Virus record (IMG/VR): IMGVR_UViG_3300027861_000023
Coordinates: 1-63,275 of that record
Strand: one strand, 5' to 3'
DNA: 63,275 nucleotides
Source of the DNA: a virus
Made by a program: the position numbers and the translations under genes. Positions within the stretch are counted from its first letter, which is position 1. Each line of letters begins with the position of its first letter. Below the pieces are notes generated by a model. That model saw only the letters and a program-made list of their open reading frames with translations, made no database searches and had not been told where the DNA came from. Positions 1 to 63,275 of the stretch are shown piece by piece.

Positions 1-150
1 GATGTAGTTACTGAAGATGTAGTTACTGAAGATGTAGTTACTGAAGATGTAGTTACTGAAGATGTAGTTACTGAAGATGTAGTTACTGAAGATGTAGTTA
101 CTGAAGATGTAGTTGCTGAAGATGTAGTTGCTGAAGATGTAGTTGCTGAA
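1..150 (+). repeat. 15-bp in-frame tandem repeat (DVVTE/DVVAE), left copy
   Basis: At least ten perfect 15-bp units gatgtagttRctgaa run from the first base. Seven units have act (Thr), then three have gct (Ala). The array is cut by the window edge, so its true length is unknown. It encodes an acidic low-complexity stalk in the virion hydrolase. Confidence 0.95.
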
Positions 151-535
151 GATTTAGTATTTCCTGATGATGAAGGTTTTGACCTATATAGAAGCGACAT
201 CAACTATGATACATTAACGGATAACGAGGTTGTTCTTGATGAGAATGAAGCTGCGTATATGGAAAAACTTATTCAAAAAAGAATAGCTTTAAGTAAAATG
301 CCAGACGTTGGAAGTTCAAATGCAGATGGGCGAGTAGAAATATTAAAATCTATTGCCAATGACAGCACTCTTACGGACAAAGAAAAAAAGGCTATATATA
401 GAAGATATAGATATATAGATGACCTTCATCATGATTATTTAGGTGATTTTAATAATTCTCCATATCAGATAAAAGCTAGAGAAATTTTAAAGTCTAATAT
501 GACTATACCTGAAATGGATAAAGCATTAAAAGATG
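1..535. repeat. Terminal direct overlap, left end
   Basis: Bases 1-535 align with 62741-63275 at a constant offset of 62740. Downstream of the pentapeptide array there are 13 substitutions and no indel. This is best explained by a circular or circularly permuted genome whose contig ends were taken from two variants. A real tandem gene duplication cannot be excluded from the sequence alone. Confidence 0.85.
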
Positions 536-1101
536 CTGTTGATACATTAGATAGAAAAGAAAAAAAAAAAATCCCGCTAACAAAACCAGTGGATGATAGT
601 ATAGCTGTTTTAGAAAATTATGAAGGCTTTATAAACGGAAGTCCTACTGCTGATATTTTTACTAAATTAATTAAAGATAAAACATATTTTCTAGGAGCTA
701 AAGGAACAGGTAATTGGACTATGAAAGATGAAAAAAATGTGCAAACAAGTGTAGATAGTATCGATTGTTCTGGAGCAATATGTACTATTAGAAATGCACA
801 AGGAGGTAAATACGATCTTAATTACACTAATGCCAAAAAGTTTGTGGAGTTAGCGAAACAAAGAAATATTCCGATAGAATCAGCTAAAGATGGTAACCTA
901 ATACTTATGAATGTTGATGGGGATGGTATTGATCATATTGGTTTTATTGTTGTTGACGAAAATGGAAAAAAATACATAGCAGAGTCTTCTAGTTCGTATG
1001 GAGGAACAACAATAACGGAATTTGATAAGAGAATTGCAGACCTTACAAAAAGAAAACCAGAATTTAGTTACGAAATTGTATCAGATACCAAACAAAAATA
1101 A
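1..1101 (+). CDS. Virion peptidoglycan hydrolase, NlpC/P60-like C-terminal part (5' partial)
   Basis: The frame is open from base 1, so this is the 3' end of a gene whose 5' end is the open frame at 60476-63275 at the other window end. It starts with a DVVTE/DVVAE pentapeptide repeat, continues through a charged segment, and ends in an NlpC/P60-like cysteine peptidase domain. The nucleophile motif DCSG has its Cys codon at 766-768, and the DHIGFIV motif has its His codon at 934-936. Families of this fold cleave peptide stems of peptidoglycan. Position beside the internal virion proteins suggests local cell-wall digestion during DNA entry. The stop overlaps the next start by one base (TAATG), implying translational coupling. 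Joined across the ends the protein would be about 1120 residues. The hydrolase call is firm at motif level; substrate is inferred. Confidence 0.8.
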   Translation, partial: DVVTEDVVTEDVVTEDVVTEDVVTEDVVTEDVVTEDVVAEDVVAEDVVAEDLVFPDDEGFDLYRSDINYDTLTDNEVVLDENEAAYMEKLIQKRIALSKMPDVGSSNADGRVEILKSIANDSTLTDKEKKAIYRRYRYIDDLHHDYLGDFNNSPYQIKAREILKSNMTIPEMDKALKDAVDTLDRKEKKKIPLTKPVDDSIAVLENYEGFINGSPTADIFTKLIKDKTYFLGAKGTGNWTMKDEKNVQTSVDSIDCSGAICTIRNAQGGKYDLNYTNAKKFVELAKQRNIPIESAKDGNLILMNVDGDGIDHIGFIVVDENGKKYIAESSSSYGGTTITEFDKRIADLTKRKPEFSYEIVSDTKQK

Positions 1102-4100
1102 TGGATAAAGTAGAAAAGTTATACCAGTTATATTTAAAAGAAGGAATGATTTCTGAAGCAATTTCTTTAGAAAGATTTAGAAATATTACTCCAGATCAAC
1201 AAGCTTCTATATTGGAGGTATCAAGAAAAAGAAAATTAATTTCTCCAGAAACATCTTTAGAGTCTTTTCAAAGTATCTGGGGAAATACAATGCCTCAAGA
1301 ACAGCAAGTTATTAAAGCTCCTGAAGTTGTAGAGAATAATTCATTTTCTGGTAATTCTGACATTCAAGCAAGTTCTGGTGCTTTTCCAAAAGTAGATAAA
1401 GAGGCTATGAATTCTGATTTAATTAAAGAAGAAACCTCTGAAACTGTTACAGAAGGTGTTGAGTATGATGCAAGAGAAGATGAAAGCAGTGTGTTTAGGG
1501 AGAACATTATTATTGATAAAAACGCAACTCCTTTAGAGCGATCTTTAGCTTTTGTAAATGATGATTTGTTTAAAAGAGACGAAGGGCCTGTTGTTGAATT
1601 GTTAGACTATCATTTTCCATTTGAAGAGTATGGTTTCAAATTTGAGGAAAGTGGGATTTTGGATAATGTTACAGTAACTGCTCCCGATGGAGTTACTAAA
1701 GAAACATTTGGTATTGATTCTGGAGGAAAATTATTTTCATCATTTCAAGACAACTCTGAAGAGTCTAGAAAACTTAGAGACTTTATAAGAAATAATGCTG
1801 ATCAAGAGAAAAGAGACGAAGAAATTACTAAAAAGTATTTTTCGGTAGAGGCGATGAATTTTGACATAGATTTTTTTACAAAACAAAACAAACAGCTTAC
1901 AAAAAATGCTACTGATTATTTTGAAAGAAAAAAAATAAATGAAGCTGAACTAACAAGAATGAGAAACTCTCCAGGCACATTTACTCAACAAGAGTATGAT
2001 CTGCAAATTATGGAGAAAAATTATCTTAGAAATCAAGAGAATGTATTAAAAGATCAATACGAACAGTTCCAGGAAACAGCAGGTCAGTTAGACTTAACTA
2101 CTGGTAACTATGTCTTAATGAAAGAGAAGCAAGGTGAAGTAGTCACTACTGCTATTGGTGGCGCATACAACAAGTTTTTAGAGGGTACAAGCAGTATAAT
2201 ATCTACAGGTATTGGATCAGGACTAGATATATATTACGAGGCAGCACAAGCAGCGTATGGCAATGATTATGGTTATACTGAAGAGGAGTATAGAGATGAA
2301 TTTATAAGGGTTTACGAAGGGTATAAAGGATTAGAAGTTCCAGAATCAGCAAAAGAATCTAAAGAAGGGTTTGAGAAATGGACAGCAACCTTAAAAGATA
2401 GCGATGTTGATAGGGTTAAAGCTTCAGCTACTACAGCATCTAAAAGAGATGGTGTCAGAATAAACTATGATGCAGAAGGTCAGGTTATTGGTGAGTCAAC
2501 TCACAAAATGAGAGCAGAAACCGATGGCAATGGAAATTGGTTTGCATTTCCTACATTATTTCAAAACGAAGATGGAAGTTGGGATGACACATATGAGAAG
2601 CAGATTGAAAAATCTGAAAGAAATTGGAAGGGCGCTTATGAAGAGGCTAAAAAAAGAGGTGAGCTTGTAAGTTTTGGATCGGATGAAGAGGCGGCACTTG
2701 CGTATGCAGATGGTTCTTGGAAAGAAAATTACGGTGCAAAACAAACAGCTACATTGGCCTCAGCACAACCTACAGGAGACTTAGAAGGTAATATGTTTAC
2801 TGGTCAATATAAGGTTGTAAAAAACGATCCTAGATTACAAAACCTTAATTTTGATCAATACGACATAGCAAAAGGTGTAAAAATTCCTTTTGAATCAACT
2901 AGTATGATTGGCCAACCATTACTTCAATGGAATAGTCCTGAAGTGTGGAGTAAAGAGGAAGATGATTGGGTAAAAGCTCCAGGATCTTTTGGGGAGTCTA
3001 ATGTTTTTGATCAGGTTGATGCTTTAGTTGGAGACCAGAAAATAAAGGGTAAAAAAAATGCTGTAAAAGAAATCTCAAGAAACCTTCTTGTTGAAACTAT
3101 TGGCGCAGACAACGTAAGTAATCAAAGAATTGAGGCTCAGATGAATCAAGGTGGAGCAGCAGGTATTTTTGCAACTGGATATTACGGAGCATTTGAATCT
3201 GTACCAGCTTTATTACCAATGATTTATGGTGCAGTTAAAAATAGAAAATTAGTAAAACCTAAAGGGCCAGCAGGTAAAAGTTTAAAAGCTATTAAAGGTA
3301 GATTAATTCAATCTTTAAAAAACTATGCTACTGATGGATATCGCCAGACTTCTTTATTAGCCATGGCAGCTCTTCATTCAGACAAACTAAATGAGCAAAT
3401 GGAAAATAACCCTGAGTTTGAGTGGGTTACTGAAAATGAAAAAAAAGCTCTTATTCTACCATTAGCTACCACTTCAGCTATCTTAGAAACTTTAGGGTTT
3501 AGAATGCTTTTAAAGGGTACTTCTGGTACAAAAATATTAACTGGCATTACTACTGCTGCTTTAAGGCAATTGCCAAAAGGAGCAACTCCTGCAATGTTTA
3601 GAAGAGCAGTAGTTAATATAATGGACAATCAGTTTACAAGAAGAGTTGGTAAAACTGGTGTTGCTAAATTTATTAACAGAGCAACTCCTGGTGTGTTAGC
3701 AGAGGCTGAAACAGGTTTTTTTCAAGAATACACCGATATTGAAGGGAAAAACATATATAATGCTTTTAAAGGTAAGGAACTATTTAAAAATCCTGAAAGA
3801 TGGTCTGAAGAGTACTGGACTCAAATAGGTAAAGCCGCAGGAGCAGAGGCTGTGGGTGGTTTTGTTTTGGGAGCGCCAAGTTCTATAACCGCAGCATTTA
3901 CCTCTAAACAAAAAATTACTGAGGTTAATGAAGAGATGATTACGTTGTTTGACAAAATTTTTGTAAACAAGAATAATAGTCAAGATGATGCGGCTACAGC
4001 AATAAAAGCTTATGAGGCTAGTGTTCAGCAGAAAATGGATGAAGGTCTTATAAGCAGATCTCAAGGCGCAGATATGCTTAATGACTTTAGAACTTTACAG

Positions 4101-7100
4101 GCTGCGGCTACAGATGCAAATATAGCTACAGATTTAAATGAAAAACAAAAAGCTAAAGCCATAGAGTTGTTTTTCCAAAAAAGACAGCTAGAGGTTAAAA
4201 TGTCTCAAACAAACAAAAACCTTCCAGAGTATCAAGAACAACAAGAAATGCTTGAGCAAATTGAGTACAGCATTTCTTTGCTAGGAAAAAACCAGGCAGA
4301 TCAACAGTCTCAAAGAGAGATAGAGGAGCAAGGGATTGAAACCTATGTTGAGGTTACAGAAGAAGAGGTAATGGAGGCTTTAAAACAGGATGGCATTGAA
4401 GCTCCAACTGAGCAACAAAAGATAGATAAATCAGACGAACTAAAAAAAACAAAACAAAATGGCTTACAAGAGCAAAGCACAGAGGGAGTGGTTCAGGAAG
4501 AATCTGCCGAAGGTGGCGGAGAGGTGGGACAAACTGTACCCAGTAACGAGCAATCTACCAACGAGAGTACAGAAGAAACCGAAACCAATATTGAAGAGAC
4601 AGCCGAAGAGGAAGTAAGTCCTGAAGAAAAAATAGACTACAAACAGCAAGAAGTTGAAGAAAGAAAAAACCTTTCAGCGCTTCAGCAAAAAGGTAGAGAT
4701 TTAAAAATATTAGGAAAAAAACTAAGCAAAATATACGGAAATTTAATAACTGGTAAAACACAAGGTGATTTACAGGATAAATATGAGGCTGCTTCTGTTT
4801 TAAAAGAGAATGACAAAAAAATAAGCGAAAACGAAAAAGCTATAGATAACTCTAAAAGAAATATTCAAAAAATTAAAGCTGAAGCTAAAGAAAAAGCTAA
4901 AGCAGATAAAAAAGCTAAAAGAAAAAAAATAGAGGTTAAACCTGAAAAGGGGTTATCTGTAACTAAAAAGATTGAACAAAGATTAAAGACTATTTCAAAC
5001 CTTATAGGTCAAAAGAAAATATTAAATAGATTAAAAATATTTGAAAAATCTCCTCTTCCTCAAAATTATTTTAATCTTGGAAAAACAGAGGTAGAGCTGG
5101 TAGATGGTACTACTGTGAAAGTAAAAGATATAATGGATATGTCTTTTAAAGAATTTACAAACTTTGTAGATGGTTTAAATAAATCAAAACCTAAAGTAGA
5201 AGAAAATTATGAGAAATCATTAAAAGGATTGTCTTTAAAAGCATTAAAAGGTCTTAAAAATAGTGTTATTTCTAGTATAAATAAAGGTGAAAAAGAAGTT
5301 AGAGAGTTAGGTAAGAAATTTCTACCTAATTATAAGGGTAAATTAACTAAACAAGATAATGATAATTATACTGCTGCTTCAAATAAAATATTTAATTTAA
5401 AAAATAAACTTGATTTAATTAATAAGGCTATTAGTAAAATAGAATCAGAGCCTAAAGCAGAGCCTAAAGCAGAGCCTAAAGTAGAGCCTAAAGCAGAACC
5501 TAAAGTAGAGCCTAAAGTAGAAGAAGAAGTTGCTGAAGATGAAGAGGTAGATCAGCAGACAAAAGATGACCTTGACGAGTTTTTTGAAGGGCAATCTACA
5601 GAGCAAACAAAGTCTGAGCCTTCAATTAGTTTAAACCGATCTAAGGGTGAATTAAGATTATCTAAAACAGATCCAGTTAAAATAATCAAGGCTGTAAAAA
5701 AAGCTGCCAAAGCAATGATTAAAACTTTTCCTAGTGTAAAGTTTGTTTTGCATGATTCAACAGAGCTGTTTAGTAAAGCTACAAAAGGAAGAAGAGGTAG
5801 AGGTTATTTTGATCCAACTACAAAAACCATACACATAAACATGGAGACTGCTTCTGTGATTAGTGTTGGTCACGAGGTAACTCATGCTATTGCAAACCAT
5901 CTCATATCTACAGATGCAAAGGCAGAGGTTGTTTTTGATAAAGTTTTATCTAGTTTACAAAGAATATTAAAAGGTACAAATCCTGAGTTATTAGAAAAAG
6001 TAGAGAAATTTTCGAAAAGGTATTCAGACAAAACATTAAGAAGTGAAGAGGCGGCATCTGAATTGATGGGTATCTTATCTGAAAACTGGAGTAAACTAAG
6101 TAGACCAAAAAAGAACAAGATTATTGATCTTTTAGATCGTTTCTTCAAAAAGTTACGTATACCATCTCCTTTTAAAAACAACCTAAATAAAACTGATGAG
6201 GCTGTACTTGAATTTTTCAACACTGTTTCTAAAAAAATAAGAGAGGGAGAGTCAATAGCTATTGAGGATGTCAGTATTTTATCGGAGTTAGCCACTGAAG
6301 TTGAAGCCGAAGGAACTAACCCTATAGGTAATCCTACCGAAATAAACCCACCAAGAGCAGGGAGAGAAAGTAAAATTGACTTCAAAGATTCCTATGATAT
6401 GTCTTTGGTTACTCCTAAAAATAAAATAAACTTATCATCTTTAATAGAAAATATAATTAGTAATGATCAGAAAGTTTGGTTTTGGGTAGCTGATCAATTA
6501 GGTTTAGGAGATGGCATGGATGCAGGCCCTAGCTTTGCTTTGCAGCCTGAAAACATAAAGAAAAAAGCAATATGGGCTAGTGGGTTAGATAATAAAAAAT
6601 TAGAGAGAAACATTAGTGCAGCTGATTTTATATTTATTATTAGTGGCTCTCCAGAAACTAGTAAACTATTCAACAAAAAAGTATTTGATAAGTATACTGA
6701 TATCTTGGGTGATTATAACTCGTTTAAAAAGAAAGCATTAGAAACTAATCCTGTTAAGGCTATTAGAGAAACTTTACAAGAGTTTGATAGCTGGGCCGCA
6801 ATGAGAAAAAGTCCAAAAAGAAAAACTTTTTTAATAGCGGTAAATGTGCAATCGACAAAGCCTAACACTAAATTTCATAAATTAGTAAACACATTAGGAG
6901 GTTTTGTAGACCTTCAGTCTTTAAGAGATGGTTTTTACAGAGAAAATAATTTTGTTCAAAATGATATAATGTTGGTTTTAAAACCAACAGGTATAGGTGA
7001 AAAATCTAACCACTCTACATATTCTACAGATATATTAGGAGAGGTAGTAGGTGTTCCTGATATTAAATTAAATGCAGAGGAGATAATGCCTCAAGAAATT

Positions 7101-10100
7101 AAAGATAAAATAAAAGGTAAAAATGTCGCTGAAAAAACTTCAAGTATAGCTCCTTATGGTGGAGCAGTAGGAACTGCGGTAAAGAATATAACCAAACCTT
7201 CTAGAAAAGGTAGAGAGCAACTTCCAACACTTCAAGAAGTAGAAAGTAGAATAACTAACCGAGCAAGATTCATGAAGGTAGTTGAAGACTATGGCATGAA
7301 AAAAGAAGGGTACATGAGTTATAAATCAGATCTTGGGCCACTACAAAGAGCAGTTAGAGAATATGGCTTTAGAATAGAGACCAGGTATATAACTGAAGGA
7401 AAACGAAGAGGTACGCCAACTGGATACTTTCTTACTACAGGTAGAAATGCTGAAGGATTTCCTGTAATGTATAACCCTAAATTAAGAGAGTTAAAAACAT
7501 TAGAAGATCAAAAACCTAAAAGAAAAGGTAGAGAGCAAATGCTTGACAAAGAAAGTGAAGCAATTAAAATTGTAATGCTGGGTAGAGAAGAGGGTGGATT
7601 TACTGATTCAGAAATAAAATACTACTTAAAAAAGAGAGGCTTTAATGCTAAAGATATAAAAATAGCATTAGCTATTGATCCTGAATTGTTTCCTTCATTT
7701 CCAAAAAGCTTTGGTAATGTAATTGGTGGATTTAAGAATGGAGTAAAGTTATTGGCTAAAATAAATAAATTCCATAAAAAAGTAATAGAAGACAATAACA
7801 ACAAAAAGAAATATAAGCAGGAAAGTCTTAATAAATTAGTAAACAAGACTATTGAGTATATGTATACTACACCTGAATATAAAGCTTTAGGAGTAAAAGG
7901 TAGTAGAATGACATCTAAACAACAGGCTTTAGAGGTTGATTTGTTAGATTACTTATCTCCAGGAATTAAAACTTTTAATGGAGCAAGAGTTCGCGCTTTA
8001 AATAAGCAGATTAGAAACACTAAATTTAGTGAGAAAAATTTAAAAAGAATTCAAAGATCTTTAAGGTTGTACATAAGAACTGTAATGCCTAGAAATTTAT
8101 TAGGTAAAGCTGCCTATATAAAATTAATAGACAAAATAAATGCAGTAGACGAAACTAATTATGATGCTGTTGTTGCTGAAATTACCGATATAGCTACAGA
8201 ATTGGCTAATAAAAACCTAAATAAATCTATACTAGATATTTTAAATGAAACCTTTACAGAAATTCAATCAGGCAGGCTTAAAGGTGTTAAGGTAAGTCAA
8301 GAGGTTAAAGATAGAATATATAAAATAGCTCAAAACACTATAGGTTATGTTCCAGGGAAGAAGGGAAGTCAAGGAAAAATTCCAAATAAAGACACTGCTA
8401 AAAACTGGGACATTACTAATGAAGATATGGTTGCGCACTCAGAAATGTTAAGGCAAAAAATTAGAAGTCTTGAAACTGAAACCGTAATAATAAATGGAGA
8501 AAAGGTACTTGTCAACAAAAATTTTACAACTAAAGAGGCACGAGAAATTTCAGATTTAGCTGTAGCGCTTCAGTACAGCGAAGCTTTAGTTAGCTTTGCA
8601 AATAACGATCCTTTACAGACAAATGCACTTGAGCAGGTTTTATTTAACTTACAACAACTGCAAGAGTTTGGTATTTCTGGATTACAACTACAACTTTTAA
8701 GAAACGCAACAGCGTACATGAACAACGCCATAAATATATTGCAAGATATGGGCGTTATTATTAATCCTTTAAAAGAACTTGAAGCTGAAGGAAAAGAGAA
8801 TATTACTCAAGACGATGTTCTTAAAAAGTTTAAAGAGTTAAAAGAAAAAATACGAATTGATGCTGAAAGAGGAAGGGTTAAAAAGGTTGGTGTAAGGAAA
8901 AGATTAAGCTTACAGGTTAGTCAAATTGCTAAGTATGTTAATACAAAACTAGGTACAGCAGAAGATTTAACTGGTCTAATGGATAGAATTTCATTGTCTA
9001 CTGGAGATTTATTTGGTGGTATAACACAAGAGATTGTTACTAAAGAAGTTAGAAAAGCAAGCAGAATTTTTAAGGGAAGGATGCTTAAACATGAGTTAGA
9101 ATTTGGTATAAAAATGACTGAATTGTTTGGTAAAAAGTGGCTGAAAAAGAACAGACAAAACAACAGGCAGACAGATCAAATTATTATAAGTGAAGCAAAG
9201 CAAATTGTATTAGAAAATGAAAGAGACAGAATCTTAAAAGATAAAAAAATGTCTTCTGGAGAACAGCAAGTTTTGATTCAAGCAATTGATAAGGAGATCA
9301 ATAGTAATGTAAAAATGATATCTCAAAACGAGTTGCTGTATTTTAGAAATCAGGGGTTAGATCCATCTTTAAATGCTTCTTTTGAAGCTACTTTCAAGCC
9401 TACACCATTAACTGGTGACCTGGCTTATTTAAATAAAGAGTTTGACAACAAAAATGAATACACATCTAGGATACAAGAAGAAATAACCAAAAAAATAGAT
9501 CCTAAATTAATTGAGTTAGGAGACTGGATGGTAAGAGATTTTTATCCAAAACAATACGAGCATTATAATAACACTTATAAGGAAATATATAGAACTGATA
9601 TGCCTTGGAATCAAAATTATGCTGGTAGACTATATAGAGCATCAGAAACCGACATTGTAGGTTTAGATTTACTAGATATGCAAGGTAATCAAACCTGGAT
9701 TTCAAATGCTAATGCAGCGAGTACAAAATCTAGACAAGAGAGTAATAGTGCTATTATGCAGACAAATGCTGTAGATGCATTGTTAAATTATACTCGTGAC
9801 ATGGAATATTTTGCTGCCTACGCTATTCCAGTTAGAAATATTAATAAAATGTTTTCAGACAAAGCGGTAAAATCTGTTATTTCTGAAAAATTTGGAAAAG
9901 ATATAAATAGGTACATAAACGATCAAATTACAAAAATTGCAAACAAGGGTGCAAAACATCAAAAGGATGCTGGTTTAATTAATTTCTTCAATAATACTTT
10001 TTTATTATCTCGACTAGGTTTAAACCCAACATTAGTATTAAAGCAAATGACATCTTTCGTTACTTATGGTAATGATATTGGATACAATAACTGGTTAGCT

Positions 10101-11336
10101 CAAGCTGGAAAAACTGGATGGAGTGGAATATCAAGTGATATGAGAGAAATAATGGATAACTCTGTTGTTTTACAAGACAGATATGGCGCTCCTATTACTA
10201 GGGTTTTAGAAACTTATCAAGATGAAGGCTTTAAAAAGTTAGATGGACAGAACGATGCGATTAACAAGTATTTTAATAAGGAAAATCAAAACACTTTAGT
10301 AAAAGCTTTAATGGCATTCACTATGGCTGGTGATAAGGGTGCTATTATGCTGGGTGGTATGCCTAACTACAGATACTACAAAGAGCAGTTTAAAAAACAA
10401 AACCCTAATGCCACTAATCAAGAGGCTATTGACTATGCTATTGTAAAATTTGAGGCTGACACATTAAGAACTCAGCAGTCCTACGACCTACAAGACAAAG
10501 ATTACTGGCAAACGAGTAATGCTTTTGCTAGAGCATTTAATATGTTCTTAACCACACCAAAACAGTATTTAAGAAGAGAGATTATAGCTGCTAGAAATTT
10601 TAGCAGGATTGTTCGTAGTGGTGGTAAACAAGGTAAGGGTACTGTTTGGCAAAACGCAAGAACTTTATTTGTGTATCACTCAATAATGCCAATGTTTTTT
10701 CAGTATGTAAGTATGGGACTTCCAGGATTATTTAGAGACAGAAGGGATGAAGACCTTCAGGAGTTGGGTATTGCAGCTTTGTTAGGAAACATAAATGCTC
10801 TGTTTATTATAGGAGATTTAGTTGAGATGTCTGTAGATCAAGCTACTGGTAAACCATGGGGTTCACAAGCTCCAAGTATACCTGTTTTTGAACAAGCTGC
10901 AAGGCTTAATGTTTTAAAAGACAGAGCTGACAAGACTAAAAATCCAATTAAAAAAGCTGAGTATGAAATGAAATACTACTTAGAACTTAGCACTATGGTA
11001 GGAATTCCAGCGCCACAGTTAGTGAGAATGGGGAAAAATTTTACAGAATTGGCTACAGGCGATGTAGATGGATTTGGAGATGCGTTAATGAAAGCATTTA
11101 ACTTCTCAGAATTTGCTCAAGAAGGAAGGAAGGTTAGAGAGGCTAAACCTAAACCAGCAACAATGACTATGGCAGAAATGAAAAAATATCTTCCTGAAGA
11201 GTATGCAGAAATTATGCGAGAGAAAGAAGAGTATGAGTATGAGAACGCAGACGAGATTGAAGAACTGGAATTAGAAAAAGATGAGGCACGAAGAGAGTAT
11301 GATGAGGCAATGCGAGAAATGTACTTAGATAATTAG
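1101..11336 (+). CDS. Giant internal virion / polyvalent protein with HExxH metalloprotease-like motif
   Basis: This 3411-residue protein is the largest in the window and is translationally coupled to the hydrolase gene upstream. Residues ~444-545 hold a domain recurrent in large phage virion proteins (ESTHKM, then FPTLFQNEDGSW, then AYADGSWK). Residues 1450-1473 are six EPKA/EPKV repeats inside a Lys/Glu-rich coiled region (~1080-1500). HEVTH at 1591-1595 followed by EE at 1649-1650 fits a zincin-type metallopeptidase. A motif P-x-R-x-G-R-E recurs near residues 1750, 2033 and 2139, each time at an apparent domain boundary. The C-terminal ~500 residues resemble those of large phage polyvalent proteins. 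Its location after a small internal protein and a hydrolase parallels the T7 gp14-gp15-gp16 ejection series, so an ejected virion protein is inferred. No RNA polymerase motif was seen. Confidence 0.8.
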   Translation: MDKVEKLYQLYLKEGMISEAISLERFRNITPDQQASILEVSRKRKLISPETSLESFQSIWGNTMPQEQQVIKAPEVVENNSFSGNSDIQASSGAFPKVDKEAMNSDLIKEETSETVTEGVEYDAREDESSVFRENIIIDKNATPLERSLAFVNDDLFKRDEGPVVELLDYHFPFEEYGFKFEESGILDNVTVTAPDGVTKETFGIDSGGKLFSSFQDNSEESRKLRDFIRNNADQEKRDEEITKKYFSVEAMNFDIDFFTKQNKQLTKNATDYFERKKINEAELTRMRNSPGTFTQQEYDLQIMEKNYLRNQENVLKDQYEQFQETAGQLDLTTGNYVLMKEKQGEVVTTAIGGAYNKFLEGTSSIISTGIGSGLDIYYEAAQAAYGNDYGYTEEEYRDEFIRVYEGYKGLEVPESAKESKEGFEKWTATLKDSDVDRVKASATTASKRDGVRINYDAEGQVIGESTHKMRAETDGNGNWFAFPTLFQNEDGSWDDTYEKQIEKSERNWKGAYEEAKKRGELVSFGSDEEAALAYADGSWKENYGAKQTATLASAQPTGDLEGNMFTGQYKVVKNDPRLQNLNFDQYDIAKGVKIPFESTSMIGQPLLQWNSPEVWSKEEDDWVKAPGSFGESNVFDQVDALVGDQKIKGKKNAVKEISRNLLVETIGADNVSNQRIEAQMNQGGAAGIFATGYYGAFESVPALLPMIYGAVKNRKLVKPKGPAGKSLKAIKGRLIQSLKNYATDGYRQTSLLAMAALHSDKLNEQMENNPEFEWVTENEKKALILPLATTSAILETLGFRMLLKGTSGTKILTGITTAALRQLPKGATPAMFRRAVVNIMDNQFTRRVGKTGVAKFINRATPGVLAEAETGFFQEYTDIEGKNIYNAFKGKELFKNPERWSEEYWTQIGKAAGAEAVGGFVLGAPSSITAAFTSKQKITEVNEEMITLFDKIFVNKNNSQDDAATAIKAYEASVQQKMDEGLISRSQGADMLNDFRTLQAAATDANIATDLNEKQKAKAIELFFQKRQLEVKMSQTNKNLPEYQEQQEMLEQIEYSISLLGKNQADQQSQREIEEQGIETYVEVTEEEVMEALKQDGIEAPTEQQKIDKSDELKKTKQNGLQEQSTEGVVQEESAEGGGEVGQTVPSNEQSTNESTEETETNIEETAEEEVSPEEKIDYKQQEVEERKNLSALQQKGRDLKILGKKLSKIYGNLITGKTQGDLQDKYEAASVLKENDKKISENEKAIDNSKRNIQKIKAEAKEKAKADKKAKRKKIEVKPEKGLSVTKKIEQRLKTISNLIGQKKILNRLKIFEKSPLPQNYFNLGKTEVELVDGTTVKVKDIMDMSFKEFTNFVDGLNKSKPKVEENYEKSLKGLSLKALKGLKNSVISSINKGEKEVRELGKKFLPNYKGKLTKQDNDNYTAASNKIFNLKNKLDLINKAISKIESEPKAEPKAEPKVEPKAEPKVEPKVEEEVAEDEEVDQQTKDDLDEFFEGQSTEQTKSEPSISLNRSKGELRLSKTDPVKIIKAVKKAAKAMIKTFPSVKFVLHDSTELFSKATKGRRGRGYFDPTTKTIHINMETASVISVGHEVTHAIANHLISTDAKAEVVFDKVLSSLQRILKGTNPELLEKVEKFSKRYSDKTLRSEEAASELMGILSENWSKLSRPKKNKIIDLLDRFFKKLRIPSPFKNNLNKTDEAVLEFFNTVSKKIREGESIAIEDVSILSELATEVEAEGTNPIGNPTEINPPRAGRESKIDFKDSYDMSLVTPKNKINLSSLIENIISNDQKVWFWVADQLGLGDGMDAGPSFALQPENIKKKAIWASGLDNKKLERNISAADFIFIISGSPETSKLFNKKVFDKYTDILGDYNSFKKKALETNPVKAIRETLQEFDSWAAMRKSPKRKTFLIAVNVQSTKPNTKFHKLVNTLGGFVDLQSLRDGFYRENNFVQNDIMLVLKPTGIGEKSNHSTYSTDILGEVVGVPDIKLNAEEIMPQEIKDKIKGKNVAEKTSSIAPYGGAVGTAVKNITKPSRKGREQLPTLQEVESRITNRARFMKVVEDYGMKKEGYMSYKSDLGPLQRAVREYGFRIETRYITEGKRRGTPTGYFLTTGRNAEGFPVMYNPKLRELKTLEDQKPKRKGREQMLDKESEAIKIVMLGREEGGFTDSEIKYYLKKRGFNAKDIKIALAIDPELFPSFPKSFGNVIGGFKNGVKLLAKINKFHKKVIEDNNNKKKYKQESLNKLVNKTIEYMYTTPEYKALGVKGSRMTSKQQALEVDLLDYLSPGIKTFNGARVRALNKQIRNTKFSEKNLKRIQRSLRLYIRTVMPRNLLGKAAYIKLIDKINAVDETNYDAVVAEITDIATELANKNLNKSILDILNETFTEIQSGRLKGVKVSQEVKDRIYKIAQNTIGYVPGKKGSQGKIPNKDTAKNWDITNEDMVAHSEMLRQKIRSLETETVIINGEKVLVNKNFTTKEAREISDLAVALQYSEALVSFANNDPLQTNALEQVLFNLQQLQEFGISGLQLQLLRNATAYMNNAINILQDMGVIINPLKELEAEGKENITQDDVLKKFKELKEKIRIDAERGRVKKVGVRKRLSLQVSQIAKYVNTKLGTAEDLTGLMDRISLSTGDLFGGITQEIVTKEVRKASRIFKGRMLKHELEFGIKMTELFGKKWLKKNRQNNRQTDQIIISEAKQIVLENERDRILKDKKMSSGEQQVLIQAIDKEINSNVKMISQNELLYFRNQGLDPSLNASFEATFKPTPLTGDLAYLNKEFDNKNEYTSRIQEEITKKIDPKLIELGDWMVRDFYPKQYEHYNNTYKEIYRTDMPWNQNYAGRLYRASETDIVGLDLLDMQGNQTWISNANAASTKSRQESNSAIMQTNAVDALLNYTRDMEYFAAYAIPVRNINKMFSDKAVKSVISEKFGKDINRYINDQITKIANKGAKHQKDAGLINFFNNTFLLSRLGLNPTLVLKQMTSFVTYGNDIGYNNWLAQAGKTGWSGISSDMREIMDNSVVLQDRYGAPITRVLETYQDEGFKKLDGQNDAINKYFNKENQNTLVKALMAFTMAGDKGAIMLGGMPNYRYYKEQFKKQNPNATNQEAIDYAIVKFEADTLRTQQSYDLQDKDYWQTSNAFARAFNMFLTTPKQYLRREIIAARNFSRIVRSGGKQGKGTVWQNARTLFVYHSIMPMFFQYVSMGLPGLFRDRRDEDLQELGIAALLGNINALFIIGDLVEMSVDQATGKPWGSQAPSIPVFEQAARLNVLKDRADKTKNPIKKAEYEMKYYLELSTMVGIPAPQLVRMGKNFTELATGDVDGFGDALMKAFNFSEFAQEGRKVREAKPKPATMTMAEMKKYLPEEYAEIMREKEEYEYENADEIEELELEKDEARREYDEAMREMYLDN
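5448..5519 (+). repeat. Six 12-bp tandem repeats encoding EPK[A/V]
   Basis: Six consecutive 12-bp units (gagcctaaagca with A/V variants at the last codon) lie inside the giant gene. They encode a charged, proline-containing linker just upstream of the metalloprotease-like segment. Confidence 0.9.
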
Positions 11337-11381
11337 ATTATAATAATTGTTGTAGCTTTTTAATTTTAAGAATAACAGAAG

Positions 11382-11413
11382 AATACTGAGGAGTTTTTTT
11401 TAACCTCAGTATT
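11382..11413. terminator. Bidirectional hairpin terminator between convergent genes
   Basis: AATACTGAGG (11382-11391) pairs with CCTCAGTATT (11404-11413) around a T-rich loop and is followed by TTCTTTT. It sits between the end of the giant plus-strand gene and the last gene of the minus-strand block, so it can serve both. Confidence 0.8.
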
Positions 11414-11440
11414 TCTTTTATTATATCTTTTGGGGATTTT

Positions 11441-11668
11441 TTAGATTTCATCAGACATAGATTTTATTAAATCATGCATCACTGAGCTTATCTTTTTTGC
11501 AGTCACTTTAGCATTTTCATGATCCCGATCCATTAAATCTTCGTAGAGATCATCTGTCAGGTTGTGAATTTCATTTGTAATATGGTTTATGTGGCTTATA
11601 GCGACCACATCTTCATTTGAAATCGGATTAGGCATTTTAAAATTTATAATAACATCTGTAATATACAA
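11441..11668 (-). CDS. Hypothetical protein, 75 aa
   Basis: Not recognised. It is a small, acidic, probably helical protein (many Asp/Glu/His, no Cys, no membrane segment), and the last gene of the minus-strand block before the convergent terminator. The gap to the upstream gene is only 8 bases, which supports real coding in an operon. Confidence 0.55.
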   Translation of the reverse strand: MYITDVIINFKMPNPISNEDVVAISHINHITNEIHNLTDDLYEDLMDRDHENAKVTAKKISSVMHDLIKSMSDEI

Positions 11669-11676
11669 ATAAAAAA

Positions 11677-11982
11677 TTATTCAGATATATTTTCTTTCCT
11701 TTTTAATTTAGCTTTCAATAAAATCATGTCGTATTTTAGTTTTTTAGTTAAGTTTTTTTCAAATTCTAATTGTTTTTCTAGCTCTCTAACTACTGAGTTA
11801 ATGTATTTAATTGTTTTTTTTGTTTTGCTTTTGTCATTAAATTGATTAATAAGTCCAATAGAGCTTAAAAACATATGTTTCATTCTTGTTATTTCTTTTA
11901 CCTCTTTTTCTGGAGGATTTGAATCTAGAACTTGATCAATTCCATTAAGGTATTCTTTTAGTATTTTTTGTGGTGTATTCAT
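11677..11982 (-). CDS. Hypothetical coiled-coil protein, 101 aa
   Basis: Not recognised. The sequence is Lys/Glu/Leu-rich and its C-terminal half (from about residue 55) looks like a continuous coiled coil. Its start overlaps the end of the upstream nuclease gene by 4 bases (ATGA type), so the two are probably co-translated. It may be a partner of that nuclease, but this is only inferred from coupling. Confidence 0.6.
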   Translation of the reverse strand: MNTPQKILKEYLNGIDQVLDSNPPEKEVKEITRMKHMFLSSIGLINQFNDKSKTKKTIKYINSVVRELEKQLEFEKNLTKKLKYDMILLKAKLKRKENISE

Positions 11983-12218
11983 CCTTTATATATTTCTGTT
12001 TTTAAGCCATGTTTTTCTAGCTCTTTGATTCTGTATTTCTGAAGCTCTGATACTATACCAGTGGGTTTTTTTATTTCTGAGAATAAAACATTACATCCAT
12101 GAGGTATAGCGATGAGGTCAGGGATTCCGTTTTTGTTTGTTTTAATCAACTTAATAACATAGTAACCTTCAGCTTCTAACTGATCTATTCGTTTTTTCTG
12201 AATTTGTTGTTCGGTCAT
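11979..12218 (-). CDS. VRR-NUC domain nuclease
   Basis: This 79-residue protein is a complete stand-alone VRR-NUC domain of the PD-(D/E)xK superfamily. Visible active-site pieces are GIPD (Asp34), then E48-I-K50, then Gln60 in a helix. Stand-alone phage VRR-NUC proteins are about this size and are regarded as structure-specific nucleases, such as Holliday-junction resolvase-like enzymes. It follows a tiny Cys protein and the SNF2-type helicase, a common pairing of helicase and nuclease in phage replication modules. Its start overlaps the upstream stop by one base. Family call is strong; exact DNA substrate is unknown. Confidence 0.85.
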   Translation of the reverse strand: MTEQQIQKKRIDQLEAEGYYVIKLIKTNKNGIPDLIAIPHGCNVLFSEIKKPTGIVSELQKYRIKELEKHGLKTEIYKG

Positions 12219-12331
12219 TAATGTTCTGATTCAGGCTTTCCACAATTTATACACCATCTTGCCTCACCAACGTGATTGTCATAAGTATAAAACATTTCGC
12301 ACTTAACAGTTTCTTTTTCTTGATCTTTCAT
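12218..12331 (-). CDS. Small Cys-containing protein, 37 aa (zinc-ribbon-like)
   Basis: An ATG at 12331 opens a 37-residue frame ending with TAA that overlaps the next start by one base (TAATG). The sequence has Cys at residue 11 and a C-terminal WCINCGK motif, resembling half of a zinc ribbon. It begins 5 bases after the helicase stop, so spacing and overlap both support coding. Function unknown; a role with the neighbouring helicase and nuclease is inferred only. Confidence 0.6.
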   Translation of the reverse strand: MKDQEKETVKCEMFYTYDNHVGEARWCINCGKPESEH

Positions 12332-12336
12332 TATTT

Positions 12337-13569
12337 TTAATTTAAAGTTAATAAATCTCTTTTAAAATGTCGCAGTGTATAATCTTTTTTCTTTGTAACT
12401 GCTTTGTATATGTCAGCTTCAATTCCTCCACGAGAAAAAACCCAGTACACATCGTTTTTTAGTCTTTCTTTAGTTGTCATCCTATCTCGTGATTGCCAGT
12501 AACTTGTGGCACTAAAATCTATGTTGTAATACACTAAAATTTCAGCCTCTTTTAAACTTATACCTTCCCTTCCACTTACAATCTGAAGAGCAATACTTTT
12601 ATCTGTATTTTTAAAAGTTTCTAAATCCGTACACAAATCATCGCCATAAATTTTCTTTAAAGCATTAAGCTCTTCTTTGAATTTGTAGAAAATACCAATC
12701 TTTATATCTATAAAATTATCATGTATAAATTGCGCCTTGCTGTAGTCAATAACCATAGAATTACCAGACTCAAATTTTATAGTTCCAGAGTATAGCTGAT
12801 GAAGTTTCATCATTAATTTAACTGGAGTATCTGCTAAAACAACATCTTCTTTGCCTTCAATGACTAAATCTTTCTTTAATTTCGATGCTAACTTGTATGT
12901 AATGGGTAACATATCTACTTCAATAACGTGTTCAGTGGTCTGTACCTTAAATCCAGCTTCTTTTTGTGTATAAGCCAACGTATGGGGATTCATTTCCGAA
13001 ATAATAGTGTCTAATCCACGACTATAGTCATTTATCATGAAACTATTTATCTTTCGTTGTTTAATGTCTACATATTTTTTAGCAAACTTATAGAATGTTT
13101 TAAACTCATCGAATGGATGTTTACGCATTACAGAAACCTGATGATACATTTGAGAGTAAGATTCTGGTGTTGGTGTTCCAGACAAAAATATAACGTATGG
13201 ATTGTTTTCTAGGATCAAAGAACGCACTTGTTTAGATCTCTTGTTTCTTTTTGGAAAAGCTCCCATCCCATGAGCCTCGTCACAGACTACCATGTCCCAA
13301 CCAGTTTGTGGAATTTTATGTAATGACTCGTAGTTTATTACGGTAATATTATAAGAAGGGTTTAAAAGATTATAGTCATTTTCTATACTACTAATAGCTT
13401 TTTTCTTTGTAATAAACAAAAGGTTAGAGACTGGTAAAAGCGCACTTACACCCAAGCTCGTGAGAGTTTTACCAGTTCTTACCTCCATGGCAAGATAAAC
13501 AAATTTATCTTTTTCTAAAAGAGGTTTTGCTTTATTGATAATCTCTAATTGATAATCTCTAAACTCCAT
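12337..13569 (-). CDS. SNF2-type superfamily 2 DNA helicase
   Basis: This 410-residue ATPase has a Q-like start (FRDYQ), Walker A RTGKT (31-35), Walker B DEAH (97-100), motif III SGTP (130-133), and in the second RecA lobe SGREGISL then YWQSRDRM as motifs V and VI. The compact size is typical of phage SNF2-like helicases, which translocate on double-stranded DNA. Probable roles are replication-fork remodelling or recombination with the adjacent VRR-NUC nuclease. The region just upstream of its start carries an inverted repeat and iterons. Confidence 0.9.
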   Translation of the reverse strand: MEFRDYQLEIINKAKPLLEKDKFVYLAMEVRTGKTLTSLGVSALLPVSNLLFITKKKAISSIENDYNLLNPSYNITVINYESLHKIPQTGWDMVVCDEAHGMGAFPKRNKRSKQVRSLILENNPYVIFLSGTPTPESYSQMYHQVSVMRKHPFDEFKTFYKFAKKYVDIKQRKINSFMINDYSRGLDTIISEMNPHTLAYTQKEAGFKVQTTEHVIEVDMLPITYKLASKLKKDLVIEGKEDVVLADTPVKLMMKLHQLYSGTIKFESGNSMVIDYSKAQFIHDNFIDIKIGIFYKFKEELNALKKIYGDDLCTDLETFKNTDKSIALQIVSGREGISLKEAEILVYYNIDFSATSYWQSRDRMTTKERLKNDVYWVFSRGGIEADIYKAVTKKKDYTLRHFKRDLLTLN

Positions 13570-13587
13570 ATTTATTTATTTTTCGCT

Positions 13588-13613
13588 TTTAGGGAATCCC
13601 TAACTATTCCCTA
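13588..13613. repeat. Perfect 9-bp inverted repeat upstream of the helicase gene
   Basis: TTAGGGAAT (13588-13596) and ATTCCCTAA (13605-13613) flank an 8-base loop. In the minus direction it is not followed by a T-run, so it is not an obvious terminator. Together with the adjacent iterons it could form a protein-binding or origin structure, or an RNA hairpin in the helicase leader. Confidence 0.75.
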
Positions 13614-13618
13614 AATAA

Positions 13619-13683
13619 GTTACGTTAATTACGTTAGTTACGTTAATTACGTTAGTTACGTTAGGAATAACCTTATTAACGTA
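13619..13683. repeat. Iteron-like array of TTACGTTA[A/G]
   Basis: Five head-to-tail 9-bp units (13619-13663) are followed by one inverted copy TTAACGTAA (13675-13683). The array lies in the only sizeable gap between the helicase and the primase-helicase genes. Direct repeats in this setting are typical of replication origins or operators. Use as an origin is inferred. Confidence 0.7.
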
Positions 13684-13696
13684 AGTTGGTAATTTT

Positions 13697-16117
13697 TTAA
13701 AAATCCATGTCTAGTTCTCCATTAGTCTCAAGTTCGTGCTTACTTCTAAAACGAATCCATTGTCCTGGAGCATCTCTATCTATTTCGGGTTTACACTCAT
13801 ACTTGTATTTAGAGTATGCTTTTAAAAATTTACCAAACCTAATTAGTGATACTGATTTTTTCCCATAGCCAAGCGTTTCTCCGTTTGCCTCTAGAAAATC
13901 TATATATAAATTATTTATATAAAGTTTTCTTCCCTTGACCAGTAGTGTATTCACAATCTTGTCTCCAGTAATTCCACACCAGTAAGTAAAATCGGTGTTT
14001 GTGCTTACTATTAATGCTTTTAACTTCTTGTTCTTGAAGTCAGCCTTGACCAATCCATCTTTCATATACATCTGTAAACACTCAATCATATAATTATCAA
14101 AAGCGCACCACTCATCATCATCCCACTCTCCAAACATTAATCTTTTAAAATCTTTTAAAGGAGTCATTCCGTTTGTGTAATGTTGTGATAATTCTAATTC
14201 CCATTTTCTTCTCTCAAAAGAAGAACCTTCTCCGATAATAGCATAGTTTGTAGTGATTGCTACTTTGGGAGATTTGCCAAATGGAATTTTTATAGCATCC
14301 TTGTTTTTTTTCTCTAAAGTTAAACCTTCAGTAACTAAAGAGAATAACCTCTCAAAATCAAAGTATTTTTTCACATCATCAAAGCATAATATTTGAGTAT
14401 CTGCTGAAACTAACTGGTAAGCAAAACTTTTTTCAAAATTAAAAGACTTACCATCAATCACAACTAATTTTTTCATATGAGACAATGCATTCATAAATAA
14501 TCCCTTACCTGTACCACCTTCAGGGTTATCTGATATAACCTCATCGTTTAGTATTATAGCTGGAGAGTATGAAAGATTTTTCCATGCGTGAAGTAAATAA
14601 CCAATTGTACTGCGAAACGATGTTACTATTAATTCATCTTTGTTACTGATATTAAAAATGAATTTTTGGTAATCACAAGTAGCGCTATCACATAACTGAA
14701 AATTCCTATCAATAACATGGTCTTTCCATACATACCCACCAAGATCTAAATAATCTATTATTTTTAAGTCTCCATGCTTAACTTGCACTGCTCCGTTTTT
14801 ATAGTACAAATAAGCATTGTCCTTGTCATCTTCTATAAAATGAACATCAATAGATGATAGAAGAGTTAGGAATTCCTCTCTGAAAAATCTTGTACTTTCT
14901 GCAAAGTAATTGTAAATGCTATAATCATCAAGATCAATTAAGTATCTCAATACGAAATCTTTTATTTCTTTATCCGATGTGTGGTCAATTAAGTTGTCTG
15001 TAACTTTTACGAAGACAAAGTTTTTACTGCCAGTAGGATTAAACTTGTAGAATCCATTATCCTCAAGATACTCTTTAAAAAATATTGGTATGATTTTAAT
15101 CACACCTTTGTCATTCTTTGTCCAAAACTGATAGGTTTTGTTTTCCTCATCAAGCCTTGTTATTACTTTTTCAATAGTAGCGCCATCAACATCATCATCT
15201 TCCATTTCAATCCTAATGTCTTTTTTATGGACACCACGTTTTAATTTCATCTTAATATTGTTGACCTTATCTTCGTCTTCGTAATACTTTGTAGCAAAGT
15301 TTTCTGTTTTTGCGTAAGCGCTTTTTATTGTTTTTCTGATTTCATTTTCAGTGAAATTTGAACTCTGATAATTAGTTAAAAATATATGCTCTGCAAGTGA
15401 GCGATTAATACCATAGTCATTAAAAGCCGCGGCTAATATATAGGTATGATTGTTCCTATTACCTTCTACCCAAGGATATTTTTTAGACCACCACTTTATT
15501 AGTATCTCTGTTACTTTTGTCTCGTCTGTTACTGGAATGGTAGCTAAGTCTGTATTTCTTACAACCTCAACGTAAACTTGCTCTTCTATTTTATCCCATA
15601 AACTAGACAAAGGATTTATATGTATCAAAGGATCATAAGACTCGTAGCATACACGAGATACATTTTTGCATGATTTGTCAAAGTTTTCGCTATTAAAATG
15701 ATTTTGAAGACTCAAAAAATAGCTTTTGTGGTTTTCTACAATAGAAGGTATTTTAATTAATACTTTTAATCCATTACCACTGGGAGAAACAAATACAGAG
15801 AAAACGTATTTGTCCTTACATAACCTTTGCTTTTCTTCTAGCATAAGTTTGTTTGATTTGTATTCGTCAAAATCTAAACAAATAATACCACTATGTTTTA
15901 TAATTGCATTATCTGACCTTCTACTAAATGTTCCACTGAAACAAACTGCTGGTAGTTTTGACTTTAGTATTTTTCTTTCGTCTTTATTTTTTTCAGACCT
16001 AATCTTTTTTACTAAATCTTTTGATGCTCCATCTTTTATTCTATTTAATATTAGATTTACATCTCTGTAGAAAGGTTGATTAGTCTGCTTTATGTCTTTA
16101 AATATTGTTATGTCCAT
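13697..16117 (-). CDS. VirE_N-type primase fused to superfamily 3 helicase
   Basis: This 806-residue protein has an N-terminal VirE_N/BT4734-like domain (roughly residues 50-160, with LDFDEY and VSPSGNGLK motifs, the AEP-primase-like signature common in Bacteroidota elements). A PriCT-like region follows (~200-270). The C-terminal SF3/D5-type helicase has Walker A NPEGGTGKG at about residue 535 and Walker B-like ILCFDDV about 50 residues later. It should synthesise primers and unwind DNA as the main replicative protein. No DNA polymerase gene accompanies it, so host polymerase use is likely. Start chosen at the first ATG, with no upstream competitor. Confidence 0.88.
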   Translation of the reverse strand: MDITIFKDIKQTNQPFYRDVNLILNRIKDGASKDLVKKIRSEKNKDERKILKSKLPAVCFSGTFSRRSDNAIIKHSGIICLDFDEYKSNKLMLEEKQRLCKDKYVFSVFVSPSGNGLKVLIKIPSIVENHKSYFLSLQNHFNSENFDKSCKNVSRVCYESYDPLIHINPLSSLWDKIEEQVYVEVVRNTDLATIPVTDETKVTEILIKWWSKKYPWVEGNRNNHTYILAAAFNDYGINRSLAEHIFLTNYQSSNFTENEIRKTIKSAYAKTENFATKYYEDEDKVNNIKMKLKRGVHKKDIRIEMEDDDVDGATIEKVITRLDEENKTYQFWTKNDKGVIKIIPIFFKEYLEDNGFYKFNPTGSKNFVFVKVTDNLIDHTSDKEIKDFVLRYLIDLDDYSIYNYFAESTRFFREEFLTLLSSIDVHFIEDDKDNAYLYYKNGAVQVKHGDLKIIDYLDLGGYVWKDHVIDRNFQLCDSATCDYQKFIFNISNKDELIVTSFRSTIGYLLHAWKNLSYSPAIILNDEVISDNPEGGTGKGLFMNALSHMKKLVVIDGKSFNFEKSFAYQLVSADTQILCFDDVKKYFDFERLFSLVTEGLTLEKKNKDAIKIPFGKSPKVAITTNYAIIGEGSSFERRKWELELSQHYTNGMTPLKDFKRLMFGEWDDDEWCAFDNYMIECLQMYMKDGLVKADFKNKKLKALIVSTNTDFTYWCGITGDKIVNTLLVKGRKLYINNLYIDFLEANGETLGYGKKSVSLIRFGKFLKAYSKYKYECKPEIDRDAPGQWIRFRSKHELETNGELDMDF

Positions 16118-16311
16118 TCTATTAAAATATGTGTTTATTTTGTGCTTGTTTTATTTTCCTTAAACATCTATAGAATAACTACTTAACTTTGTTAATGTTT
16201 ATAATGCTCATTTTAAGTCAGAATATTGTAGTTGATAAATAGTTTATTTCCCTTTTGTATACATTTCTAAAAGTGCTGAAATTCTAAGCATTTTCAACAC
16301 AGTCAATAGGT

Positions 16312-16339
16312 AAAAAAAGGAGGAATTTTACATCCTCCT
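16312..16339 (-). terminator. Rho-independent terminator, minus strand
   Basis: On the minus strand AGGAGGA, an 8-base loop, TCCTCCT and seven Ts follow the DUF3127 gene. The remaining ~190 bases up to the primase start (16118-16311) hold no frame longer than 15 codons that I could support. Confidence 0.8.
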
Positions 16340-16364
16340 CTCTTAAACCTATAATAATTAGGTG

Positions 16365-16664
16365 TTAAAAATCTTCTTTCTCTACCGATTCAATAACATC
16401 TACCTTCCATCCTTGAATACTATTAAAGTATTTAACGACACCTTCTGGACTTACCCACTCTCTACCTCTTAAATTAATAGATACCTTCACTAAATCCCCT
16501 ACAGATAGTTTTGCTAAAAAATCTGTATTGTCTCCAGTAAACTCTATGTTTATTGGTTGTGGATACTCACCCTCTGTTTCAACTATAAGTTCTGCTTTTA
16601 CAAAACCTTTTGTTCCAAATGATTGATTTTTTCCAATCAACTTTACTTTTCCTTGTACTTCCAT
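16365..16664 (-). CDS. DUF3127 OB-fold protein (SSB-like)
   Basis: The 99-residue sequence matches the DUF3127 pattern found in Bacteroidota and their phages: an initial beta strand GKVKLIG, FVKAELIVET, then a basic strand and a terminal acidic tail (ESVEKEDF). The acidic C-terminus resembles that of single-strand DNA-binding proteins. Position among the exonuclease and ERF genes supports a single-strand DNA-binding role in recombination or replication. Binding is inferred; family recognition is good. Confidence 0.75.
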   Translation of the reverse strand: MEVQGKVKLIGKNQSFGTKGFVKAELIVETEGEYPQPINIEFTGDNTDFLAKLSVGDLVKVSINLRGREWVSPEGVVKYFNSIQGWKVDVIESVEKEDF

Positions 16665-16688
16665 CTTTGTTATTTATTTATTAATTAA

Positions 16689-17426
16689 TTATAAAGTTTG
16701 TCTGTGTATGTAATTTGATATGTCTTCGGTAGCTTGGTCACTAAAAAACTTATGGAATATTTCCATAGCTTCTTCTACCTTTCGCTGACCAGACTCTATA
16801 AAATCAGCAGAACACTCAAAAATCCCTAGCTTACCATTGCTTTTGTCTATTACGAAAAAAACCATTTGCTTACCAAAAAGTCTTTGGTATATATAAGCCT
16901 GGCTATCGTAGTTGTAAGTTTTAGCACTGTACATAAATTTGTCCATGTCTGAACTTGTCTTTATGTCTATTATAACATCACTCTCGTGGTTTATGATGTC
17001 TGCCTTTCCCTTCCAGTCTAATCCCATTATCTGCCCCACTGCTGGTACTTCAAACTCATTACCAGTTGCATATATATAATCGCACATTTCCATATTAGAT
17101 GTCATTATACTGCATAAATAATCTAGGTTTTCCTTCTCTTTAGTTAGGAGCATAATCTCTCCACTTGGACAAGCATCTTTATAAATTTTAGTACCTCTTG
17201 ATGATGCATCTATAATTTTAAAAGATTCTATTTTTTGTGGTTCTAACATTTTTGTATGGAAGTAGCTACCCTCAAGCATGGCTTTTGTTTTCTCTTGAGG
17301 AACTCTAAACTGAGTAGGATTTTTTAGTAGGTTATAAATATCAGAATTTGACATGAATTTCCTTCCAAATTGTCCGTAGTAATCATCGTCATTTTTAAGC
17401 CTTTCCAGGATCTCTTTATTTGCCAT
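16689..17426 (-). CDS. PD-(D/E)xK exonuclease, RecE / DUF3799-like
   Basis: This 245-residue protein carries the family pattern GSYFHTKMLEP (His57), GKAD (Asp143), DIKTS (Asp154, Lys156) and an aromatic/Gln helix YNYDSQAYIYQ. Such enzymes are 5'-3' double-strand exonucleases that make single strands for an annealing protein. The next gene upstream is an ERF annealing protein overlapping by 11 bases, the classic exonuclease-annealase pair. Confidence 0.85.
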   Translation of the reverse strand: MANKEILERLKNDDDYYGQFGRKFMSNSDIYNLLKNPTQFRVPQEKTKAMLEGSYFHTKMLEPQKIESFKIIDASSRGTKIYKDACPSGEIMLLTKEKENLDYLCSIMTSNMEMCDYIYATGNEFEVPAVGQIMGLDWKGKADIINHESDVIIDIKTSSDMDKFMYSAKTYNYDSQAYIYQRLFGKQMVFFVIDKSNGKLGIFECSADFIESGQRKVEEAMEIFHKFFSDQATEDISNYIHRQTL

Positions 17427-18048
17427 TTGAAACCTCTTTAGCTATTACTTTTTTGACGTTGGCTTTCATCTTGTACTTTGTGGTTAAAGTCTTAACGATA
17501 CTCTCCAATCCTTTTTCTTTATTTCTTCCTATGTAGCTTAAAACTTTGTCCCAGTTAGCATCTCCAATATCTAAATCAATATGGGTTGCTACATTCTTTG
17601 AACTTACAGATTTTGCTTTTGAAACATCTTCTGCTTTTTTGTTGATTTTAGATTCAGCTTTTACTTCATCGTTTTTATAAATATTCGCATCAACATCCTT
17701 ATCAGATAATAAGCCTAACATTGAAGACAAAGCATATCTTCTGTAGTAAGTAATACCAGCGCCAAATGATTGGTACTTATTCATTCCTTTCATGTCTATG
17801 TCTGGAATTTCAGCATTTCCTTGTATGCTTTCCCCAGTTTCTGTGTGAAATATGATAGTCGTAAGACCTCTGCCTTCAACTATTTGACTAAACCCAAGAT
17901 TACATTTTTTTAATAATGGTTTAATCTGTGCAACGATATGGTCAAAAGTAACATACTTGTAACCATATCCATCAGTATCTTTTAGTAATACTGGTGCTTC
18001 TTGCTGAAAGTCAGCAATAGCTTTGAGTAACTTAATTTTGTCTTTCAT
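17416..18048 (-). CDS. erf: ERF-family single-strand annealing protein
   Basis: This 210-residue protein shows the ERF core: an N-terminal helix, GYGYKYVTFDHIVAQIKPLL, TTIIFHTETGE, and the signature GAGITYYRRYALSSMLGL, followed by a Lys-rich, probably disordered linker and a short C-terminal domain. ERF proteins anneal complementary single strands and promote phage recombination and genome circularisation. Coupled to the downstream exonuclease gene by an 11-base overlap. Circularisation of terminally redundant DNA by this pair would fit the redundant contig ends. Confidence 0.88.
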   Translation of the reverse strand: MKDKIKLLKAIADFQQEAPVLLKDTDGYGYKYVTFDHIVAQIKPLLKKCNLGFSQIVEGRGLTTIIFHTETGESIQGNAEIPDIDMKGMNKYQSFGAGITYYRRYALSSMLGLLSDKDVDANIYKNDEVKAESKINKKAEDVSKAKSVSSKNVATHIDLDIGDANWDKVLSYIGRNKEKGLESIVKTLTTKYKMKANVKKVIAKEVSNGK

Positions 18049-18091
18049 GTGATTTAATTTAATTTAATTTTAAGTGATTATTTATTTATAT

Positions 18092-18352
18092 TTATAGGTG
18101 TTTTACTGCTAATAATAGCAATGTAGGTAAGAAAGTAAATACTGCATCCATTACGTTTGGTGTGCTAAATCTCATCTTTGCATCTACTATTTCTTTTAGT
18201 ATTGATACGAATATCATAAAACCAATAGCTTCCATTGTTGTACCCCATATTACTAATGGAGTTGCAATTATACTTCCGTAGAAGAAATGTAGTAATTTGT
18301 CATTTGGTATTAATGCCATTTCTAATAATATTCTTTTAATTATTTTTTTCAT
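18092..18352 (-). CDS. Small integral membrane protein, 86 aa
   Basis: Not firmly recognised. A basic N-terminus is followed by NDKLLHFFYG and a hydrophobic stretch (about 23-50), then a second hydrophobic C-terminal segment (about 71-86). The D-K-x-x-H-F pattern recalls DUF2279/VanZ-like small membrane proteins of Bacteroidota. It lies in the replication block rather than with the lysis genes, so it is not my first holin candidate. Confidence 0.6.
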   Translation of the reverse strand: MKKIIKRILLEMALIPNDKLLHFFYGSIIATPLVIWGTTMEAIGFMIFVSILKEIVDAKMRFSTPNVMDAVFTFLPTLLLLAVKHL

Positions 18353-18355
18353 AAT

Positions 18356-18754
18356 TTACAGTTTAGTGTTTGCTTCTAATTTGTAGGATGCATACTTTAA
18401 AAGTATTGCGCTCCTTTTATTTTTAAGTCTCTTTATATGCTTGTCGTTTTTTCTACTATTTACTTCAGACTTGATCCTTGCCTCAATAAGATTTAATTTA
18501 TGTAAGCAATTATCTATATTTACACGAAGACATCCAGTTTTCCATCCAAAATCAGTAAAGAGTTTATACTCTTTTTCATCGCATTCCTTGTAATAAGCGC
18601 CACCTTTACTCATGTTTAAGATTTCAATCTTGTCATTAAACTTTTGTATTTTAATGCCTTTTCTTATGAAACTTTTTCCTTGACGAGTATTTGTTACCAC
18701 TGGAGGGTAAGATGTGTTTAATGCTTCTGCAAATATTTGGTCTAAAGTATACAT
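18356..18754 (-). CDS. Hypothetical basic protein, 132 aa
   Basis: Not recognised. An N-terminal beta-rich part has a single CDEKEYK segment, and the C-terminal third is strongly basic and helical (KHIKRLKNKRSAILLKY). It directly abuts the DnaA-C-like gene (adjacent stop and start), so the two are likely expressed together. The basic helix suggests nucleic-acid contact, which is inference only. Confidence 0.6.
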   Translation of the reverse strand: MYTLDQIFAEALNTSYPPVVTNTRQGKSFIRKGIKIQKFNDKIEILNMSKGGAYYKECDEKEYKLFTDFGWKTGCLRVNIDNCLHKLNLIEARIKSEVNSRKNDKHIKRLKNKRSAILLKYASYKLEANTKL

Positions 18755-19063
18755 TTAGTTAGCTATAACATTTTCTTCCAAATGCTCTGTAGTTAATTGC
18801 TTGTAATCATAATCTGTAGCAACTAATTGACTAGCTTTTTTATACCCATAAGTGATAGTCGAGGCAGATGCCTTATATCCTTGTTCAGCTAAGCATTTCT
18901 TGATATATGAAACACTTATATTTCTCTCTACGCACAAGTAGTACAACATCCATCGTGATTGAACCACATCATGCTCTTTGTTTGTAGCAAACATTTCTTC
19001 TAATGTTAACCCAAACTTTTTAGCCATTGAAATGGCAAACTTTTTAAATAGTATTTTTTTCAT
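18755..19063 (-). CDS. DnaA domain IV-like helix-turn-helix protein
   Basis: The 102-residue protein resembles an isolated DnaA C-terminal domain: a helix (SRWMLYYLCVERNIS), then VSYIKKCLAEQGYKASASTITYGYKKA. In this the recognition helix carries the S-T-I-T-Y-x-Y in place of the usual H-T-T-V signature. No ATPase domain is present. In DnaA this domain reads origin boxes. Here it may bind the phage iterons or act as a regulator competing at host DnaA boxes. Family resemblance is moderate; function is inferred. Confidence 0.65.
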   Translation of the reverse strand: MKKILFKKFAISMAKKFGLTLEEMFATNKEHDVVQSRWMLYYLCVERNISVSYIKKCLAEQGYKASASTITYGYKKASQLVATDYDYKQLTTEHLEENVIAN

Positions 19064-19181
19064 TTTTATCTTGATTTAATTTACCATCATAATCTGATGA
19101 ACTAGTTTGATTCCACTTTATTTTAATTGCAGTAGAATCTGTTGTCCATTTTACCTTGCAATTTTGATTTGATTTATACAT
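19044..19181 (-). CDS. Possible 45-aa hypothetical protein
   Basis: An ATG at 19181 opens a 45-codon frame overlapping the start of the DnaA-C-like gene by 20 bases. The protein is polar, beta-strand-like at first (CKVKWTTDSTAIKIKW) and Lys/Asn/Asp-rich at the end. It starts 20 bases after a hairpin terminator, in the position expected for the first gene of a new transcript. No family recognised, and it could be non-coding. Confidence 0.4.
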   Translation of the reverse strand: MYKSNQNCKVKWTTDSTAIKIKWNQTSSSDYDGKLNQDKNEKNTI

Positions 19182-19201
19182 TACGTTAATATTTTTGCCA
19201 C

Positions 19202-19226
19202 AAAAACCCCCATCGTTAAATGGAGG
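19202..19226 (-). terminator. Hairpin terminator, minus strand
   Basis: On the minus strand CCTCCAT, loop TTAACG and ATGGGGG are followed by TTTTTGTGG. It belongs to a set of similar minus-strand hairpins in this block. The surrounding gap 19182-19324 otherwise shows only AT-rich sequence. Confidence 0.75.
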
Positions 19227-19324
19227 CTAATGCTTGAATCAACTACAATTCACCTTAAACTATTTTACTATACCTATATTATAACTATACTGTAAATATA
19301 ACACAATTAGACTAATAATCAACA

Positions 19325-19957
19325 TTATTCTTGGTTTCTTTTATTATATAATTCATTCACTTCTTTTAAGAAAATAACAACTTCTTTTAAATCTTTTTCC
19401 TTTGCGTAACTATGGTTTTCTTTTAATTCCTCCAGGATCTCATCGTAATTATCTTCTCCCTCATAATTGTAGCCTATGTTCTCAATCCAATTACCAACAT
19501 CACCTATATATCTATATTCATGAGCAGTCATTTCATCGTGAGATTTAGTTTCACTTCCATCTATCATAATAATTCCAGCAAAATCACAACCACCTTCTTC
19601 ATACTCCATTTCAGCAGTTAGACCATATAATTCGCATATCCTTTCAATTAAAGTGATTGGGGGAGACCATGCTGAATCTCCATTGATTGTAAAATTGCAC
19701 TGCCCAGACTTGGCATCAATATTTTTATTGTCAATATCAAATTCAAACCATTTTGTACCATACACATAGTAGGGATTATGTTTATGTCGCTTACTAAATA
19801 TTTCTGGAGTATCCCCAATCTCTCCTATGTTTAAAACATAGTCTCCCCATTCCGTAAAATATTTGGTCTGTTTGTAATTGTTTAACTTTTTTTCTAATAA
19901 TTCCATTTTTTCGGTTTCTCCAGTAAGAGAAATCCAATTCCAACAATGATTTGCCAT
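19325..19957 (-). CDS. Api92-like ferredoxin-fold phage protein (DUF1281-type)
   Basis: This 210-residue protein starts with MANHCWNWISLTG and contains AWSPP, then EYEEGGCDFAG with a following DG, the recognised pattern of Api92-like/DUF1281 proteins of phages and conjugative elements. The biochemical role of the family is not known to me. Members sit in early accessory regions, as here. It follows a tRNA-like hairpin and ends before a 140-base gap with a terminator, so it is probably its own transcript or the end of one. Overall composition is acidic. Confidence 0.75.
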   Translation of the reverse strand: MANHCWNWISLTGETEKMELLEKKLNNYKQTKYFTEWGDYVLNIGEIGDTPEIFSKRHKHNPYYVYGTKWFEFDIDNKNIDAKSGQCNFTINGDSAWSPPITLIERICELYGLTAEMEYEEGGCDFAGIIMIDGSETKSHDEMTAHEYRYIGDVGNWIENIGYNYEGEDNYDEILEELKENHSYAKEKDLKEVVIFLKEVNELYNKRNQE

Positions 19958-19990
19958 TTGATTTTATTTTAGTTATTTGACTTATGTCGT

Positions 19991-20030
19991 GAATAGGGGA
20001 GAATCGAACTCCCCAAGCACCATGCTATTC
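19991..20030 (-). other. tRNA T-arm/acceptor-like hairpin
   Basis: On the minus strand GAATA(G)...GGGGAG-TTCGATT-CTCCCC-TATTC forms a 6-bp stem with a seven-base loop matching the TpsiC consensus (G-TTCGATT-C). A second outer stem GAATA/TATTC encloses an 11-base insertion. D and anticodon arms are absent, so this is not a functional tRNA. It overlaps the stop codon of the upstream gene. Confidence 0.4.
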
Positions 20031-20651
20031 TTTAATCTTTAATTTATACTCATTAAGCGCTATGTAATCTATCGCCTCGTATACGGCTTCGCATACGTTA
20101 TCTGATTCAAGAGATTCGTTTAGTATCTTTAAAGCAATATCATCTTCACATTCAATTCCTTGTTGTATGTCATCAATATGCCACAAGCTACCCACTGCAT
20201 AACCATTGTCGTTAAGGTACTTTAAAGCTTCTTCCTTCCTTTTATTCTTGGTTTGTACTTGGATAAATTCTACTACTGCTTTGTAGGTGGTATCAATTTT
20301 ACTGCCTATTGTTTCTATATGAAATAACTCTTTTATAGAATGGTCAGTATTGTGCTTTACGTAACATCTACTTTCAGCGATTATAAATTCATATCCAAAG
20401 TTTTCTATCTTCTCCACTACAGGCATCAGCCAATCCCAGGATGTGTGGTACTTTAAATCTACAACATAATTTATTCTTGATTCATTGTTTGATATAGGAA
20501 AAGTTACTCTGTATCCATCTTCAGATAATTTACCCATAAATTCTGCTATTAATTTATTAGCATCAACGTGATGCATTCTTCCATTTTCCTTTGCCCATAA
20601 CTTTCTGTTGATGGCTTGTTGCTCTAATATTACTTTTTTTGTTTTTGTCAT
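20025..20651 (-). CDS. Hypothetical protein, 208 aa
   Basis: Not recognised. I place the start at the ATG at 20651 (MTKTKKVILEQQ) because a longer frame would run into the upstream gene, and an A/T-rich leader lies just before it. Two parts are visible: a mixed alpha/beta segment (about 35-140) and a C-terminal helical part with acidic runs (ECEDDIALKILNESLES). No Cys pairs of note and no membrane segment. Confidence 0.6.
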   Translation of the reverse strand: MTKTKKVILEQQAINRKLWAKENGRMHHVDANKLIAEFMGKLSEDGYRVTFPISNNESRINYVVDLKYHTSWDWLMPVVEKIENFGYEFIIAESRCYVKHNTDHSIKELFHIETIGSKIDTTYKAVVEFIQVQTKNKRKEEALKYLNDNGYAVGSLWHIDDIQQGIECEDDIALKILNESLESDNVCEAVYEAIDYIALNEYKLKIKE

Positions 20652-20674
20652 TATAATTTGGTTTTTTATATTGA

Positions 20675-20911
20675 TTAATAATCTTCTTGTGGATAAATAT
20701 CCTCCCAACCATCTACTGAATTGGGATGGGCATATACTCTGCTCTCCTTTGGTTTTTGTTGCTCATACTCCATAACCCAAAAGTCTTGACCATCTTGTCC
20801 CCAACGCTCTATGCACTCATCGGCTTCTTTCTGTGCTTCTGCAAAGGTTTTAAATCCATCCTCTTGGTCTATTGAATGACCGAATCTGTCTACTGTTACT
20901 ACTTTGTACAT
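20675..20911 (-). CDS. Hypothetical acidic protein, 78 aa
   Basis: Not recognised. Begins YKVVTVDRFGHS, followed by a helix (FAEAQKEADECIERW) and FWVMEYEQQ. This layout (short beta strand, helix, beta strand) resembles small 'single-strand plus helix' phage accessory proteins. Very acidic, so DNA-mimic or protein-binding roles are conceivable but unsupported. Confidence 0.6.
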   Translation of the reverse strand: MYKVVTVDRFGHSIDQEDGFKTFAEAQKEADECIERWGQDGQDFWVMEYEQQKPKESRVYAHPNSVDGWEDIYPQEDY

Positions 20912-20914
20912 ATT

Positions 20915-21031
20915 TTAAATATTAAAGATTAAACTTGTTAATTTGTTCGAAGTGATATCTTCGTTTAATTGATATAGTAATTTCTCAGTTACCTTTGTTT
21001 TTTCTATTATTAATTTACTGTTGAATTTCAT
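20915..21031 (-). CDS. Small hypothetical protein, 38 aa
   Basis: An ATG at 21031 overlaps the upstream stop by 4 bases (ATGA), then a 38-codon frame ends 4 bases before the next gene. The Lys/Leu/Ile-rich helix (SKLIIEKTKVTEKLLYQL) looks protein-like. Support comes from spacing and coupling only; no family. Confidence 0.5.
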   Translation of the reverse strand: MKFNSKLIIEKTKVTEKLLYQLNEDITSNKLTSLIFNI

Positions 21032-21180
21032 AATATATCCAAGTTTTCTCTTATTAATAAAATTGCCTCTTCATCAGTTAACTCTCCATCTAATATTTCC
21101 TCTATAGTATAATAATTATTATTATAATATATATTATGAAGTGACTTGTATGTGTCTGAGTATTGTATGTATCTATTCAT
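21028..21180 (-). CDS. Small hypothetical protein, 50 aa
   Basis: A Tyr/Asn-rich N-terminal half is followed by an acidic helix (EEILDGELTDEEAILLIREN). The start overlaps the upstream gene by 8 bases and the stop overlaps the next start by 4, which supports coding in a tightly packed operon. No family recognised. Confidence 0.55.
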   Translation of the reverse strand: MNRYIQYSDTYKSLHNIYYNNNYYTIEEILDGELTDEEAILLIRENLDIL

Positions 21181-21397
21181 GTTTTCTGCATATATTAATT
21201 ATTTCACTTATTGTATATTCTTCAGCTTGGTATTCTATCTCTTTATTGTCAAGTTGTAAATTCATGCCATTTTCAAACTCTATAAATAAACCTTGACCAA
21301 AAACGCCTTCATTATCGCCAACAAATACTCTTTTTATTTTGCCCATTTCAGACCTAAAGGATTCTATCCTTTTTTCTGCATATATTAATTTACTCAT
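21173..21397 (-). CDS. Small hypothetical protein, 74 aa
   Basis: Not recognised. Mostly beta-strand in appearance (VFVGDNEGVFGQGLFIEFENG) with acidic ends. The start overlaps the upstream 53-aa gene by 4 bases (ATGA), consistent with translational coupling. Confidence 0.55.
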   Translation of the reverse strand: MSKLIYAEKRIESFRSEMGKIKRVFVGDNEGVFGQGLFIEFENGMNLQLDNKEIEYQAEEYTISEIINICRKHE

Positions 21398-21555
21398 AAT
21401 CTTAATCTTATATTATAATCATTAGCTACTTTCTTTAATAGTATCTCTACATAATACTTCTTGTCTGTTGTCATTTCTTCAACGAATCCGTTGACATGGA
21501 GATAGTCTATTGCCTCCATGCATTCTTTCTTTGTTACTCTGTTTAAGTTTTGCAT
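21394..21555 (-). CDS. Small hypothetical protein, 53 aa
   Basis: An ATG at 21555 starts a 53-codon frame, two bases after the 128-aa gene. It reads as a mini helical domain (KKECMEAIDYLHVNGFVEE, then KKYYVEILLKKVANDYN). That pattern resembles a small winged-helix or HTH fragment, but I cannot name it. Overlaps its downstream neighbour by 4 bases. Confidence 0.55.
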   Translation of the reverse strand: MQNLNRVTKKECMEAIDYLHVNGFVEEMTTDKKYYVEILLKKVANDYNIRLRL

Positions 21556-21557
21556 TG

Positions 21558-21944
21558 TTAATCTTCGTGTTTGGTTAATATTTCTGATTCTATAAAATCC
21601 ATCAATGACTGATTGTATTCAAGCAAATTGAAAAGATTGGTAGTGGTAGTCTTGTTACCTTCTGAAAGGTATATTGATTGTATTTCAACTTCGGGAGCAT
21701 CTCCAATATAGTCATTTGTTCTTGGCACACCTTCGTGATAATTGTAGTGTATTATCAGCTTTGAATTTTCATACTCCAATTCAATTTCATGAATAGGTGT
21801 GACATCTACTTTTTTGTTTTGGAAAATAAAGTTTTGTAGCAAATCTTCAAGCATTTGCGTTTGGTATGGAGTAATATCCCCATGTTTTAAGTTGTGGTCA
21901 TCACATATTGCTGACCAGTCAATGTAATCTAAAAGTTTTGACAT
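21558..21944 (-). CDS. Hypothetical acidic protein, 128 aa
   Basis: Not recognised. The N-terminal part is helical (YIDWSAICDDHNLKHGDITPYQ), the middle beta-rich (VTPIHEIELEYENSKLIIHYNYHE) and the C-terminus helical and acidic. First gene after a strong hairpin, so likely the head of a small transcript or read-through unit. Confidence 0.6.
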   Translation of the reverse strand: MSKLLDYIDWSAICDDHNLKHGDITPYQTQMLEDLLQNFIFQNKKVDVTPIHEIELEYENSKLIIHYNYHEGVPRTNDYIGDAPEVEIQSIYLSEGNKTTTTNLFNLLEYNQSLMDFIESEILTKHED

Positions 21945-21984
21945 TGTAGTTAATTTAAGTTATGGCAGTATTGCCTTGTACCAC

Positions 21985-22015
21985 AAAATCCTCGCACATT
22001 TCTGTGCAAGGTTTT
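21985..22015. terminator. Bidirectional hairpin terminator
   Basis: On the minus strand CCTTGCACA, a GAAA tetraloop and TGTGCGAGG are followed by a bulged A and TTTT. The flanking A4/T4 extend the stem. It separates the 144-aa and 128-aa genes. Confidence 0.75.
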
Positions 22016-22044
22016 TATGTAAAACAAGAGATCTCTTTATGTCT

Positions 22045-22479
22045 CTAAATCAGCTTTCCGTTTTCATCGAATTCCCACTGGTTAATAACGCAATGCTCGT
22101 ACAATCCTTCATCAGAATATATGTAACTGGTCTCTTCGTGCAAATCTTTAAGTATCTGTGATGGATTATTCTTTTGCACTGCCCTAGTTACAATGTAATC
22201 TGACCATACGCCAGTTAAATCCATGTCTTGCTCATGAATCTCTTGTAAAGCCAGTTTATCATAGTCATTAAAAGTAATATACTCTCCTCTACATGGCACT
22301 TGGCTTATACTAAAACTGTTTGTTCCTCCAATCGCACTGGTTAATGCTTTAATGCTATTAATGATGTCATCTACAGAATCTTGATTTAAATCGTGCATAT
22401 TGTCTCTAATCCAGTCATAACATAAAACTGGATTAGGATGTTCTTCTATCGTATAAATTTTGGTTTCTACTACTCTCAT
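22045..22479 (-). CDS. Hypothetical protein, 144 aa
   Basis: Not recognised. The N-terminal half is helical with NMHDLNQDSVDDIINSIKAL. The middle has SQVPCRGEYITFNDYDK and the segment GVWSDYIVTRAVQ. The acidic C-terminus ends in QWEFDENGKLI. It starts 4 bases inside the end of the upstream gene (ATGA) and is followed by a terminator. Confidence 0.6.
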   Translation of the reverse strand: MRVVETKIYTIEEHPNPVLCYDWIRDNMHDLNQDSVDDIINSIKALTSAIGGTNSFSISQVPCRGEYITFNDYDKLALQEIHEQDMDLTGVWSDYIVTRAVQKNNPSQILKDLHEETSYIYSDEGLYEHCVINQWEFDENGKLI

Positions 22480-22685
22480 GATTTACTGGTTTTAAATGAT
22501 TCAAAATAAAGGATTAAATAATTTCTAGCTTGTGAAGATTTCATGTCGAATTCCTCCTGGATGTATGGCACTGCGCCAAGCATATTTGTCTTTCCTGATA
22601 ATCGTAATTCCTCACAGAAAGCCATCACATCAGCTATCTCTTTTGTCAATTCTTCATAATATTTTAATTTTTCGCTATTTTTCAT
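22476..22685 (-). CDS. Small hypothetical protein, 69 aa
   Basis: Not recognised. Wholly helical in appearance (YYEELTKEIADVMAFCEELR, then YIQEEFDMKSSQARNYLILYF). The second part resembles a helix-turn-helix segment. Four-base overlaps at both ends point to co-translation with its neighbours. Confidence 0.55.
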   Translation of the reverse strand: MKNSEKLKYYEELTKEIADVMAFCEELRLSGKTNMLGAVPYIQEEFDMKSSQARNYLILYFESFKTSKS

Positions 22686-22909
22686 AATTCTGCTATTTTG
22701 TTTTTTGTTATTAATACCATTCCGTTTTTACCTTTCCATTTGTCCATGATTATTTCGTTTGCTCCAGTGTTTATAAATTCTAGTTTTAAAAACATTGCAA
22801 TACCTAATGCTCTGTTCATAGCAAAATCATAAACGCTAGTAGTGTTTAATAATGCTCCGTTTACAAATATTCTGTATATATCTGTACCTTCTTGTGGATG
22901 TTTTGTCAT
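22682..22909 (-). CDS. Small hypothetical protein, 75 aa
   Basis: Not recognised. I start it at the ATG at 22909 (MTKHPQEG), because a longer frame would extend 37 bases into the upstream gene. It looks alpha/beta (YRIFVNGALLNTTS, then FAMNRALGIAMFLKLEFI). Its stop overlaps the next start by 4 bases. Confidence 0.55.
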   Translation of the reverse strand: MTKHPQEGTDIYRIFVNGALLNTTSVYDFAMNRALGIAMFLKLEFINTGANEIIMDKWKGKNGMVLITKNKIAEL

Positions 22910-22920
22910 TTTTAGTTGTT

Positions 22921-23109
22921 TTAAGAGATTATAAATTCTTTTTGGTAGTATTTCCATGCATCTAACATTGTATGCATTCTGTTGCGATATAACGCATCTT
23001 GTGATGACCAGTAACTGGAATCATCTGTTTCAATTTTAATAACATTATCAGACATCATCCAGTTTAGGAATTGTTGATGTTGTAACTGCAATAAATTTAA
23101 TTTTGACAT
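22921..23109 (-). CDS. Small hypothetical protein, 62 aa
   Basis: Not recognised. The frame is open for 24 more codons upstream, but those codons lie inside a strong hairpin terminator (23143-23177). I therefore place the start at the ATG at 23109 (MSKLNLLQLQ). It is Gln/Asn/Trp-rich and helical. Confidence 0.5.
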   Translation of the reverse strand: MSKLNLLQLQHQQFLNWMMSDNVIKIETDDSSYWSSQDALYRNRMHTMLDAWKYYQKEFIIS

Positions 23110-23142
23110 AAGTATTTGATTTAAATTAGTAATTGATTTTAC

Positions 23143-23177
23143 CCAAAAATCCCACATATCTCTATGTAGGTTTTTGG
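23143..23177. terminator. Bidirectional hairpin terminator
   Basis: On the minus strand CCTACATA, a GAGA tetraloop and TATGTGGG are followed by a bulged A and TTTTTGG. The upstream CCAAAAA extends the stem to about 15 bp. Same design as the hairpin at 21985-22015. Confidence 0.75.
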
Positions 23178-23197
23178 TCAAAATTCACTTTCAAAGA

Positions 23198-23623
23198 TCA
23201 GCTACATCTGTAGCTATAATTCTTAGAAATCCAATCACATAAAACATCTTTATTTCTATCATCTAAATCCATGAAGAAGGTTAAAAAGTTAGCAGTTCCA
23301 CCATGTCCATTTCTTGAGCATAGGTTTCGCCATTTGTCGGATAAATGCTTGTGCATATTGGTATCTTTATCCCATACAGATTTCATCCAGTCATGATGAA
23401 AATTGTTTGCGAAATACATGAAATTTACGATATCAAAATTTCTGTTTTCAGATGGAATTAATTTCATGTCATGTACTACAATTTCATTTGTGTTATACTC
23501 ATTCATTAATTGCTCTGCCTGGAACATACTATCTACATTATCGTAAGTTGTAATTAATCCTCCATTACCAGCATACATTTTTAATGTACCATCGTTTTCT
23601 AATTTGTAATCTGTTGCTTTCAT
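23198..23623 (-). CDS. Hypothetical protein, 141 aa
   Basis: Not recognised. An N-terminal beta hairpin (YKLENDGTLKMYAGNGGLI) is followed by YDNVDSMFQAEQLMNEY and a helical C-terminal part rich in Trp/Asp/His (HDWMKSVWDKDTNMHKHL, ending in DWISKNYSYRCS). Coupled by a 4-base overlap to the 58-aa gene upstream and closed by a terminator just after the stop. Confidence 0.6.
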   Translation of the reverse strand: MKATDYKLENDGTLKMYAGNGGLITTYDNVDSMFQAEQLMNEYNTNEIVVHDMKLIPSENRNFDIVNFMYFANNFHHDWMKSVWDKDTNMHKHLSDKWRNLCSRNGHGGTANFLTFFMDLDDRNKDVLCDWISKNYSYRCS

Positions 23624-23796
23624 CTTTTTTCTGTTTTTAAATTAAACTTTTTTAATACTGATTTAAACCAAGTATTTTGCTCATGCGCATTATACTCTTC
23701 TTCTGTTAATACTTCTACTCTAACTGCATCTGAATTTGCTACTGGTAGTAAAAGTATATGCAATCCATTTAGATACTTATACGTTATATTTCTCAT
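23620..23796 (-). CDS. Small hypothetical protein, 58 aa
   Basis: An ATG at 23796 starts a 58-codon frame whose TGA overlaps the next ATG. The N-terminus is hydrophobic (YLNGLHILLLPVANS) and the C-terminus basic (KSVLKKFNLKTEKR). No family recognised; spacing and coupling are the support. Confidence 0.5.
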   Translation of the reverse strand: MRNITYKYLNGLHILLLPVANSDAVRVEVLTEEEYNAHEQNTWFKSVLKKFNLKTEKR

Positions 23797-23813
23797 TATA
23801 AATTGTAGTTTAT

Positions 23814-23834
23814 GTAACTGGTTAATCCAGTTAC
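23814..23834. other. Perfect 8-bp hairpin in the leader of the 58-aa gene
   Basis: GTAACTGG and CCAGTTAC flank a five-base loop. No T-run follows it in the minus direction. It lies 17 bases before the 58-aa gene start, so a leader RNA structure or operator is possible. The gap 23797-23897 shows no gene longer than 8 codons. Confidence 0.5.
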
Positions 23835-23897
23835 TGGTTAATATCCCTATATCATCTCGACATTAGGATTTCATGCATAAAGCAATCATCAGTTAAC

Positions 23898-24236
23898 CTA
23901 TTTTGATTTGAGTATTCTAGATACAATCAAATCGTTTATGTTTACTAGCTTACCAAATCCATTACCAGCACGATAGTCAAAGCATAAATTACCTTCAGAT
24001 ATGTTTGGATATATTTCACGAATCCTCTCGTAATAATCATGAGGAAATGCCGTATCAATTTTACGTCTATCTTCATCGCTTACATTGGCTAATATTAATA
24101 AATCTTCCTTATTGCAGTATCTACTCATGGTAGCTATTGCATATAGCAAATCGATTCTTTCATCAGATACATATCCTAAGTATTTTTGGATTTCATCTCT
24201 TTTACTTTCTGTGGTTTTACTCGTAGTTGTTTTCAT
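23898..24236 (-). CDS. Hypothetical protein, 112 aa
   Basis: Not recognised. Thr/Ser/Lys-rich at the start, then helical (DERIDLLYAIATMSRYC, then KEDLLILANVSDEDRRKI) and a C-terminal basic helix. It lies 17 bases after a possible 25-aa membrane peptide gene. Confidence 0.6.
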   Translation of the reverse strand: MKTTTSKTTESKRDEIQKYLGYVSDERIDLLYAIATMSRYCNKEDLLILANVSDEDRRKIDTAFPHDYYERIREIYPNISEGNLCFDYRAGNGFGKLVNINDLIVSRILKSK

Positions 24237-24253
24237 AATTTTAATCTAAAAGG

Positions 24254-24331
24254 TTAATTGTTATTTGTAAATAATTCATGTGCCAGGATGCATATACATC
24301 CAATTGCTACTATATATAATACTATATCCAT
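24254..24331 (-). CDS. Possible 25-aa single-pass membrane peptide
   Basis: An ATG at 24331 overlaps the end of the upstream gene by 10 bases and opens a 25-codon frame. Its first ~19 residues are one hydrophobic segment (IVLYIVAIGCICILA) followed by a polar tail. Such tiny membrane peptides are common in phage early regions. The call rests on hydrophobicity and position only. Confidence 0.4.
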   Translation of the reverse strand: MDIVLYIVAIGCICILAHELFTNNN

Positions 24332-24582
24332 GTTTCGTACTTCATGTAAAAATCAAATACTTCCTCGTCAAGCACTTCAAAAACTAAATCACTGGTATCT
24401 TCATTACCATCGTAATTGTATAATAATTGTACTATTTCTTGTCCTTCTGAATCTATTAATACAATACATTCATCTTCTGTATATCTGTATATTTCAAAAT
24501 GTCCATAGCTAATACTTTCACTATGCTCTAATTCATGCAAATCCTTACATCTAATGCTATCTAAAACTTTATCTAATGTCAT
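24322..24582 (-). CDS. Hypothetical acidic protein, 86 aa
   Basis: Not recognised. Very acidic, beta-rich (FEIYRYTEDECIVLIDSEG, then LVFEVLDEEVFDFY), with a short N-terminal helix. It ends with an aromatic tail (YETWI). It lies 4 bases from its upstream neighbour. Confidence 0.6.
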   Translation of the reverse strand: MTLDKVLDSIRCKDLHELEHSESISYGHFEIYRYTEDECIVLIDSEGQEIVQLLYNYDGNEDTSDLVFEVLDEEVFDFYMKYETWI

Positions 24583-24586
24583 ATCG

Positions 24587-24811
24587 TTATGCGTTTAATG
24601 GTTTTATAAATGTTTCTAATAATTCTACTACTGCTCTATTACTTACTAAAGGATTTGCTCCTGGACTGACTGGAGCATTATTTATTGATTTAATCCTTCC
24701 ATTAATCATCTCAGTCAATTCTATTACTAAAATAGTAGATGCAATGTTCCCTAATTCACGCACATTTTTATGCGCTTTCTTTAATCTTTGGTCATTGTTT
24801 AAGTATGCCAT
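24587..24811 (-). CDS. Small hypothetical protein, 74 aa
   Basis: Not recognised. The N-terminal half is a helix (LKKAHKNVRELGNIASTILVIELTEM), followed by a Pro/Asn-rich turn and a short C-terminal helix. Placed two bases after its upstream neighbour, which supports operon membership. Confidence 0.55.
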   Translation of the reverse strand: MAYLNNDQRLKKAHKNVRELGNIASTILVIELTEMINGRIKSINNAPVSPGANPLVSNRAVVELLETFIKPLNA

Positions 24812-24813
24812 TT

Positions 24814-25023
24814 CTATTGGTTTTTGTTGGTTAATAATTCATCTCTTAAATGTACCAGCGCTAACTGATATCCAAAATTCTTCGCTAGTTGCATAAGCAA
24901 TAAATCATTTGCTCCATGATTTGCATCAGCAAATCGCTCCAGGTATTCTTCTGTTGGAGTAGCGACAATCATTCTGTCTAGCTTTTTTAATTCTCTTTCA
25001 ATGTAATCTAATGTGTTTTCCAT
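24814..25023 (-). CDS. Small hypothetical protein, 69 aa
   Basis: Not recognised. All-helical in appearance with alternating acidic and basic residues (YIERELKKLDRMIV, then LMQLAKNFGYQLALVHLRDEL). No motif that would name it. Confidence 0.55.
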   Translation of the reverse strand: MENTLDYIERELKKLDRMIVATPTEEYLERFADANHGANDLLLMQLAKNFGYQLALVHLRDELLTNKNQ

Positions 25024-25044
25024 AATTGTAGTTGTATTAAATGA

Positions 25045-25302
25045 TTAGTAAATTTCTGATTTCTCTATTTGGTTAACTTCTCTCTGTGGTAATTCGCTGA
25101 TGTAATCAGTATACTTGTCCCATGTTTTTTCGCATAACCTATCGTACTTCCTCCAGGTTTTACATTCATCATCGAATTCTTTCTCATTACTATCAGATGC
25201 TAAATCTCTTTGGTCATTGGCAGTATTATACTTCTGTAACCAAGAAATTGCCTTGTTAACTACTGACTGGTGTTTGCTATTTAAAGCGATAATTTTACTC
25301 AT
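25045..25302 (-). CDS. Hypothetical protein, 85 aa; first recognised gene of the minus block
   Basis: Not recognised. Helical and charged (Trp/Asp/Lys-rich, DDECKTWRKYDRLCEKTWDKY). It is the most upstream clear gene of the 14-kb minus-strand block, so the early promoter probably lies in the gap 25303-25970. I found no TAnnTTTG box there in the minus direction. Confidence 0.55.
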   Translation of the reverse strand: MSKIIALNSKHQSVVNKAISWLQKYNTANDQRDLASDSNEKEFDDECKTWRKYDRLCEKTWDKYTDYISELPQREVNQIEKSEIY

Positions 25303-25970
25303 AATTCTAATTTTAATGATTCATAATAAATGCAATGTACTAATAATTCATAGTATTTACACTATATATGTACTACAAAATAACTACAATTATACTATCG
25401 CAGTGCTACCAGTATATCACAAAGGTTTACTCCAGCATTAAATATTGTCCAGTATAATATATTCCAGGAAGATAATTCATACAACTACTGCTGGAACAGA
25501 ATCTCCTGGTATAATGCTCTGCTATAAGTTATATATGATTCGTTTAAGAGATAATGTAATCGTGCTGGTATTAAGGGAAGGTTATCCCCATAAGAGGATT
25601 ATAACAAACATCGATGTTGAGCAATAACAAATGATCCTTATTATAATTGAATTTAGTTTTTAAACTTCCTGGTGTTTGAGATCACTATACCTTCACTTCA
25701 AGTCCCAGTCAAGGATTTGTCCAGCTGGATGCACAATAGTAAGTAGAGAATTTACGTGAAACCTAGCGCTGTTACTGGTGTTAACGTGTTTCACAGCTGT
25801 GATTTGATAGGGTGATGCTTCCATCATAGAAAGTTGAAAAAAACGAAGAAAAAAATCTCAAAAGTTTGAAAAAGTTTAAAAAAAAACGACTTTCCCTTTT
25901 GAGGCCATCACGCTCTAAAACCACCATAACCCTAAATCCATAGATGTGTAAACTGAAAAAAAATTTTTAG
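25303..25970. other. Large intergenic switch region
   Basis: About 670 bases separate the minus-strand block from plus-strand genes. It contains many stops in all frames. A plus frame at 25445-25627 starts with TTG and looks spurious. GTGAAAC (25756) and GTTTCAC (25788) form an inverted pair. An A-rich tract lies at about 25834-25890. One credible 44-codon frame lies on the minus strand (separate entry). No tRNA is visible. It probably holds the early promoter(s) and perhaps a non-coding RNA. Confidence 0.5.
25693..25827 (-). CDS. Possible 44-aa hypothetical protein
   Basis: Two consecutive ATGs (25827, 25824) start a 44-codon frame with balanced, protein-like composition (SPYQITAVKHVNTSNSARFH, then a hydrophobic TIVHPAGQILDWDLK). 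The frame is more GC-rich than its surroundings. It is separated from the downstream minus gene by nearly 400 bases. Could be a real early peptide or chance. Confidence 0.35.
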   Translation of the reverse strand: MMEASPYQITAVKHVNTSNSARFHVNSLLTIVHPAGQILDWDLK

Positions 25971-25978
25971 TATATTTG
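25971..25978 (+). promoter_or_regulatory. Promoter -7 box TATATTTG
   Basis: Matches the Bacteroidota -7 consensus TAnnTTTG, 24 bases before the ATG of the isolated 57-aa gene, which has its own terminator. No clear -33 TTG is seen. Confidence 0.6.
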
Positions 25979-26002
25979 TAGTATAACTTTAAAAAAAACA
26001 TC

Positions 26003-26176
26003 ATGGATGGATTGTATGTAAAAAATGGTAGATTAATTAACGACAGGCAACCTTCTGAAAGTGGAATTGCTAAAGCTTGTTCTATAAAAAAATCCGTTGA
26101 CAGGGAGCGAAAAGTAAACCAAATAGCAGATGGAATTGAAAGAGCAGAAATGAGAAAGTCTTTTAAGTTTTTATAA
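26003..26176 (+). CDS. Isolated 57-aa protein with own promoter and terminator
   Basis: An ATG at 26003 opens a 57-codon frame (starts MDGLYVKNGRLIND). The second half is a basic/acidic helix with regular charges (KSVDRERKVNQIADGIERAE, then MRKSFKFL). It is the only gene between the minus-strand block and groEL and forms a compact single-gene unit. The charged helix would suit a small regulator or a host-protein binder. No family recognised. Confidence 0.6.
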   Translation: MDGLYVKNGRLINDRQPSESGIAKACSIKKSVDRERKVNQIADGIERAEMRKSFKFL

Positions 26177-26195
26177 TTTACAAATCGAAATAACT

Positions 26196-26218
26196 AGAGG
26201 ATCCTACTTGGGTTCTCT
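26196..26218 (+). terminator. Rho-independent terminator after the 57-aa gene
   Basis: AGAGGATCC (26196-26204) pairs with GGGTTCTCT (26210-26218) with two G-U pairs, followed by a long T-run. The following 227 bases up to the groEL promoter are AT-rich with no gene seen. Confidence 0.8.
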
Positions 26219-26445
26219 TTTTTTTTGCATAAAGAGCATTTCACTATATTTCAAGCATAAAGCAAGCATAACATAACTAACTAAATATCAACAACTTAAA
26301 TGCTTTATTATATAATTATGCTCAAAATGCTTACTTTTAAGGATAAATAAAATATATTTAATTTGTATAAAGCAATTATTTATACTGTTATAAATTATCG
26401 AAATTTTACAACATTTTCAACATTAGAGCATATTAAAAAAAACTG

Positions 26446-26453
26446 TATATTTG
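26446..26453 (+). promoter_or_regulatory. Promoter -7 box TATATTTG for groEL-groES
   Basis: TATATTTG lies 20 bases before the groEL ATG, after an A-rich stretch. No CIRCE-type inverted repeat was seen, so the operon is probably phage-timed rather than heat-regulated. Confidence 0.65.
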
Positions 26454-26473
26454 CATAAATTAAATCTAATTAA

Positions 26474-28060
26474 ATGAGCAATTATATTCCAAAGAACCTT
26501 GAGTTCGATCAAGAAGGTCGTAATAAATTAATCAAGGGTATCACAACAATTTCAAAAGCGGTAAAGAGTACACTTGGCCCTCGTGGCAAAACCTCTATAA
26601 TAGAGTCAACCGATCATGTTGGTGGTATGACTATTACAAAGGATGGTGTAACAGTTGCTAACTCTATATTCCTGGAGGATCCAGTAGAGAACCTTGCGGT
26701 TCAGATGTTAAAAGATGCTGCTCGAAGAACAGCTAATTCTGCTGGGGATGGAACGACAACTGCAATTGTATTGACTGAGGCTATTATAAAAGCAGGCGAA
26801 GAGTTTTTAACTCCTAAACATAATATAACTGAGGTTGTAAAAGATATAAATCGTTTAAGTATTCAGATTGTTGACAGTCTTTTACATAAGTCTAAAGAGG
26901 TAACACCATCCAGGCTTCTGGATGTTGCTACTATTTCGGCTAATAACGATCATGACCTGGGGAAGATTATAGCAGATGCTTACGATCAGGTTGGTAAGAA
27001 TGGTATTGTAACAGTTGAGAGGTCACAAAACCATATGACTTTTGCTACTGTAACAAATGGTATAAAGATAGATCGTGGATACACATCAAACCTGTTTATC
27101 ACAAACCAAAAAAATGATGAGGCCGTACTAGAAGATGTTCTTGTATTGGTATGTGACCAGGAGATAAGTAACATCCTTCAGATAGAGAATGTGCTGAGGC
27201 CAGTTATTCAACAAAACAAAAAACTATTGATTATTGGGCCAGTATCAACCAATGTTGTTCAAACATTAGCGTTAAATGTTGTGCAAAATGGATTGAAATT
27301 GTGTAATATTATGCCACCACAGTTTGGATACAAGCAACATGAGCTGATGCAAGACATTGCAATGTCGGTTGGTGCTAAATACTTTTCGGAAAAAACAGGA
27401 GACGATCTTAGTTTGATCACATTTAATGATTTAGGTCATGCGGATAAGGTTATATCTGGTAAAAGTCAGACAGTTATTATCAAAGATAGCCAGATGACAG
27501 AAGATATCGAGAAGAGAATAGAGGATCTAAAAGAACAACAAAGCAACACCGAGATAGTGTCAGACAGGGAGTTTATAGATGAGCGAATCGCTAGTTTATC
27601 TGGATCTATTGGAGCTATTTATGTTGGAGGTAACTCTGATGTGGAGCAAAAAGAGAAGTATGATAGGATTGAAGATGCGGTATGTGCAGTTAGATCAGCA
27701 CTTGAAGAAGGTATTGTCGCTGGAGGTGGAACAACACTATATAAAGTTGCAACTTACATAGAAGATAAGAACAATGGGGTTGCTGGAAAAATACTCGCGA
27801 GTGCGCTTCGCGCACCTTTGTTGCAAATTTATGCAAATGCTGGGTTAGATCTATCAAAATCAAAAAAGGAAAAGCTTATGTATGATTCTGGTTATGAGGG
27901 ATTAAATATAAAAACTGAAGAGTGGGGAGATATGTATAAAATGGGTGTTATTGATCCTTTAAAAGTTACTAAGTCCGCTTTTTTAAATGCAGTAAGTGTT
28001 GCAACAACAATACTTACAACTAATGTAATAATTACTCACGCAAGAGCTAAAGAAGCCTGA
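26474..28060 (+). CDS. groEL: Phage-encoded chaperonin GroEL
   Basis: This 528-residue protein is a near full-length group I chaperonin subunit. The equatorial ATP site is intact: TLGPRGKT (33-40), TKDGVTV (Asp57) and GDGTTTA (91-97). The catalytic-region motif GNSDVEQKEKYDRIEDA and the GGGTTLYK loop are present, so all three domains are there. The C-terminus ends in THARAKEA without the usual Gly-Gly-Met tail. GroEL rings fold proteins inside a closed cavity with GroES. A GroES-like gene follows directly. Folding of capsid or very large virion proteins is the likely use (inference). Divergent from host-type GroEL but not degenerate. Confidence 0.95.
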   Translation: MSNYIPKNLEFDQEGRNKLIKGITTISKAVKSTLGPRGKTSIIESTDHVGGMTITKDGVTVANSIFLEDPVENLAVQMLKDAARRTANSAGDGTTTAIVLTEAIIKAGEEFLTPKHNITEVVKDINRLSIQIVDSLLHKSKEVTPSRLLDVATISANNDHDLGKIIADAYDQVGKNGIVTVERSQNHMTFATVTNGIKIDRGYTSNLFITNQKNDEAVLEDVLVLVCDQEISNILQIENVLRPVIQQNKKLLIIGPVSTNVVQTLALNVVQNGLKLCNIMPPQFGYKQHELMQDIAMSVGAKYFSEKTGDDLSLITFNDLGHADKVISGKSQTVIIKDSQMTEDIEKRIEDLKEQQSNTEIVSDREFIDERIASLSGSIGAIYVGGNSDVEQKEKYDRIEDAVCAVRSALEEGIVAGGGTTLYKVATYIEDKNNGVAGKILASALRAPLLQIYANAGLDLSKSKKEKLMYDSGYEGLNIKTEEWGDMYKMGVIDPLKVTKSAFLNAVSVATTILTTNVIITHARAKEA

Positions 28061-28062
28061 TA

Positions 28063-28386
28063 ATGAGTATGATGAATACAACAAAAGATTGGAAGAAATT
28101 AGTATCCATGAAACCAAAAGAAAAAACTATGAAGCCAGTAGGTAAATATATTGTAATAAAAACAATAGAAGAAGAAATAAAAACCTCATCAGGAATATTA
28201 TTATCAGCTAGTGATGTTGATGGGTTTAGATATAAAAAAGGAAAGGTAATAAAACCTGGCACAGATGTTAACGTAATTAAAGAAGATGATCTTATTTATT
28301 ACGATAAAAATTCAGGAGTAACTTTAATTATAGAGGAAACACCACTTACTATTATTCAAGAAAGAGATGTAGTTATAGTTATATAA
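28063..28386 (+). CDS. groES: Co-chaperonin GroES-like protein
   Basis: This 107-residue protein starts 3 bases after the groEL stop. After a basic ~25-residue leader, the beta-barrel pattern of GroES is visible: KPVGKYIVIK, a mobile-loop-like EEEIKTSSGILL, KGKVIKPG, then LIYYDKNSG and a terminal DVVIVI strand. It should cap the phage GroEL ring. Gene order groEL-groES is the reverse of the usual bacterial operon. Sequence identity to bacterial GroES looks low, so the call rests on pattern and linkage. Confidence 0.8.
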   Translation: MSMMNTTKDWKKLVSMKPKEKTMKPVGKYIVIKTIEEEIKTSSGILLSASDVDGFRYKKGKVIKPGTDVNVIKEDDLIYYDKNSGVTLIIEETPLTIIQERDVVIVI

Positions 28387-28404
28387 GTTGGGCGCGCCCA
28401 ACTT
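28385..28404. terminator. GC-rich palindrome between convergent genes
   Basis: A perfect 20-bp palindrome (half-site AAGTTGGGCG) overlaps the groES stop, lies directly against the stop of the convergent phosphoesterase gene and is followed by TTAAAA. It contains the rare 8-bp sequence GGCGCGCC, striking in AT-rich DNA. Probably a bidirectional terminator. Confidence 0.65.
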
Positions 28405-29421
28405 TTAAAATATATGAGTTAATCTAGCAATTTGCCCATGTTCTTTTGAGTGAATAAACCCTTCAACTGCTTTTATTCCTCCAACACCATATCCATTTCT
28501 ATGATGCCAAGAGTCTGATCCACTAGGAGACCTTAGTGATTCAACAGTTATTCCATGATAGTCTTTAGAAGTTTTGTGGTGAATATGATGCGTATAAACG
28601 TACCTGTGTTCTGTTTCTGACCACCATTTAGAAAATTCATTGGCCATAATAAGTGGTAAATCAGCTTGTTTTGCGCCATCACCATGTGTAGTTCCAATAA
28701 GATTTTTGCCATATTTGTATCCTTTTCTGTGTGCAATACTACAATCAAAGGTTATATTATCGCATTTTCTAAACCATGATTTTATTGAGTCTGATAACAT
28801 AAATCCAGATACATAGTCATGATTGCTAGGATTGTAAACAAAACGAACATCAGCTATATCCAATAATATTTCTAGTATGTCTACATATAGTTTTTTTGCA
28901 GTTAGAAAATTATCATACCACATACCATCTGTATCTTGAGGTGTTCCTGATGTAGTTTTTCTAGAAGGAACGTCAATATGTAGTATATCATTACCTCCTA
29001 TGAATAAAATTTGATCAATATTAAACCCCTGTGCTTTATTTAGTATTCCTTCAACCCCATCTTTTACTCTTTTAACAGCTATCTGTGAGTTGTATTCTTC
29101 TCCAGTTTCAAATGATGTAGCTAGTTTTCCTATATGTATATCAGCAGGATCAATAACTAATAAATGAGAGTCATTACTTCTTTTTCTTTTTATTTTTGGA
29201 TATGAAGGAGAGTGTTTATTCATCTCCTTTATTACTTTGTTTCTTAACTTATTTATAGATATTCCTTCTTTTTTAGCGTGAATAGAAAAATGTTTTCCTT
29301 TATGCCAATAATGATTTATATCCTCTATAGGTATTCCTATTTCTTCACATTCTTTTTTTAATGCTCTGTGATCTGTTATTAGATTGTATTCTTCTTCATC
29401 TAATCTAGGTCTGTATTCCAT
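28405..29421 (-). CDS. Calcineurin-like metallophosphoesterase
   Basis: This 338-residue protein has all five metal-binding blocks of the family: D94-x-H96, GGND (142-145), NHD (200-202), HGD (246-248) and HHIH (278-281). The first ~75 residues form a separate charged domain that looks like a helix-turn-helix (ISINKLRNKVIKEM). Phage members of this type are proposed to be nucleases or phosphodiesterases acting on DNA or RNA. It lies alone on the minus strand between groES and a winged-helix-like gene. Substrate unknown. Confidence 0.85.
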   Translation of the reverse strand: MEYRPRLDEEEYNLITDHRALKKECEEIGIPIEDINHYWHKGKHFSIHAKKEGISINKLRNKVIKEMNKHSPSYPKIKRKRSNDSHLLVIDPADIHIGKLATSFETGEEYNSQIAVKRVKDGVEGILNKAQGFNIDQILFIGGNDILHIDVPSRKTTSGTPQDTDGMWYDNFLTAKKLYVDILEILLDIADVRFVYNPSNHDYVSGFMLSDSIKSWFRKCDNITFDCSIAHRKGYKYGKNLIGTTHGDGAKQADLPLIMANEFSKWWSETEHRYVYTHHIHHKTSKDYHGITVESLRSPSGSDSWHHRNGYGVGGIKAVEGFIHSKEHGQIARLTHIF

Positions 29422-29469
29422 TGTATTAATTTATTTTTCATAACAATAAAAATACAACATTTTTTTTTG

Positions 29470-29574
29470 TATATTTGATTTGATTAATTTTTCATGGATT
29501 AGTTATTTTATTTTAAGATTTATTTAGTAAAAAAATGCAACCTTGTTATCCAACAATATTGGTTGCATTTTTTG
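29470..29574 (+). ncRNA. Candidate small RNA with promoter box and terminator
   Basis: A TATATTTG box at 29470-29477 points along the plus strand into a region with no plus-strand gene. About 55 bases on, AAATGCAACC (29533-29542) pairs with GGTTGCATTT (29561-29570) and is followed by more Ts. This could make an RNA of about 90 nt starting near 29484. The same hairpin also serves as terminator for the minus-strand gene ending at 29546. A 29-codon hydrophobic plus frame starts at the hairpin but looks accidental. Confidence 0.35.
29533..29570 (-). terminator. Hairpin terminator for the winged-helix-like gene
   Basis: On the minus strand AAATGCAACC and GGTTGCATTT enclose an 18-base loop and are followed by TTTT. 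The stem begins inside the last codons of the gene. Confidence 0.7.
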
Positions 29575-30025
29575 TTTCTATATTTATTTTTTTAATCATG
29601 TTTCGATTAATTTTTTCCACATAAGATGGATCAGAATGAAATAAAGGATTTGAAAATTCTAATTCGGAAATTTCTTCTCCGTTTAGTTTTTTATATATAT
29701 TGTTAATTGCTCTCTTTCCTTTATAGCTTAGTTCGTATAAGGTAGTTTGATTTCCTTCTCGTTTTCTCCAGACTTGAATCCATTTATTTTTTAGTAATCT
29801 ACTAAATCTAACACGATCCCACGACATTAATTCTTCGTACTCTTTAAATTGACTTTTGTTAAAAATCTGTTCACTGTATAAAAAGAACATCATTTCTAAA
29901 TCTGGATAGCTTAAATCGTATTTTTTTTGCGCCCAAAATCTTATTACTCTCCAGTATTTTAAAAAGTCATGATCTGGTTGAGTTCTTCTTGTGTTTTTTC
30001 TTTGAGTTACTCCTTGAATCTTCAT
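29546..30025 (-). CDS. Winged-helix-like DNA-binding protein, 159 aa
   Basis: Helices with YWRVIRFWAQKKYDLSYPDL, then a recognition-like segment DRVRFSRLLKNKWIQVWRKR and a beta wing (GNQTTLYELSYKGKRAINNI) fit a MarR/PadR-like winged helix. Basic N- and C-terminal arms flank it. It stands at the head of the late plus-strand region, transcribed away from it, next to a promoter box, and could regulate late transcription (inference). Confidence 0.6.
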   Translation of the reverse strand: MKIQGVTQRKNTRRTQPDHDFLKYWRVIRFWAQKKYDLSYPDLEMMFFLYSEQIFNKSQFKEYEELMSWDRVRFSRLLKNKWIQVWRKREGNQTTLYELSYKGKRAINNIYKKLNGEEISELEFSNPLFHSDPSYVEKINRNMIKKINIETKNATNIVG

Positions 30026-30038
30026 TAAATTAAATTAT

Positions 30039-30046
30039 TATATTTG
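30039..30046 (+). promoter_or_regulatory. Promoter -7 box TATATTTG at the start of the late region
   Basis: TATATTTG with a TTG 22 bases upstream (30014-30016), the one example here with a plausible -33 element. It lies 46 bases before the first small gene of the plus-strand block. Confidence 0.6.
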
Positions 30047-30092
30047 TATGTCTAAATTAAATAAAAAATTTCTTTAAAAAACAATATTTATT

Positions 30093-30230
30093 ATGAAAAA
30101 ATCAAATAGAAAACTTGTTCCTTATTTTACAGCAGCAAATGTAAGTATGGGTGGAAGGCCTGAAAAAGTAGGATTATTATCTAACAAGCAAATTTCAAAT
30201 AGTGTTTATGCTAAATGCGGTAAAAAATAA
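30093..30230 (+). CDS. Small basic protein, 45 aa
   Basis: First gene of the late block. Basic throughout with one Cys near the C-terminus (YAKCGKK). Its stop overlaps the next start by one base (TAATG). No named family; it belongs to a run of seven tiny, mostly basic genes. Confidence 0.6.
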   Translation: MKKSNRKLVPYFTAANVSMGGRPEKVGLLSNKQISNSVYAKCGKK

Positions 30231-30349
30231 TGGCTTACAAACAAAAATGTTGGAAAGGTTATGTTGCTAAAGGAACTAAAAAATCTCCCAGTGGAAAAAC
30301 AACAAAAAGTGGTCAAGTCAAACGAGTTAACAACTGTGTAAAAAAATAA
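30230..30349 (+). CDS. Small basic protein, 39 aa, two Cys
   Basis: Begins MAYKQKCWKGYVAKGTKK and ends VNNCVKK, very Lys-rich with Cys at both ends. The CWKGY start recurs, to my recollection, in small proteins of marine phages of unknown role. Coupled to both neighbours. Confidence 0.6.
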   Translation: MAYKQKCWKGYVAKGTKKSPSGKTTKSGQVKRVNNCVKK

Positions 30350-30352
30350 TTT

Positions 30353-30607
30353 ATGCCAAAACCAAGAGCAGGAAAAGCAAAAGTTAAAGTAACAGCTTCT
30401 GGAAAAAGAGTAAGTTATGGACAGGCAGGTAGTGCTAGAGGCGGTGGCCCAAGAGTAAGACCAGGAACGTCTAAAGGTGATGCGTATTGCGCTAGGAGTT
30501 ATGGCATAAAAATGGATTTACCAATTGGTAAAAGAAATGATCCTAATACTCCAAATAATTTATCTCGTAAAAGATGGAAATGTTCTGGTAAAAAGTCAAG
30601 AAGATAA
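30353..30607 (+). CDS. Small basic protein, 84 aa, DUF6321-like signature
   Basis: The N-terminus is PKPRAGKAKVKVTASGKRVS. The C-terminal half has GDAYCARSYGI, NDPNTPNNLSRKRWKC and a basic tail. The order C-A-R, D-P-N, R-K-x-W-x-C resembles the small basic phage family I know as DUF6321. Net charge is strongly positive, suiting DNA or RNA binding or packaging inside the capsid (inference). Confidence 0.65.
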   Translation: MPKPRAGKAKVKVTASGKRVSYGQAGSARGGGPRVRPGTSKGDAYCARSYGIKMDLPIGKRNDPNTPNNLSRKRWKCSGKKSRR

Positions 30608-30631
30608 AAAAAATAATAATTATTATTATTT

Positions 30632-30639
30632 GTATCTTT
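30632..30639 (+). promoter_or_regulatory. Promoter -7 box TATCTTTG
   Basis: Lies in an AT-only gap 36 bases before the 64-aa gene. Matches TAnnTTTG. Confidence 0.55.
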
Positions 30640-30675
30640 GATTTTTGAAGTATTAATTAATTAAAACTTTTTATT

Positions 30676-30870
30676 ATGAAACAAGGTTATAACGACAGAC
30701 TAGATGAGTCTTTAGGTTCTAGAAATGGGAAAAAATCTCAATCAATGAAAGATCGTAGAGATGAGAGTAAGTCAATGTCTAAAAAAATGTATGGTCATTC
30801 TTATGGTGCTGACAAGTCAATGTCTTACAGACATACTCAAAAAATTGTTAGACACGATCATTTAAGATAA
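30676..30870 (+). CDS. Small basic Ser/Lys/Met-rich protein, 64 aa
   Basis: Hydrophilic with repeated KSxSMK-like pieces (KKSQSMKDRRDESKSMSKKM, then DKSMSYRH) and a His/Arg tail. Own promoter box upstream. No family recognised; probably disordered and nucleic-acid binding. Confidence 0.6.
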   Translation: MKQGYNDRLDESLGSRNGKKSQSMKDRRDESKSMSKKMYGHSYGADKSMSYRHTQKIVRHDHLR

Positions 30871-30874
30871 TATT

Positions 30875-31018
30875 TTGGCGAATAATTGGATAAAAAAAGC
30901 AACCAAAGGGATGCGTAAAGACAAACCTTGTACTGGTTCTAAGTTTGGAAGTTCATCTTGTCCTAAAGGATCAAGAAGATACAACCTGGCTAAAACATTT
31001 AAAAAAATGAACAGATGA
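30875..31018 (+). CDS. Small basic protein, 47 aa, TTG start
   Basis: The frame opens with TTG at 30875, five bases after the previous stop, and reads ANNWIKKATKGMRKDKPCTG, then SSCPKGSRRYNLAKTF. An internal ATG would give a 35-residue form. The PCTG...CPKGSRRYNLAKTF pattern recurs in small marine-phage proteins. The TGA overlaps the next ATG. Confidence 0.6.
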   Translation: MANNWIKKATKGMRKDKPCTGSKFGSSSCPKGSRRYNLAKTFKKMNR

Positions 31019-31170
31019 AAAAAGAAATAAATTTAAATAAACCAAATATTTTTAAAAGATTTTTTCGTTTTTTGAAAAAAAAATGGAACTCTTTACTGTA
31101 TTGGTTAATGTTTAAAAATTACACTTGTACTACTTGTTTTGGAAAGTCTGAAGACTGTAATTGTAAATAA
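31015..31170 (+). CDS. Small Cys-rich protein, 51 aa
   Basis: The N-terminal half is basic and aromatic (IFKRFFRFLKKKWNSLLYWLMF), possibly membrane-surface-seeking. The C-terminal half has four Cys in CTTC and CNC, a likely zinc site. Overlaps both neighbours (ATGA, TAATG). Confidence 0.6.
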   Translation: MKKEINLNKPNIFKRFFRFLKKKWNSLLYWLMFKNYTCTTCFGKSEDCNCK

Positions 31171-31346
31171 TGAAAACAACAGTAACGAGATTAAAACCTA
31201 AAGGATTAGGAGATACAGTAAAAAAAGTAGCAGATGCTATCGGTGCTAATCATATTGCAGATGCATATGAAAAGGTTACAGGGAAACCATGTAACTGCGA
31301 TAAGCGACAGGATACTCTTAATAGAGTGTTCCCATATAGTAAATAA
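31170..31346 (+). CDS. Small protein, 58 aa, CxC-RQ motif
   Basis: A helical N-terminal half (DTVKKVADAIGANHIADAYE) is followed by KPCNCDKRQDTLNRVFPY. The CxCxxRQxxLNxxFP pattern is recurrent in small phage proteins near structural genes; role unknown. Last of the tiny-gene run. Confidence 0.65.
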   Translation: MKTTVTRLKPKGLGDTVKKVADAIGANHIADAYEKVTGKPCNCDKRQDTLNRVFPYSK

Positions 31347-31376
31347 GAGAATTTTTAACCCTCTAAATTAAAAAAA

Positions 31377-31910
31377 ATGGCATATCCCAAAATTACGGTA
31401 AACACAGGTTTAGCGTTAGAAGTCATATCTAGTGACACATTACCAATTCCAGATCCTGATGTACCAGTAATATCTGGAACAACTACAGCTGCTACAACAG
31501 ATAAATTAGTTGACGTTGGAGCAGACTTCAGTGAAGTTGAAGTCGGAGATATAGTTTATAACACAACAGATAATACTTCAGCAACAGTAGTAGCAATAGA
31601 TAGTTCTACTATATTAGAAGTAAGTGCTGATATATTTACATCTCCAGAAGCATATACTATATTTTTAGGTGGCCCTAATGGTTCATCAAGAATAAATTCT
31701 TCTGACGGATGTCTTCTTTATGTAGGAAGTAGTGAAGCGTCTCAAACAGTAGCAAATTCATACGTTAACGTTAAAGTTCAAACTGTTTCTGGTAATGACA
31801 TTACATTCACTGGTTTTCCAGTAGGTAATTACTTACCGATACAGATTATGAAACTTTATACCACAGGAACAACGGCAGCAACTGCAAATAATTGTATTGC
31901 TATTTGGTAA
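31377..31910 (+). CDS. Putative virion decoration or fibre-associated protein, 177 aa
   Basis: Beta-rich, Thr/Ser-rich, no Cys pairs. Contains a central module LVDVGADFSEVEVGDIVYNT...ATVVAIDSSTILEV that is repeated in pattern in other structural proteins here (near 51180 and 59090). First clear structural-type gene of the late region. No named family. Confidence 0.55.
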   Translation: MAYPKITVNTGLALEVISSDTLPIPDPDVPVISGTTTAATTDKLVDVGADFSEVEVGDIVYNTTDNTSATVVAIDSSTILEVSADIFTSPEAYTIFLGGPNGSSRINSSDGCLLYVGSSEASQTVANSYVNVKVQTVSGNDITFTGFPVGNYLPIQIMKLYTTGTTAATANNCIAIW

Positions 31911-31920
31911 AACAAAAATT

Positions 31921-32085
31921 ATGACACATCTAACAATGACAGATTTAAAAATATACGCAATTAATGCACTTGCAATGGGGATAACTACATTTACTAACTT
32001 AGAAATTTGGTTAAAAATTATTTTACTTTTAGTGACAATTGGTTACACAGTTACTAAGTGGATAAAATTAAGAAGCAAAAAATAA
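31921..32085 (+). CDS. Small membrane protein, 54 aa (holin candidate)
   Basis: The ATG at 31921 gives a 54-residue protein with one or two hydrophobic stretches (about residues 10-43, IWLKIILLLVTIGYTV) and a basic tail (KWIKLRSKK). It is immediately followed by DUF5675 and a 3TM holin-like gene, so a lysis role is plausible. A longer frame would overlap the previous gene. Confidence 0.6.
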   Translation: MTHLTMTDLKIYAINALAMGITTFTNLEIWLKIILLLVTIGYTVTKWIKLRSKK

Positions 32086-32520
32086 ATGAGTAAAAGCGTA
32101 ATTTTACAAAGAGTGTGGATGGACTCAAATCAGTCTACAGGTTCTTTAATTGTTTTAAATAAATTACGTCAGCCTATTTATATTAGTCCTTGTATTGAAA
32201 GAGGGGATAGAAACAATGAACAAAATGTATCTAACATTCCAACAGGAACTTACCCTTTAGTATGGGAGCTTAGTCCTAAATTTGGAATGGTTTGGGAATT
32301 AAAAGATGTTCCTAATAGATCCGAGTGTAAGATTCATGCTGCTAATATGTGGAATCAAATAAATGGTTGTATTGCTCCAGGAACTTATTTAGGAGATCTT
32401 AATGATGATGGTTATTACGATACGTTAGCGAGTGGAGATGCTCTTGAAAGATTTAATAATTCTTTAAAAGATATGGAGGATATTGGTACAACTATAACAA
32501 TATTTAATTCTTATCTTTAA
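32086..32520 (+). CDS. DUF5675 family protein (lysis-associated)
   Basis: 144 residues with the family layout: an N-terminal strand pair (VILQRVWMDSNQSTGSLIVL), CIERGDRNN, IPTGTYPLVWELSPKFGMVWEL, KIHAANMWNQINGCI, and a C-terminal ALERFNNSL helix. DUF5675 proteins sit in phage lysis cassettes and are proposed peptidoglycan-acting enzymes. Conserved Cys/His residues (CIERGD, KIHAAN) are candidates for the active site. It lies between two membrane proteins. Confidence 0.8.
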   Translation: MSKSVILQRVWMDSNQSTGSLIVLNKLRQPIYISPCIERGDRNNEQNVSNIPTGTYPLVWELSPKFGMVWELKDVPNRSECKIHAANMWNQINGCIAPGTYLGDLNDDGYYDTLASGDALERFNNSLKDMEDIGTTITIFNSYL

Positions 32521-32531
32521 AAAAACATAAA

Positions 32532-32930
32532 ATGAAAAAAATATTAGAATTTTTTGGTTCAAATGTAATAGGGGATATCGGTAAGGTAATTGATAACTTG
32601 TTTACTTCTGAAGAAGAAAGAATAAATGCAAGAAATAAAATAATACAGGTTTTAAAAGAAAAAGAATTAGAGCTTCAGAAAATGCAAACTGAAATAATTA
32701 TTGCAGAAGCTAAAGGTAATTGGCTTCAAAGAAGCTGGAGACCAATTCTAATGTTATCTTTTGGATTTATTGTTATATATAATAAATTTGCTGCTCCATT
32801 ATTTGGTTGGCCAATACCGATATTAGAAGGAGAGTTTTGGACTTTACTTCAAATTGGTATAGGTGGATATGTTGTGGGAAGAAGTGCTGAAAAAATAGCA
32901 GATAAAATAACGATTACAAAAAATAAGTAA
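32532..32930 (+). CDS. 3TM holin-like protein
   Basis: This 132-residue protein has an amphipathic coiled N-terminal half (EEERINARNKIIQVLKEKEL) and the conserved WLQRSWRPILMLSFGFIVIYN segment, then a second hydrophobic stretch (LLQIGIGGYVVG) and a basic end. That is the layout of the GTA/3TM holin family. It would permeabilise the inner membrane at lysis. Confidence 0.75.
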   Translation: MKKILEFFGSNVIGDIGKVIDNLFTSEEERINARNKIIQVLKEKELELQKMQTEIIIAEAKGNWLQRSWRPILMLSFGFIVIYNKFAAPLFGWPIPILEGEFWTLLQIGIGGYVVGRSAEKIADKITITKNK

Positions 32931-33637
32931 TGGCTAGAATTAGTTCATATAAAAATGCAAGTCCTGTAGTTGGAACAGATAAATGGATTGGTACAGATTC
33001 ACAAAATCATGATCAAACTAAAAACTTTACTGCTGATTCTGTAGCTCAATATATTCGTGTAAATGGAAAAGTTGCAGTAGCTGGTCAGCTTATTTACAAA
33101 TATGTTCTTGATCCTAATACTTCTATGGGTAGTTTTTCTTTACCTACTGGAGCATTAGACATTCAACCTTTTAATACTATAACTGAATTAGTCATATCAG
33201 AACAAGATAATACACCACAAAATGTAGTAGCTTTTTTAGATTATTTAATTAATTCAAATATACTTATTGGAGAACAAAATGACATATCTAATTTTGGGCA
33301 TTACAAGGTTACAAATTATACTATTAATCCAAACAATAATAGTTTTTACAATATTAGTCTCACTTATTTAGGTGGAAATGGCTTTTTAGAAAAGGATAAA
33401 TATTATGATATTGTCAACTTTACATTAGCTGGAAGTGAAGGAGATAAAAGTTATATCTTTACACAATCAAATCCTAATACAGTATGGACTATAAATCATA
33501 ATTTAAATAAGTACCCATCAGTATCTGTTGTAGACACATCAAATACTATGGTTGAAGGATTAACTGAATATACAGATAAAAACACATTAACAGTAACTTT
33601 TACGGCAGGATTTGCTGGGAAAGCATATTTAAACTAG
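32930..33637 (+). CDS. Fibre-associated structural protein, 235 aa
   Basis: N-terminus ARISSYKNASPVVGTDKWIG resembles adaptor starts of fibre proteins. The C-terminal ~70 residues (WTINHNLNKYPSVSVVD... AGFAGKAYLN) match a common phage fibre tip domain. Start overlaps the holin gene stop by one base. Role in receptor binding or fibre attachment is inferred. Confidence 0.65.
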   Translation: MARISSYKNASPVVGTDKWIGTDSQNHDQTKNFTADSVAQYIRVNGKVAVAGQLIYKYVLDPNTSMGSFSLPTGALDIQPFNTITELVISEQDNTPQNVVAFLDYLINSNILIGEQNDISNFGHYKVTNYTINPNNNSFYNISLTYLGGNGFLEKDKYYDIVNFTLAGSEGDKSYIFTQSNPNTVWTINHNLNKYPSVSVVDTSNTMVEGLTEYTDKNTLTVTFTAGFAGKAYLN

Positions 33638-33663
33638 TAATAATAATTAAAAATTAAAAAAAA

Positions 33664-36210
33664 ATGGCAATTAAATTCTTAAATGGTGTAGATCTAAATC
33701 AAAACCAGCTGATAGCAGCAAGGGTTGAAAATTTAGCAACGGCCCCTGCAACACCAGTTGAGGGCCAAATTTATTATGACAGTACTCCTGGAGATCAGAT
33801 ATTATATTTCTGGAATGGTACTTCTTGGGTTTCAACCGCTGGATCTGGAGGAACTGTAACAGTTGTAGGAGCAACTCACGCGGGTAATGCTTTTACAGCT
33901 AGTATAGGTAATAATGCAAATATTAATCCATCTGTTGATATTACTGTTGTTGGTAACTCTAATCAATATATAAATGGTGCTGGTAATTTAACAACATTTC
34001 CTACTATTCCTCAAGGAGATATTACAGCTATTGTAGCTGGATCTGGTATGACAGGCACATCTTTAAGTGGGCCTATTCCAACATTAAATGTTATTGGTGG
34101 TACAGGTATTACAGCAAATGCTGATGATATTCAAATAGATTATACTGGTACGGACAACGCTATTTTAAGTGCTGCTTCTAGAAGTGTAGCTCTTACAGAT
34201 AGTATTTGGTTTAGCGATGATACTGATAATGTTATAGGTTTTGATACTGTAGCTGATTTATTAGCTTTAGCTCCTCAAGGTGATATCACTGGTGTTTCTG
34301 GAGGTACTTATATAACTGTAACAAATGGTAGTGGCCCTGTTCCTGTTGTTAGTCATAATAGTACGACTAGAGGTGATAGTACTTCTGCCGATTCTCCTCC
34401 TTTTGGTGGTAATTTTGAAGCTGTTACAAGTGTAACAACAAATTCAACTGGTCACGTTACTGGTATTGATGTTTCAACTGTTACTTTACCTGCGGCTAGT
34501 TTTACAAGTTTAACTCTTGCAGGATCTTCAGGAACAAATAGTACTATAACAAATGGAAATACAATTAGCATCCTAGCTGGATCTAACATTTCTACTACAG
34601 GTAACGGAACTGATGGGGTTACAATTGCATATACTGGTGGAACTGGTACAATGTCTAGTTGGACTTTATCTGGAGATTCTGGCCCTAGTCAAACTATTAG
34701 TAATGGAAATACAGTTGACATTGCTGGAGGTACATATGCTACGACAGTAGCTAGTGCTACAGATAGAGTGACTGTAAATGTAGATGGAACAACAGCTGCT
34801 ACGGCATCTAAGCTTATTGCAAGAGATGGTAGTGGTTACGGTTATGTTATTACGCCATCATCTGGAGATAGCTCTACAAAAATAGCTACAACAGCTTTTG
34901 TCCAGGCTTCTTTAACAGGTTTATTAGAATTTAAAAGTGGATTCAACGCGAGTACTGGTATAATAGCTGATGGTAGTGGAGATGATTTATATACAGATAG
35001 AGCAATTTCTGTAGGTGATTATTACGTGGTAACTGTTGCTGGTAATTTCTTTGGAAATACAGCTACACCATTAACACCTGGTGATTCAGTTATAGTTCAA
35101 GACGATGCTGCCGCTGGAGCCGCTGTTGAAGCAGACTTTATAGTTGTACAATCTGATACAGATTTAGCAACTGGAACAACTGTAGGTTTAGGTAATGTAG
35201 CTGCTGGAAGTGGTATAGGGGTTGTTTATAGCGCAGGAACTGCAACAGTGTCTAACACATCTCCAAATATAGTACAAAATTTATGGAGTAGAATTGATGC
35301 TGATTCAGGAACAACAACAGCTAACAGTCCAACAGATATATTAGACATTGTTGGTGGTACAGGTATAACTACTTCAATTACTGGGGATGTACTTACTATT
35401 ACTGGTTCTTCTACTTATCTTTTACCTCAAATGACAGCTACTACTCGTGGTGGTGCTGAATTATTTTCTAATACTGTTCAAGCTACTGCGGCTAACTCTG
35501 TAACGGCTACATCGAATAGAACTTATGGACTTCAATTAAACTCAGCAAATCAATTAGTAGTTAATGTTCCATGGGTAGATAATAACACTCAGCTTGTATC
35601 TAGTGTTGATGAGACAACTCCAGGCACTTCAACTGGAACACCGATTGTTGTTAATCCAACTACTGGTAATGTTCTTGTGCAGTCAATGGCTTATGATGGT
35701 AATACTAAGGTAGGTCACGTTCCTGCTGGAGGTACTACAACTACATTCCTTAGAGGTGATGGTAATTGGGTAGTTCCAGATAACGATCAAGGTGTAACAA
35801 ATATTATTGCTTCAACAGCGAATAGTAGAGTAGGTCTTACACCAACTACTAGTTCTACTGGATCTGTTACAATAGGTCTTAATCTAACAGGGTTAACTGC
35901 TGTAACAACTCCAGTAACAACAGATACTTTACCTATCTATAATGCTTCAACTAACAAGAAGATTACAGTAGCTAATTTAGCTAATGCTATTACTGATGCT
36001 ACTAGTTATGCTGAAACAATAACAGATACAGATTTAACAATTGATCATAATTTAGGGACAGAAGATGTGATAGTTCAATTGTATGATGTAACAACATCTG
36101 CAAATGTCTTTGCTGATATAACTAGAATTAGTACTAATAGAATTGGAGTTACGTTTGGATCAACTCCAACAAACTCAATTAGAGTATTAGTTCAGAAAGT
36201 TATAGCATAA
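33664..36210 (+). CDS. Major tail fibre protein, 848 aa
   Basis: The start IKFLNGVDLNQNQLIAARVENLA and GQIYYDSTPGDQILYFWNGTSW form the typical fibre N-terminal anchor. A long Gly/Thr/Ser-rich beta-repeat shaft follows, with recurring GGTGI..., GDITGV and NGNT motifs. The C-terminal TDTDLTIDHNLGTEDVIVQLYD...RVLVQKVIA is the same kind of tip domain as in the preceding gene. Host recognition is inferred. Closed by a strong terminator. Confidence 0.8.
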   Translation: MAIKFLNGVDLNQNQLIAARVENLATAPATPVEGQIYYDSTPGDQILYFWNGTSWVSTAGSGGTVTVVGATHAGNAFTASIGNNANINPSVDITVVGNSNQYINGAGNLTTFPTIPQGDITAIVAGSGMTGTSLSGPIPTLNVIGGTGITANADDIQIDYTGTDNAILSAASRSVALTDSIWFSDDTDNVIGFDTVADLLALAPQGDITGVSGGTYITVTNGSGPVPVVSHNSTTRGDSTSADSPPFGGNFEAVTSVTTNSTGHVTGIDVSTVTLPAASFTSLTLAGSSGTNSTITNGNTISILAGSNISTTGNGTDGVTIAYTGGTGTMSSWTLSGDSGPSQTISNGNTVDIAGGTYATTVASATDRVTVNVDGTTAATASKLIARDGSGYGYVITPSSGDSSTKIATTAFVQASLTGLLEFKSGFNASTGIIADGSGDDLYTDRAISVGDYYVVTVAGNFFGNTATPLTPGDSVIVQDDAAAGAAVEADFIVVQSDTDLATGTTVGLGNVAAGSGIGVVYSAGTATVSNTSPNIVQNLWSRIDADSGTTTANSPTDILDIVGGTGITTSITGDVLTITGSSTYLLPQMTATTRGGAELFSNTVQATAANSVTATSNRTYGLQLNSANQLVVNVPWVDNNTQLVSSVDETTPGTSTGTPIVVNPTTGNVLVQSMAYDGNTKVGHVPAGGTTTTFLRGDGNWVVPDNDQGVTNIIASTANSRVGLTPTTSSTGSVTIGLNLTGLTAVTTPVTTDTLPIYNASTNKKITVANLANAITDATSYAETITDTDLTIDHNLGTEDVIVQLYDVTTSANVFADITRISTNRIGVTFGSTPTNSIRVLVQKVIA

Positions 36211-36220
36211 TAATAATTAA

Positions 36221-36248
36221 AAAAGCCTTCTTTAATTAGAAGGCTTTT
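36221..36248 (+). terminator. Rho-independent terminator after the major fibre gene
   Basis: AAAAGCCTTC, loop TTTAATTA and GAAGGCTTTT, followed by AATTT. The symmetrical A/T flanks allow action in both directions. Confidence 0.8.
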
Positions 36249-36266
36249 AATTTACTTTAGAAGTGT

Positions 36267-37241
36267 ATGAAGTTTTTAACTAACGTAGAAGTAGAGGAAG
36301 GTTTAAAAGATTCCAGCGGTGATTTAGGTTCTCCTGGTCAAATATTAAGTTCTACTGGTACTTTGACTAACTGGATAACACCTACAACTGGTGATATTAC
36401 AGGTGTAACCGCAGGAACAGGTATGACAGGTGGTGGTACTTCGGGTACTGTTACATTAAATGTTATTGGAGGAACAGGGATTGATGCAAATCTTGGTGAT
36501 ATTTCGATTGATTCAACGGTATTAACAACTACAGGAAGTCAAACTATAACAGGAGCTAAAAGATTTAATGGTAGTATTCTCGATGCAGGTGGTTCATCAG
36601 GTTCGGCAGGACAAGTTCTTGCTAGTACAGGGGCAGGTCAGGTTGATTGGGTAGCTGCTGGTGGTGGTGGTGGAGGAACTATTAACGGTTCTACAGTTGC
36701 AACTAGAATAGCTTTTGGTGCTGCTAGTTCAACTACTGAAATAACTAGTGATCCTGGTTTAACTTATACTTCTCAAAATGGTTTAAGTGTTGGAGATACA
36801 ACAGGAAGCGGAAATTCCATTATAAATATGGATAAAGGTTCAGCAGGACAATCTCGTATTGTTATGAGTGAATCAGGTACTGAAAAGTTGTCAATAAAAC
36901 TTGACCTTTCTGAAGAAAGTTATATAACAGCAGCCAATAAACTTACGATAGCTACTAATGGCACAGCTAGAGATATACTAATAGATTCCACAGGAAATGT
37001 AGGTATAGGTGACTCAACCCCTTCGTCAACTTTAAGTGTAGATGGAGGAGTTCAGATTGGTAACGATACTGCTACGTCTGCGGTAGACCTATATAATAAA
37101 GTAGGTACTTTTAGATATAGAGCTACAACAGGAATTAAAAACTTTAGTTATGTAGATATGGTTATGCAGACAGGAGGAACGGTTGGTGCATCAACAGGAA
37201 CTTATGAGTGGGTTAATATAGTACAAAACTCTTGGACATAA
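36267..37241 (+). CDS. Second tail fibre protein, 324 aa
   Basis: Gly/Thr/Ser-rich beta protein starting MKFLTNVEVEEGLKDSSGD and sharing shaft motifs with the major fibre (GQILSSTGTLT, GDITGVTAGTGMTGGG). The middle contains LTIATNGTARDILIDSTGNVGIG, the T4-like fibre-shaft motif. It lies one base before the next gene. Attachment to the same fibre assembly is inferred. Confidence 0.7.
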   Translation: MKFLTNVEVEEGLKDSSGDLGSPGQILSSTGTLTNWITPTTGDITGVTAGTGMTGGGTSGTVTLNVIGGTGIDANLGDISIDSTVLTTTGSQTITGAKRFNGSILDAGGSSGSAGQVLASTGAGQVDWVAAGGGGGGTINGSTVATRIAFGAASSTTEITSDPGLTYTSQNGLSVGDTTGSGNSIINMDKGSAGQSRIVMSESGTEKLSIKLDLSEESYITAANKLTIATNGTARDILIDSTGNVGIGDSTPSSTLSVDGGVQIGNDTATSAVDLYNKVGTFRYRATTGIKNFSYVDMVMQTGGTVGASTGTYEWVNIVQNSWT

Positions 37242-37242
37242 T

Positions 37243-37827
37243 ATGGCAGAAAAAAAATATATGACAGACTCTATTACTGTAACAAGTAATATCGTAGATA
37301 GTTTAGGTGCTACAGGAACTAATGGTCAAGTTTTGAGTTCAACAGGAACTGCAACAGAATGGGTTGATAGTTCAGGTGGTACAGATGCAGATTATTTTAG
37401 AGCGCCTTTGCTTTCGCTTACCACAATAAACAGCAGTTTAACTATGTCTGAGTATGCAGTAATAGGCTCACCTACAAATAATAATGGAGGATGGACTTCA
37501 ACATCTACCTTAATTACACCTGCAAGTGTAGGTATATACGAAGTTAGTGTTATGTGTTATTACACAGGTTCTGTTACGAGGGCTAATGTTGGAATGACTG
37601 TTGCTATTGATGGTGTTTTTGACCAACCTATTGCGGCTATGGGTTACCTTAGAAATTCAAGTGGTCATAATGAATCTAGTCTTACTTTTACTTCTCTTGT
37701 TGAAATAGAAATAAATTCAAAAGGAGATATGGAAACAATTAGCATAGGATTTCAAAGACTTGCAGCAGCAGGTACTATAACTGTTGATGGTGCTAAAAGT
37801 GGTATAAGTGTTATACAGATAGCTTAA
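37243..37827 (+). CDS. C1q/TNF-like jelly-roll receptor-binding protein A, 194 aa
   Basis: The short fibre-like N-terminus (DSLGATGTNGQVLSSTGTAT) is followed by a ~130-residue beta domain with VGIYEVSVMCYY, AIDGVFDQPIAAMGYLRNSS and GHNESSLTF. That pattern fits a C1q/TNF-like jelly roll. It is paralogous to the next gene. Likely a trimeric tip involved in adsorption (inference). Confidence 0.6.
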   Translation: MAEKKYMTDSITVTSNIVDSLGATGTNGQVLSSTGTATEWVDSSGGTDADYFRAPLLSLTTINSSLTMSEYAVIGSPTNNNGGWTSTSTLITPASVGIYEVSVMCYYTGSVTRANVGMTVAIDGVFDQPIAAMGYLRNSSGHNESSLTFTSLVEIEINSKGDMETISIGFQRLAAAGTITVDGAKSGISVIQIA

Positions 37828-38435
37828 TGGGAAAAGAGTATATAACAGATGAGTTGGAGGTTTCAGGAAGTTTTTGTATGCCTGATTCCGACACTCCAGG
37901 AACTAATGGTCAAGTTGTTACCAAAGGTAATGGAGGTATATTGCAATGGGCAACACCTTCAAGTGGTGGTGTAAGTAATTCATTTACTCCTGTTTATTTG
38001 AAAACAAATTTTGTAAATGAAACAGTTAGATTTACTAGTAGTATGTCGAAAAGAGATGTTTTTAACACCACTCCTGTTTTTTCTAGTGCTGGTATATCTG
38101 TTACAAATGTTCAAGATATAACAGTAACATCTCCAGGTATGTATAAAATTACACTAATGGCTTATATGACATCCAATAGTAATAGAACAAATTTAAGTTT
38201 TCAACTTGCTTTTGATAGTGTTTTTTCAGGGCCTGTTGCAGCTATGGGGTATATTAAAACCTCAGATGGTCATAATGAAAGTAGTGTTACTTATAGTTAT
38301 ACAGCTTTTATTTCTTCAAACGAAGAGATATCTGTAGGAGCGCAACAACTAACAAATTTCTTTAATACGGTTAATATAGTAGGAGGAACTTCTAGTTCAA
38401 TTTCTATACATAAAATTGGAAAACAAATAGTATAA
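37827..38435 (+). CDS. C1q/TNF-like jelly-roll receptor-binding protein B, 202 aa
   Basis: Paralogue of the preceding gene: shared NGQV...W motif near the N-terminus, then PGMYKITLMAYM, AFDSVFSGPVAAMGYIKTSDGHNESSVTY and a final ISIHKIG strand. The start overlaps the previous stop by one base. Tandem duplication then divergence is the simplest origin. Confidence 0.6.
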   Translation: MGKEYITDELEVSGSFCMPDSDTPGTNGQVVTKGNGGILQWATPSSGGVSNSFTPVYLKTNFVNETVRFTSSMSKRDVFNTTPVFSSAGISVTNVQDITVTSPGMYKITLMAYMTSNSNRTNLSFQLAFDSVFSGPVAAMGYIKTSDGHNESSVTYSYTAFISSNEEISVGAQQLTNFFNTVNIVGGTSSSISIHKIGKQIV

Positions 38436-38450
38436 ATTAAAAAAAAAGAT

Positions 38451-38801
38451 ATGATAACTTATTATTGGGATTGCACAAGGGTAGACGCTTACCCTGAATA
38501 TGAGACAGGAGGAGATACTTATCCTGATGTTGTTTTTTATATAAATTGGAAGGTTATTGCAACCTCAGACGTATTAGATCCTGAAGGGATTCCTTACACT
38601 ACGTATAACGAAAATTCTATAGAAATAGACGTAAGCAATATAACGGACTTTATTCCTTTTTCAGAATTGACAAATGAAATTTCTGTAGAGTGGACTAAAT
38701 CAACAATGGGAGTTGATGGTGTTGCTTTGGTAGAAGAAGGTTTGGCTTATGGAATTGATCAGCTAATAAATCCTAGTGCTGTAGCTTTAGTAATATCTTA
38801 A
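38451..38801 (+). CDS. Hypothetical tail-region protein, 116 aa
   Basis: Not recognised. Acidic, beta-strand rich (YYWDCTRVDAYPEYETGGDTYP, then VIYINWKV-like strands), with a hydrophobic C-terminal helix. Placed at the end of the fibre cluster. The YWDCxxVDxYP start is distinctive and could identify relatives. Confidence 0.5.
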   Translation: MITYYWDCTRVDAYPEYETGGDTYPDVVFYINWKVIATSDVLDPEGIPYTTYNENSIEIDVSNITDFIPFSELTNEISVEWTKSTMGVDGVALVEEGLAYGIDQLINPSAVALVIS

Positions 38802-38822
38802 TAGTAGTAGAATTATTTTGCT

Positions 38823-38830
38823 TATATTTG
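38823..38830 (+). promoter_or_regulatory. Promoter -7 box TATATTTG
   Basis: TATATTTG lies in the 60-base gap before the 87-aa gene, 30 bases from its ATG. Matches TAnnTTTG. Confidence 0.6.
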
Positions 38831-38860
38831 TCTAAATATTAATAATTTAAATTAAATCAA

Positions 38861-39124
38861 ATGTCAAAAAAATTAACCGAAGAACAATTAGCAACCTTAC
38901 AAGGTTTACAAGAAGAATTTAATAAGGCAAAAACAGAAATTGCTGATTGCGAAATTAAAAAAGCTTCTTTAATAGTGAGTCTTTCAGAGATCCAAAAAAG
39001 ATTTGGTGAAGAAGAAAAGGTTTTAATGGAGGAGTTTGGAGAAAATGTAATAATTAATCTGCAAACTGGAGAAATTAAAGAGCCTAAAAAAGAAGAAGAA
39101 AAACCTTTAGAAGCAGTAAAATAA
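38861..39124 (+). CDS. Hypothetical coiled-coil protein, 87 aa
   Basis: Highly charged helix (LTEEQLATLQGLQEEFNKAK, then QKRFGEEEKVLMEEFGENV) ending in a Lys/Glu-rich tail. Small coiled-coil proteins of this kind recur next to phage fibre genes, as possible chaperones or linkers. Not assigned to a family. Confidence 0.6.
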   Translation: MSKKLTEEQLATLQGLQEEFNKAKTEIADCEIKKASLIVSLSEIQKRFGEEEKVLMEEFGENVIINLQTGEIKEPKKEEEKPLEAVK

Positions 39125-39130
39125 ATTACA

Positions 39131-40318
39131 ATGGCAAAAATTAGCAACACATCGGCATATCCTAATATTTCAAACCTTGATGCAGCGGATTATTTAATTC
39201 TAACTGATGCTGAAAATAGTTTGTTAACTAAGTCTTGTACGATAGGTACGTTGCAAAGTTTTATTGCTAGTGGAGGTATTTCTCTTACAACAACTGGTTC
39301 TTCTGGATCTTCTACTCTTATTGATGGTGTATTAAATATACCTGAATATACAGCAGGAGATGTTAACTCTATAAACACTTTAACAGGATCAGTTGTTATT
39401 ACCGCTTCTGGAGGATTAACAATTACAGAAACTGGAGCTAGTACAATGAATATTAGTGGTACAGGTGCTGGAAATTTTGTTAGTTTATCAGTTAACGGAA
39501 ATTCTTCGGCTGCTACATTAATCTCAGGAGTTTTAAATATTCCTCAATATCAACGTGCTATTGCTGTTTCAACAGGAGGTTCGGGTGCAGCGAGTTTAAT
39601 AGGAGCTAATTTAAATATTCCTTATGATCCAGTAACTTTAAGTACAAATGGAAATAGTGGATTAGCAACTCTTACAGGAACATCTTTAAATATTCCTCAA
39701 TATCAACGTGCTATTACTGTTTCAACAAATAATTTTGGTGCAGCAACTCTTACAGGAGCTAATTTAAATATCCCTTACAATCCAGTAACTTTAAGTACAA
39801 ATGGGACTACAGGAGGTGCTACGTTATCTGCTTCTAACAATTTAAATATTCCTGTTTACCAGTCTAATCTTACTCTTGCAACTAGTACAACTTCTGGTGC
39901 AGCTAGTATTTCTGGGGGTACATTAACTATTCCAAACTATGGAAATAATGCTGGAGGGCCTGTTCTTGCAGTGTTTAGATTGTCAATATCAGGTACTACT
40001 TTAAGTGGTAGTGCTTTTGTGAATAATTTTTCAGGATCATGGGTTTTTACTAGATCTAGTGCTGGGAATTATGTAGCTACAAATTCTAGTGCATCAATGA
40101 CAGAAGGGTATATAATGTGTTTGGTAAATAATCCAAATGTTACAGCCTCTCCAAATGGTGCTGGTGGTGGAACTTATCCAGAACAAACAATTGCTGAAAG
40201 AAAAACCTCTACTGAAATAAAAATAATAAATTTTGATCTTTCTACTGCTGGAATTGGAGTAAAAAAAGACTTTGGAGCTTCTGATGTATGGGTTGAAGTT
40301 AGAAGTTACCCTCTATAA
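39131..40318 (+). CDS. Repetitive tail fibre protein, 395 aa
   Basis: After an adaptor-like start (AKISNTSAYPNISNLDAADYLILTD) it contains repeats of about 25 residues with consensus LSTNGxxGxATLxGxxLNIPxY. The nucleotide repeat has a 153-bp period (51 residues, a two-unit block), with a 30-base exact match at about 39532 and 39685. The C-terminal ~125 residues form a beta-rich tip. A beta-helix or triple-beta fibre is likely. Confidence 0.75.
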   Translation: MAKISNTSAYPNISNLDAADYLILTDAENSLLTKSCTIGTLQSFIASGGISLTTTGSSGSSTLIDGVLNIPEYTAGDVNSINTLTGSVVITASGGLTITETGASTMNISGTGAGNFVSLSVNGNSSAATLISGVLNIPQYQRAIAVSTGGSGAASLIGANLNIPYDPVTLSTNGNSGLATLTGTSLNIPQYQRAITVSTNNFGAATLTGANLNIPYNPVTLSTNGTTGGATLSASNNLNIPVYQSNLTLATSTTSGAASISGGTLTIPNYGNNAGGPVLAVFRLSISGTTLSGSAFVNNFSGSWVFTRSSAGNYVATNSSASMTEGYIMCLVNNPNVTASPNGAGGGTYPEQTIAERKTSTEIKIINFDLSTAGIGVKKDFGASDVWVEVRSYPL

Positions 40319-40319
40319 A

Positions 40320-40538
40320 ATGGATATAAGAAAAATCTCTATAGGATCTGATTATAAATCTAATGCAATGCATTATATTGTTGGTCAAAATGTTCTTGGA
40401 GGATCTTATCATATATTACATATTCTTTACGATTTTGATTCTTATAAAATATGGATAATAAAAGGAGATGAGGTTGTTCTTTGGAAAGAATTTAAAAATA
40501 CATTACCTATATCTTTAGAGTATAATATTAATTTTTAA
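40320..40538 (+). CDS. Hypothetical protein, 72 aa
   Basis: Not recognised. I start it at the ATG overlapping the preceding region (40320), giving MDIRKISIGSDYKSNAMHY. Beta-rich (YHILHILYDFDSYKIWIIKG, then EVVLWKEF). A longer frame would overlap the fibre gene by 47 bases and is less likely. Confidence 0.55.
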   Translation: MDIRKISIGSDYKSNAMHYIVGQNVLGGSYHILHILYDFDSYKIWIIKGDEVVLWKEFKNTLPISLEYNINF

Positions 40539-40539
40539 T

Positions 40540-40665
40540 ATGAAAAATATAATTCAAAAAGATTGGAAAGATATACTTTGGGAAAAAATGTCAAAAGAAG
40601 AAAAAGAATCACCAAGTGTATTTAATAAAAAACCAATTGAAAAGGCTAAAAAGAAATTAGTGTAA
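40540..40665 (+). CDS. Small charged protein, 41 aa
   Basis: Starts one base after the previous stop. MKNIIQKDWKDILWEKMSKE then a basic tail (KAKKKLV). Tight spacing is the main support. No family. Confidence 0.5.
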   Translation: MKNIIQKDWKDILWEKMSKEEKESPSVFNKKPIEKAKKKLV

Positions 40666-40680
40666 ATTAAATAAAATTAA

Positions 40681-41244
40681 ATGAAATCTCCTTATAGTTT
40701 TATTGTCAGTCCAAAAAAGGGCAGGCGATATGATAACATAAAAAAATACGGAAATAAAAATTTTATTACAAGCTCTTCTGAAGAAGATCATAGCTCTTCC
40801 AATCGTTTTGCAGTAGTTGTTTCTACTCCTATTAATTATAATGGCCCAATAAAAAAAGGTGACACTCTTTTAGTTCATCATAATGTTTTTAAGTTTTATA
40901 ATGATATGTATGGTAATAGAAAAAGCGGTAAAAGTTTTTTTAAAGACAATTTGTTTCTCGTAGATCCAGATCAATTTTATATGTATAAAAATAAAAGCGA
41001 ATGGATAGGTCATGACAAGTATTGTTTTATTAAGCCTTTAGAGTCAAAAGATGGCTATCTTAAAAAAAGTTCTAAATACGAACCATTAACTGGAACAGTA
41101 AAATATATAAATCAAGATCTTTTAGACAAAGGTGTAAAAGTTGGTGATGTGGTTTTGTATCAGCCTGATTCTGAATATGAATTTCTTGTTGATGACGAAT
41201 TGCTTTATAGAATGTTTACTGATAATATCACTGTTGTGTTATGA
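40681..41244 (+). CDS. Second GroES-like (co-chaperonin fold) protein, 187 aa
   Basis: The protein keeps the order of GroES strands: YSFIVSPKKG, NRFAVVVSTP, GPIKKGDTLLVHHN, then GTVKYINQ, GVKVGDVVLYQ and a final LYRMFTDNITVVL, which matches the end of GroES (VKVGD, then a C-terminal edge strand). An insertion of about 60 residues (71-140) separates the halves. It overlaps the 2OG-Fe(II) gene by 4 bases. It is unlike the groEL-linked GroES. It may be a dedicated co-chaperonin or a repurposed barrel. Fold assignment is by pattern, not alignment. Confidence 0.6.
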   Translation: MKSPYSFIVSPKKGRRYDNIKKYGNKNFITSSSEEDHSSSNRFAVVVSTPINYNGPIKKGDTLLVHHNVFKFYNDMYGNRKSGKSFFKDNLFLVDPDQFYMYKNKSEWIGHDKYCFIKPLESKDGYLKKSSKYEPLTGTVKYINQDLLDKGVKVGDVVLYQPDSEYEFLVDDELLYRMFTDNITVVL

Positions 41245-41813
41245 TATATCACAGAGATGGTTTTTTGGATTCAGAGTATTTTAATGAGATTAATAATTCT
41301 ATAAACAGTCAAGAATTTATTCCAGTAGACGTAGGTAATGCTTTTTTTTATGTTCAGCCTTCAAACAAAAAGTTTGATGATTATGTTATTAAAAAGTTAG
41401 AAAAAATAGAAGGTAAAAAATTATCAAACATAACATCTTTTTTTAGAGTAGCTACAGATCAGCTTGATGCTTCTTGGAGAATACATTCTGATTTAATTGT
41501 TAATGGTGAAAAACCAGATAGAGCGTTAGTTTTTTATCTTTCTCCTAAAAGAAGAACTGATTTGCATGGTACTGCTTTTTGGAATCATCATATTCATGGA
41601 GAAAAACTTTTTGATAATTGCACAAATGAAGAGTATGACACTATGATTAAATTAGATTCAAATGATTTAACTAAGTGGAAACTAAGACAAGTTGTTGATT
41701 ATAAGCCTAATAGATTAGTATCATACCCAGCAAATTATTTTCATAGTAAATACCCTAATGAGGGTTGGAAAGAAGGAAGAAAAGTTTTTGTAATGTTTTA
41801 TAAATTTAAATGA
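41241..41813 (+). CDS. 2-oxoglutarate/Fe(II)-dependent oxygenase-like protein
   Basis: 190 residues with the HxD...H...R pattern: H82-S-D84, then H168 (YFHSKYPNEGW) and R180 (GRKVFVMF). The spacing suits a minimal 2OG-Fe(II) dioxygenase. In phages these enzymes are common but their substrates are mostly unknown (protein prolyl/aspartyl or nucleobase hydroxylation are possibilities). Coupled to the GroES-like gene upstream and just before terminase. Confidence 0.8.
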   Translation: MIYHRDGFLDSEYFNEINNSINSQEFIPVDVGNAFFYVQPSNKKFDDYVIKKLEKIEGKKLSNITSFFRVATDQLDASWRIHSDLIVNGEKPDRALVFYLSPKRRTDLHGTAFWNHHIHGEKLFDNCTNEEYDTMIKLDSNDLTKWKLRQVVDYKPNRLVSYPANYFHSKYPNEGWKEGRKVFVMFYKFK

Positions 41814-41814
41814 A

Positions 41815-42090
41815 ATGGATGTAAAAAAAATTAAACTTCAAATTATAAAAGCTGGAGAAAAAGCTGTTCAACAATTAATAAAAGTTGCTGAAGAGCAAAT
41901 TATAAAGTATGGAGAAGATGATGAATTAGCAGCTGATAAATTAAAGAATGCTGCGGCAACTAAAAAATTAGCTATATTTGATGCTTTTGAAATACTAAAA
42001 AGAATTCAAGAAGAAAAAGACGAAATAGAAGGAGTGGATAATAAAACAAATAACGCGCCAAAAGGATTTGCTGAATCAAGATCAACATAA
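41815..42090 (+). CDS. Coiled-coil protein upstream of terminase, small terminase candidate (91 aa)
   Basis: Helical, Lys/Glu-rich (KIKLQIIKAGEKAVQQLIKVAE, then AADKLKNAAATKKLAIFDAFEILKRIQEEKDEIE). It lies directly upstream of and overlaps the large terminase gene, the usual place for a small subunit. No DNA-binding motif can be named, so the small-terminase role is inferred from position. Confidence 0.5.
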   Translation: MDVKKIKLQIIKAGEKAVQQLIKVAEEQIIKYGEDDELAADKLKNAAATKKLAIFDAFEILKRIQEEKDEIEGVDNKTNNAPKGFAESRST

Positions 42091-44314
42091 ATTATATATA
42101 AAAATTGTAGACTTAATTCCTAATAATGTTTTAGCTACTAAAAATAAAGCTAAATCTTGGAAATATGGGTTTAATGAAAAATACGATATTGTTGTTATTT
42201 CTAAGTCTGGAAAAATAGGAGATATTATTTCTATTCAAGGATTAAGAATAGCTCTACCTCTTTTAGAAAAAGATATTTATATAAAAAGTAAAGTTTCTTC
42301 TGAACAATACTGGAAGGCTCAAGAAATACCAAAAGCTTTAACTAAAATAAAATCTATATTTCAATGGCATAATACGTCTTCTAGCTTTAAAAATCAATGG
42401 GTTGATTATATAGAAAAACAGTTTGATTACAGGGAAAAAGGTTACTGGTTTAAAAACAATGGCGTTCCAACTTATATAACTGGTTCTCATTGGATGTATA
42501 TTCAGCACACAAAAATAGATGTAGGCCTTCCTGATTTTAGGGAAGCAAATAGAATATTTTTTATTCACTGGGAAGCTTGTAAAGCAGATAAAAGATCTTT
42601 CGGTAATGATTATTTAAAAATTAGAAGATCTGGTTTTTCTTATATGGGAAGTGAAGAATGCGCTAATATTGGAACAATAACTAAAGATGCTAGAATAGGT
42701 ATTCTTTCTAAAACTGGAGCTGATGCTAAAAAAATGTTTACCGATAAGGTAGTTCCTATATCTAATAATTATCCTTTTTTCTTTAAGCCTATACAAGATG
42801 GTATGGATAAGCCTAAAACAGAATTAGCATACAGAGTACCTGCTTCTAAGATTACTAAAAAAAATATGTATGAGGATGAGGTTGATGAGGTTGAGGGTTT
42901 AGATACAACGATTGACTGGAAAAACACAGGAGACAATAGTTATGATGGGGAAAAATTAAAATTGTTAATTCATGATGAAAGTGGAAAGTGGGAAAAACCT
43001 AATAGTATAATAAAAAACTGGGGGATTACTAAAACTTGTTTGCGTTTAGGTAGTAAAATTATTGGCAAATGCATGATGGGATCAACATCAAATGCTTTAG
43101 ATAAAGGAGGTGAAAACTTTAAAAAGCTTTACTATGATTCTGATGTTACTAAGCGTAATTCAAACGGTCAAACAAAAAGCGGATTATATAGTTTGTTTAT
43201 TCCTATGGAATTTAACATGGAGGGGTTTATTGATAGATATGGAATGCCTGTTTTTTACACTCCTGAAAAACCTATAATTGGAATAGATGGGGAAATGATT
43301 ACTCAAGGAGCTATTGATTATTGGCAAAACGAAGTAGATTCTTTGTCTAGTGATCCAGATGCGTTAAATGAATTCTACAGACAATTTCCTAGAACAGAAT
43401 CTCATGCTTTTAGAGATGAAAGTAAACAGTCTTTGTTTAATCTTACTAAAATATATCAGCAAATTGATTATAATGATTCTTTAATGATAAAGCAGCATAT
43501 GACTCAAGGTTCTTTTTCTTGGCATAATGGTGTTAAAGATACAAGGGTTATTTGGACTCCTGATAAAAGAGGAAGATTTTTTGTAACTTGGATACCTGAG
43601 AAATCATTAAGAAATCATGTTGTTATAAAAAACGGAAAAAAATATCCTGGGAACGAACACATTGGATCTTTTGGTTGTGATTCATATGATATTTCAGGTG
43701 TTGTTGTTGGTAAGGGATCTAACGGTTCTTTGCATGGTATGACTAAATTTAATATGGATACAGCTCCAAGCAATGAGTTTTTTTTAGAGTATATTGCTAG
43801 ACCGCAAACAGCAGAGATTTTTTTTGAAGAAGTTTTGATGGCTTGTATATTTTATGGTATGCCTATTTTATGTGAAAACAATAAACCAAGATTATTGTAT
43901 CATTTTAAAAATAGAGGTTATAGATCTTTTAGTATAAACAGACCAGACAAAACATTTAATAAGCTTTCTAAGACAGAAAGAGAGTTGGGTGGAATACCTA
44001 ATTCTAGTGAGGATGTAAAGCAGTCTCATGCTTCTGCTATAGAGTCTTATATAGAAAAACATATTGGTTTAGATTTAGTTGGAAATTATAGAGATCCTGA
44101 TGATATGGGAATAATGTATTTTCAAAAAACATTAGAGGATTGGGCAAAGTTTGATATAAATAATAGAACAAAATTTGATGCCTCTATTAGTTCAGGTTTA
44201 GCTATAATGGCTAATCAAAAACACCTATACACACCAGCTAAAGAAAAATCAAAAATAAGCATTAACTTTGCTAGATATAACAATAAAAATTCTATTAGTC
44301 AATTACTTAAATAA
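42068..44314 (+). CDS. terL: Terminase large subunit
   Basis: 748-residue packaging motor: an adenine/P-loop region with RRSGFSY (a deviant Walker A), Walker B-like LLIHDESGKW and a motif III GSTSN, then an RNase H-like nuclease with FGCDSYDISG (Asp), ILCENN (Glu) and SSEDVKQSHASAIE (Asp). It translocates DNA into the procapsid and cuts it. The best start is TTG (LNQDQHKLY...), overlapping the previous gene by 23 bases; the next in-frame ATG is far downstream. Headful packaging would suit the permuted ends, but this was not tested. Confidence 0.9.
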   Translation: MLNQDQHKLYIKIVDLIPNNVLATKNKAKSWKYGFNEKYDIVVISKSGKIGDIISIQGLRIALPLLEKDIYIKSKVSSEQYWKAQEIPKALTKIKSIFQWHNTSSSFKNQWVDYIEKQFDYREKGYWFKNNGVPTYITGSHWMYIQHTKIDVGLPDFREANRIFFIHWEACKADKRSFGNDYLKIRRSGFSYMGSEECANIGTITKDARIGILSKTGADAKKMFTDKVVPISNNYPFFFKPIQDGMDKPKTELAYRVPASKITKKNMYEDEVDEVEGLDTTIDWKNTGDNSYDGEKLKLLIHDESGKWEKPNSIIKNWGITKTCLRLGSKIIGKCMMGSTSNALDKGGENFKKLYYDSDVTKRNSNGQTKSGLYSLFIPMEFNMEGFIDRYGMPVFYTPEKPIIGIDGEMITQGAIDYWQNEVDSLSSDPDALNEFYRQFPRTESHAFRDESKQSLFNLTKIYQQIDYNDSLMIKQHMTQGSFSWHNGVKDTRVIWTPDKRGRFFVTWIPEKSLRNHVVIKNGKKYPGNEHIGSFGCDSYDISGVVVGKGSNGSLHGMTKFNMDTAPSNEFFLEYIARPQTAEIFFEEVLMACIFYGMPILCENNKPRLLYHFKNRGYRSFSINRPDKTFNKLSKTERELGGIPNSSEDVKQSHASAIESYIEKHIGLDLVGNYRDPDDMGIMYFQKTLEDWAKFDINNRTKFDASISSGLAIMANQKHLYTPAKEKSKISINFARYNNKNSISQLLK

Positions 44315-46750
44315 ATGAAAGACGTAAAAATACAAGTTAACTCAGCTGCGTTTCCAGATCAATTTGCTTCTGATTCGGTAAAAGACACTATGGAGTATGG
44401 GTTGCAAATAGGACAGGCAATACAGTATGAATGGTTTAGAAGAGATGGAGGATCTTGTAGGTTTTATTCTCAATGGGCAGAGTTTAATAAATTGAGATTG
44501 TATGCTCGTGGAGAGCAGTCTATTGCAAAATACAAAAACGAAATTTCTGTTGATGGAGATTTATCTTATTTAAATTTAGATTGGACACCTGTTCCTATTA
44601 TTCCTAAATTTGTAGATATTGTTGTAAACGGTATGAATGATAGGCTTTTTAAAATAAAAGCTACTGCTCAAGATGCTATGTCTGCCGAAAAGAGAAATCA
44701 GTTTCAAGAAATGATTCAAAGCGATATGATTGCAAAACCTTTGTTGCAACAGATAAATACTGACTTTGGAGTTGATGCTTTTCAAACAAGCGAAGATGAG
44801 TTGCCTGAAAATGATCAGGAGTTAGAGCTTTTTATGCAAATGAATTACAAGCCAGCTATTGAGATAGCTGAAGAAACTGCTATTGATACGATATTTTCTG
44901 CTAATCACTATAACGAAAGTAGAAAAAGAATTGATCTTGATATTACTACTTTAGGGATTGGTATTGGTAAACATATGTTTCTTCCTGGAGATGGTGTGAG
45001 GGTTGAGTATTGTGATCCAGCAAATATCGTTTACAGTTATACTGAAGATCCTTATTTTAAGGACACTTTTTATTGGGGTGAAATAAAAACAGTTCCAATT
45101 ACAGAACTTATAAAAATTGATCCTACACTTACTAATGATGATTTAAGTGAGATTTCTAAATATAGCCAATCATGGTATGACTATTATGATGGCGCGGCAG
45201 CATACAACAACAGTATGTTTTCTAGAGATACCGCTACTTTGCTTTATTTTAATTACAAAACTACTCATTCTTTTGTTTACAAGAAAAAGAAAATGTCTGA
45301 TGGAACATTTAAAGTAGTTCAAAAAGACGATCAATTTAATCCACCACAGGAAATGATGGATGAAGGAGATTTTGAGAAAGTGACTAAAAAAATTGATGTT
45401 TGGTATGATGGTGTGATGGTTATGGGTACTAATATTATGCTTCAGTGGAAGCTAGGAGAAAATATGGTAAGACCAAAATCTTCTAGTCAATATGCATACT
45501 CTAACTATGTAGCTTGTGCGCCTAAAATGTACAAAGGATCTCTAGAGTCTTTAGTTAGAAGGATGATTCCATTTGCAGATTTAATCCAAATGACTCATTT
45601 AAAAATACAACAAGTTGTTTCTCGTGTTGTACCTGATGGTGTTTTTATAGATGCAGATGGATTAAATGAGGTTGATCTTGGAACAGGTAACGCCTATAAT
45701 CCTGAAGATGCTTTAAGGCTATACTTTCAAACAGGTAGTGTTATTGGTAGAAGTTATACTGGAGATGGAGAGTATAATAACGCAAGAGTTCCTATTCAGC
45801 AATTAACATCAAATAGTGGCGCTAGTAAGATGCAAATGCTTATTACTAACTACAATCATTATTTAGATATGATAAGGTCTGTAACAGGCTTAAATGAAGC
45901 GAGAGATGGATCTAGTCCTGATCCTAATTCTTTAGTAGGTGTTCAAAAATTAGCAGCTTTAAATTCTAATGTAGCTACTAGGCATATTTTAAATGCAAGT
46001 TTATACATAACAAAAACTTTAGCTGAATGTTTGTCGATTAGAACAGCAGATGTTTTAGAGTACGCAGACTTTAAAGATGAATTTGCTATGCAGATTGGTA
46101 AGTATAACTTAGGAATACTTGAAGATATTAAAAATCTATACTTGCATGACTTTGGTATTTTTATAGAAATGGCTCCAGATGAAGAAGAGAAAGCTATGTT
46201 AGAGCAAAATATTCAAATGGCATTATCTAAAATGGATATAAATCTTGAAGATGCTATTGATATTAGAGAACTTGCTAATATAAAAATGGCAAATCAATTG
46301 CTAAAAGTTAAGCGTAAGGCTAAACAAGAAATGGAGCAACAGCAAAAAGCTCAAGAACAGCAAATGGCTTCTCAGATGCAAATGCAGGCGCAGAAAGCCG
46401 CTGCTCAATTAGCGCAACAAACAGCTCAAGCTGAAATGCAATCTAAAATTGCTGTTAAAGAAGCTGAAACATCTTTTGATATTCAAAAACTCCAAACAGA
46501 GGCTGAATTAAAAAAACAATTAATGCAGGTTGAATTTGATATGCAAATGCAATTAAAAGGTGTTGAACAAGAAAATATATTATCTAGAGAGGATAACAGA
46601 GAGAAAGCTAAAAAAGAAAGGATTAATCAGCAATCAACAAATACTTCTAAAATAGCAGAGCAAAAGAAAAGAAATTTAACTTCAATAAACTTTGAATCTA
46701 ATGAAGATAGTTTAGATGGATTTGATTTTGCAGAATTTAATCCAAGATAA
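44315..46750 (+). CDS. Portal protein
   Basis: This 811-residue protein directly follows terminase. Features include an N-terminal segment with LDWTPVPIIPKFVDIVVNGM, a large alpha/beta body, and a C-terminal Gln/Met/Glu-rich coiled barrel region (about residues 665-790). Length and position fit podovirus-type portals (dodecameric DNA gate at one vertex). No signal peptide or membrane segment. Confidence 0.85.
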   Translation: MKDVKIQVNSAAFPDQFASDSVKDTMEYGLQIGQAIQYEWFRRDGGSCRFYSQWAEFNKLRLYARGEQSIAKYKNEISVDGDLSYLNLDWTPVPIIPKFVDIVVNGMNDRLFKIKATAQDAMSAEKRNQFQEMIQSDMIAKPLLQQINTDFGVDAFQTSEDELPENDQELELFMQMNYKPAIEIAEETAIDTIFSANHYNESRKRIDLDITTLGIGIGKHMFLPGDGVRVEYCDPANIVYSYTEDPYFKDTFYWGEIKTVPITELIKIDPTLTNDDLSEISKYSQSWYDYYDGAAAYNNSMFSRDTATLLYFNYKTTHSFVYKKKKMSDGTFKVVQKDDQFNPPQEMMDEGDFEKVTKKIDVWYDGVMVMGTNIMLQWKLGENMVRPKSSSQYAYSNYVACAPKMYKGSLESLVRRMIPFADLIQMTHLKIQQVVSRVVPDGVFIDADGLNEVDLGTGNAYNPEDALRLYFQTGSVIGRSYTGDGEYNNARVPIQQLTSNSGASKMQMLITNYNHYLDMIRSVTGLNEARDGSSPDPNSLVGVQKLAALNSNVATRHILNASLYITKTLAECLSIRTADVLEYADFKDEFAMQIGKYNLGILEDIKNLYLHDFGIFIEMAPDEEEKAMLEQNIQMALSKMDINLEDAIDIRELANIKMANQLLKVKRKAKQEMEQQQKAQEQQMASQMQMQAQKAAAQLAQQTAQAEMQSKIAVKEAETSFDIQKLQTEAELKKQLMQVEFDMQMQLKGVEQENILSREDNREKAKKERINQQSTNTSKIAEQKKRNLTSINFESNEDSLDGFDFAEFNPR

Positions 46751-46779
46751 TTAGCTTAAATATATAATTAAATTAATAC

Positions 46780-46787
46780 TAACTTTG
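46780..46787 (+). promoter_or_regulatory. Promoter -7 box TAACTTTG
   Basis: TAACTTTG (TAnnTTTG) lies 16 bases before the scaffold ATG in the gap after the portal gene. It could raise scaffold and capsid transcription. Confidence 0.6.
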
Positions 46788-46803
46788 TAAAAAATTAAAT
46801 CAA

Positions 46804-47949
46804 ATGAGTTTTGAAGTAAAATCAGTTGACGTAAATGTCGAAGAAAAATCAAGAGCGCAAGTTGAAGAGACTCTTTTAAAAAAACACGAAGAGCAATTTG
46901 AAAATACAGCAGATAAACCTGTTGATGATGGAATTGATCGTGTAAATTTTAGTAGTCAGGAAACCCAAAAAATAAAAGTAGAAGATACCCCTGTTGAAGA
47001 AACAGAGGTAAAATTAGAAGAAAATGACGTTCTTTTATATATTAAGAATAGATATGACAAGGATATAAATTCTGTTGATGAATTATTTGCGGAAAAAGAG
47101 GCAAATAAAGATTTACCAGAAGACGTATCTAAGTATTTAAAGTATAAGCAGGATACTGGTCGTGGCATTAATGACTTCATAAAGTTACAAGAAGACATTG
47201 ATGAAATGGAGGATAATGCTATACTTACTAGCTATTATGAATCTACCGAAGAAGGGTTGGATCATCAAGATATCCAGGACATTATCGATGATAAATTTTT
47301 ATATGATGAAGATTTAGATGATGAAAAAGATATTAGAAAAGCAAAATTAGCTAAAAAACGAGAGCTTGTAAAAGCTAAATCTTTTTTGAATGAGCAAAAA
47401 GATAAGTATAAAGTTCCTCTTGAGTCAAGTGGGGATGGATTATCTAAAGATCAACAAGAAAGTTATAATGCTTACAAGAAATCAGTCGAGGACTCTAAAA
47501 GTGTTGCGGAGCAAAACAAAAAGAAGTATGAATATTTTTTAAATAAAACCGAGTCGGTTTTTAACAATGATTTCAAAGGTTTTGAATTTTCAGTTGGTGA
47601 TAAAAATATTTCTTTTAAACCAGGAGATGCACAAGAATTAAAAAATCGTCAAGCAGATGTCAATAATTTTATTGGCCAATTTATGGGAGATGATGGTTTA
47701 ATATCCGATGCTGAGGGATATCATAAAGCACTAGCGGTGGCTATGAATCCTGATAAGTTTGCTAAACATTTTTACGAACAAGGTGTGGCTGCAACTATAG
47801 ATAATGTTTCTAGAAAATCTAAGAACATAAATATGGATGTAAGACAGCAATCACAATCAGTTTCTAAAAATGGAATAACAATTAGACCTGTTAGCAGAAG
47901 TAACGATAATGGAAAGGGACTCAAAATTAGAAGTATTAAAAAACAATAA
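46804..47949 (+). CDS. Capsid scaffold-like protein, 381 aa
   Basis: Very acidic in the first half (Glu/Asp-rich helices), then a Lys/Glu coiled segment (KAKLAKKRELVKAKSFLNEQKD) and a basic, Ser/Arg-rich C-terminus (ITIRPVSRSNDNGKGLKIRSI). This acidic-to-basic architecture and its place before the capsid gene fit a scaffolding protein. The basic end is a possible capsid-binding tail. No protease motif was seen. Confidence 0.7.
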   Translation: MSFEVKSVDVNVEEKSRAQVEETLLKKHEEQFENTADKPVDDGIDRVNFSSQETQKIKVEDTPVEETEVKLEENDVLLYIKNRYDKDINSVDELFAEKEANKDLPEDVSKYLKYKQDTGRGINDFIKLQEDIDEMEDNAILTSYYESTEEGLDHQDIQDIIDDKFLYDEDLDDEKDIRKAKLAKKRELVKAKSFLNEQKDKYKVPLESSGDGLSKDQQESYNAYKKSVEDSKSVAEQNKKKYEYFLNKTESVFNNDFKGFEFSVGDKNISFKPGDAQELKNRQADVNNFIGQFMGDDGLISDAEGYHKALAVAMNPDKFAKHFYEQGVAATIDNVSRKSKNINMDVRQQSQSVSKNGITIRPVSRSNDNGKGLKIRSIKKQ

Positions 47950-47960
47950 ATTTTTAAATT

Positions 47961-49421
47961 ATGGCAGTAAATGCAACACCAGGATTTGACTTGCAGCCAA
48001 GTGCGCAACAAACTCCTTTATCAACAAATTATATAAATAACTTTGATTTCTTGAATCAATATCTTCCAGATGTTTATGAGAAAGAATTCGAACGTTATGG
48101 AAACCGATCAGTAGCATCATTCTTGAGAATGGTAGGCGCTGAAATGCCTTCTAACTCTGACCTTATTAAATGGGCAGAACAAGGAAGACTACACACAAAG
48201 TACCAGGCAGTAACTTCAGCAGGAGCCGCTGGAGTTGACAATGCTGTTTGGACTATTCCTAACAACATCCAAAACTTTAACCCAGCATTAGGCGGAACAT
48301 CTAACCAGGCAGCTTTTAGAGCAGGTCAAACAGTTATGATTTCTGACAATACAGTTGGTTCTGCTTTACAGAATAAAGGGATTATTACAGTAGCTCCTAC
48401 GGCTGCTAATCCAAATCAAGTAACAATTGCATATTACGAAGCAGGTGGTCAGACTATGGCTGCTGGTGTTTCTTGTGATATCTTTATCTACGGTTCTGAA
48501 TTTGCTAAAGGTGTAGAAGGAATGCAAGGTTCTTTAGAATCTGACGATTACTTTTTTCAAAACAAGCCAATTATAATCAAAGACAAATATGCTGTTTCTG
48601 GTTCTGATATGGCTCAAATTGGATGGGTAGAAGTTACATCTGAAAATGGCGCAAGCGGATACTTATGGTATATGAAATCTGAGCATGATACAAGACTTCG
48701 TTTTGAAGATTATTTAGAGACAGCAATGATTGAAGCAGTACCAGCAGCAGCAGGTTCTGGAGCAGGAGATTATCTTCAAGGTGTAGGTGCAGGATTAAGT
48801 GCAGCTGATTCTTCTGGATCAGAAGGTATTTTCTATGTAGTTGGAAACAGAGGTAATGTTTTTGGCGGTGGAAATCCAACAACTCTAGCTCAATTTGATA
48901 ACATCATTCAAAGACTTGATAAGCAAGGATCTATTGAAGAAAACGTTATTTTTGTAGACAGACAATTTTCATTTGACATTGACGATATGTTAGCAGCACA
49001 AAACTCTTACGGAGCTGGTGGTACTTCATATGGTTTATTTGACAATGACAAGGACATGGCTCTAAATTTAGGTTTCACAGGATTCCGTAGAGGTTACGAT
49101 TTTTACAAGTCTGACTGGAAATACTTAAACGATCCTACTATGAGAGGTGGTATAAACGCAGGTGCAGTAAACGGACTTTTAGTTCCAGCTGGATCTACAA
49201 CTGTTTATGATCAAATCTTAGGTAAAAACGCTAAGAGACCATTCTTACACGTTAGATATAGAGCTTCAGAAACTGAAGACAGACGTTATAAGTCTTGGAT
49301 CACTGGTTCTGCTGGTGGAGCAAAAACTTCTGACTTGGATGCAATGGAGGTAAACTTCTTGTCTGAAAGAGCTGTATGTACTTTAGGTGCAAACAACTTC
49401 TTCTTATTCCAAAAAGCGTAA
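47961..49421 (+). CDS. Major capsid protein
   Basis: This 486-residue protein (VNATPGFDLQPSAQQTPLST start; FLNQYLPDVYEKEFERYGNR; LIKWAEQGRLHTKYQ) matches the length and character of the HK97-fold capsid proteins of Bacteroidota podoviruses such as Cellulophaga phages and crAss-like phages, as far as can be judged by eye. It is bracketed by the scaffold gene and a strong terminator. Codon use is slightly more GC-rich than its neighbours, as expected of a highly expressed gene. Confidence 0.85.
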   Translation: MAVNATPGFDLQPSAQQTPLSTNYINNFDFLNQYLPDVYEKEFERYGNRSVASFLRMVGAEMPSNSDLIKWAEQGRLHTKYQAVTSAGAAGVDNAVWTIPNNIQNFNPALGGTSNQAAFRAGQTVMISDNTVGSALQNKGIITVAPTAANPNQVTIAYYEAGGQTMAAGVSCDIFIYGSEFAKGVEGMQGSLESDDYFFQNKPIIIKDKYAVSGSDMAQIGWVEVTSENGASGYLWYMKSEHDTRLRFEDYLETAMIEAVPAAAGSGAGDYLQGVGAGLSAADSSGSEGIFYVVGNRGNVFGGGNPTTLAQFDNIIQRLDKQGSIEENVIFVDRQFSFDIDDMLAAQNSYGAGGTSYGLFDNDKDMALNLGFTGFRRGYDFYKSDWKYLNDPTMRGGINAGAVNGLLVPAGSTTVYDQILGKNAKRPFLHVRYRASETEDRRYKSWITGSAGGAKTSDLDAMEVNFLSERAVCTLGANNFFLFQKA

Positions 49422-49433
49422 GTAGTTATTATT

Positions 49434-49484
49434 AAAAGAGGGTGAACGGTATGCAGGCAAATGTTCCCTTAGTAACCCTCTTTT
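49434..49484 (+). terminator. Strong terminator after the major capsid gene
   Basis: AAAAGAGGGT (49434-49443) pairs with ACCCTCTTTT (49475-49484) around a 31-base loop and ends in a T-run. It isolates the high-level capsid message. Confidence 0.85.
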
Positions 49485-49516
49485 TTTTTATATAAATCAA
49501 ATCAAATTATATTATT

Positions 49517-50272
49517 ATGAATAAAAAGAAACCAGAATTTAAGGCGAAAGCCTATCGTCTAACAGGAAACAAAGCGCCTTTGTCTTATATGTTATCCTCT
49601 AGACATTCAACAAGATCTCCTTTATTATATTTTGACGAAAAAGAAGGTACTAACAGACCTTTACGTTATTCAAGAAATCAAAAATCTCCTTTTGAAGATG
49701 AGCAAGATGGTAATGCTATTTTAGAACCTATTGTTTTTGAAGATGGAATGTTAACGGTTCCTAAAGAAAATCAAGTGTTACAAAAATTTCTTCATTTACA
49801 TCCTAGTAATGGTAATGTGTTTCAAGAAATAAATAAAGAGCGAGATGCTAGTGCGGAACTAGAAGTTGTTGAAATGGAAATTGAAGCTCAAATAGAAGCT
49901 AAAAAAATTACAGCAGACATTAAAAAACTAACTCAAGTTTGTCGTGTATTAATGGGTAATGGAGTTGAAAACATGACATCTCCTGAACTTAAAAGAGATT
50001 TACTTGTGTATGCTAAACATAACCCAGAAGATTTCTTAGACACAATTAATGATCCTATGCTAGAACTTATGGATGATGTTCATCAGTTCTTTAATGCTAC
50101 ACTTTTAACTTTTAGAAATAACGGTAAAGATGTTTACTATAATCTTCCTAATAATAAAAAGAAAATGATGACTGTTCCCTTTGGAGAGGATCCTCATTTT
50201 ATTGTAGGATCTTTTATGCAAAGTGATGAGGGATTAGAAGTTTATAAGCTTCTTAAAAATAAAATAAAATAA
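49517..50272 (+). CDS. Capsid-region hypothetical protein, 251 aa
   Basis: Not recognised by name. Basic N-terminus (NKKKPEFKAKAYRLTGNKAP), an acidic middle, a coiled part (AELEVVEMEIEAQIEAKKITAD) and an alpha/beta C-terminus. Position between the capsid protein and connectors suggests a head completion or decoration role. Closed by two terminators. Confidence 0.6.
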   Translation: MNKKKPEFKAKAYRLTGNKAPLSYMLSSRHSTRSPLLYFDEKEGTNRPLRYSRNQKSPFEDEQDGNAILEPIVFEDGMLTVPKENQVLQKFLHLHPSNGNVFQEINKERDASAELEVVEMEIEAQIEAKKITADIKKLTQVCRVLMGNGVENMTSPELKRDLLVYAKHNPEDFLDTINDPMLELMDDVHQFFNATLLTFRNNGKDVYYNLPNNKKKMMTVPFGEDPHFIVGSFMQSDEGLEVYKLLKNKIK

Positions 50273-50278
50273 AACTTT

Positions 50279-50300
50279 AAGTAAACAATATTGTTTACTT
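50279..50300. terminator. Palindromic hairpin terminator
   Basis: A perfect 22-bp palindrome (half-site AAGTAAACAAT) followed by TTTT. It works in principle in both directions. Confidence 0.75.
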
Positions 50301-50336
50301 TTTTAAGTACAATTTTATGTAATAGAATTGAAAATT

Positions 50337-50358
50337 AGCCGCCTTAAAAGGGTGGCTT
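50337..50358 (+). terminator. Second, tandem terminator
   Basis: AGCCGCC, loop, GGGTGGCT then seven Ts, only 37 bases after the first terminator. The doubled stop before the next promoter indicates strict isolation of the capsid operon. Confidence 0.75.
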
Positions 50359-50366
50359 TTTTTTAT

Positions 50367-50374
50367 TATCTTTG
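50367..50374 (+). promoter_or_regulatory. Promoter -7 box TATCTTTG
   Basis: TATCTTTG lies right after the tandem terminators and 33 bases before the ATG of the 92-aa gene. Confidence 0.65.
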
Positions 50375-50407
50375 TTTTTTATTAACCCATTAAAAACTTT
50401 TTATAAA

Positions 50408-50686
50408 ATGGTAAAATTTCTTAAAATTACGAATGCTCCTATTACTGGTCAATTGATTAGTCTTGATGGAGTAAAAGCAGTTGCTACAGCAACAGCAACA
50501 GCAGTGGCAGTTACAATCGATTATGTTGATGGAACTACTACAACGGTAACAACAGATGCTCAAGTAGCTCACGATGTTTACGACTCTATATTAAACAATA
50601 TGGAAGTAGCTTTAGCTACATCTTGGCAGAAGCCTTATTTTGAAGTGTCACTTCCAAAAGCAGTAACAAGTATAGTTAATGCATAA
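50408..50686 (+). CDS. Small structural protein, 92 aa
   Basis: The ATG at 50408 (MVKFLKITNAPITGQLISLD) is preferred over a TTG frame whose first codons overlap the promoter box. Thr/Val/Ala-rich beta protein (ATATATAVAVTIDYVDGTTT). Own promoter and terminator, so it is a monocistronic, probably abundant virion protein such as a capsid decoration (inference). Confidence 0.6.
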   Translation: MVKFLKITNAPITGQLISLDGVKAVATATATAVAVTIDYVDGTTTTVTTDAQVAHDVYDSILNNMEVALATSWQKPYFEVSLPKAVTSIVNA

Positions 50687-50709
50687 CGCATTTAGTTAAA
50701 CTATTAAAG

Positions 50710-50735
50710 AGAGGTTCTAAAAAAATAGAGCCTCT
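50710..50735 (+). terminator. Rho-independent terminator after the 92-aa gene
   Basis: AGAGGTTCTA and TAGAGCCTCT enclose a six-base loop, followed by a T-run of nine. Confidence 0.8.
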
Positions 50736-50746
50736 TTTTTTTTTGC

Positions 50747-50754
50747 TATCTTTG
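50747..50754 (+). promoter_or_regulatory. Promoter -7 box TATCTTTG for the connector-tail operon
   Basis: TATCTTTG lies immediately after the terminator T-run and 15 bases before the ATG of the first connector gene. It probably drives the genes up to 59.4 kb. Confidence 0.65.
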
Positions 50755-50769
50755 TGAAAAGAATTAATT

Positions 50770-51759
50770 ATGCCAATAAATGATGTAAGAAATACGGTAT
50801 TAGCGATAGCTAATAAAAACAACTATGGATATATTTCTCCGCAAGATTTTAATTTGTATGCACAACAATCTCAAATGGATATATTTGAAGATTACTTTTA
50901 TCAATACAACGCTCAGCTTACTAAAGAGAATCAGCGTATGTCAGGTACTGGATATGCAGATATTACAAAAGGATTAATTGAGGTAATTGATTATTTTTCT
51001 GTAACAAGACCTTTGTCTTTAAGTACAACTCCTCCAACTTTAAGTAATGTCTATTATTTGCCTTCACAAGCAACTACTGGTAGTGATTATTATTTAATGA
51101 ATAAAGTTTTAGTTTACACTACATTATTAGCTTCAGGGAAAACTACAGGTACTTCAGGTGGTAATAATGCGATAATAGATGCTAACGCTACGTTTATAAC
51201 AAGCGGTGTAAAAGTAGGTAGTACAGTATCTTTAGTAAAAAACGGCATAACTCAATACGTTACTGTTACACAAGTTCAAAGTGAAAACAAATTAGTTACA
51301 ACTGACAGCATCAACAGCACTGTTGTATGGGATGCACTTCTTATTTCTTATAATATTTATAATTCAAGTGGAATTCAAGAAGCAGAAAAGGTTACTCATA
51401 GTAAAATAACTATGTTAAATAATTCTACACTTACAGCTCCATCAATAGGTTACCCTGCTTATTTAGAAGAAGGTTTAATATTGACCGCTTTTCCAGATAG
51501 CATAAATAATATGGGTAGAGTTTTTTCTCAGTATATTAGATACCCTTATACTCCAAAATGGACTTATGTTTCAATAACTTTAGGAGAGCCTATGTTTGAT
51601 GCCAGTCAAGCTGATTACCAAGATTTTGAACTACCATTATCAGACGAACCTGCTTTAATAGCTAAAATATGTAAATATGTAGGTTTAGAAATTAGAGAAG
51701 CCGATGTATATGCATTTGGAACAGAGGCATTAGCAAACGAACAACAAACACAAGCATAG
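50770..51759 (+). CDS. Head-tail connector/ring protein, 329 aa
   Basis: N-terminus PINDVRNTVLAIANKNNYGYISPQDFN, a helix-rich start and a beta body, then a helical end. Contains a module AIIDANATFITSGVKVGSTVSL shared in pattern with two other structural proteins. First gene of the connector-tail operon, matching the ring proteins of Bacteroidota podoviruses by position. Family name not recalled with certainty. Confidence 0.6.
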   Translation: MPINDVRNTVLAIANKNNYGYISPQDFNLYAQQSQMDIFEDYFYQYNAQLTKENQRMSGTGYADITKGLIEVIDYFSVTRPLSLSTTPPTLSNVYYLPSQATTGSDYYLMNKVLVYTTLLASGKTTGTSGGNNAIIDANATFITSGVKVGSTVSLVKNGITQYVTVTQVQSENKLVTTDSINSTVVWDALLISYNIYNSSGIQEAEKVTHSKITMLNNSTLTAPSIGYPAYLEEGLILTAFPDSINNMGRVFSQYIRYPYTPKWTYVSITLGEPMFDASQADYQDFELPLSDEPALIAKICKYVGLEIREADVYAFGTEALANEQQTQA

Positions 51760-52683
51760 ATGGGATATATAAATGATTACGCATATTATCAAAATTCAGG
51801 AAATAATCCTAGCGATGAAAACTGGGGATCATATCAGTACGTTTCTCTGTTTGATATAGTTAATAATTTTATGTTAATGTATCAAGGAAACCATGCTTTA
51901 ATAAACAATATTGAAAGATATCAAATTTTATTTCATGCCAAAAGAGGGATTCAAGAATTAAATTATGATGCAATGAAGGAAATAAAAATCCTTCAATTAG
52001 ATGTTACATTGGATTTAAGGTTTATACTTCCTCAAGACTATGTTAATTGGGTGAGAGTTTCTGTTCACAAAAACGGAGTATTAATGCCATTGACAGAAAA
52101 TATTCAAACTAATTGGTCTGGAGCTTATCTTCAAGATCATGATTCTAATATTTTATTTGATCAAGATGGAAATGTATTACGACCTCAACAATCAGAAGTT
52201 GATTTAGAGCGAATGATGCGTGGAGGAAAAAGTATTTACCTAAATGAAGGAAACGCTTATAACGGTGCTGAAGGCTATTGCTATGATGGTAGGTGGTATT
52301 TTGATTATGCTGTTGGTAGTCGTTTTGGTTTAAATACAGAAACAGCTAACTCAAATCCTACATTTACAATTGATAAACAATCAGGAGTAATTAATTTTAG
52401 TAATATTTCTAACGCAGCTTCTGTTGTTTTAGAGTATGTATCTGATGGTATGGAAAACGGAGTAGATGGAAATGTTCAAGTTAATAAATTGTTTGAAGAG
52501 TATATTTATGCTTACATTAAATATTCTATATTAAACGGAAGGCTTGGTGTACAAGAATACGTTGTGTCTAGAGCAAGAAAAGATAAGTCATCTTTATTGA
52601 GAAATGCTAAAATTAGATTAAGTAATATTCACCCTGGAAGACTCTTAATGAATATGAGAGGTAAGGACAAATGGTTAAAATAA
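51760..52683 (+). CDS. Tail tubular/adaptor-like protein, 307 aa
   Basis: Contains YQILFHAKRGIQELNYDAMKE and LRFILPQDYVNWVRVSVHKNG, the pattern of gp11-like adaptor (tail tubular A) proteins. C-terminus is basic and helical (SSLLRNAKIRLSNIHPGRLL). Starts directly after the previous stop. It would connect portal and tail nozzle (inference). Confidence 0.65.
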   Translation: MGYINDYAYYQNSGNNPSDENWGSYQYVSLFDIVNNFMLMYQGNHALINNIERYQILFHAKRGIQELNYDAMKEIKILQLDVTLDLRFILPQDYVNWVRVSVHKNGVLMPLTENIQTNWSGAYLQDHDSNILFDQDGNVLRPQQSEVDLERMMRGGKSIYLNEGNAYNGAEGYCYDGRWYFDYAVGSRFGLNTETANSNPTFTIDKQSGVINFSNISNAASVVLEYVSDGMENGVDGNVQVNKLFEEYIYAYIKYSILNGRLGVQEYVVSRARKDKSSLLRNAKIRLSNIHPGRLLMNMRGKDKWLK

Positions 52684-52684
52684 T

Positions 52685-55600
52685 ATGCCAATAACTACAA
52701 CAAACTTTATATTAGGCAAAATGAACAAGTCTGTGGATGAAAGAATTCTTCCAAAAGGACAATACATTGATGCTTTAAATATTAGATTAGGATCTACAGA
52801 AGCTACTGAAATAGGTGCTGTTGAAAATTCAAAAGGGAATGAACTTCTTGCTTCTATTGAATATGGTGGTCAAGCTTTATCTGTAGGCGCAAAATGTATA
52901 GGTGCTTATGAAGATGGCATGAGAGAAACTATTTATTGGTTTATTCATGACAAGACTAATCAAGTTGCTCCTGAAGGAAAGGTTAGTTTAATAGTTTCTT
53001 ATAATACTAGCCAACAGACTCTTCAATATCATGTAATTTCAACATCTGTTTTAAATTTTAATGAATTATATTTAATTACAGGAATAGATTTAGTAGATGG
53101 AGAGTTGTTGTTTTTTACAGATGATTATAATCCGCCACGAGTAATAAATGTTAAAAGAAATTATCCTGATCCTATAGCAAATGTAGATCAGTTTACTGAA
53201 GAATTTATAAGTGTTGTTGTAAAACCTCCAGGGTTTGAAGATAGTGTTGGAAATCACATTCCTTTATCAGTTCCACAGGTTCAATTAGTAACCCTTCCAG
53301 GTAATGAGAATTATATGGAAGAAAGATTTATTTGTTTTGCTTATAGATACAGGTATATAGACAATCAGTACAGCGCTACATCTTTATTTACAAAACCTGC
53401 ATTTAACACTAATGATTTTCAATTTGACACTAGAAATTACAACAATGTTGGAATGACAAATCGCTATAACGGTGCGGTTATAACATTTAGTACTGGTAAT
53501 GAGTTAGTTAAAGAAATAGATTTATTATATAAAGATACTTCTTCTAATATTATTTATGTAATTGAAAGATTTAAAAAAGAAGATTTTGGTTGGGCAGACA
53601 ACACGAATAAAACATATTCATTTACAAATAGTAAAATATATACTACTTTAGGATCTGATGAATTATTAAGACAATATGATAACGTACCTCGTTTTGCAAA
53701 AGCGCAAACAATAATGGGTAATCGTTTATTTTATGGAAATTTTATAGATGGGTATGACTTTAAAAGAAATAGTAATTTAGGAACTAATATTTCTTTAAAT
53801 TATTCTACTTCTTATCTTAGAGAAGATCTTTCTTTTTTAAGTTTAGAACAAGGTATTCCTGAAAATGGAGTTAATTATACTATTAACCCTTCTCAGTCAA
53901 CAGCAGTAGAAAATTCTAAAATAAATGTTGATATTTCTGAGATAGCTGACAAACTAAAAACAGGATCAATAATAAATTTTTCTTTTAATTTTACTCACGA
54001 CAGTCTTAACGGAACTTCAAGTACAGATTGTTTTAGTGATAATGTTGAATTTAAAAATGCAGATTTTAATTTAGATATAAGTATTACATTAGAACAAGAT
54101 TATTCTAGTCCTTATGATTTATTTGTTTCTAGTCAATTTCAAGATGCATTTGGAACAGGAACTTTAGCTGATGGAAGATTTTTACCTATACTTGATGCTC
54201 AAAATGGAAACTCTTTAACTGATTTATTTAATAACGCTTTATTATCTCCTGCTGTTTCTTGTGTTTTTACAAAAACCAATAGTAGTATAAATGATTCCAC
54301 AACACAACAAGGAGTTACTATTACAGCAGTACCAGGGGACAATAGTTTCGATTTGCAAATTATTGCAATGAACTTTCAAAATATAGATGCTACAGATCCA
54401 CTGAACCCAATAACAACAAATATTTATGAGTATTTTAGATTTGTAAGTTCTGAAACAAGTTATACTGTTGATGCAGACACAAGTAGTTTGCATAGTAATA
54501 GAGATTACGAAACAGGTATTGTTTATATGGATGATTATGCTAGAGCTTCTACTGTTTTAGTTTCAGAATATAATACCATATATATAGAGCCTGCTGATTC
54601 TGTTAATAAAAACACTATACAAGTTCAAATAAATAGTGTAGCTCCTTACTGGGCAACAAAATATAAATTTGTAGTAAAGCCAAGTTTAGCAGATTACGAA
54701 ACTATATTCTCTAATTTCTTTTATATTAGACCTTCTGACAACATGATCTTTTTTAAATTAGAAGGAGATAACGCAAGTAAAGTTTCAAAAGGTCAAACTT
54801 TAATTGTAAAAAGAGATGTTTCAGGAGCATTAACAAGATTAGAAAAGTGTGAAGTTTTAGATGTAACACCAGAATCTTCAAACTTTTTACAACTTGCTGG
54901 TGAAACTGCTGAGGAAGAAAGTCAATTATCTGGACTTTATATGCAAATTAAAAATCAAAATTTTAATGTTGTTTTAACTGATGATGCAGTTGTTGAACTT
55001 GGTAATCAATTTGCTTCATCATCAACACAAGGTTGTTCTGATACACAGAGGAACATAGGGTATCCTTGTTTTATAACAGATCCAGACACTGGAACGACAC
55101 TAAATTATACTATCCCAGGAGGTTCTGTTATTAAATTAAAATTTAGAGCTAACAGAAGTGAAACTGGAGCGCCAGGTGGAGCGCCTCATTATCAATGGGT
55201 GTGGGAGCAAGAATTTGTAGCAACTAAAGAATATTCTGATTTAAAGAAATGGTATGATGGTGATAATATAAATGTTGCATTAGCTCAGCCTGGAAATGTA
55301 AATGGATTTCCTTCAGATGATATAGTTGCAAGTTATGATTCAACTTATTATACGCCTTCTGTTCCAACAATTTTTAATGAATTTGCATACGCTAATAATG
55401 TTCCTTGTGAAAGATTTAAAGTTAAACTTGCTTTTTGCCAAGCTATTCCAGGAAATGAAACATCTCCATTATATTTTGGAGTGAATAGTGGTATACCTGG
55501 AGCTAACAGAGCTTTTGCTTCTGATAGACAATCATCTATTGAAGCTGATATTATTGTGTTTAGAGCTAACACTTTATTGATTTTTGAATCTGAACCATTA

Positions 55601-57499
55601 GATGCAGATCCAAATTTTTATTATGACGCTAGTGAAATGTTTGATATTGACTCAAACGGATTCCACTTATCTGGAGGGTTAATTGAACAAGGTGATCAAA
55701 ATCAAACAAGCAGTCAAGATGCTATTGTTAATTTAAATTTTGCCGATGTTTATACTTTTGGTAATGGTTTAGAAAGTTTTAAAATAAAAGACCAATTAGC
55801 TGGAAAATCTTTTCAGTTAGGACAAAGAGTCTTAGCAGTTTCTAATCAAGATTATAAAGAAGCTGACAGGTTTGAGGGGTTAACATACAGTGGGATTTAC
55901 AGTAGTAATTCTGGATCAAACAACTTAAATGAATTTAATTTAGGTTTAGTTAATTTTAAAGATTTAGAAACTTCTTATGGGCCTATTCAATTATTGCATT
56001 CAAGAAAAACAGATATACTTGTTTTACAAGAAGATAGAATATCATATGTTTTAACAAGTAAAAATTTACTATCTGATTCAACAGGTGGAGGTGTAATAAC
56101 ATCTGTTCCAGAAGTTTTAGGCACACAAATATCTCGTTTAGAAGAGTATGGAATTAGTTTTAATCCAGAAAGTTTTATTGCTTATGGGCCAAGCGTATTT
56201 TTTACAGATTCTAAAAGAGGTGCAGTATTAAATTTATTAGGCGAATCTAACGGTGGAGGTGCAGATTCTCTTAGAGTTATTTCTGAATTAGGAATGAGGT
56301 CTTGGTTTAGAGAAGAGTTTTATTTAAACTTAACTACTCAAAAACTAGGAGCTTTTGATCCTTATATGAATGAATATGTTTTATCATTAAATCAAACTCC
56401 TATCCCAATACCTCCAGAAGTGTTACCATGTGGTACTCAAGTAACTAGAAATGGTTTACCTGCTGGAGAAGAAATATCTACAGTTATAAATTATGGAAAT
56501 TTAATAGGAACAGCTCCTATAAATTATAATGTAACATCTGGAGATATAGTTATAACTGTTCTTTGGAACGGAGTTTCTGTTACAAGTGGAAATTTATCTG
56601 GTTCAGGTGTTTATAATTGGGATAAAACTTTAAACACTCCTAATGATGCTACAATTACCATTCAAGCGATAGGAAGTCCAGCAGATTTTGTTATAAATTA
56701 TAATTGTGTTGTAGGTGTTCCAATCACTGTTGTTAAAGTTGTTCTTAATTCATCTGTAGATTCTAATAAATTTATTCATGCAGAATATTTTTGGGAAAAT
56801 TCAACAAATATAAGTCCTGTTGATAGTGATTTATGTGAGTTTGGAAATTCTTCGTTAGTAGCTTCTACTTTTGACGTTCAACAAGGTGTTAGAGGTTTAG
56901 GTGTTTTCCCTCTTGATGGAGTAGATTTAACTATAAGATCTAATAAAATAAATTTTGATAACTATGATTGGGGATTCCCAAATGATAATTTTAAATATTT
57001 ATCAAGTAACACTTTATATTCTAATACCGTAAGTGGAATTAGTTCATTATTATTAGGCGCAACTACAATACCAAATTCTAGTGTCACAAATCCTTCAAGC
57101 GGTTTGTATCAATCAGAAGTTGCAAGTTTATCTATACCATTATCAAATCAGTATTTATATTTAATATATGATTACAGAACAACATCGTGTCAACAATTTT
57201 GTTATGATGCTACAGATTTTACAGAGGCTTGTTGTGAATGTTCTATTCCATGCAAAGCGTTTCCTTGTAGTAGTATTCAGCAAGATGCATCTATAATATG
57301 TAATCAACCATTGTCAAATATCTATTATCATACTGGTGCTGGCGGAACACCTGTTGTTGGAGATTTTGTTTATTCATCAGCAATTTGCAGCAGTAGTTCA
57401 GCTGTTCCTCTTTTAGCTGGATATTATAAAACACAAGGTAATAAATATATACGAGTAACAAGTAACGGAATAGTAACAGAAGTAGTAAATTGCAGTTAA
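52685..57499 (+). CDS. Tail nozzle / stabilisation protein, 1604 aa
   Basis: Starts PITTTNFILGKMNKSVDERI, with GQYIDALNIRLGS, the recognised start of the large tail 'stabilisation' (nozzle or muzzle) proteins of Bacteroidota podoviruses. A long beta-rich body has Asn/Ser-rich segments, and the C-terminal ~170 residues contain Cys pairs (CYDATDFTEACCEC) and a repeat shared with the next gene. It probably forms the tail tube tip. Assignment is by similarity of start and position. Confidence 0.75.
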   Translation: MPITTTNFILGKMNKSVDERILPKGQYIDALNIRLGSTEATEIGAVENSKGNELLASIEYGGQALSVGAKCIGAYEDGMRETIYWFIHDKTNQVAPEGKVSLIVSYNTSQQTLQYHVISTSVLNFNELYLITGIDLVDGELLFFTDDYNPPRVINVKRNYPDPIANVDQFTEEFISVVVKPPGFEDSVGNHIPLSVPQVQLVTLPGNENYMEERFICFAYRYRYIDNQYSATSLFTKPAFNTNDFQFDTRNYNNVGMTNRYNGAVITFSTGNELVKEIDLLYKDTSSNIIYVIERFKKEDFGWADNTNKTYSFTNSKIYTTLGSDELLRQYDNVPRFAKAQTIMGNRLFYGNFIDGYDFKRNSNLGTNISLNYSTSYLREDLSFLSLEQGIPENGVNYTINPSQSTAVENSKINVDISEIADKLKTGSIINFSFNFTHDSLNGTSSTDCFSDNVEFKNADFNLDISITLEQDYSSPYDLFVSSQFQDAFGTGTLADGRFLPILDAQNGNSLTDLFNNALLSPAVSCVFTKTNSSINDSTTQQGVTITAVPGDNSFDLQIIAMNFQNIDATDPLNPITTNIYEYFRFVSSETSYTVDADTSSLHSNRDYETGIVYMDDYARASTVLVSEYNTIYIEPADSVNKNTIQVQINSVAPYWATKYKFVVKPSLADYETIFSNFFYIRPSDNMIFFKLEGDNASKVSKGQTLIVKRDVSGALTRLEKCEVLDVTPESSNFLQLAGETAEEESQLSGLYMQIKNQNFNVVLTDDAVVELGNQFASSSTQGCSDTQRNIGYPCFITDPDTGTTLNYTIPGGSVIKLKFRANRSETGAPGGAPHYQWVWEQEFVATKEYSDLKKWYDGDNINVALAQPGNVNGFPSDDIVASYDSTYYTPSVPTIFNEFAYANNVPCERFKVKLAFCQAIPGNETSPLYFGVNSGIPGANRAFASDRQSSIEADIIVFRANTLLIFESEPLDADPNFYYDASEMFDIDSNGFHLSGGLIEQGDQNQTSSQDAIVNLNFADVYTFGNGLESFKIKDQLAGKSFQLGQRVLAVSNQDYKEADRFEGLTYSGIYSSNSGSNNLNEFNLGLVNFKDLETSYGPIQLLHSRKTDILVLQEDRISYVLTSKNLLSDSTGGGVITSVPEVLGTQISRLEEYGISFNPESFIAYGPSVFFTDSKRGAVLNLLGESNGGGADSLRVISELGMRSWFREEFYLNLTTQKLGAFDPYMNEYVLSLNQTPIPIPPEVLPCGTQVTRNGLPAGEEISTVINYGNLIGTAPINYNVTSGDIVITVLWNGVSVTSGNLSGSGVYNWDKTLNTPNDATITIQAIGSPADFVINYNCVVGVPITVVKVVLNSSVDSNKFIHAEYFWENSTNISPVDSDLCEFGNSSLVASTFDVQQGVRGLGVFPLDGVDLTIRSNKINFDNYDWGFPNDNFKYLSSNTLYSNTVSGISSLLLGATTIPNSSVTNPSSGLYQSEVASLSIPLSNQYLYLIYDYRTTSCQQFCYDATDFTEACCECSIPCKAFPCSSIQQDASIICNQPLSNIYYHTGAGGTPVVGDFVYSSAICSSSSAVPLLAGYYKTQGNKYIRVTSNGIVTEVVNCS

Positions 57500-57509
57500 A
57501 TATAATATT

Positions 57510-58526
57510 ATGGCAACAATAGGAACATATTGTTTTGATGGCGTAAATTTTGCGCAAGCAACATCTTTATACACAGATTCAGCGCTAACTAATTTAGCTC
57601 CTGATGGTTATTATGCTCAAGGCGCAATATCAAGAAGACAATTAAATGGTGTTTTATTAAATGCAGTTTCGTGTAGCTCTTGTGTCGATCCTTGTGGTGT
57701 AGGGGTAAATGCTTCAGTTAGTAATAATGGTCTCTTTTTCTCTCAATTTGGTTTAGGAGCCGATATTGGCGCTATTGTTGTTTATATATATGCGTATTCT
57801 ACGATACCTGATGGAATATTAGCTACTTATAATTCTAATACATACAACAGACTAACTTGTTTAAACAATAATGGTAGTACAATTACCGAAAATGGAGGTT
57901 CAAATATTCCATATGCAGGGTTTAATAATCAAGGAACTGAACTTCCGACATATATAGGAAAGAATAACACAAACTTAGTGAATAATTCTCCTTATAACGT
58001 AGTGCCTGGTACTAATTGTGTGACTAGTCAACAACTTAGAGATTTTACTTTAATTAATGGAACTTATGTTGATCAAGGAACAAGTCAAATTAAAACAGTA
58101 GTTCCTACTCAAGTAGGTACTGCTGCTGTATCATATGTTTATACTATGGTTATACCTAAAACATCAGCATCACCATCTGTTTTAGATTTACAAATATTTG
58201 CTCCCATTTGTGGCACTGCTTTTAGTTATAATTTAGATTGTCCTGTGCTTTTAGATAGTTTTCAAGGATCTGCAAGTCAAGCAAATACAACTTGTGCTGC
58301 AAATGTAGCAACATATTATTTTGTTCAAAATGCTCAATGGGTGGGTGGAAACACAATAAGTCCTAAAACAAATTCAACTCCAGAAGTTGGAAATTGGGTT
58401 TTTACAACTAATACAGGATCAGCTTATTTAAATGACACTAATACAGATTTATATTACATTATAGATAATACCACTTATATTAAGGTAAAATATGGTGTTG
58501 TAATAGAAACAGGAAATTGTACTTAA
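57510..58526 (+). CDS. Tail accessory protein with Cys repeat domain, 338 aa
   Basis: Starts ATIGTYCFDGVNFAQATSLYTD and has several Cys pairs (SCSSCVDPCG). The C-terminal part (PEVGNWVFTTNTGSAYLN..., ending in a Cys-Thr) matches in pattern the end of the large tail protein (VGDFVYSSA...GYYKTQGNKYIRV..C). Beta-rich and hydrophilic. Probably a tail-tip attachment protein (inference). Confidence 0.6.
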   Translation: MATIGTYCFDGVNFAQATSLYTDSALTNLAPDGYYAQGAISRRQLNGVLLNAVSCSSCVDPCGVGVNASVSNNGLFFSQFGLGADIGAIVVYIYAYSTIPDGILATYNSNTYNRLTCLNNNGSTITENGGSNIPYAGFNNQGTELPTYIGKNNTNLVNNSPYNVVPGTNCVTSQQLRDFTLINGTYVDQGTSQIKTVVPTQVGTAAVSYVYTMVIPKTSASPSVLDLQIFAPICGTAFSYNLDCPVLLDSFQGSASQANTTCAANVATYYFVQNAQWVGGNTISPKTNSTPEVGNWVFTTNTGSAYLNDTNTDLYYIIDNTTYIKVKYGVVIETGNCT

Positions 58527-58538
58527 AGAATAAACAAT

Positions 58539-59372
58539 ATGGCAACACCAATATCAAGTTATACATTATCTTATAATCCAGATGCGGCAGGAGTACTTTC
58601 TCAAGAAGGTGGGTGGCCATCTTTCTATTCTTTTATTCCAGACTATATGATAGGAATGAATAATTATTTTTATAGTTTTAAAAGAGGTAATTTATGGAGA
58701 CATAACACAAATGAAACTAGAAATAATTACTATGGAGTTCAATATAAATCCACTATAACTAGCGTTTTCAATGTAGAGCCTACTTTAAGTATAAAGCTTT
58801 TTAAAACAATGTCATATGAGTCTACAACTACTGTGGCTGATACCAGTCAGGCAGCTTGGAGATGTGTTGAGTTAAATACTGATTTAACAGATGGTAGTCC
58901 AGGATCAATGTTTTCAACATATTTTGTTCAGAAAGAAGGAGAGTGGTTTAGTTTTTTAAGAAACAATGCTGGAACTTTAAATTACAAATCTCGTTCCGTT
59001 AACGGAATTGGAGTAGCTGATAGTATTTCAACTCCAGCGGTTGGGTTTACAACAATTAATTTTAACAATGCGGTTGGTTCAATTATTAGTATTGGAGATT
59101 CTGTTTATGCTGTTACCACAGCAGGAGGTGTAGCTACAGCTGATCCAGCTATAATAGGAGAAGTAACAGGCGTAACAACTAACAGTATTACAATTGAAGA
59201 TTCAAATGTGTTGCCAGTTATTGTTGGACAGTTTATACTTTACAGTAAAAATTCAGTTGCAGAGTCTCATGGAGCAAGAGGTTATTTTATGCAATTTAAA
59301 TTAGAAAATGATTCAACAGATCCTGTAGAACTGTTTTCTGTAGGCTCTAGTGTGATGCAAAGTAATCCTTAG
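58539..59372 (+). CDS. Tail-associated structural protein, 277 aa
   Basis: The N-terminal half is Tyr/Phe-rich (GGWPSFYSFIPDYMIGMNNY, then FKRGNLWRHNTNETRNNYYG). The C-terminal half carries an inserted module (SIISIGDSVYAVTTAGG...EVTGVTTNSITI). Closest in feel to structural proteins that follow the large tail protein in related phages. No named family. Confidence 0.6.
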   Translation: MATPISSYTLSYNPDAAGVLSQEGGWPSFYSFIPDYMIGMNNYFYSFKRGNLWRHNTNETRNNYYGVQYKSTITSVFNVEPTLSIKLFKTMSYESTTTVADTSQAAWRCVELNTDLTDGSPGSMFSTYFVQKEGEWFSFLRNNAGTLNYKSRSVNGIGVADSISTPAVGFTTINFNNAVGSIISIGDSVYAVTTAGGVATADPAIIGEVTGVTTNSITIEDSNVLPVIVGQFILYSKNSVAESHGARGYFMQFKLENDSTDPVELFSVGSSVMQSNP

Positions 59373-59380
59373 AATTTATC

Positions 59381-59388
59381 TATATTTG
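59381..59388 (+). promoter_or_regulatory. Promoter-like box TATATTTG, unusually close to the start codon
   Basis: TATATTTG ends only four bases before the ATG of the GNAT-like gene, so a transcript from it would start at or past the ATG. It may drive a leaderless message or be chance. Confidence 0.35.
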
Positions 59389-59392
59389 TTAT

Positions 59393-59803
59393 ATGAAATT
59401 ATCTGTACGAAAGTTAGAAGAAAAAGATTGGGAAGTTTTACCAACATGGTGGAATGAGTGGCCTAAGTGGGTGCAACCAGCAAGAGATGCATTACCTGAC
59501 AATGGTTTAGGTGGTTTAATGATTGAAAAAGGTGGTATTCCTGTTTTTGCAGGATTTATATATGAAACTAATTCTAAAGGAGTTTGGTTAGAATGGATTA
59601 TATCAGATCCCGAATATAGGTTATCTGATAGACAAGAAGCTTTAGAGCTTTTAATTAGTAGTGCGGAAAAAATAGCAATAGAAAAAGGATTTAAATATGT
59701 TTTATTTATAGGTAAACATAATAATCTAATTGACACTTTTGAAAAATTAGGATGGCATGTTGACCGCACACCATCATACGAATTAATGAAAAAAATACAA
59801 TAA
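59393..59803 (+). CDS. GNAT-like acyltransferase-fold protein, 136 aa
   Basis: LSVRKLEEKDWEVLPTWWNEWP, GLGGLMIEKGGIPVFAGFIYET, LEWIISDPEYR, then EALELLISSAEKIAIEKGFKYVLFIGKHNNL and FEKLGWHV fit the GNAT fold strand by strand, with the acetyl-CoA region near DRQEALELL. Similar small GNAT-like proteins sit between tail and internal virion genes in many phages, function unknown. Confidence 0.7.
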   Translation: MKLSVRKLEEKDWEVLPTWWNEWPKWVQPARDALPDNGLGGLMIEKGGIPVFAGFIYETNSKGVWLEWIISDPEYRLSDRQEALELLISSAEKIAIEKGFKYVLFIGKHNNLIDTFEKLGWHVDRTPSYELMKKIQ

Positions 59804-59804
59804 C

Positions 59805-60443
59805 ATGGCAGTAGTAACATCAGCAGTAGTAGGAGTAGCCAGTGCAGGTTTCTCAATATACCAATCTTTTGAACAAAAAGCTAAAGCTGAAAGGAAAGCT
59901 AAAGAAGGAATGGAAGCATCGGACAAATTAATAGGTGAGGCTGAGATACTTGCTGAGAAAGAAATGTTAGCAGGAGTTCAGGTTCCTTTAGATGCGTTTG
60001 AATCAGAAGCAGAGCAAACCTTACAAAATTCAAAACAAATTATAGATACGCTTCAAGATGGAGATGCTAGATCTTTAGCTGCTGGAGCAGGATCTGTAGC
60101 TGGTCAAAATAACTTAATAGCTCAAGAAGCTCGTGAAGATAAAGCATCACTTATATATGAAAATGAATTAATGAAAGCTGAAGAAAAACAAGATATAAAT
60201 TCAGATTTAAAAGATTTTAAAGTAGCTCAAGCAGTTGATCAAAACCTGATGGCTAGAGATGCAGAAGAAGCTGCTGCACAGGCAACTAACAATATAGTAG
60301 CAGCTACAGGACAGATAATAACATCAGGTGCTTCTTTGGCTCCTTTGTTTCCAGGAGGAAATAAAACACAAGAGCAAAAACTTTTTGATAGACAAGAAAG
60401 ATTAGATGCTAGAATGGAAAGAAGAAGAACAAGAAATTCGTAA
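59805..60443 (+). CDS. Internal virion protein, gp14-like, 212 aa
   Basis: An N-terminal Ala/Val/Gly-rich membrane-seeking helix (AVVTSAVVGVASAGFSIYQSF) is followed by long Ala/Glu/Lys helices and an Arg-rich end (RQERLDARMERRRTRNS). This layout is that of T7 gp14-like ejection proteins, which form the outer-membrane part of the DNA channel. It precedes two very large internal proteins, as in podoviruses. Start lies one base after the GNAT stop. Confidence 0.7.
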   Translation: MAVVTSAVVGVASAGFSIYQSFEQKAKAERKAKEGMEASDKLIGEAEILAEKEMLAGVQVPLDAFESEAEQTLQNSKQIIDTLQDGDARSLAAGAGSVAGQNNLIAQEAREDKASLIYENELMKAEEKQDINSDLKDFKVAQAVDQNLMARDAEEAAAQATNNIVAATGQIITSGASLAPLFPGGNKTQEQKLFDRQERLDARMERRRTRNS

Positions 60444-60475
60444 GAGTGTTTAAGTAAAAGATTAAAAAAACAAAA

Positions 60476-63275
60476 ATGGCAGAAGATAATTCAGTACCAC
60501 AAGGAGCAAATAAATATTCTGTTTATGCTCAAAGAGACGTAGATAGCACACAATTTAACTGGGCAAACGCAGCAGCAGATATTACTAAATCCTTTACTGA
60601 TGTTCGAGATGATAGAAAAAAAAGAAAAGAAGATTTAGAAGATGGGTTTGATAAATCAATGTCTTTACTTCAAGAGGTAGAGGCAATGCAAACTAAAACT
60701 GCTGGAGAAAAAATAACAGCAGCTTCTCAGGCTTCTGTTGATGCGTTAGTTAAACAAAACGAACTGATGAAAAGTGGAAAGATTTCTGTCAGAGATTATC
60801 AAAGATTTGAAGCTAGGTTGAAAGCTGGTTATGCAAATGTAAACAAAGTTGTAAAAGGATGGGATAAATGGCAGGGTGAGACTAACACAAGAATGACAGA
60901 AGGAACAAGTGGTTATTTAGAAATTGGAAACGCTCAAGATGTTCAGCCTTTAGGTGATTTTTCAGACTATGAATTAGTAACGAATCCATTTACTGGAAAC
61001 TTATCTTATGCAAAGTTAGAAGCGGATCCAAACGATCCTAATAAAAAGATATTACCAAAAGATGCAAGTGCGTATAAACCACCATCAGAGGTTTTTGCAA
61101 GTATGAATTATCGTCAAAATAAATACGATGCTCGTAAAGCTGTTACAGGAATTACAGATAATGTAGCTACTGTTATAACAGCGTTTCAAGAATCATACGA
61201 AAAAGATGGTTCTGGAGGAAGTGTTAAAAGTCTTGAAGATTTTAGACAAATTGGAAAAGTTGGAACTTCTGGTTTAGGTTATAATGAATGGTTGGAATCT
61301 TCTGTTAACTCTGTGGTTAATAATACAACTGCTGGTCAAATTTTATATGATAATGGTTATGGCGCAGCTAAAACCCTGGGGGATTTTCAAAAACGTTTTC
61401 CAGGTTTAACACTAGATAAATGGATAAAATATAAAAATGATAATGGTGTTTTAACTCCTGATTATCAACCTGGTCAAATAAAGAAAGCAAAAGAAATAGT
61501 TAGAGATATGATTGAGTCTCAGATAGATAGTAAATTTACTCAGACTTCAGGAACAGGGCCTCAATCCGAATCAGCCACACAGGCTGCATTAAGATTAAAA
61601 AACGAAGCAGTTATAGTAGACTTAGATGTAGCCGCTAAAATTGCGGCTGGTAACTTTGATGATTTTATTTCGGCTGGATCTCAAGGGATTGTTGGGGTTA
61701 ACCAAAGGCTAACGGATGCTGGAATTAGATCAAAGGATGGTTTTATTGATTCTATTACAAGACAAGGAGATGAGATTATAATAGAATATCAAAGTACCAG
61801 AAAAGCTACTCCAATTAAAAGAAAAAACTCAGATGGTAGTTTTAGAACTACGGAAGAGATAGCAAAGGAAGTATACCAATTAATTTCTCCTAATGGACAA
61901 TCTTTTGTTAATGATTTAGCAACTGCTAAAAAAGGTGGATTTACGTTTGATTCAAATGTAAGGGATAAAACACCAGCAGAGGTTGAGTCTATGTTAGAGA
62001 TAGAAAAAGCAACAGAATATTTAATAGACAGCGGAGTTGCTAATCCAACACCAGCACAAATAACAGATGCTATTGAAAGTGGAGAAATTGAAGTTACACA
62101 AGAAGAGTTAAAAGAAGTAATGGAAAGCGGTGATATACCACAGGTATACGTTGGCGAAGATGCGGTACAATACGCTTCAGTAGAACCTTTAAAGGTTAAA
62201 AATGTAGGTGATAACATTCAAAGAAGTGTAGGAGCTAGTATGAATGACACAACAGGTGCAGATTATATAAAACAAAAATATAATTCTGTTATGGATAAAG
62301 ATGATGATAATTTAACTACAAACACAATTTATGGCCCAAGTTTTAGTGGCAAATCGGATAGAGCAAAAGCTCTACAAGGCCCTATGCAGGCAACACTAAA
62401 CGGTTATCTTCCTGTAAAATTAAAGGGAAAGGTAGACATGACTCTTAAAGATGATGGTACGATAGAGGTGAAATATGATAAAGAAACTTTAGATATACCT
62501 GGTGTTACTAACATAACTTTAGGTCAAGAAGAAACATTTGTAAAACTTGATGCTATAACAAACCAGATAGCTCAAGATGTTACAGCAAGGTATAATACAG
62601 TTAGGAGTTCTAGAAAAGGTGGATCGCCTACGCCAGCAGAAGTGGCGGATGCTACACCTACAACTCTAGTTATTGATGATATTATTGTTCAACCAATAAA
62701 TGCTCTTGAAGGTGATGATTTAGCAGTTATAGAAGGATCAGGCCCTATTACTGAAGATGTAGTTACTGAAGATGTAGTTACTGAAGATGTAGTTACTGAA
62801 GATGTAGTTACTGAAGATGTAGTTGCTGAAGATGTAGTTGCTGAAGATGTAGTTGCTGAAGATGTAGTTGCTGAAGATGTAGTTGCTGATGATTTAGTAT
62901 TTCCTGATGATGAAGGTTTTGACCTATATAGAAGCAACCTCAACAGGGATAAATCAACGGATAACGAGGTTGTTCTTGATGAGAATGAAGCTGCGTATAT
63001 GGAAAAACTTATTCAAAAAAGAATAGCTTTAAGTAAAATGCCAGGCGTTGGAAGTTCAAATGCAGATGGGCGAGAAGAAATATTAAGATCTATTGCCAAT
63101 GACAGCACTCTTACGGACAAAGAAAAAAAGGCTATATATAGAAGATATAGATATATAGATGACCTTCATCATGATTATTTAGATGCTTTTAATAATTCTC
63201 CATATCAGATAAAAGCTAGAGAAATTTTAAAGTCTAATATGACTATACCTGAAATGGATAAAGCATTAAAAGATG
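60476..63275 (+). CDS. Large virion protein with pentapeptide repeat and NlpC/P60 end (3' partial in window)
   Basis: The frame from the ATG at 60476 (AEDNSVPQGANKYSVYAQRD) stays open to the last base, 933 codons. An N-terminal helical part (to ~residue 140) is followed by a mixed region, then the DVVTE/DVVAE repeat (62756-62890). It then enters the same sequence as the window start, in the same frame (62999 equals 259 plus 62740), so the gene continues at base 1. The full product would be about 1120 residues ending in a cysteine peptidase. Likely a T7 gp15/16-type ejected protein with cell-wall activity. Shares no obvious similarity with the giant gene that follows it across the join. Confidence 0.75.
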   Translation, partial: MAEDNSVPQGANKYSVYAQRDVDSTQFNWANAAADITKSFTDVRDDRKKRKEDLEDGFDKSMSLLQEVEAMQTKTAGEKITAASQASVDALVKQNELMKSGKISVRDYQRFEARLKAGYANVNKVVKGWDKWQGETNTRMTEGTSGYLEIGNAQDVQPLGDFSDYELVTNPFTGNLSYAKLEADPNDPNKKILPKDASAYKPPSEVFASMNYRQNKYDARKAVTGITDNVATVITAFQESYEKDGSGGSVKSLEDFRQIGKVGTSGLGYNEWLESSVNSVVNNTTAGQILYDNGYGAAKTLGDFQKRFPGLTLDKWIKYKNDNGVLTPDYQPGQIKKAKEIVRDMIESQIDSKFTQTSGTGPQSESATQAALRLKNEAVIVDLDVAAKIAAGNFDDFISAGSQGIVGVNQRLTDAGIRSKDGFIDSITRQGDEIIIEYQSTRKATPIKRKNSDGSFRTTEEIAKEVYQLISPNGQSFVNDLATAKKGGFTFDSNVRDKTPAEVESMLEIEKATEYLIDSGVANPTPAQITDAIESGEIEVTQEELKEVMESGDIPQVYVGEDAVQYASVEPLKVKNVGDNIQRSVGASMNDTTGADYIKQKYNSVMDKDDDNLTTNTIYGPSFSGKSDRAKALQGPMQATLNGYLPVKLKGKVDMTLKDDGTIEVKYDKETLDIPGVTNITLGQEETFVKLDAITNQIAQDVTARYNTVRSSRKGGSPTPAEVADATPTTLVIDDIIVQPINALEGDDLAVIEGSGPITEDVVTEDVVTEDVVTEDVVTEDVVAEDVVAEDVVAEDVVAEDVVADDLVFPDDEGFDLYRSNLNRDKSTDNEVVLDENEAAYMEKLIQKRIALSKMPGVGSSNADGREEILRSIANDSTLTDKEKKAIYRRYRYIDDLHHDYLDAFNNSPYQIKAREILKSNMTIPEMDKALKD
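62741..63275. repeat. Terminal direct overlap, right end
   Basis: Pairs with 1-535 (offset 62740). Thirteen base differences lie in 11 codons outside the array, and the array itself differs in unit number and Thr/Ala composition. Confidence 0.85.
62756..62890 (+). repeat. 15-bp in-frame tandem repeat (DVVTE/DVVAE), right copy
   Basis: Nine units: four DVVTE, four DVVAE and a last DVVAD. The left copy has at least ten units with a 7:3 ratio. So both copy number and the Thr-Ala boundary differ between the two copies. Confidence 0.95.

Follow-up and report, generated by a model that had tools for sequence, protein, structure and literature searches.

A long GroES-like co-chaperonin encoded near the terminase gene of a marine phage is predicted to consist of two tandem GroES-fold units

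Why should a phage that encodes a GroEL together with a GroES carry a second, longer GroES-like protein near its terminase gene? This question is raised by the window analysed here, the whole stretch of 63,275 nucleotides of the virus record IMGVR_UViG_3300027861_000023. A first-pass annotation had described the protein in question as GroES-like, with the GroES strand order and a ~60-residue insertion.

The long GroES gene and its family

40681..41244, + strand: long GroES-like co-chaperonin of 187 aa, predicted to be tandem and two-unit (open reading frame, PHROG 13932, AF2, Foldseek)

The open reading frame extends from an ATG start to a TGA stop and spans exactly positions 40681-41244. The profile PHROG 13932, 'co-chaperonin GroES', matches residues 1-183 (profile positions 1-195 of 200, E 1.8e-23), and thus the protein was rightly called GroES-like. 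The Pfam Cpn10 model gives a sub-threshold match to residues 127-184 of the window protein (E 0.0066) and scores above the cut-off on the C-half of the long GroES proteins of phi18:3, Calle and L089. One viral scan returned 384 end-to-end relatives, confirmed by tblastn, and a profile scan of viral contigs yielded at least 597 tblastn-confirmed candidates. Because hundreds of viral contigs conserve the sequence over its full length, the reading frame is a real gene and a chance occurrence is excluded. Identity to homologues of other genera is roughly 22-39%. The carriers are phages of Bacteroidota and form a large group; the phage of the window is marine.

The family as such is already known: in Elemovirus, Baltivirus and Callevirus its genes bear the annotation co-chaperonin GroES or cpn10. 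A 'chaperonin cpn10' is listed among the core proteins of the Pervagoviridae (PMC8776804), and the GroEL of the same phage group has been reported as well (PMC5332604). The window protein belongs to this family (PHROG 13932; RefSeq 'co-chaperonin GroES' of Elemovirus, Baltivirus, Callevirus and Maribacter phage Panino), whose members share a length of 180-200 aa, a position before the gene of the terminase large subunit (TerL) and a short GroES companion with or without GroEL. The window clade differs from these relatives by a trimmed loop in the C-terminal unit, a 91-aa gene before TerL and an occasional oxygenase insert. A two-domain build of the long GroES was not described in the literature searched, which covered few subscription journals.

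When the Panino protein was used as query the scan returned no matches, and a phmmer search of the PDB with a single long GroES sequence gave only chance matches to LECT2. A chromosomal tandem homologue was not found: genome contigs gave only MAG contigs, probably of phage origin, and 399 genomes of one bacterial family contained a single full-length match, again the MAG that is probably phage.

Several further co-chaperonin genes were noticed in these searches. Two proteins annotated as hypothetical are recognisable by profile, namely a short GroES beside groEL in Panino (PP540027, 68137-68376) and a long GroES in MW202828 (31782-32345). Most Bacteroidota genomes searched (G049, G052, G061 and others) contain, besides the canonical GroES, a second divergent Cpn10 match in open reading frames of about 120-180 aa, some of them longer. 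Cellulophaga phage phi14:2 (L268, Crassvirales), which also encodes GroEL, has an unannotated protein of 129 aa two genes upstream of TerL (42267-42653); apparently it is this protein that gave a weak match to the GroES model in a viral structure library (E 0.013). Co-chaperonins may thus reach into the Crassvirales.

Predicted two-unit architecture

40681..41010, + strand: N-terminal GroES-like unit, residues 1-110 (predicted fold of the unit alone)
41011..41241, + strand: C-terminal Cpn10 unit, residues 111-187 (hhalign, PDB GroES match, chromosomal GroES matches)

The structure of the whole protein was predicted by AF2 with a pLDDT of 83 and a pTM of 0.78 (32 homologues). In a Foldseek search of the PDB the top match of this model was 7ekq_R, which aligned over the full length (208 columns, E 3.6e-5, TM 0.56); according to the sequence table chain R of this entry is the Cpn20 co-chaperonin subunit, Chlamydomonas CPN20. 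Single GroES chains reached a TM of only about 0.30 against the whole model, and from this difference it appears that both units superpose on Cpn20 at once. The match to the gp31 structure 1g31 was weak (E 0.26).

For the C-terminal unit the relationship to Cpn10 can be followed in the sequence. It matched a profile of bacterial and phage Cpn10 with 97.4% probability in hhalign, the C-half of the family profile matched the PDB GroES 8wux (E 9e-4), and residues ~107-186 of the profile matched chromosomal GroES in more than 120 of the 399 genomes of the host family. On account of these concordant matches we regard the C-half as Cpn10 by descent.

The N-terminal unit is beyond such recognition: no significant Cpn10 sequence match was obtained for it, its profile retrieved no Cpn10 from the PDB, and hhalign gave probabilities of 2-30% against GroES, with at most 0.4% for column shuffles. 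When residues 1-110 were predicted alone (pLDDT 84.7, pTM 0.74, 53 homologues), ranks 1-11 of the Foldseek search of the PDB were all Cpn10/GroES chains, aligned over ~114 columns with a best E of 0.011. This modelled fold match to GroES is modest. A match of the N-unit profile to antifreeze repeats in the PDB was dismissed as the sum of weak repeats.

Since residues 1-110 alone give a GroES-like fold, the supposed ~60-residue insertion is better explained as part of a second barrel. A single GroES barrel with an insertion would agree with a length of about twice that of GroES and with the recognition of only the C-half by Pfam, but we consider it very improbable because the N-terminal residues are confidently predicted as a barrel of their own and the whole chain matches the two-domain Cpn20 end to end. 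The models therefore argue for two tandem GroES-fold units, residues 1-110 and 111-187, and the predicted structure is of the GroES type in both units, with no other fold appearing. Comparison of the N- and C-unit profiles gave no significant sign of an internal duplication (about 5% for the whole family, and one value of 37% over only 28 columns); the build could stem from either internal duplication or fusion.

Among known systems the chloroplast and apicoplast Cpn20 is the closest in layout, having two GroES folds head to tail in one chain and, like the long GroES, coexisting with a one-unit Cpn10 (PMC5780408). The identity to 7ekq_R is about 14%, the protein is of phage origin, and its N-unit cannot be recognised by sequence. 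As the lineage is that of Bacteroidota phages and not of plastids, we call the long GroES Cpn20-like and not a member of Cpn20; an origin of the phage two-unit cap independent of Cpn20 is likely. The GroES substitutes encoded by other phages, T4 gp31 and RB49 CocO, serve head assembly and differ in being single units of about 111 aa; a functional precedent is offered by gp31, which takes the place of GroES when the capsid protein is folded (PMC3012670). Bacterial GroES and the short GroES of the phages are likewise single units, homologous to the C-unit of the long GroES (97% in hhalign), and the phage short GroES has the canonical SGLLL mobile loop.

Candidate mobile loops and companion chaperonins

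40750..40794, + strand: candidate GroEL-binding mobile loop, residues 24-38, GNKNFITSSSEEDHS (low pLDDT, conserved hydrophobic pair)
41044..41085, + strand: shortened C-unit loop, residues 122-135 (GroES-type loops at this site in relatives)
26474..28060, + strand: phage GroEL, 528 aa (Pfam Cpn60, E 3.9e-57)
28063..28386, + strand: short canonical GroES (Pfam Cpn10, E 1.2e-10; conserved start probably the Met at 28129)

The segment modelled with the lowest confidence, residues 32-38 (pLDDT < 50), lies inside the candidate loop of the N-unit. It is preceded by a conserved hydrophobic pair, residue 28 being F or L in 97 and residue 29 I or V in 95 of 101 sequences, and the disordered segment following this pair is predicted to occupy the place of the GroEL-binding mobile loop of GroES. 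In Elemovirus the N-unit sequence SNGLILNVS aligns in register with GGIVLTGS of E. coli GroES. The loop of the window protein (K-N-F-I-T) is less hydrophobic than those of its relatives.

GroES-type loops are also found in the C-unit of relatives (PSLIYIPEDNKEK in phi18:3, GSIIVPNSG in L089). This loop is trimmed in the window clade and in Elemovirus, so that in the window only the N-unit loop is of full length. Mobile loops in both domains, a trait of Cpn20, are hence absent from the window protein and present in phi18:3 and L089.

The short GroES is a different protein, as had been assumed: a relation to it is detectable only in the C-half of the long GroES. Its relatives have the SGLLLS mobile loop in common, and their reading frames start at the second Met. 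They lack the 22-residue N-terminal extension encoded at 28063-28129, and in several of them stop codons interrupt this stretch; the true start is probably at 28129.

The phage GroEL is 38% identical to E. coli GroEL and retains D52, D87 and D398 of the ATP site and most of the apical hydrophobic residues including Y199, F204 and L237. All seven phage GroELs compared have Glu where E. coli GroEL has L234, a residue of the apical helix to which GroES and substrates bind.

The co-occurrence of two co-chaperonin-fold proteins in one phage proved to be the rule in this group. Among 38 related phage records, 14 of which had been picked solely for carrying the short GroES, the long GroES was present in 38 (including 14 of these 14), the short GroES in 36 and GroEL in 31. 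The records lacking GroEL are four complete Baltivirus isolates, two records of 54-55 kb that are possibly incomplete, and one Callevirus-like record of 72.8 kb. As the four complete Baltivirus genomes keep both the long and the short GroES, the presence of the two caps does not depend on a phage GroEL. The two caps, which may act at different stages, are encoded apart from each other; in Elemovirus the GroEL/short-GroES pair lies on the strand opposite to the long GroES gene.

Gene neighbourhood and proposed role

41241..41813, + strand: accessory oxygenase-like gene with an HxD...H pattern, DUF6445 (PF20043, E 3.4e-6)
41815..42090, + strand: conserved 91-aa gene between long GroES and TerL in the window clade (tblastn)
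42068..44314, + strand: terminase large subunit, TerL (PHROG 6681, E 4e-170)

TerL is located downstream of the long GroES in all 55 loci compared. The placement next to the terminase holds literally for Elemovirus and Callevirus, in which the long GroES abuts TerL with a 4-base overlap; in the window the oxygenase-like gene and the 91-aa gene intervene. The noted 4-base overlap with the former was confirmed, the stop codon being shared with the start of the 190-aa reading frame at 41241 (ATGA). A homologue of the window-type oxygenase follows in only 10 of the 55 loci, and about nine more have a different 2OG-type protein (assigned by pattern and checked with Pfam in two). In the remaining loci the slot is mostly empty or TerL follows directly, often with the same overlap. 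Set against the constancy of TerL, the 10 loci mark the oxygenase gene as an accessory insert, a passenger outside the conserved unit.

Between the long GroES and the 91-aa gene lies a hot spot, which is either empty or filled by the window-type DUF6445/2OG protein or by another protein of ~157 aa; the PF13640 match of this alternative 2OG-type protein is weak. The 91-aa gene was detected by tblastn in all loci of the window clade, always just upstream of TerL. Its product is probably helical and is a candidate for the small terminase subunit.

We consider it rather probable that the long GroES is a Cpn20-like cap which acts on the phage or host GroEL in the folding of late virion proteins. 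The N-unit loop would dock with its hydrophobic F-I-[T/V/L] segment on the apical domains of the heptameric GroEL. The folding cage would be closed by tandem barrels only, or by tandem barrels in alternation with the one-unit phage GroES. The partner may be the GroEL encoded by the phage itself or, for Baltivirus, that of the host. Clients could be the capsid and portal proteins or the very large tail or ejection proteins. From the position of the gene among head and packaging genes we infer late expression, and GroEL binding, ring make-up, stoichiometry and clients are likewise proposed by inference. GroEL of the related phage phi38:1 is made during infection, and it was seen both in infected cells and in preparations of virions (PMC13288928). 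Cpn20 and Cpn10 are known to act together in seven-domain rings (PMC5780408). A more specific version, that a two-barrel cap arisen independently of plastids mixes with the one-barrel GroES in rings of seven units, or forms a taller cap by stacking, for capsid-module proteins on phage or host GroEL, is possible and is put forward tentatively.

The constant neighbour of the long GroES is TerL and not GroEL, and the gene persists without a phage GroEL; therefore a role independent of GroEL has to be weighed. According to this main rival, which we judge unlikely, the double barrel has left GroEL to become a head-morphogenesis or packaging factor, its ring serving as a scaffold that helps to assemble TerL or the portal. 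The 55 conserved loci, the direct overlap with TerL in Elemovirus and Callevirus and the retention in Baltivirus agree with it, and there is a precedent in the capping of a non-GroEL ring, ClpP, by Cpn20-type rings (PMC8889267). However, the features of a GroEL-binding loop are conserved in the N-unit, and relatives in Baltivirus and Callevirus have GroES-type loops in both units. Moreover, Baltivirus retains a canonical short GroES that could be used only with the host GroEL, and the synteny with TerL is explicable by late co-expression alone.

It is very improbable that the long GroES forms a minor part of the virion structure. Its gene lies within the structural module and, as mentioned, GroEL was seen in virion preparations of phi38:1, but in phi18:3 virion MS/MS underlies the annotation of the portal and about ten further proteins, and that of the long GroES is by sequence similarity only. 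A functional partnership with the downstream 2OG-Fe(II)-type oxygenase, as the ATGA overlap had suggested, can practically be dismissed, since most loci have another 2OG-type protein, nothing or TerL in its place.

Returning to the proposed Cpn20-like cap, the fit of an even number of barrels to the seven-fold GroEL is still debated for the plastid caps. Two-unit co-chaperonins have been described as a peculiarity of plastids (PMC5780408). A phage family with the Cpn20 build that occurs in cultivable phages (phi38:1, phi18:3, elemo) would provide another, independent system in which to examine it. A chaperonin kit with two caps occurs in many marine Bacteroidota phages, and for some of these any use of GroEL must mean that both caps run on the host protein.
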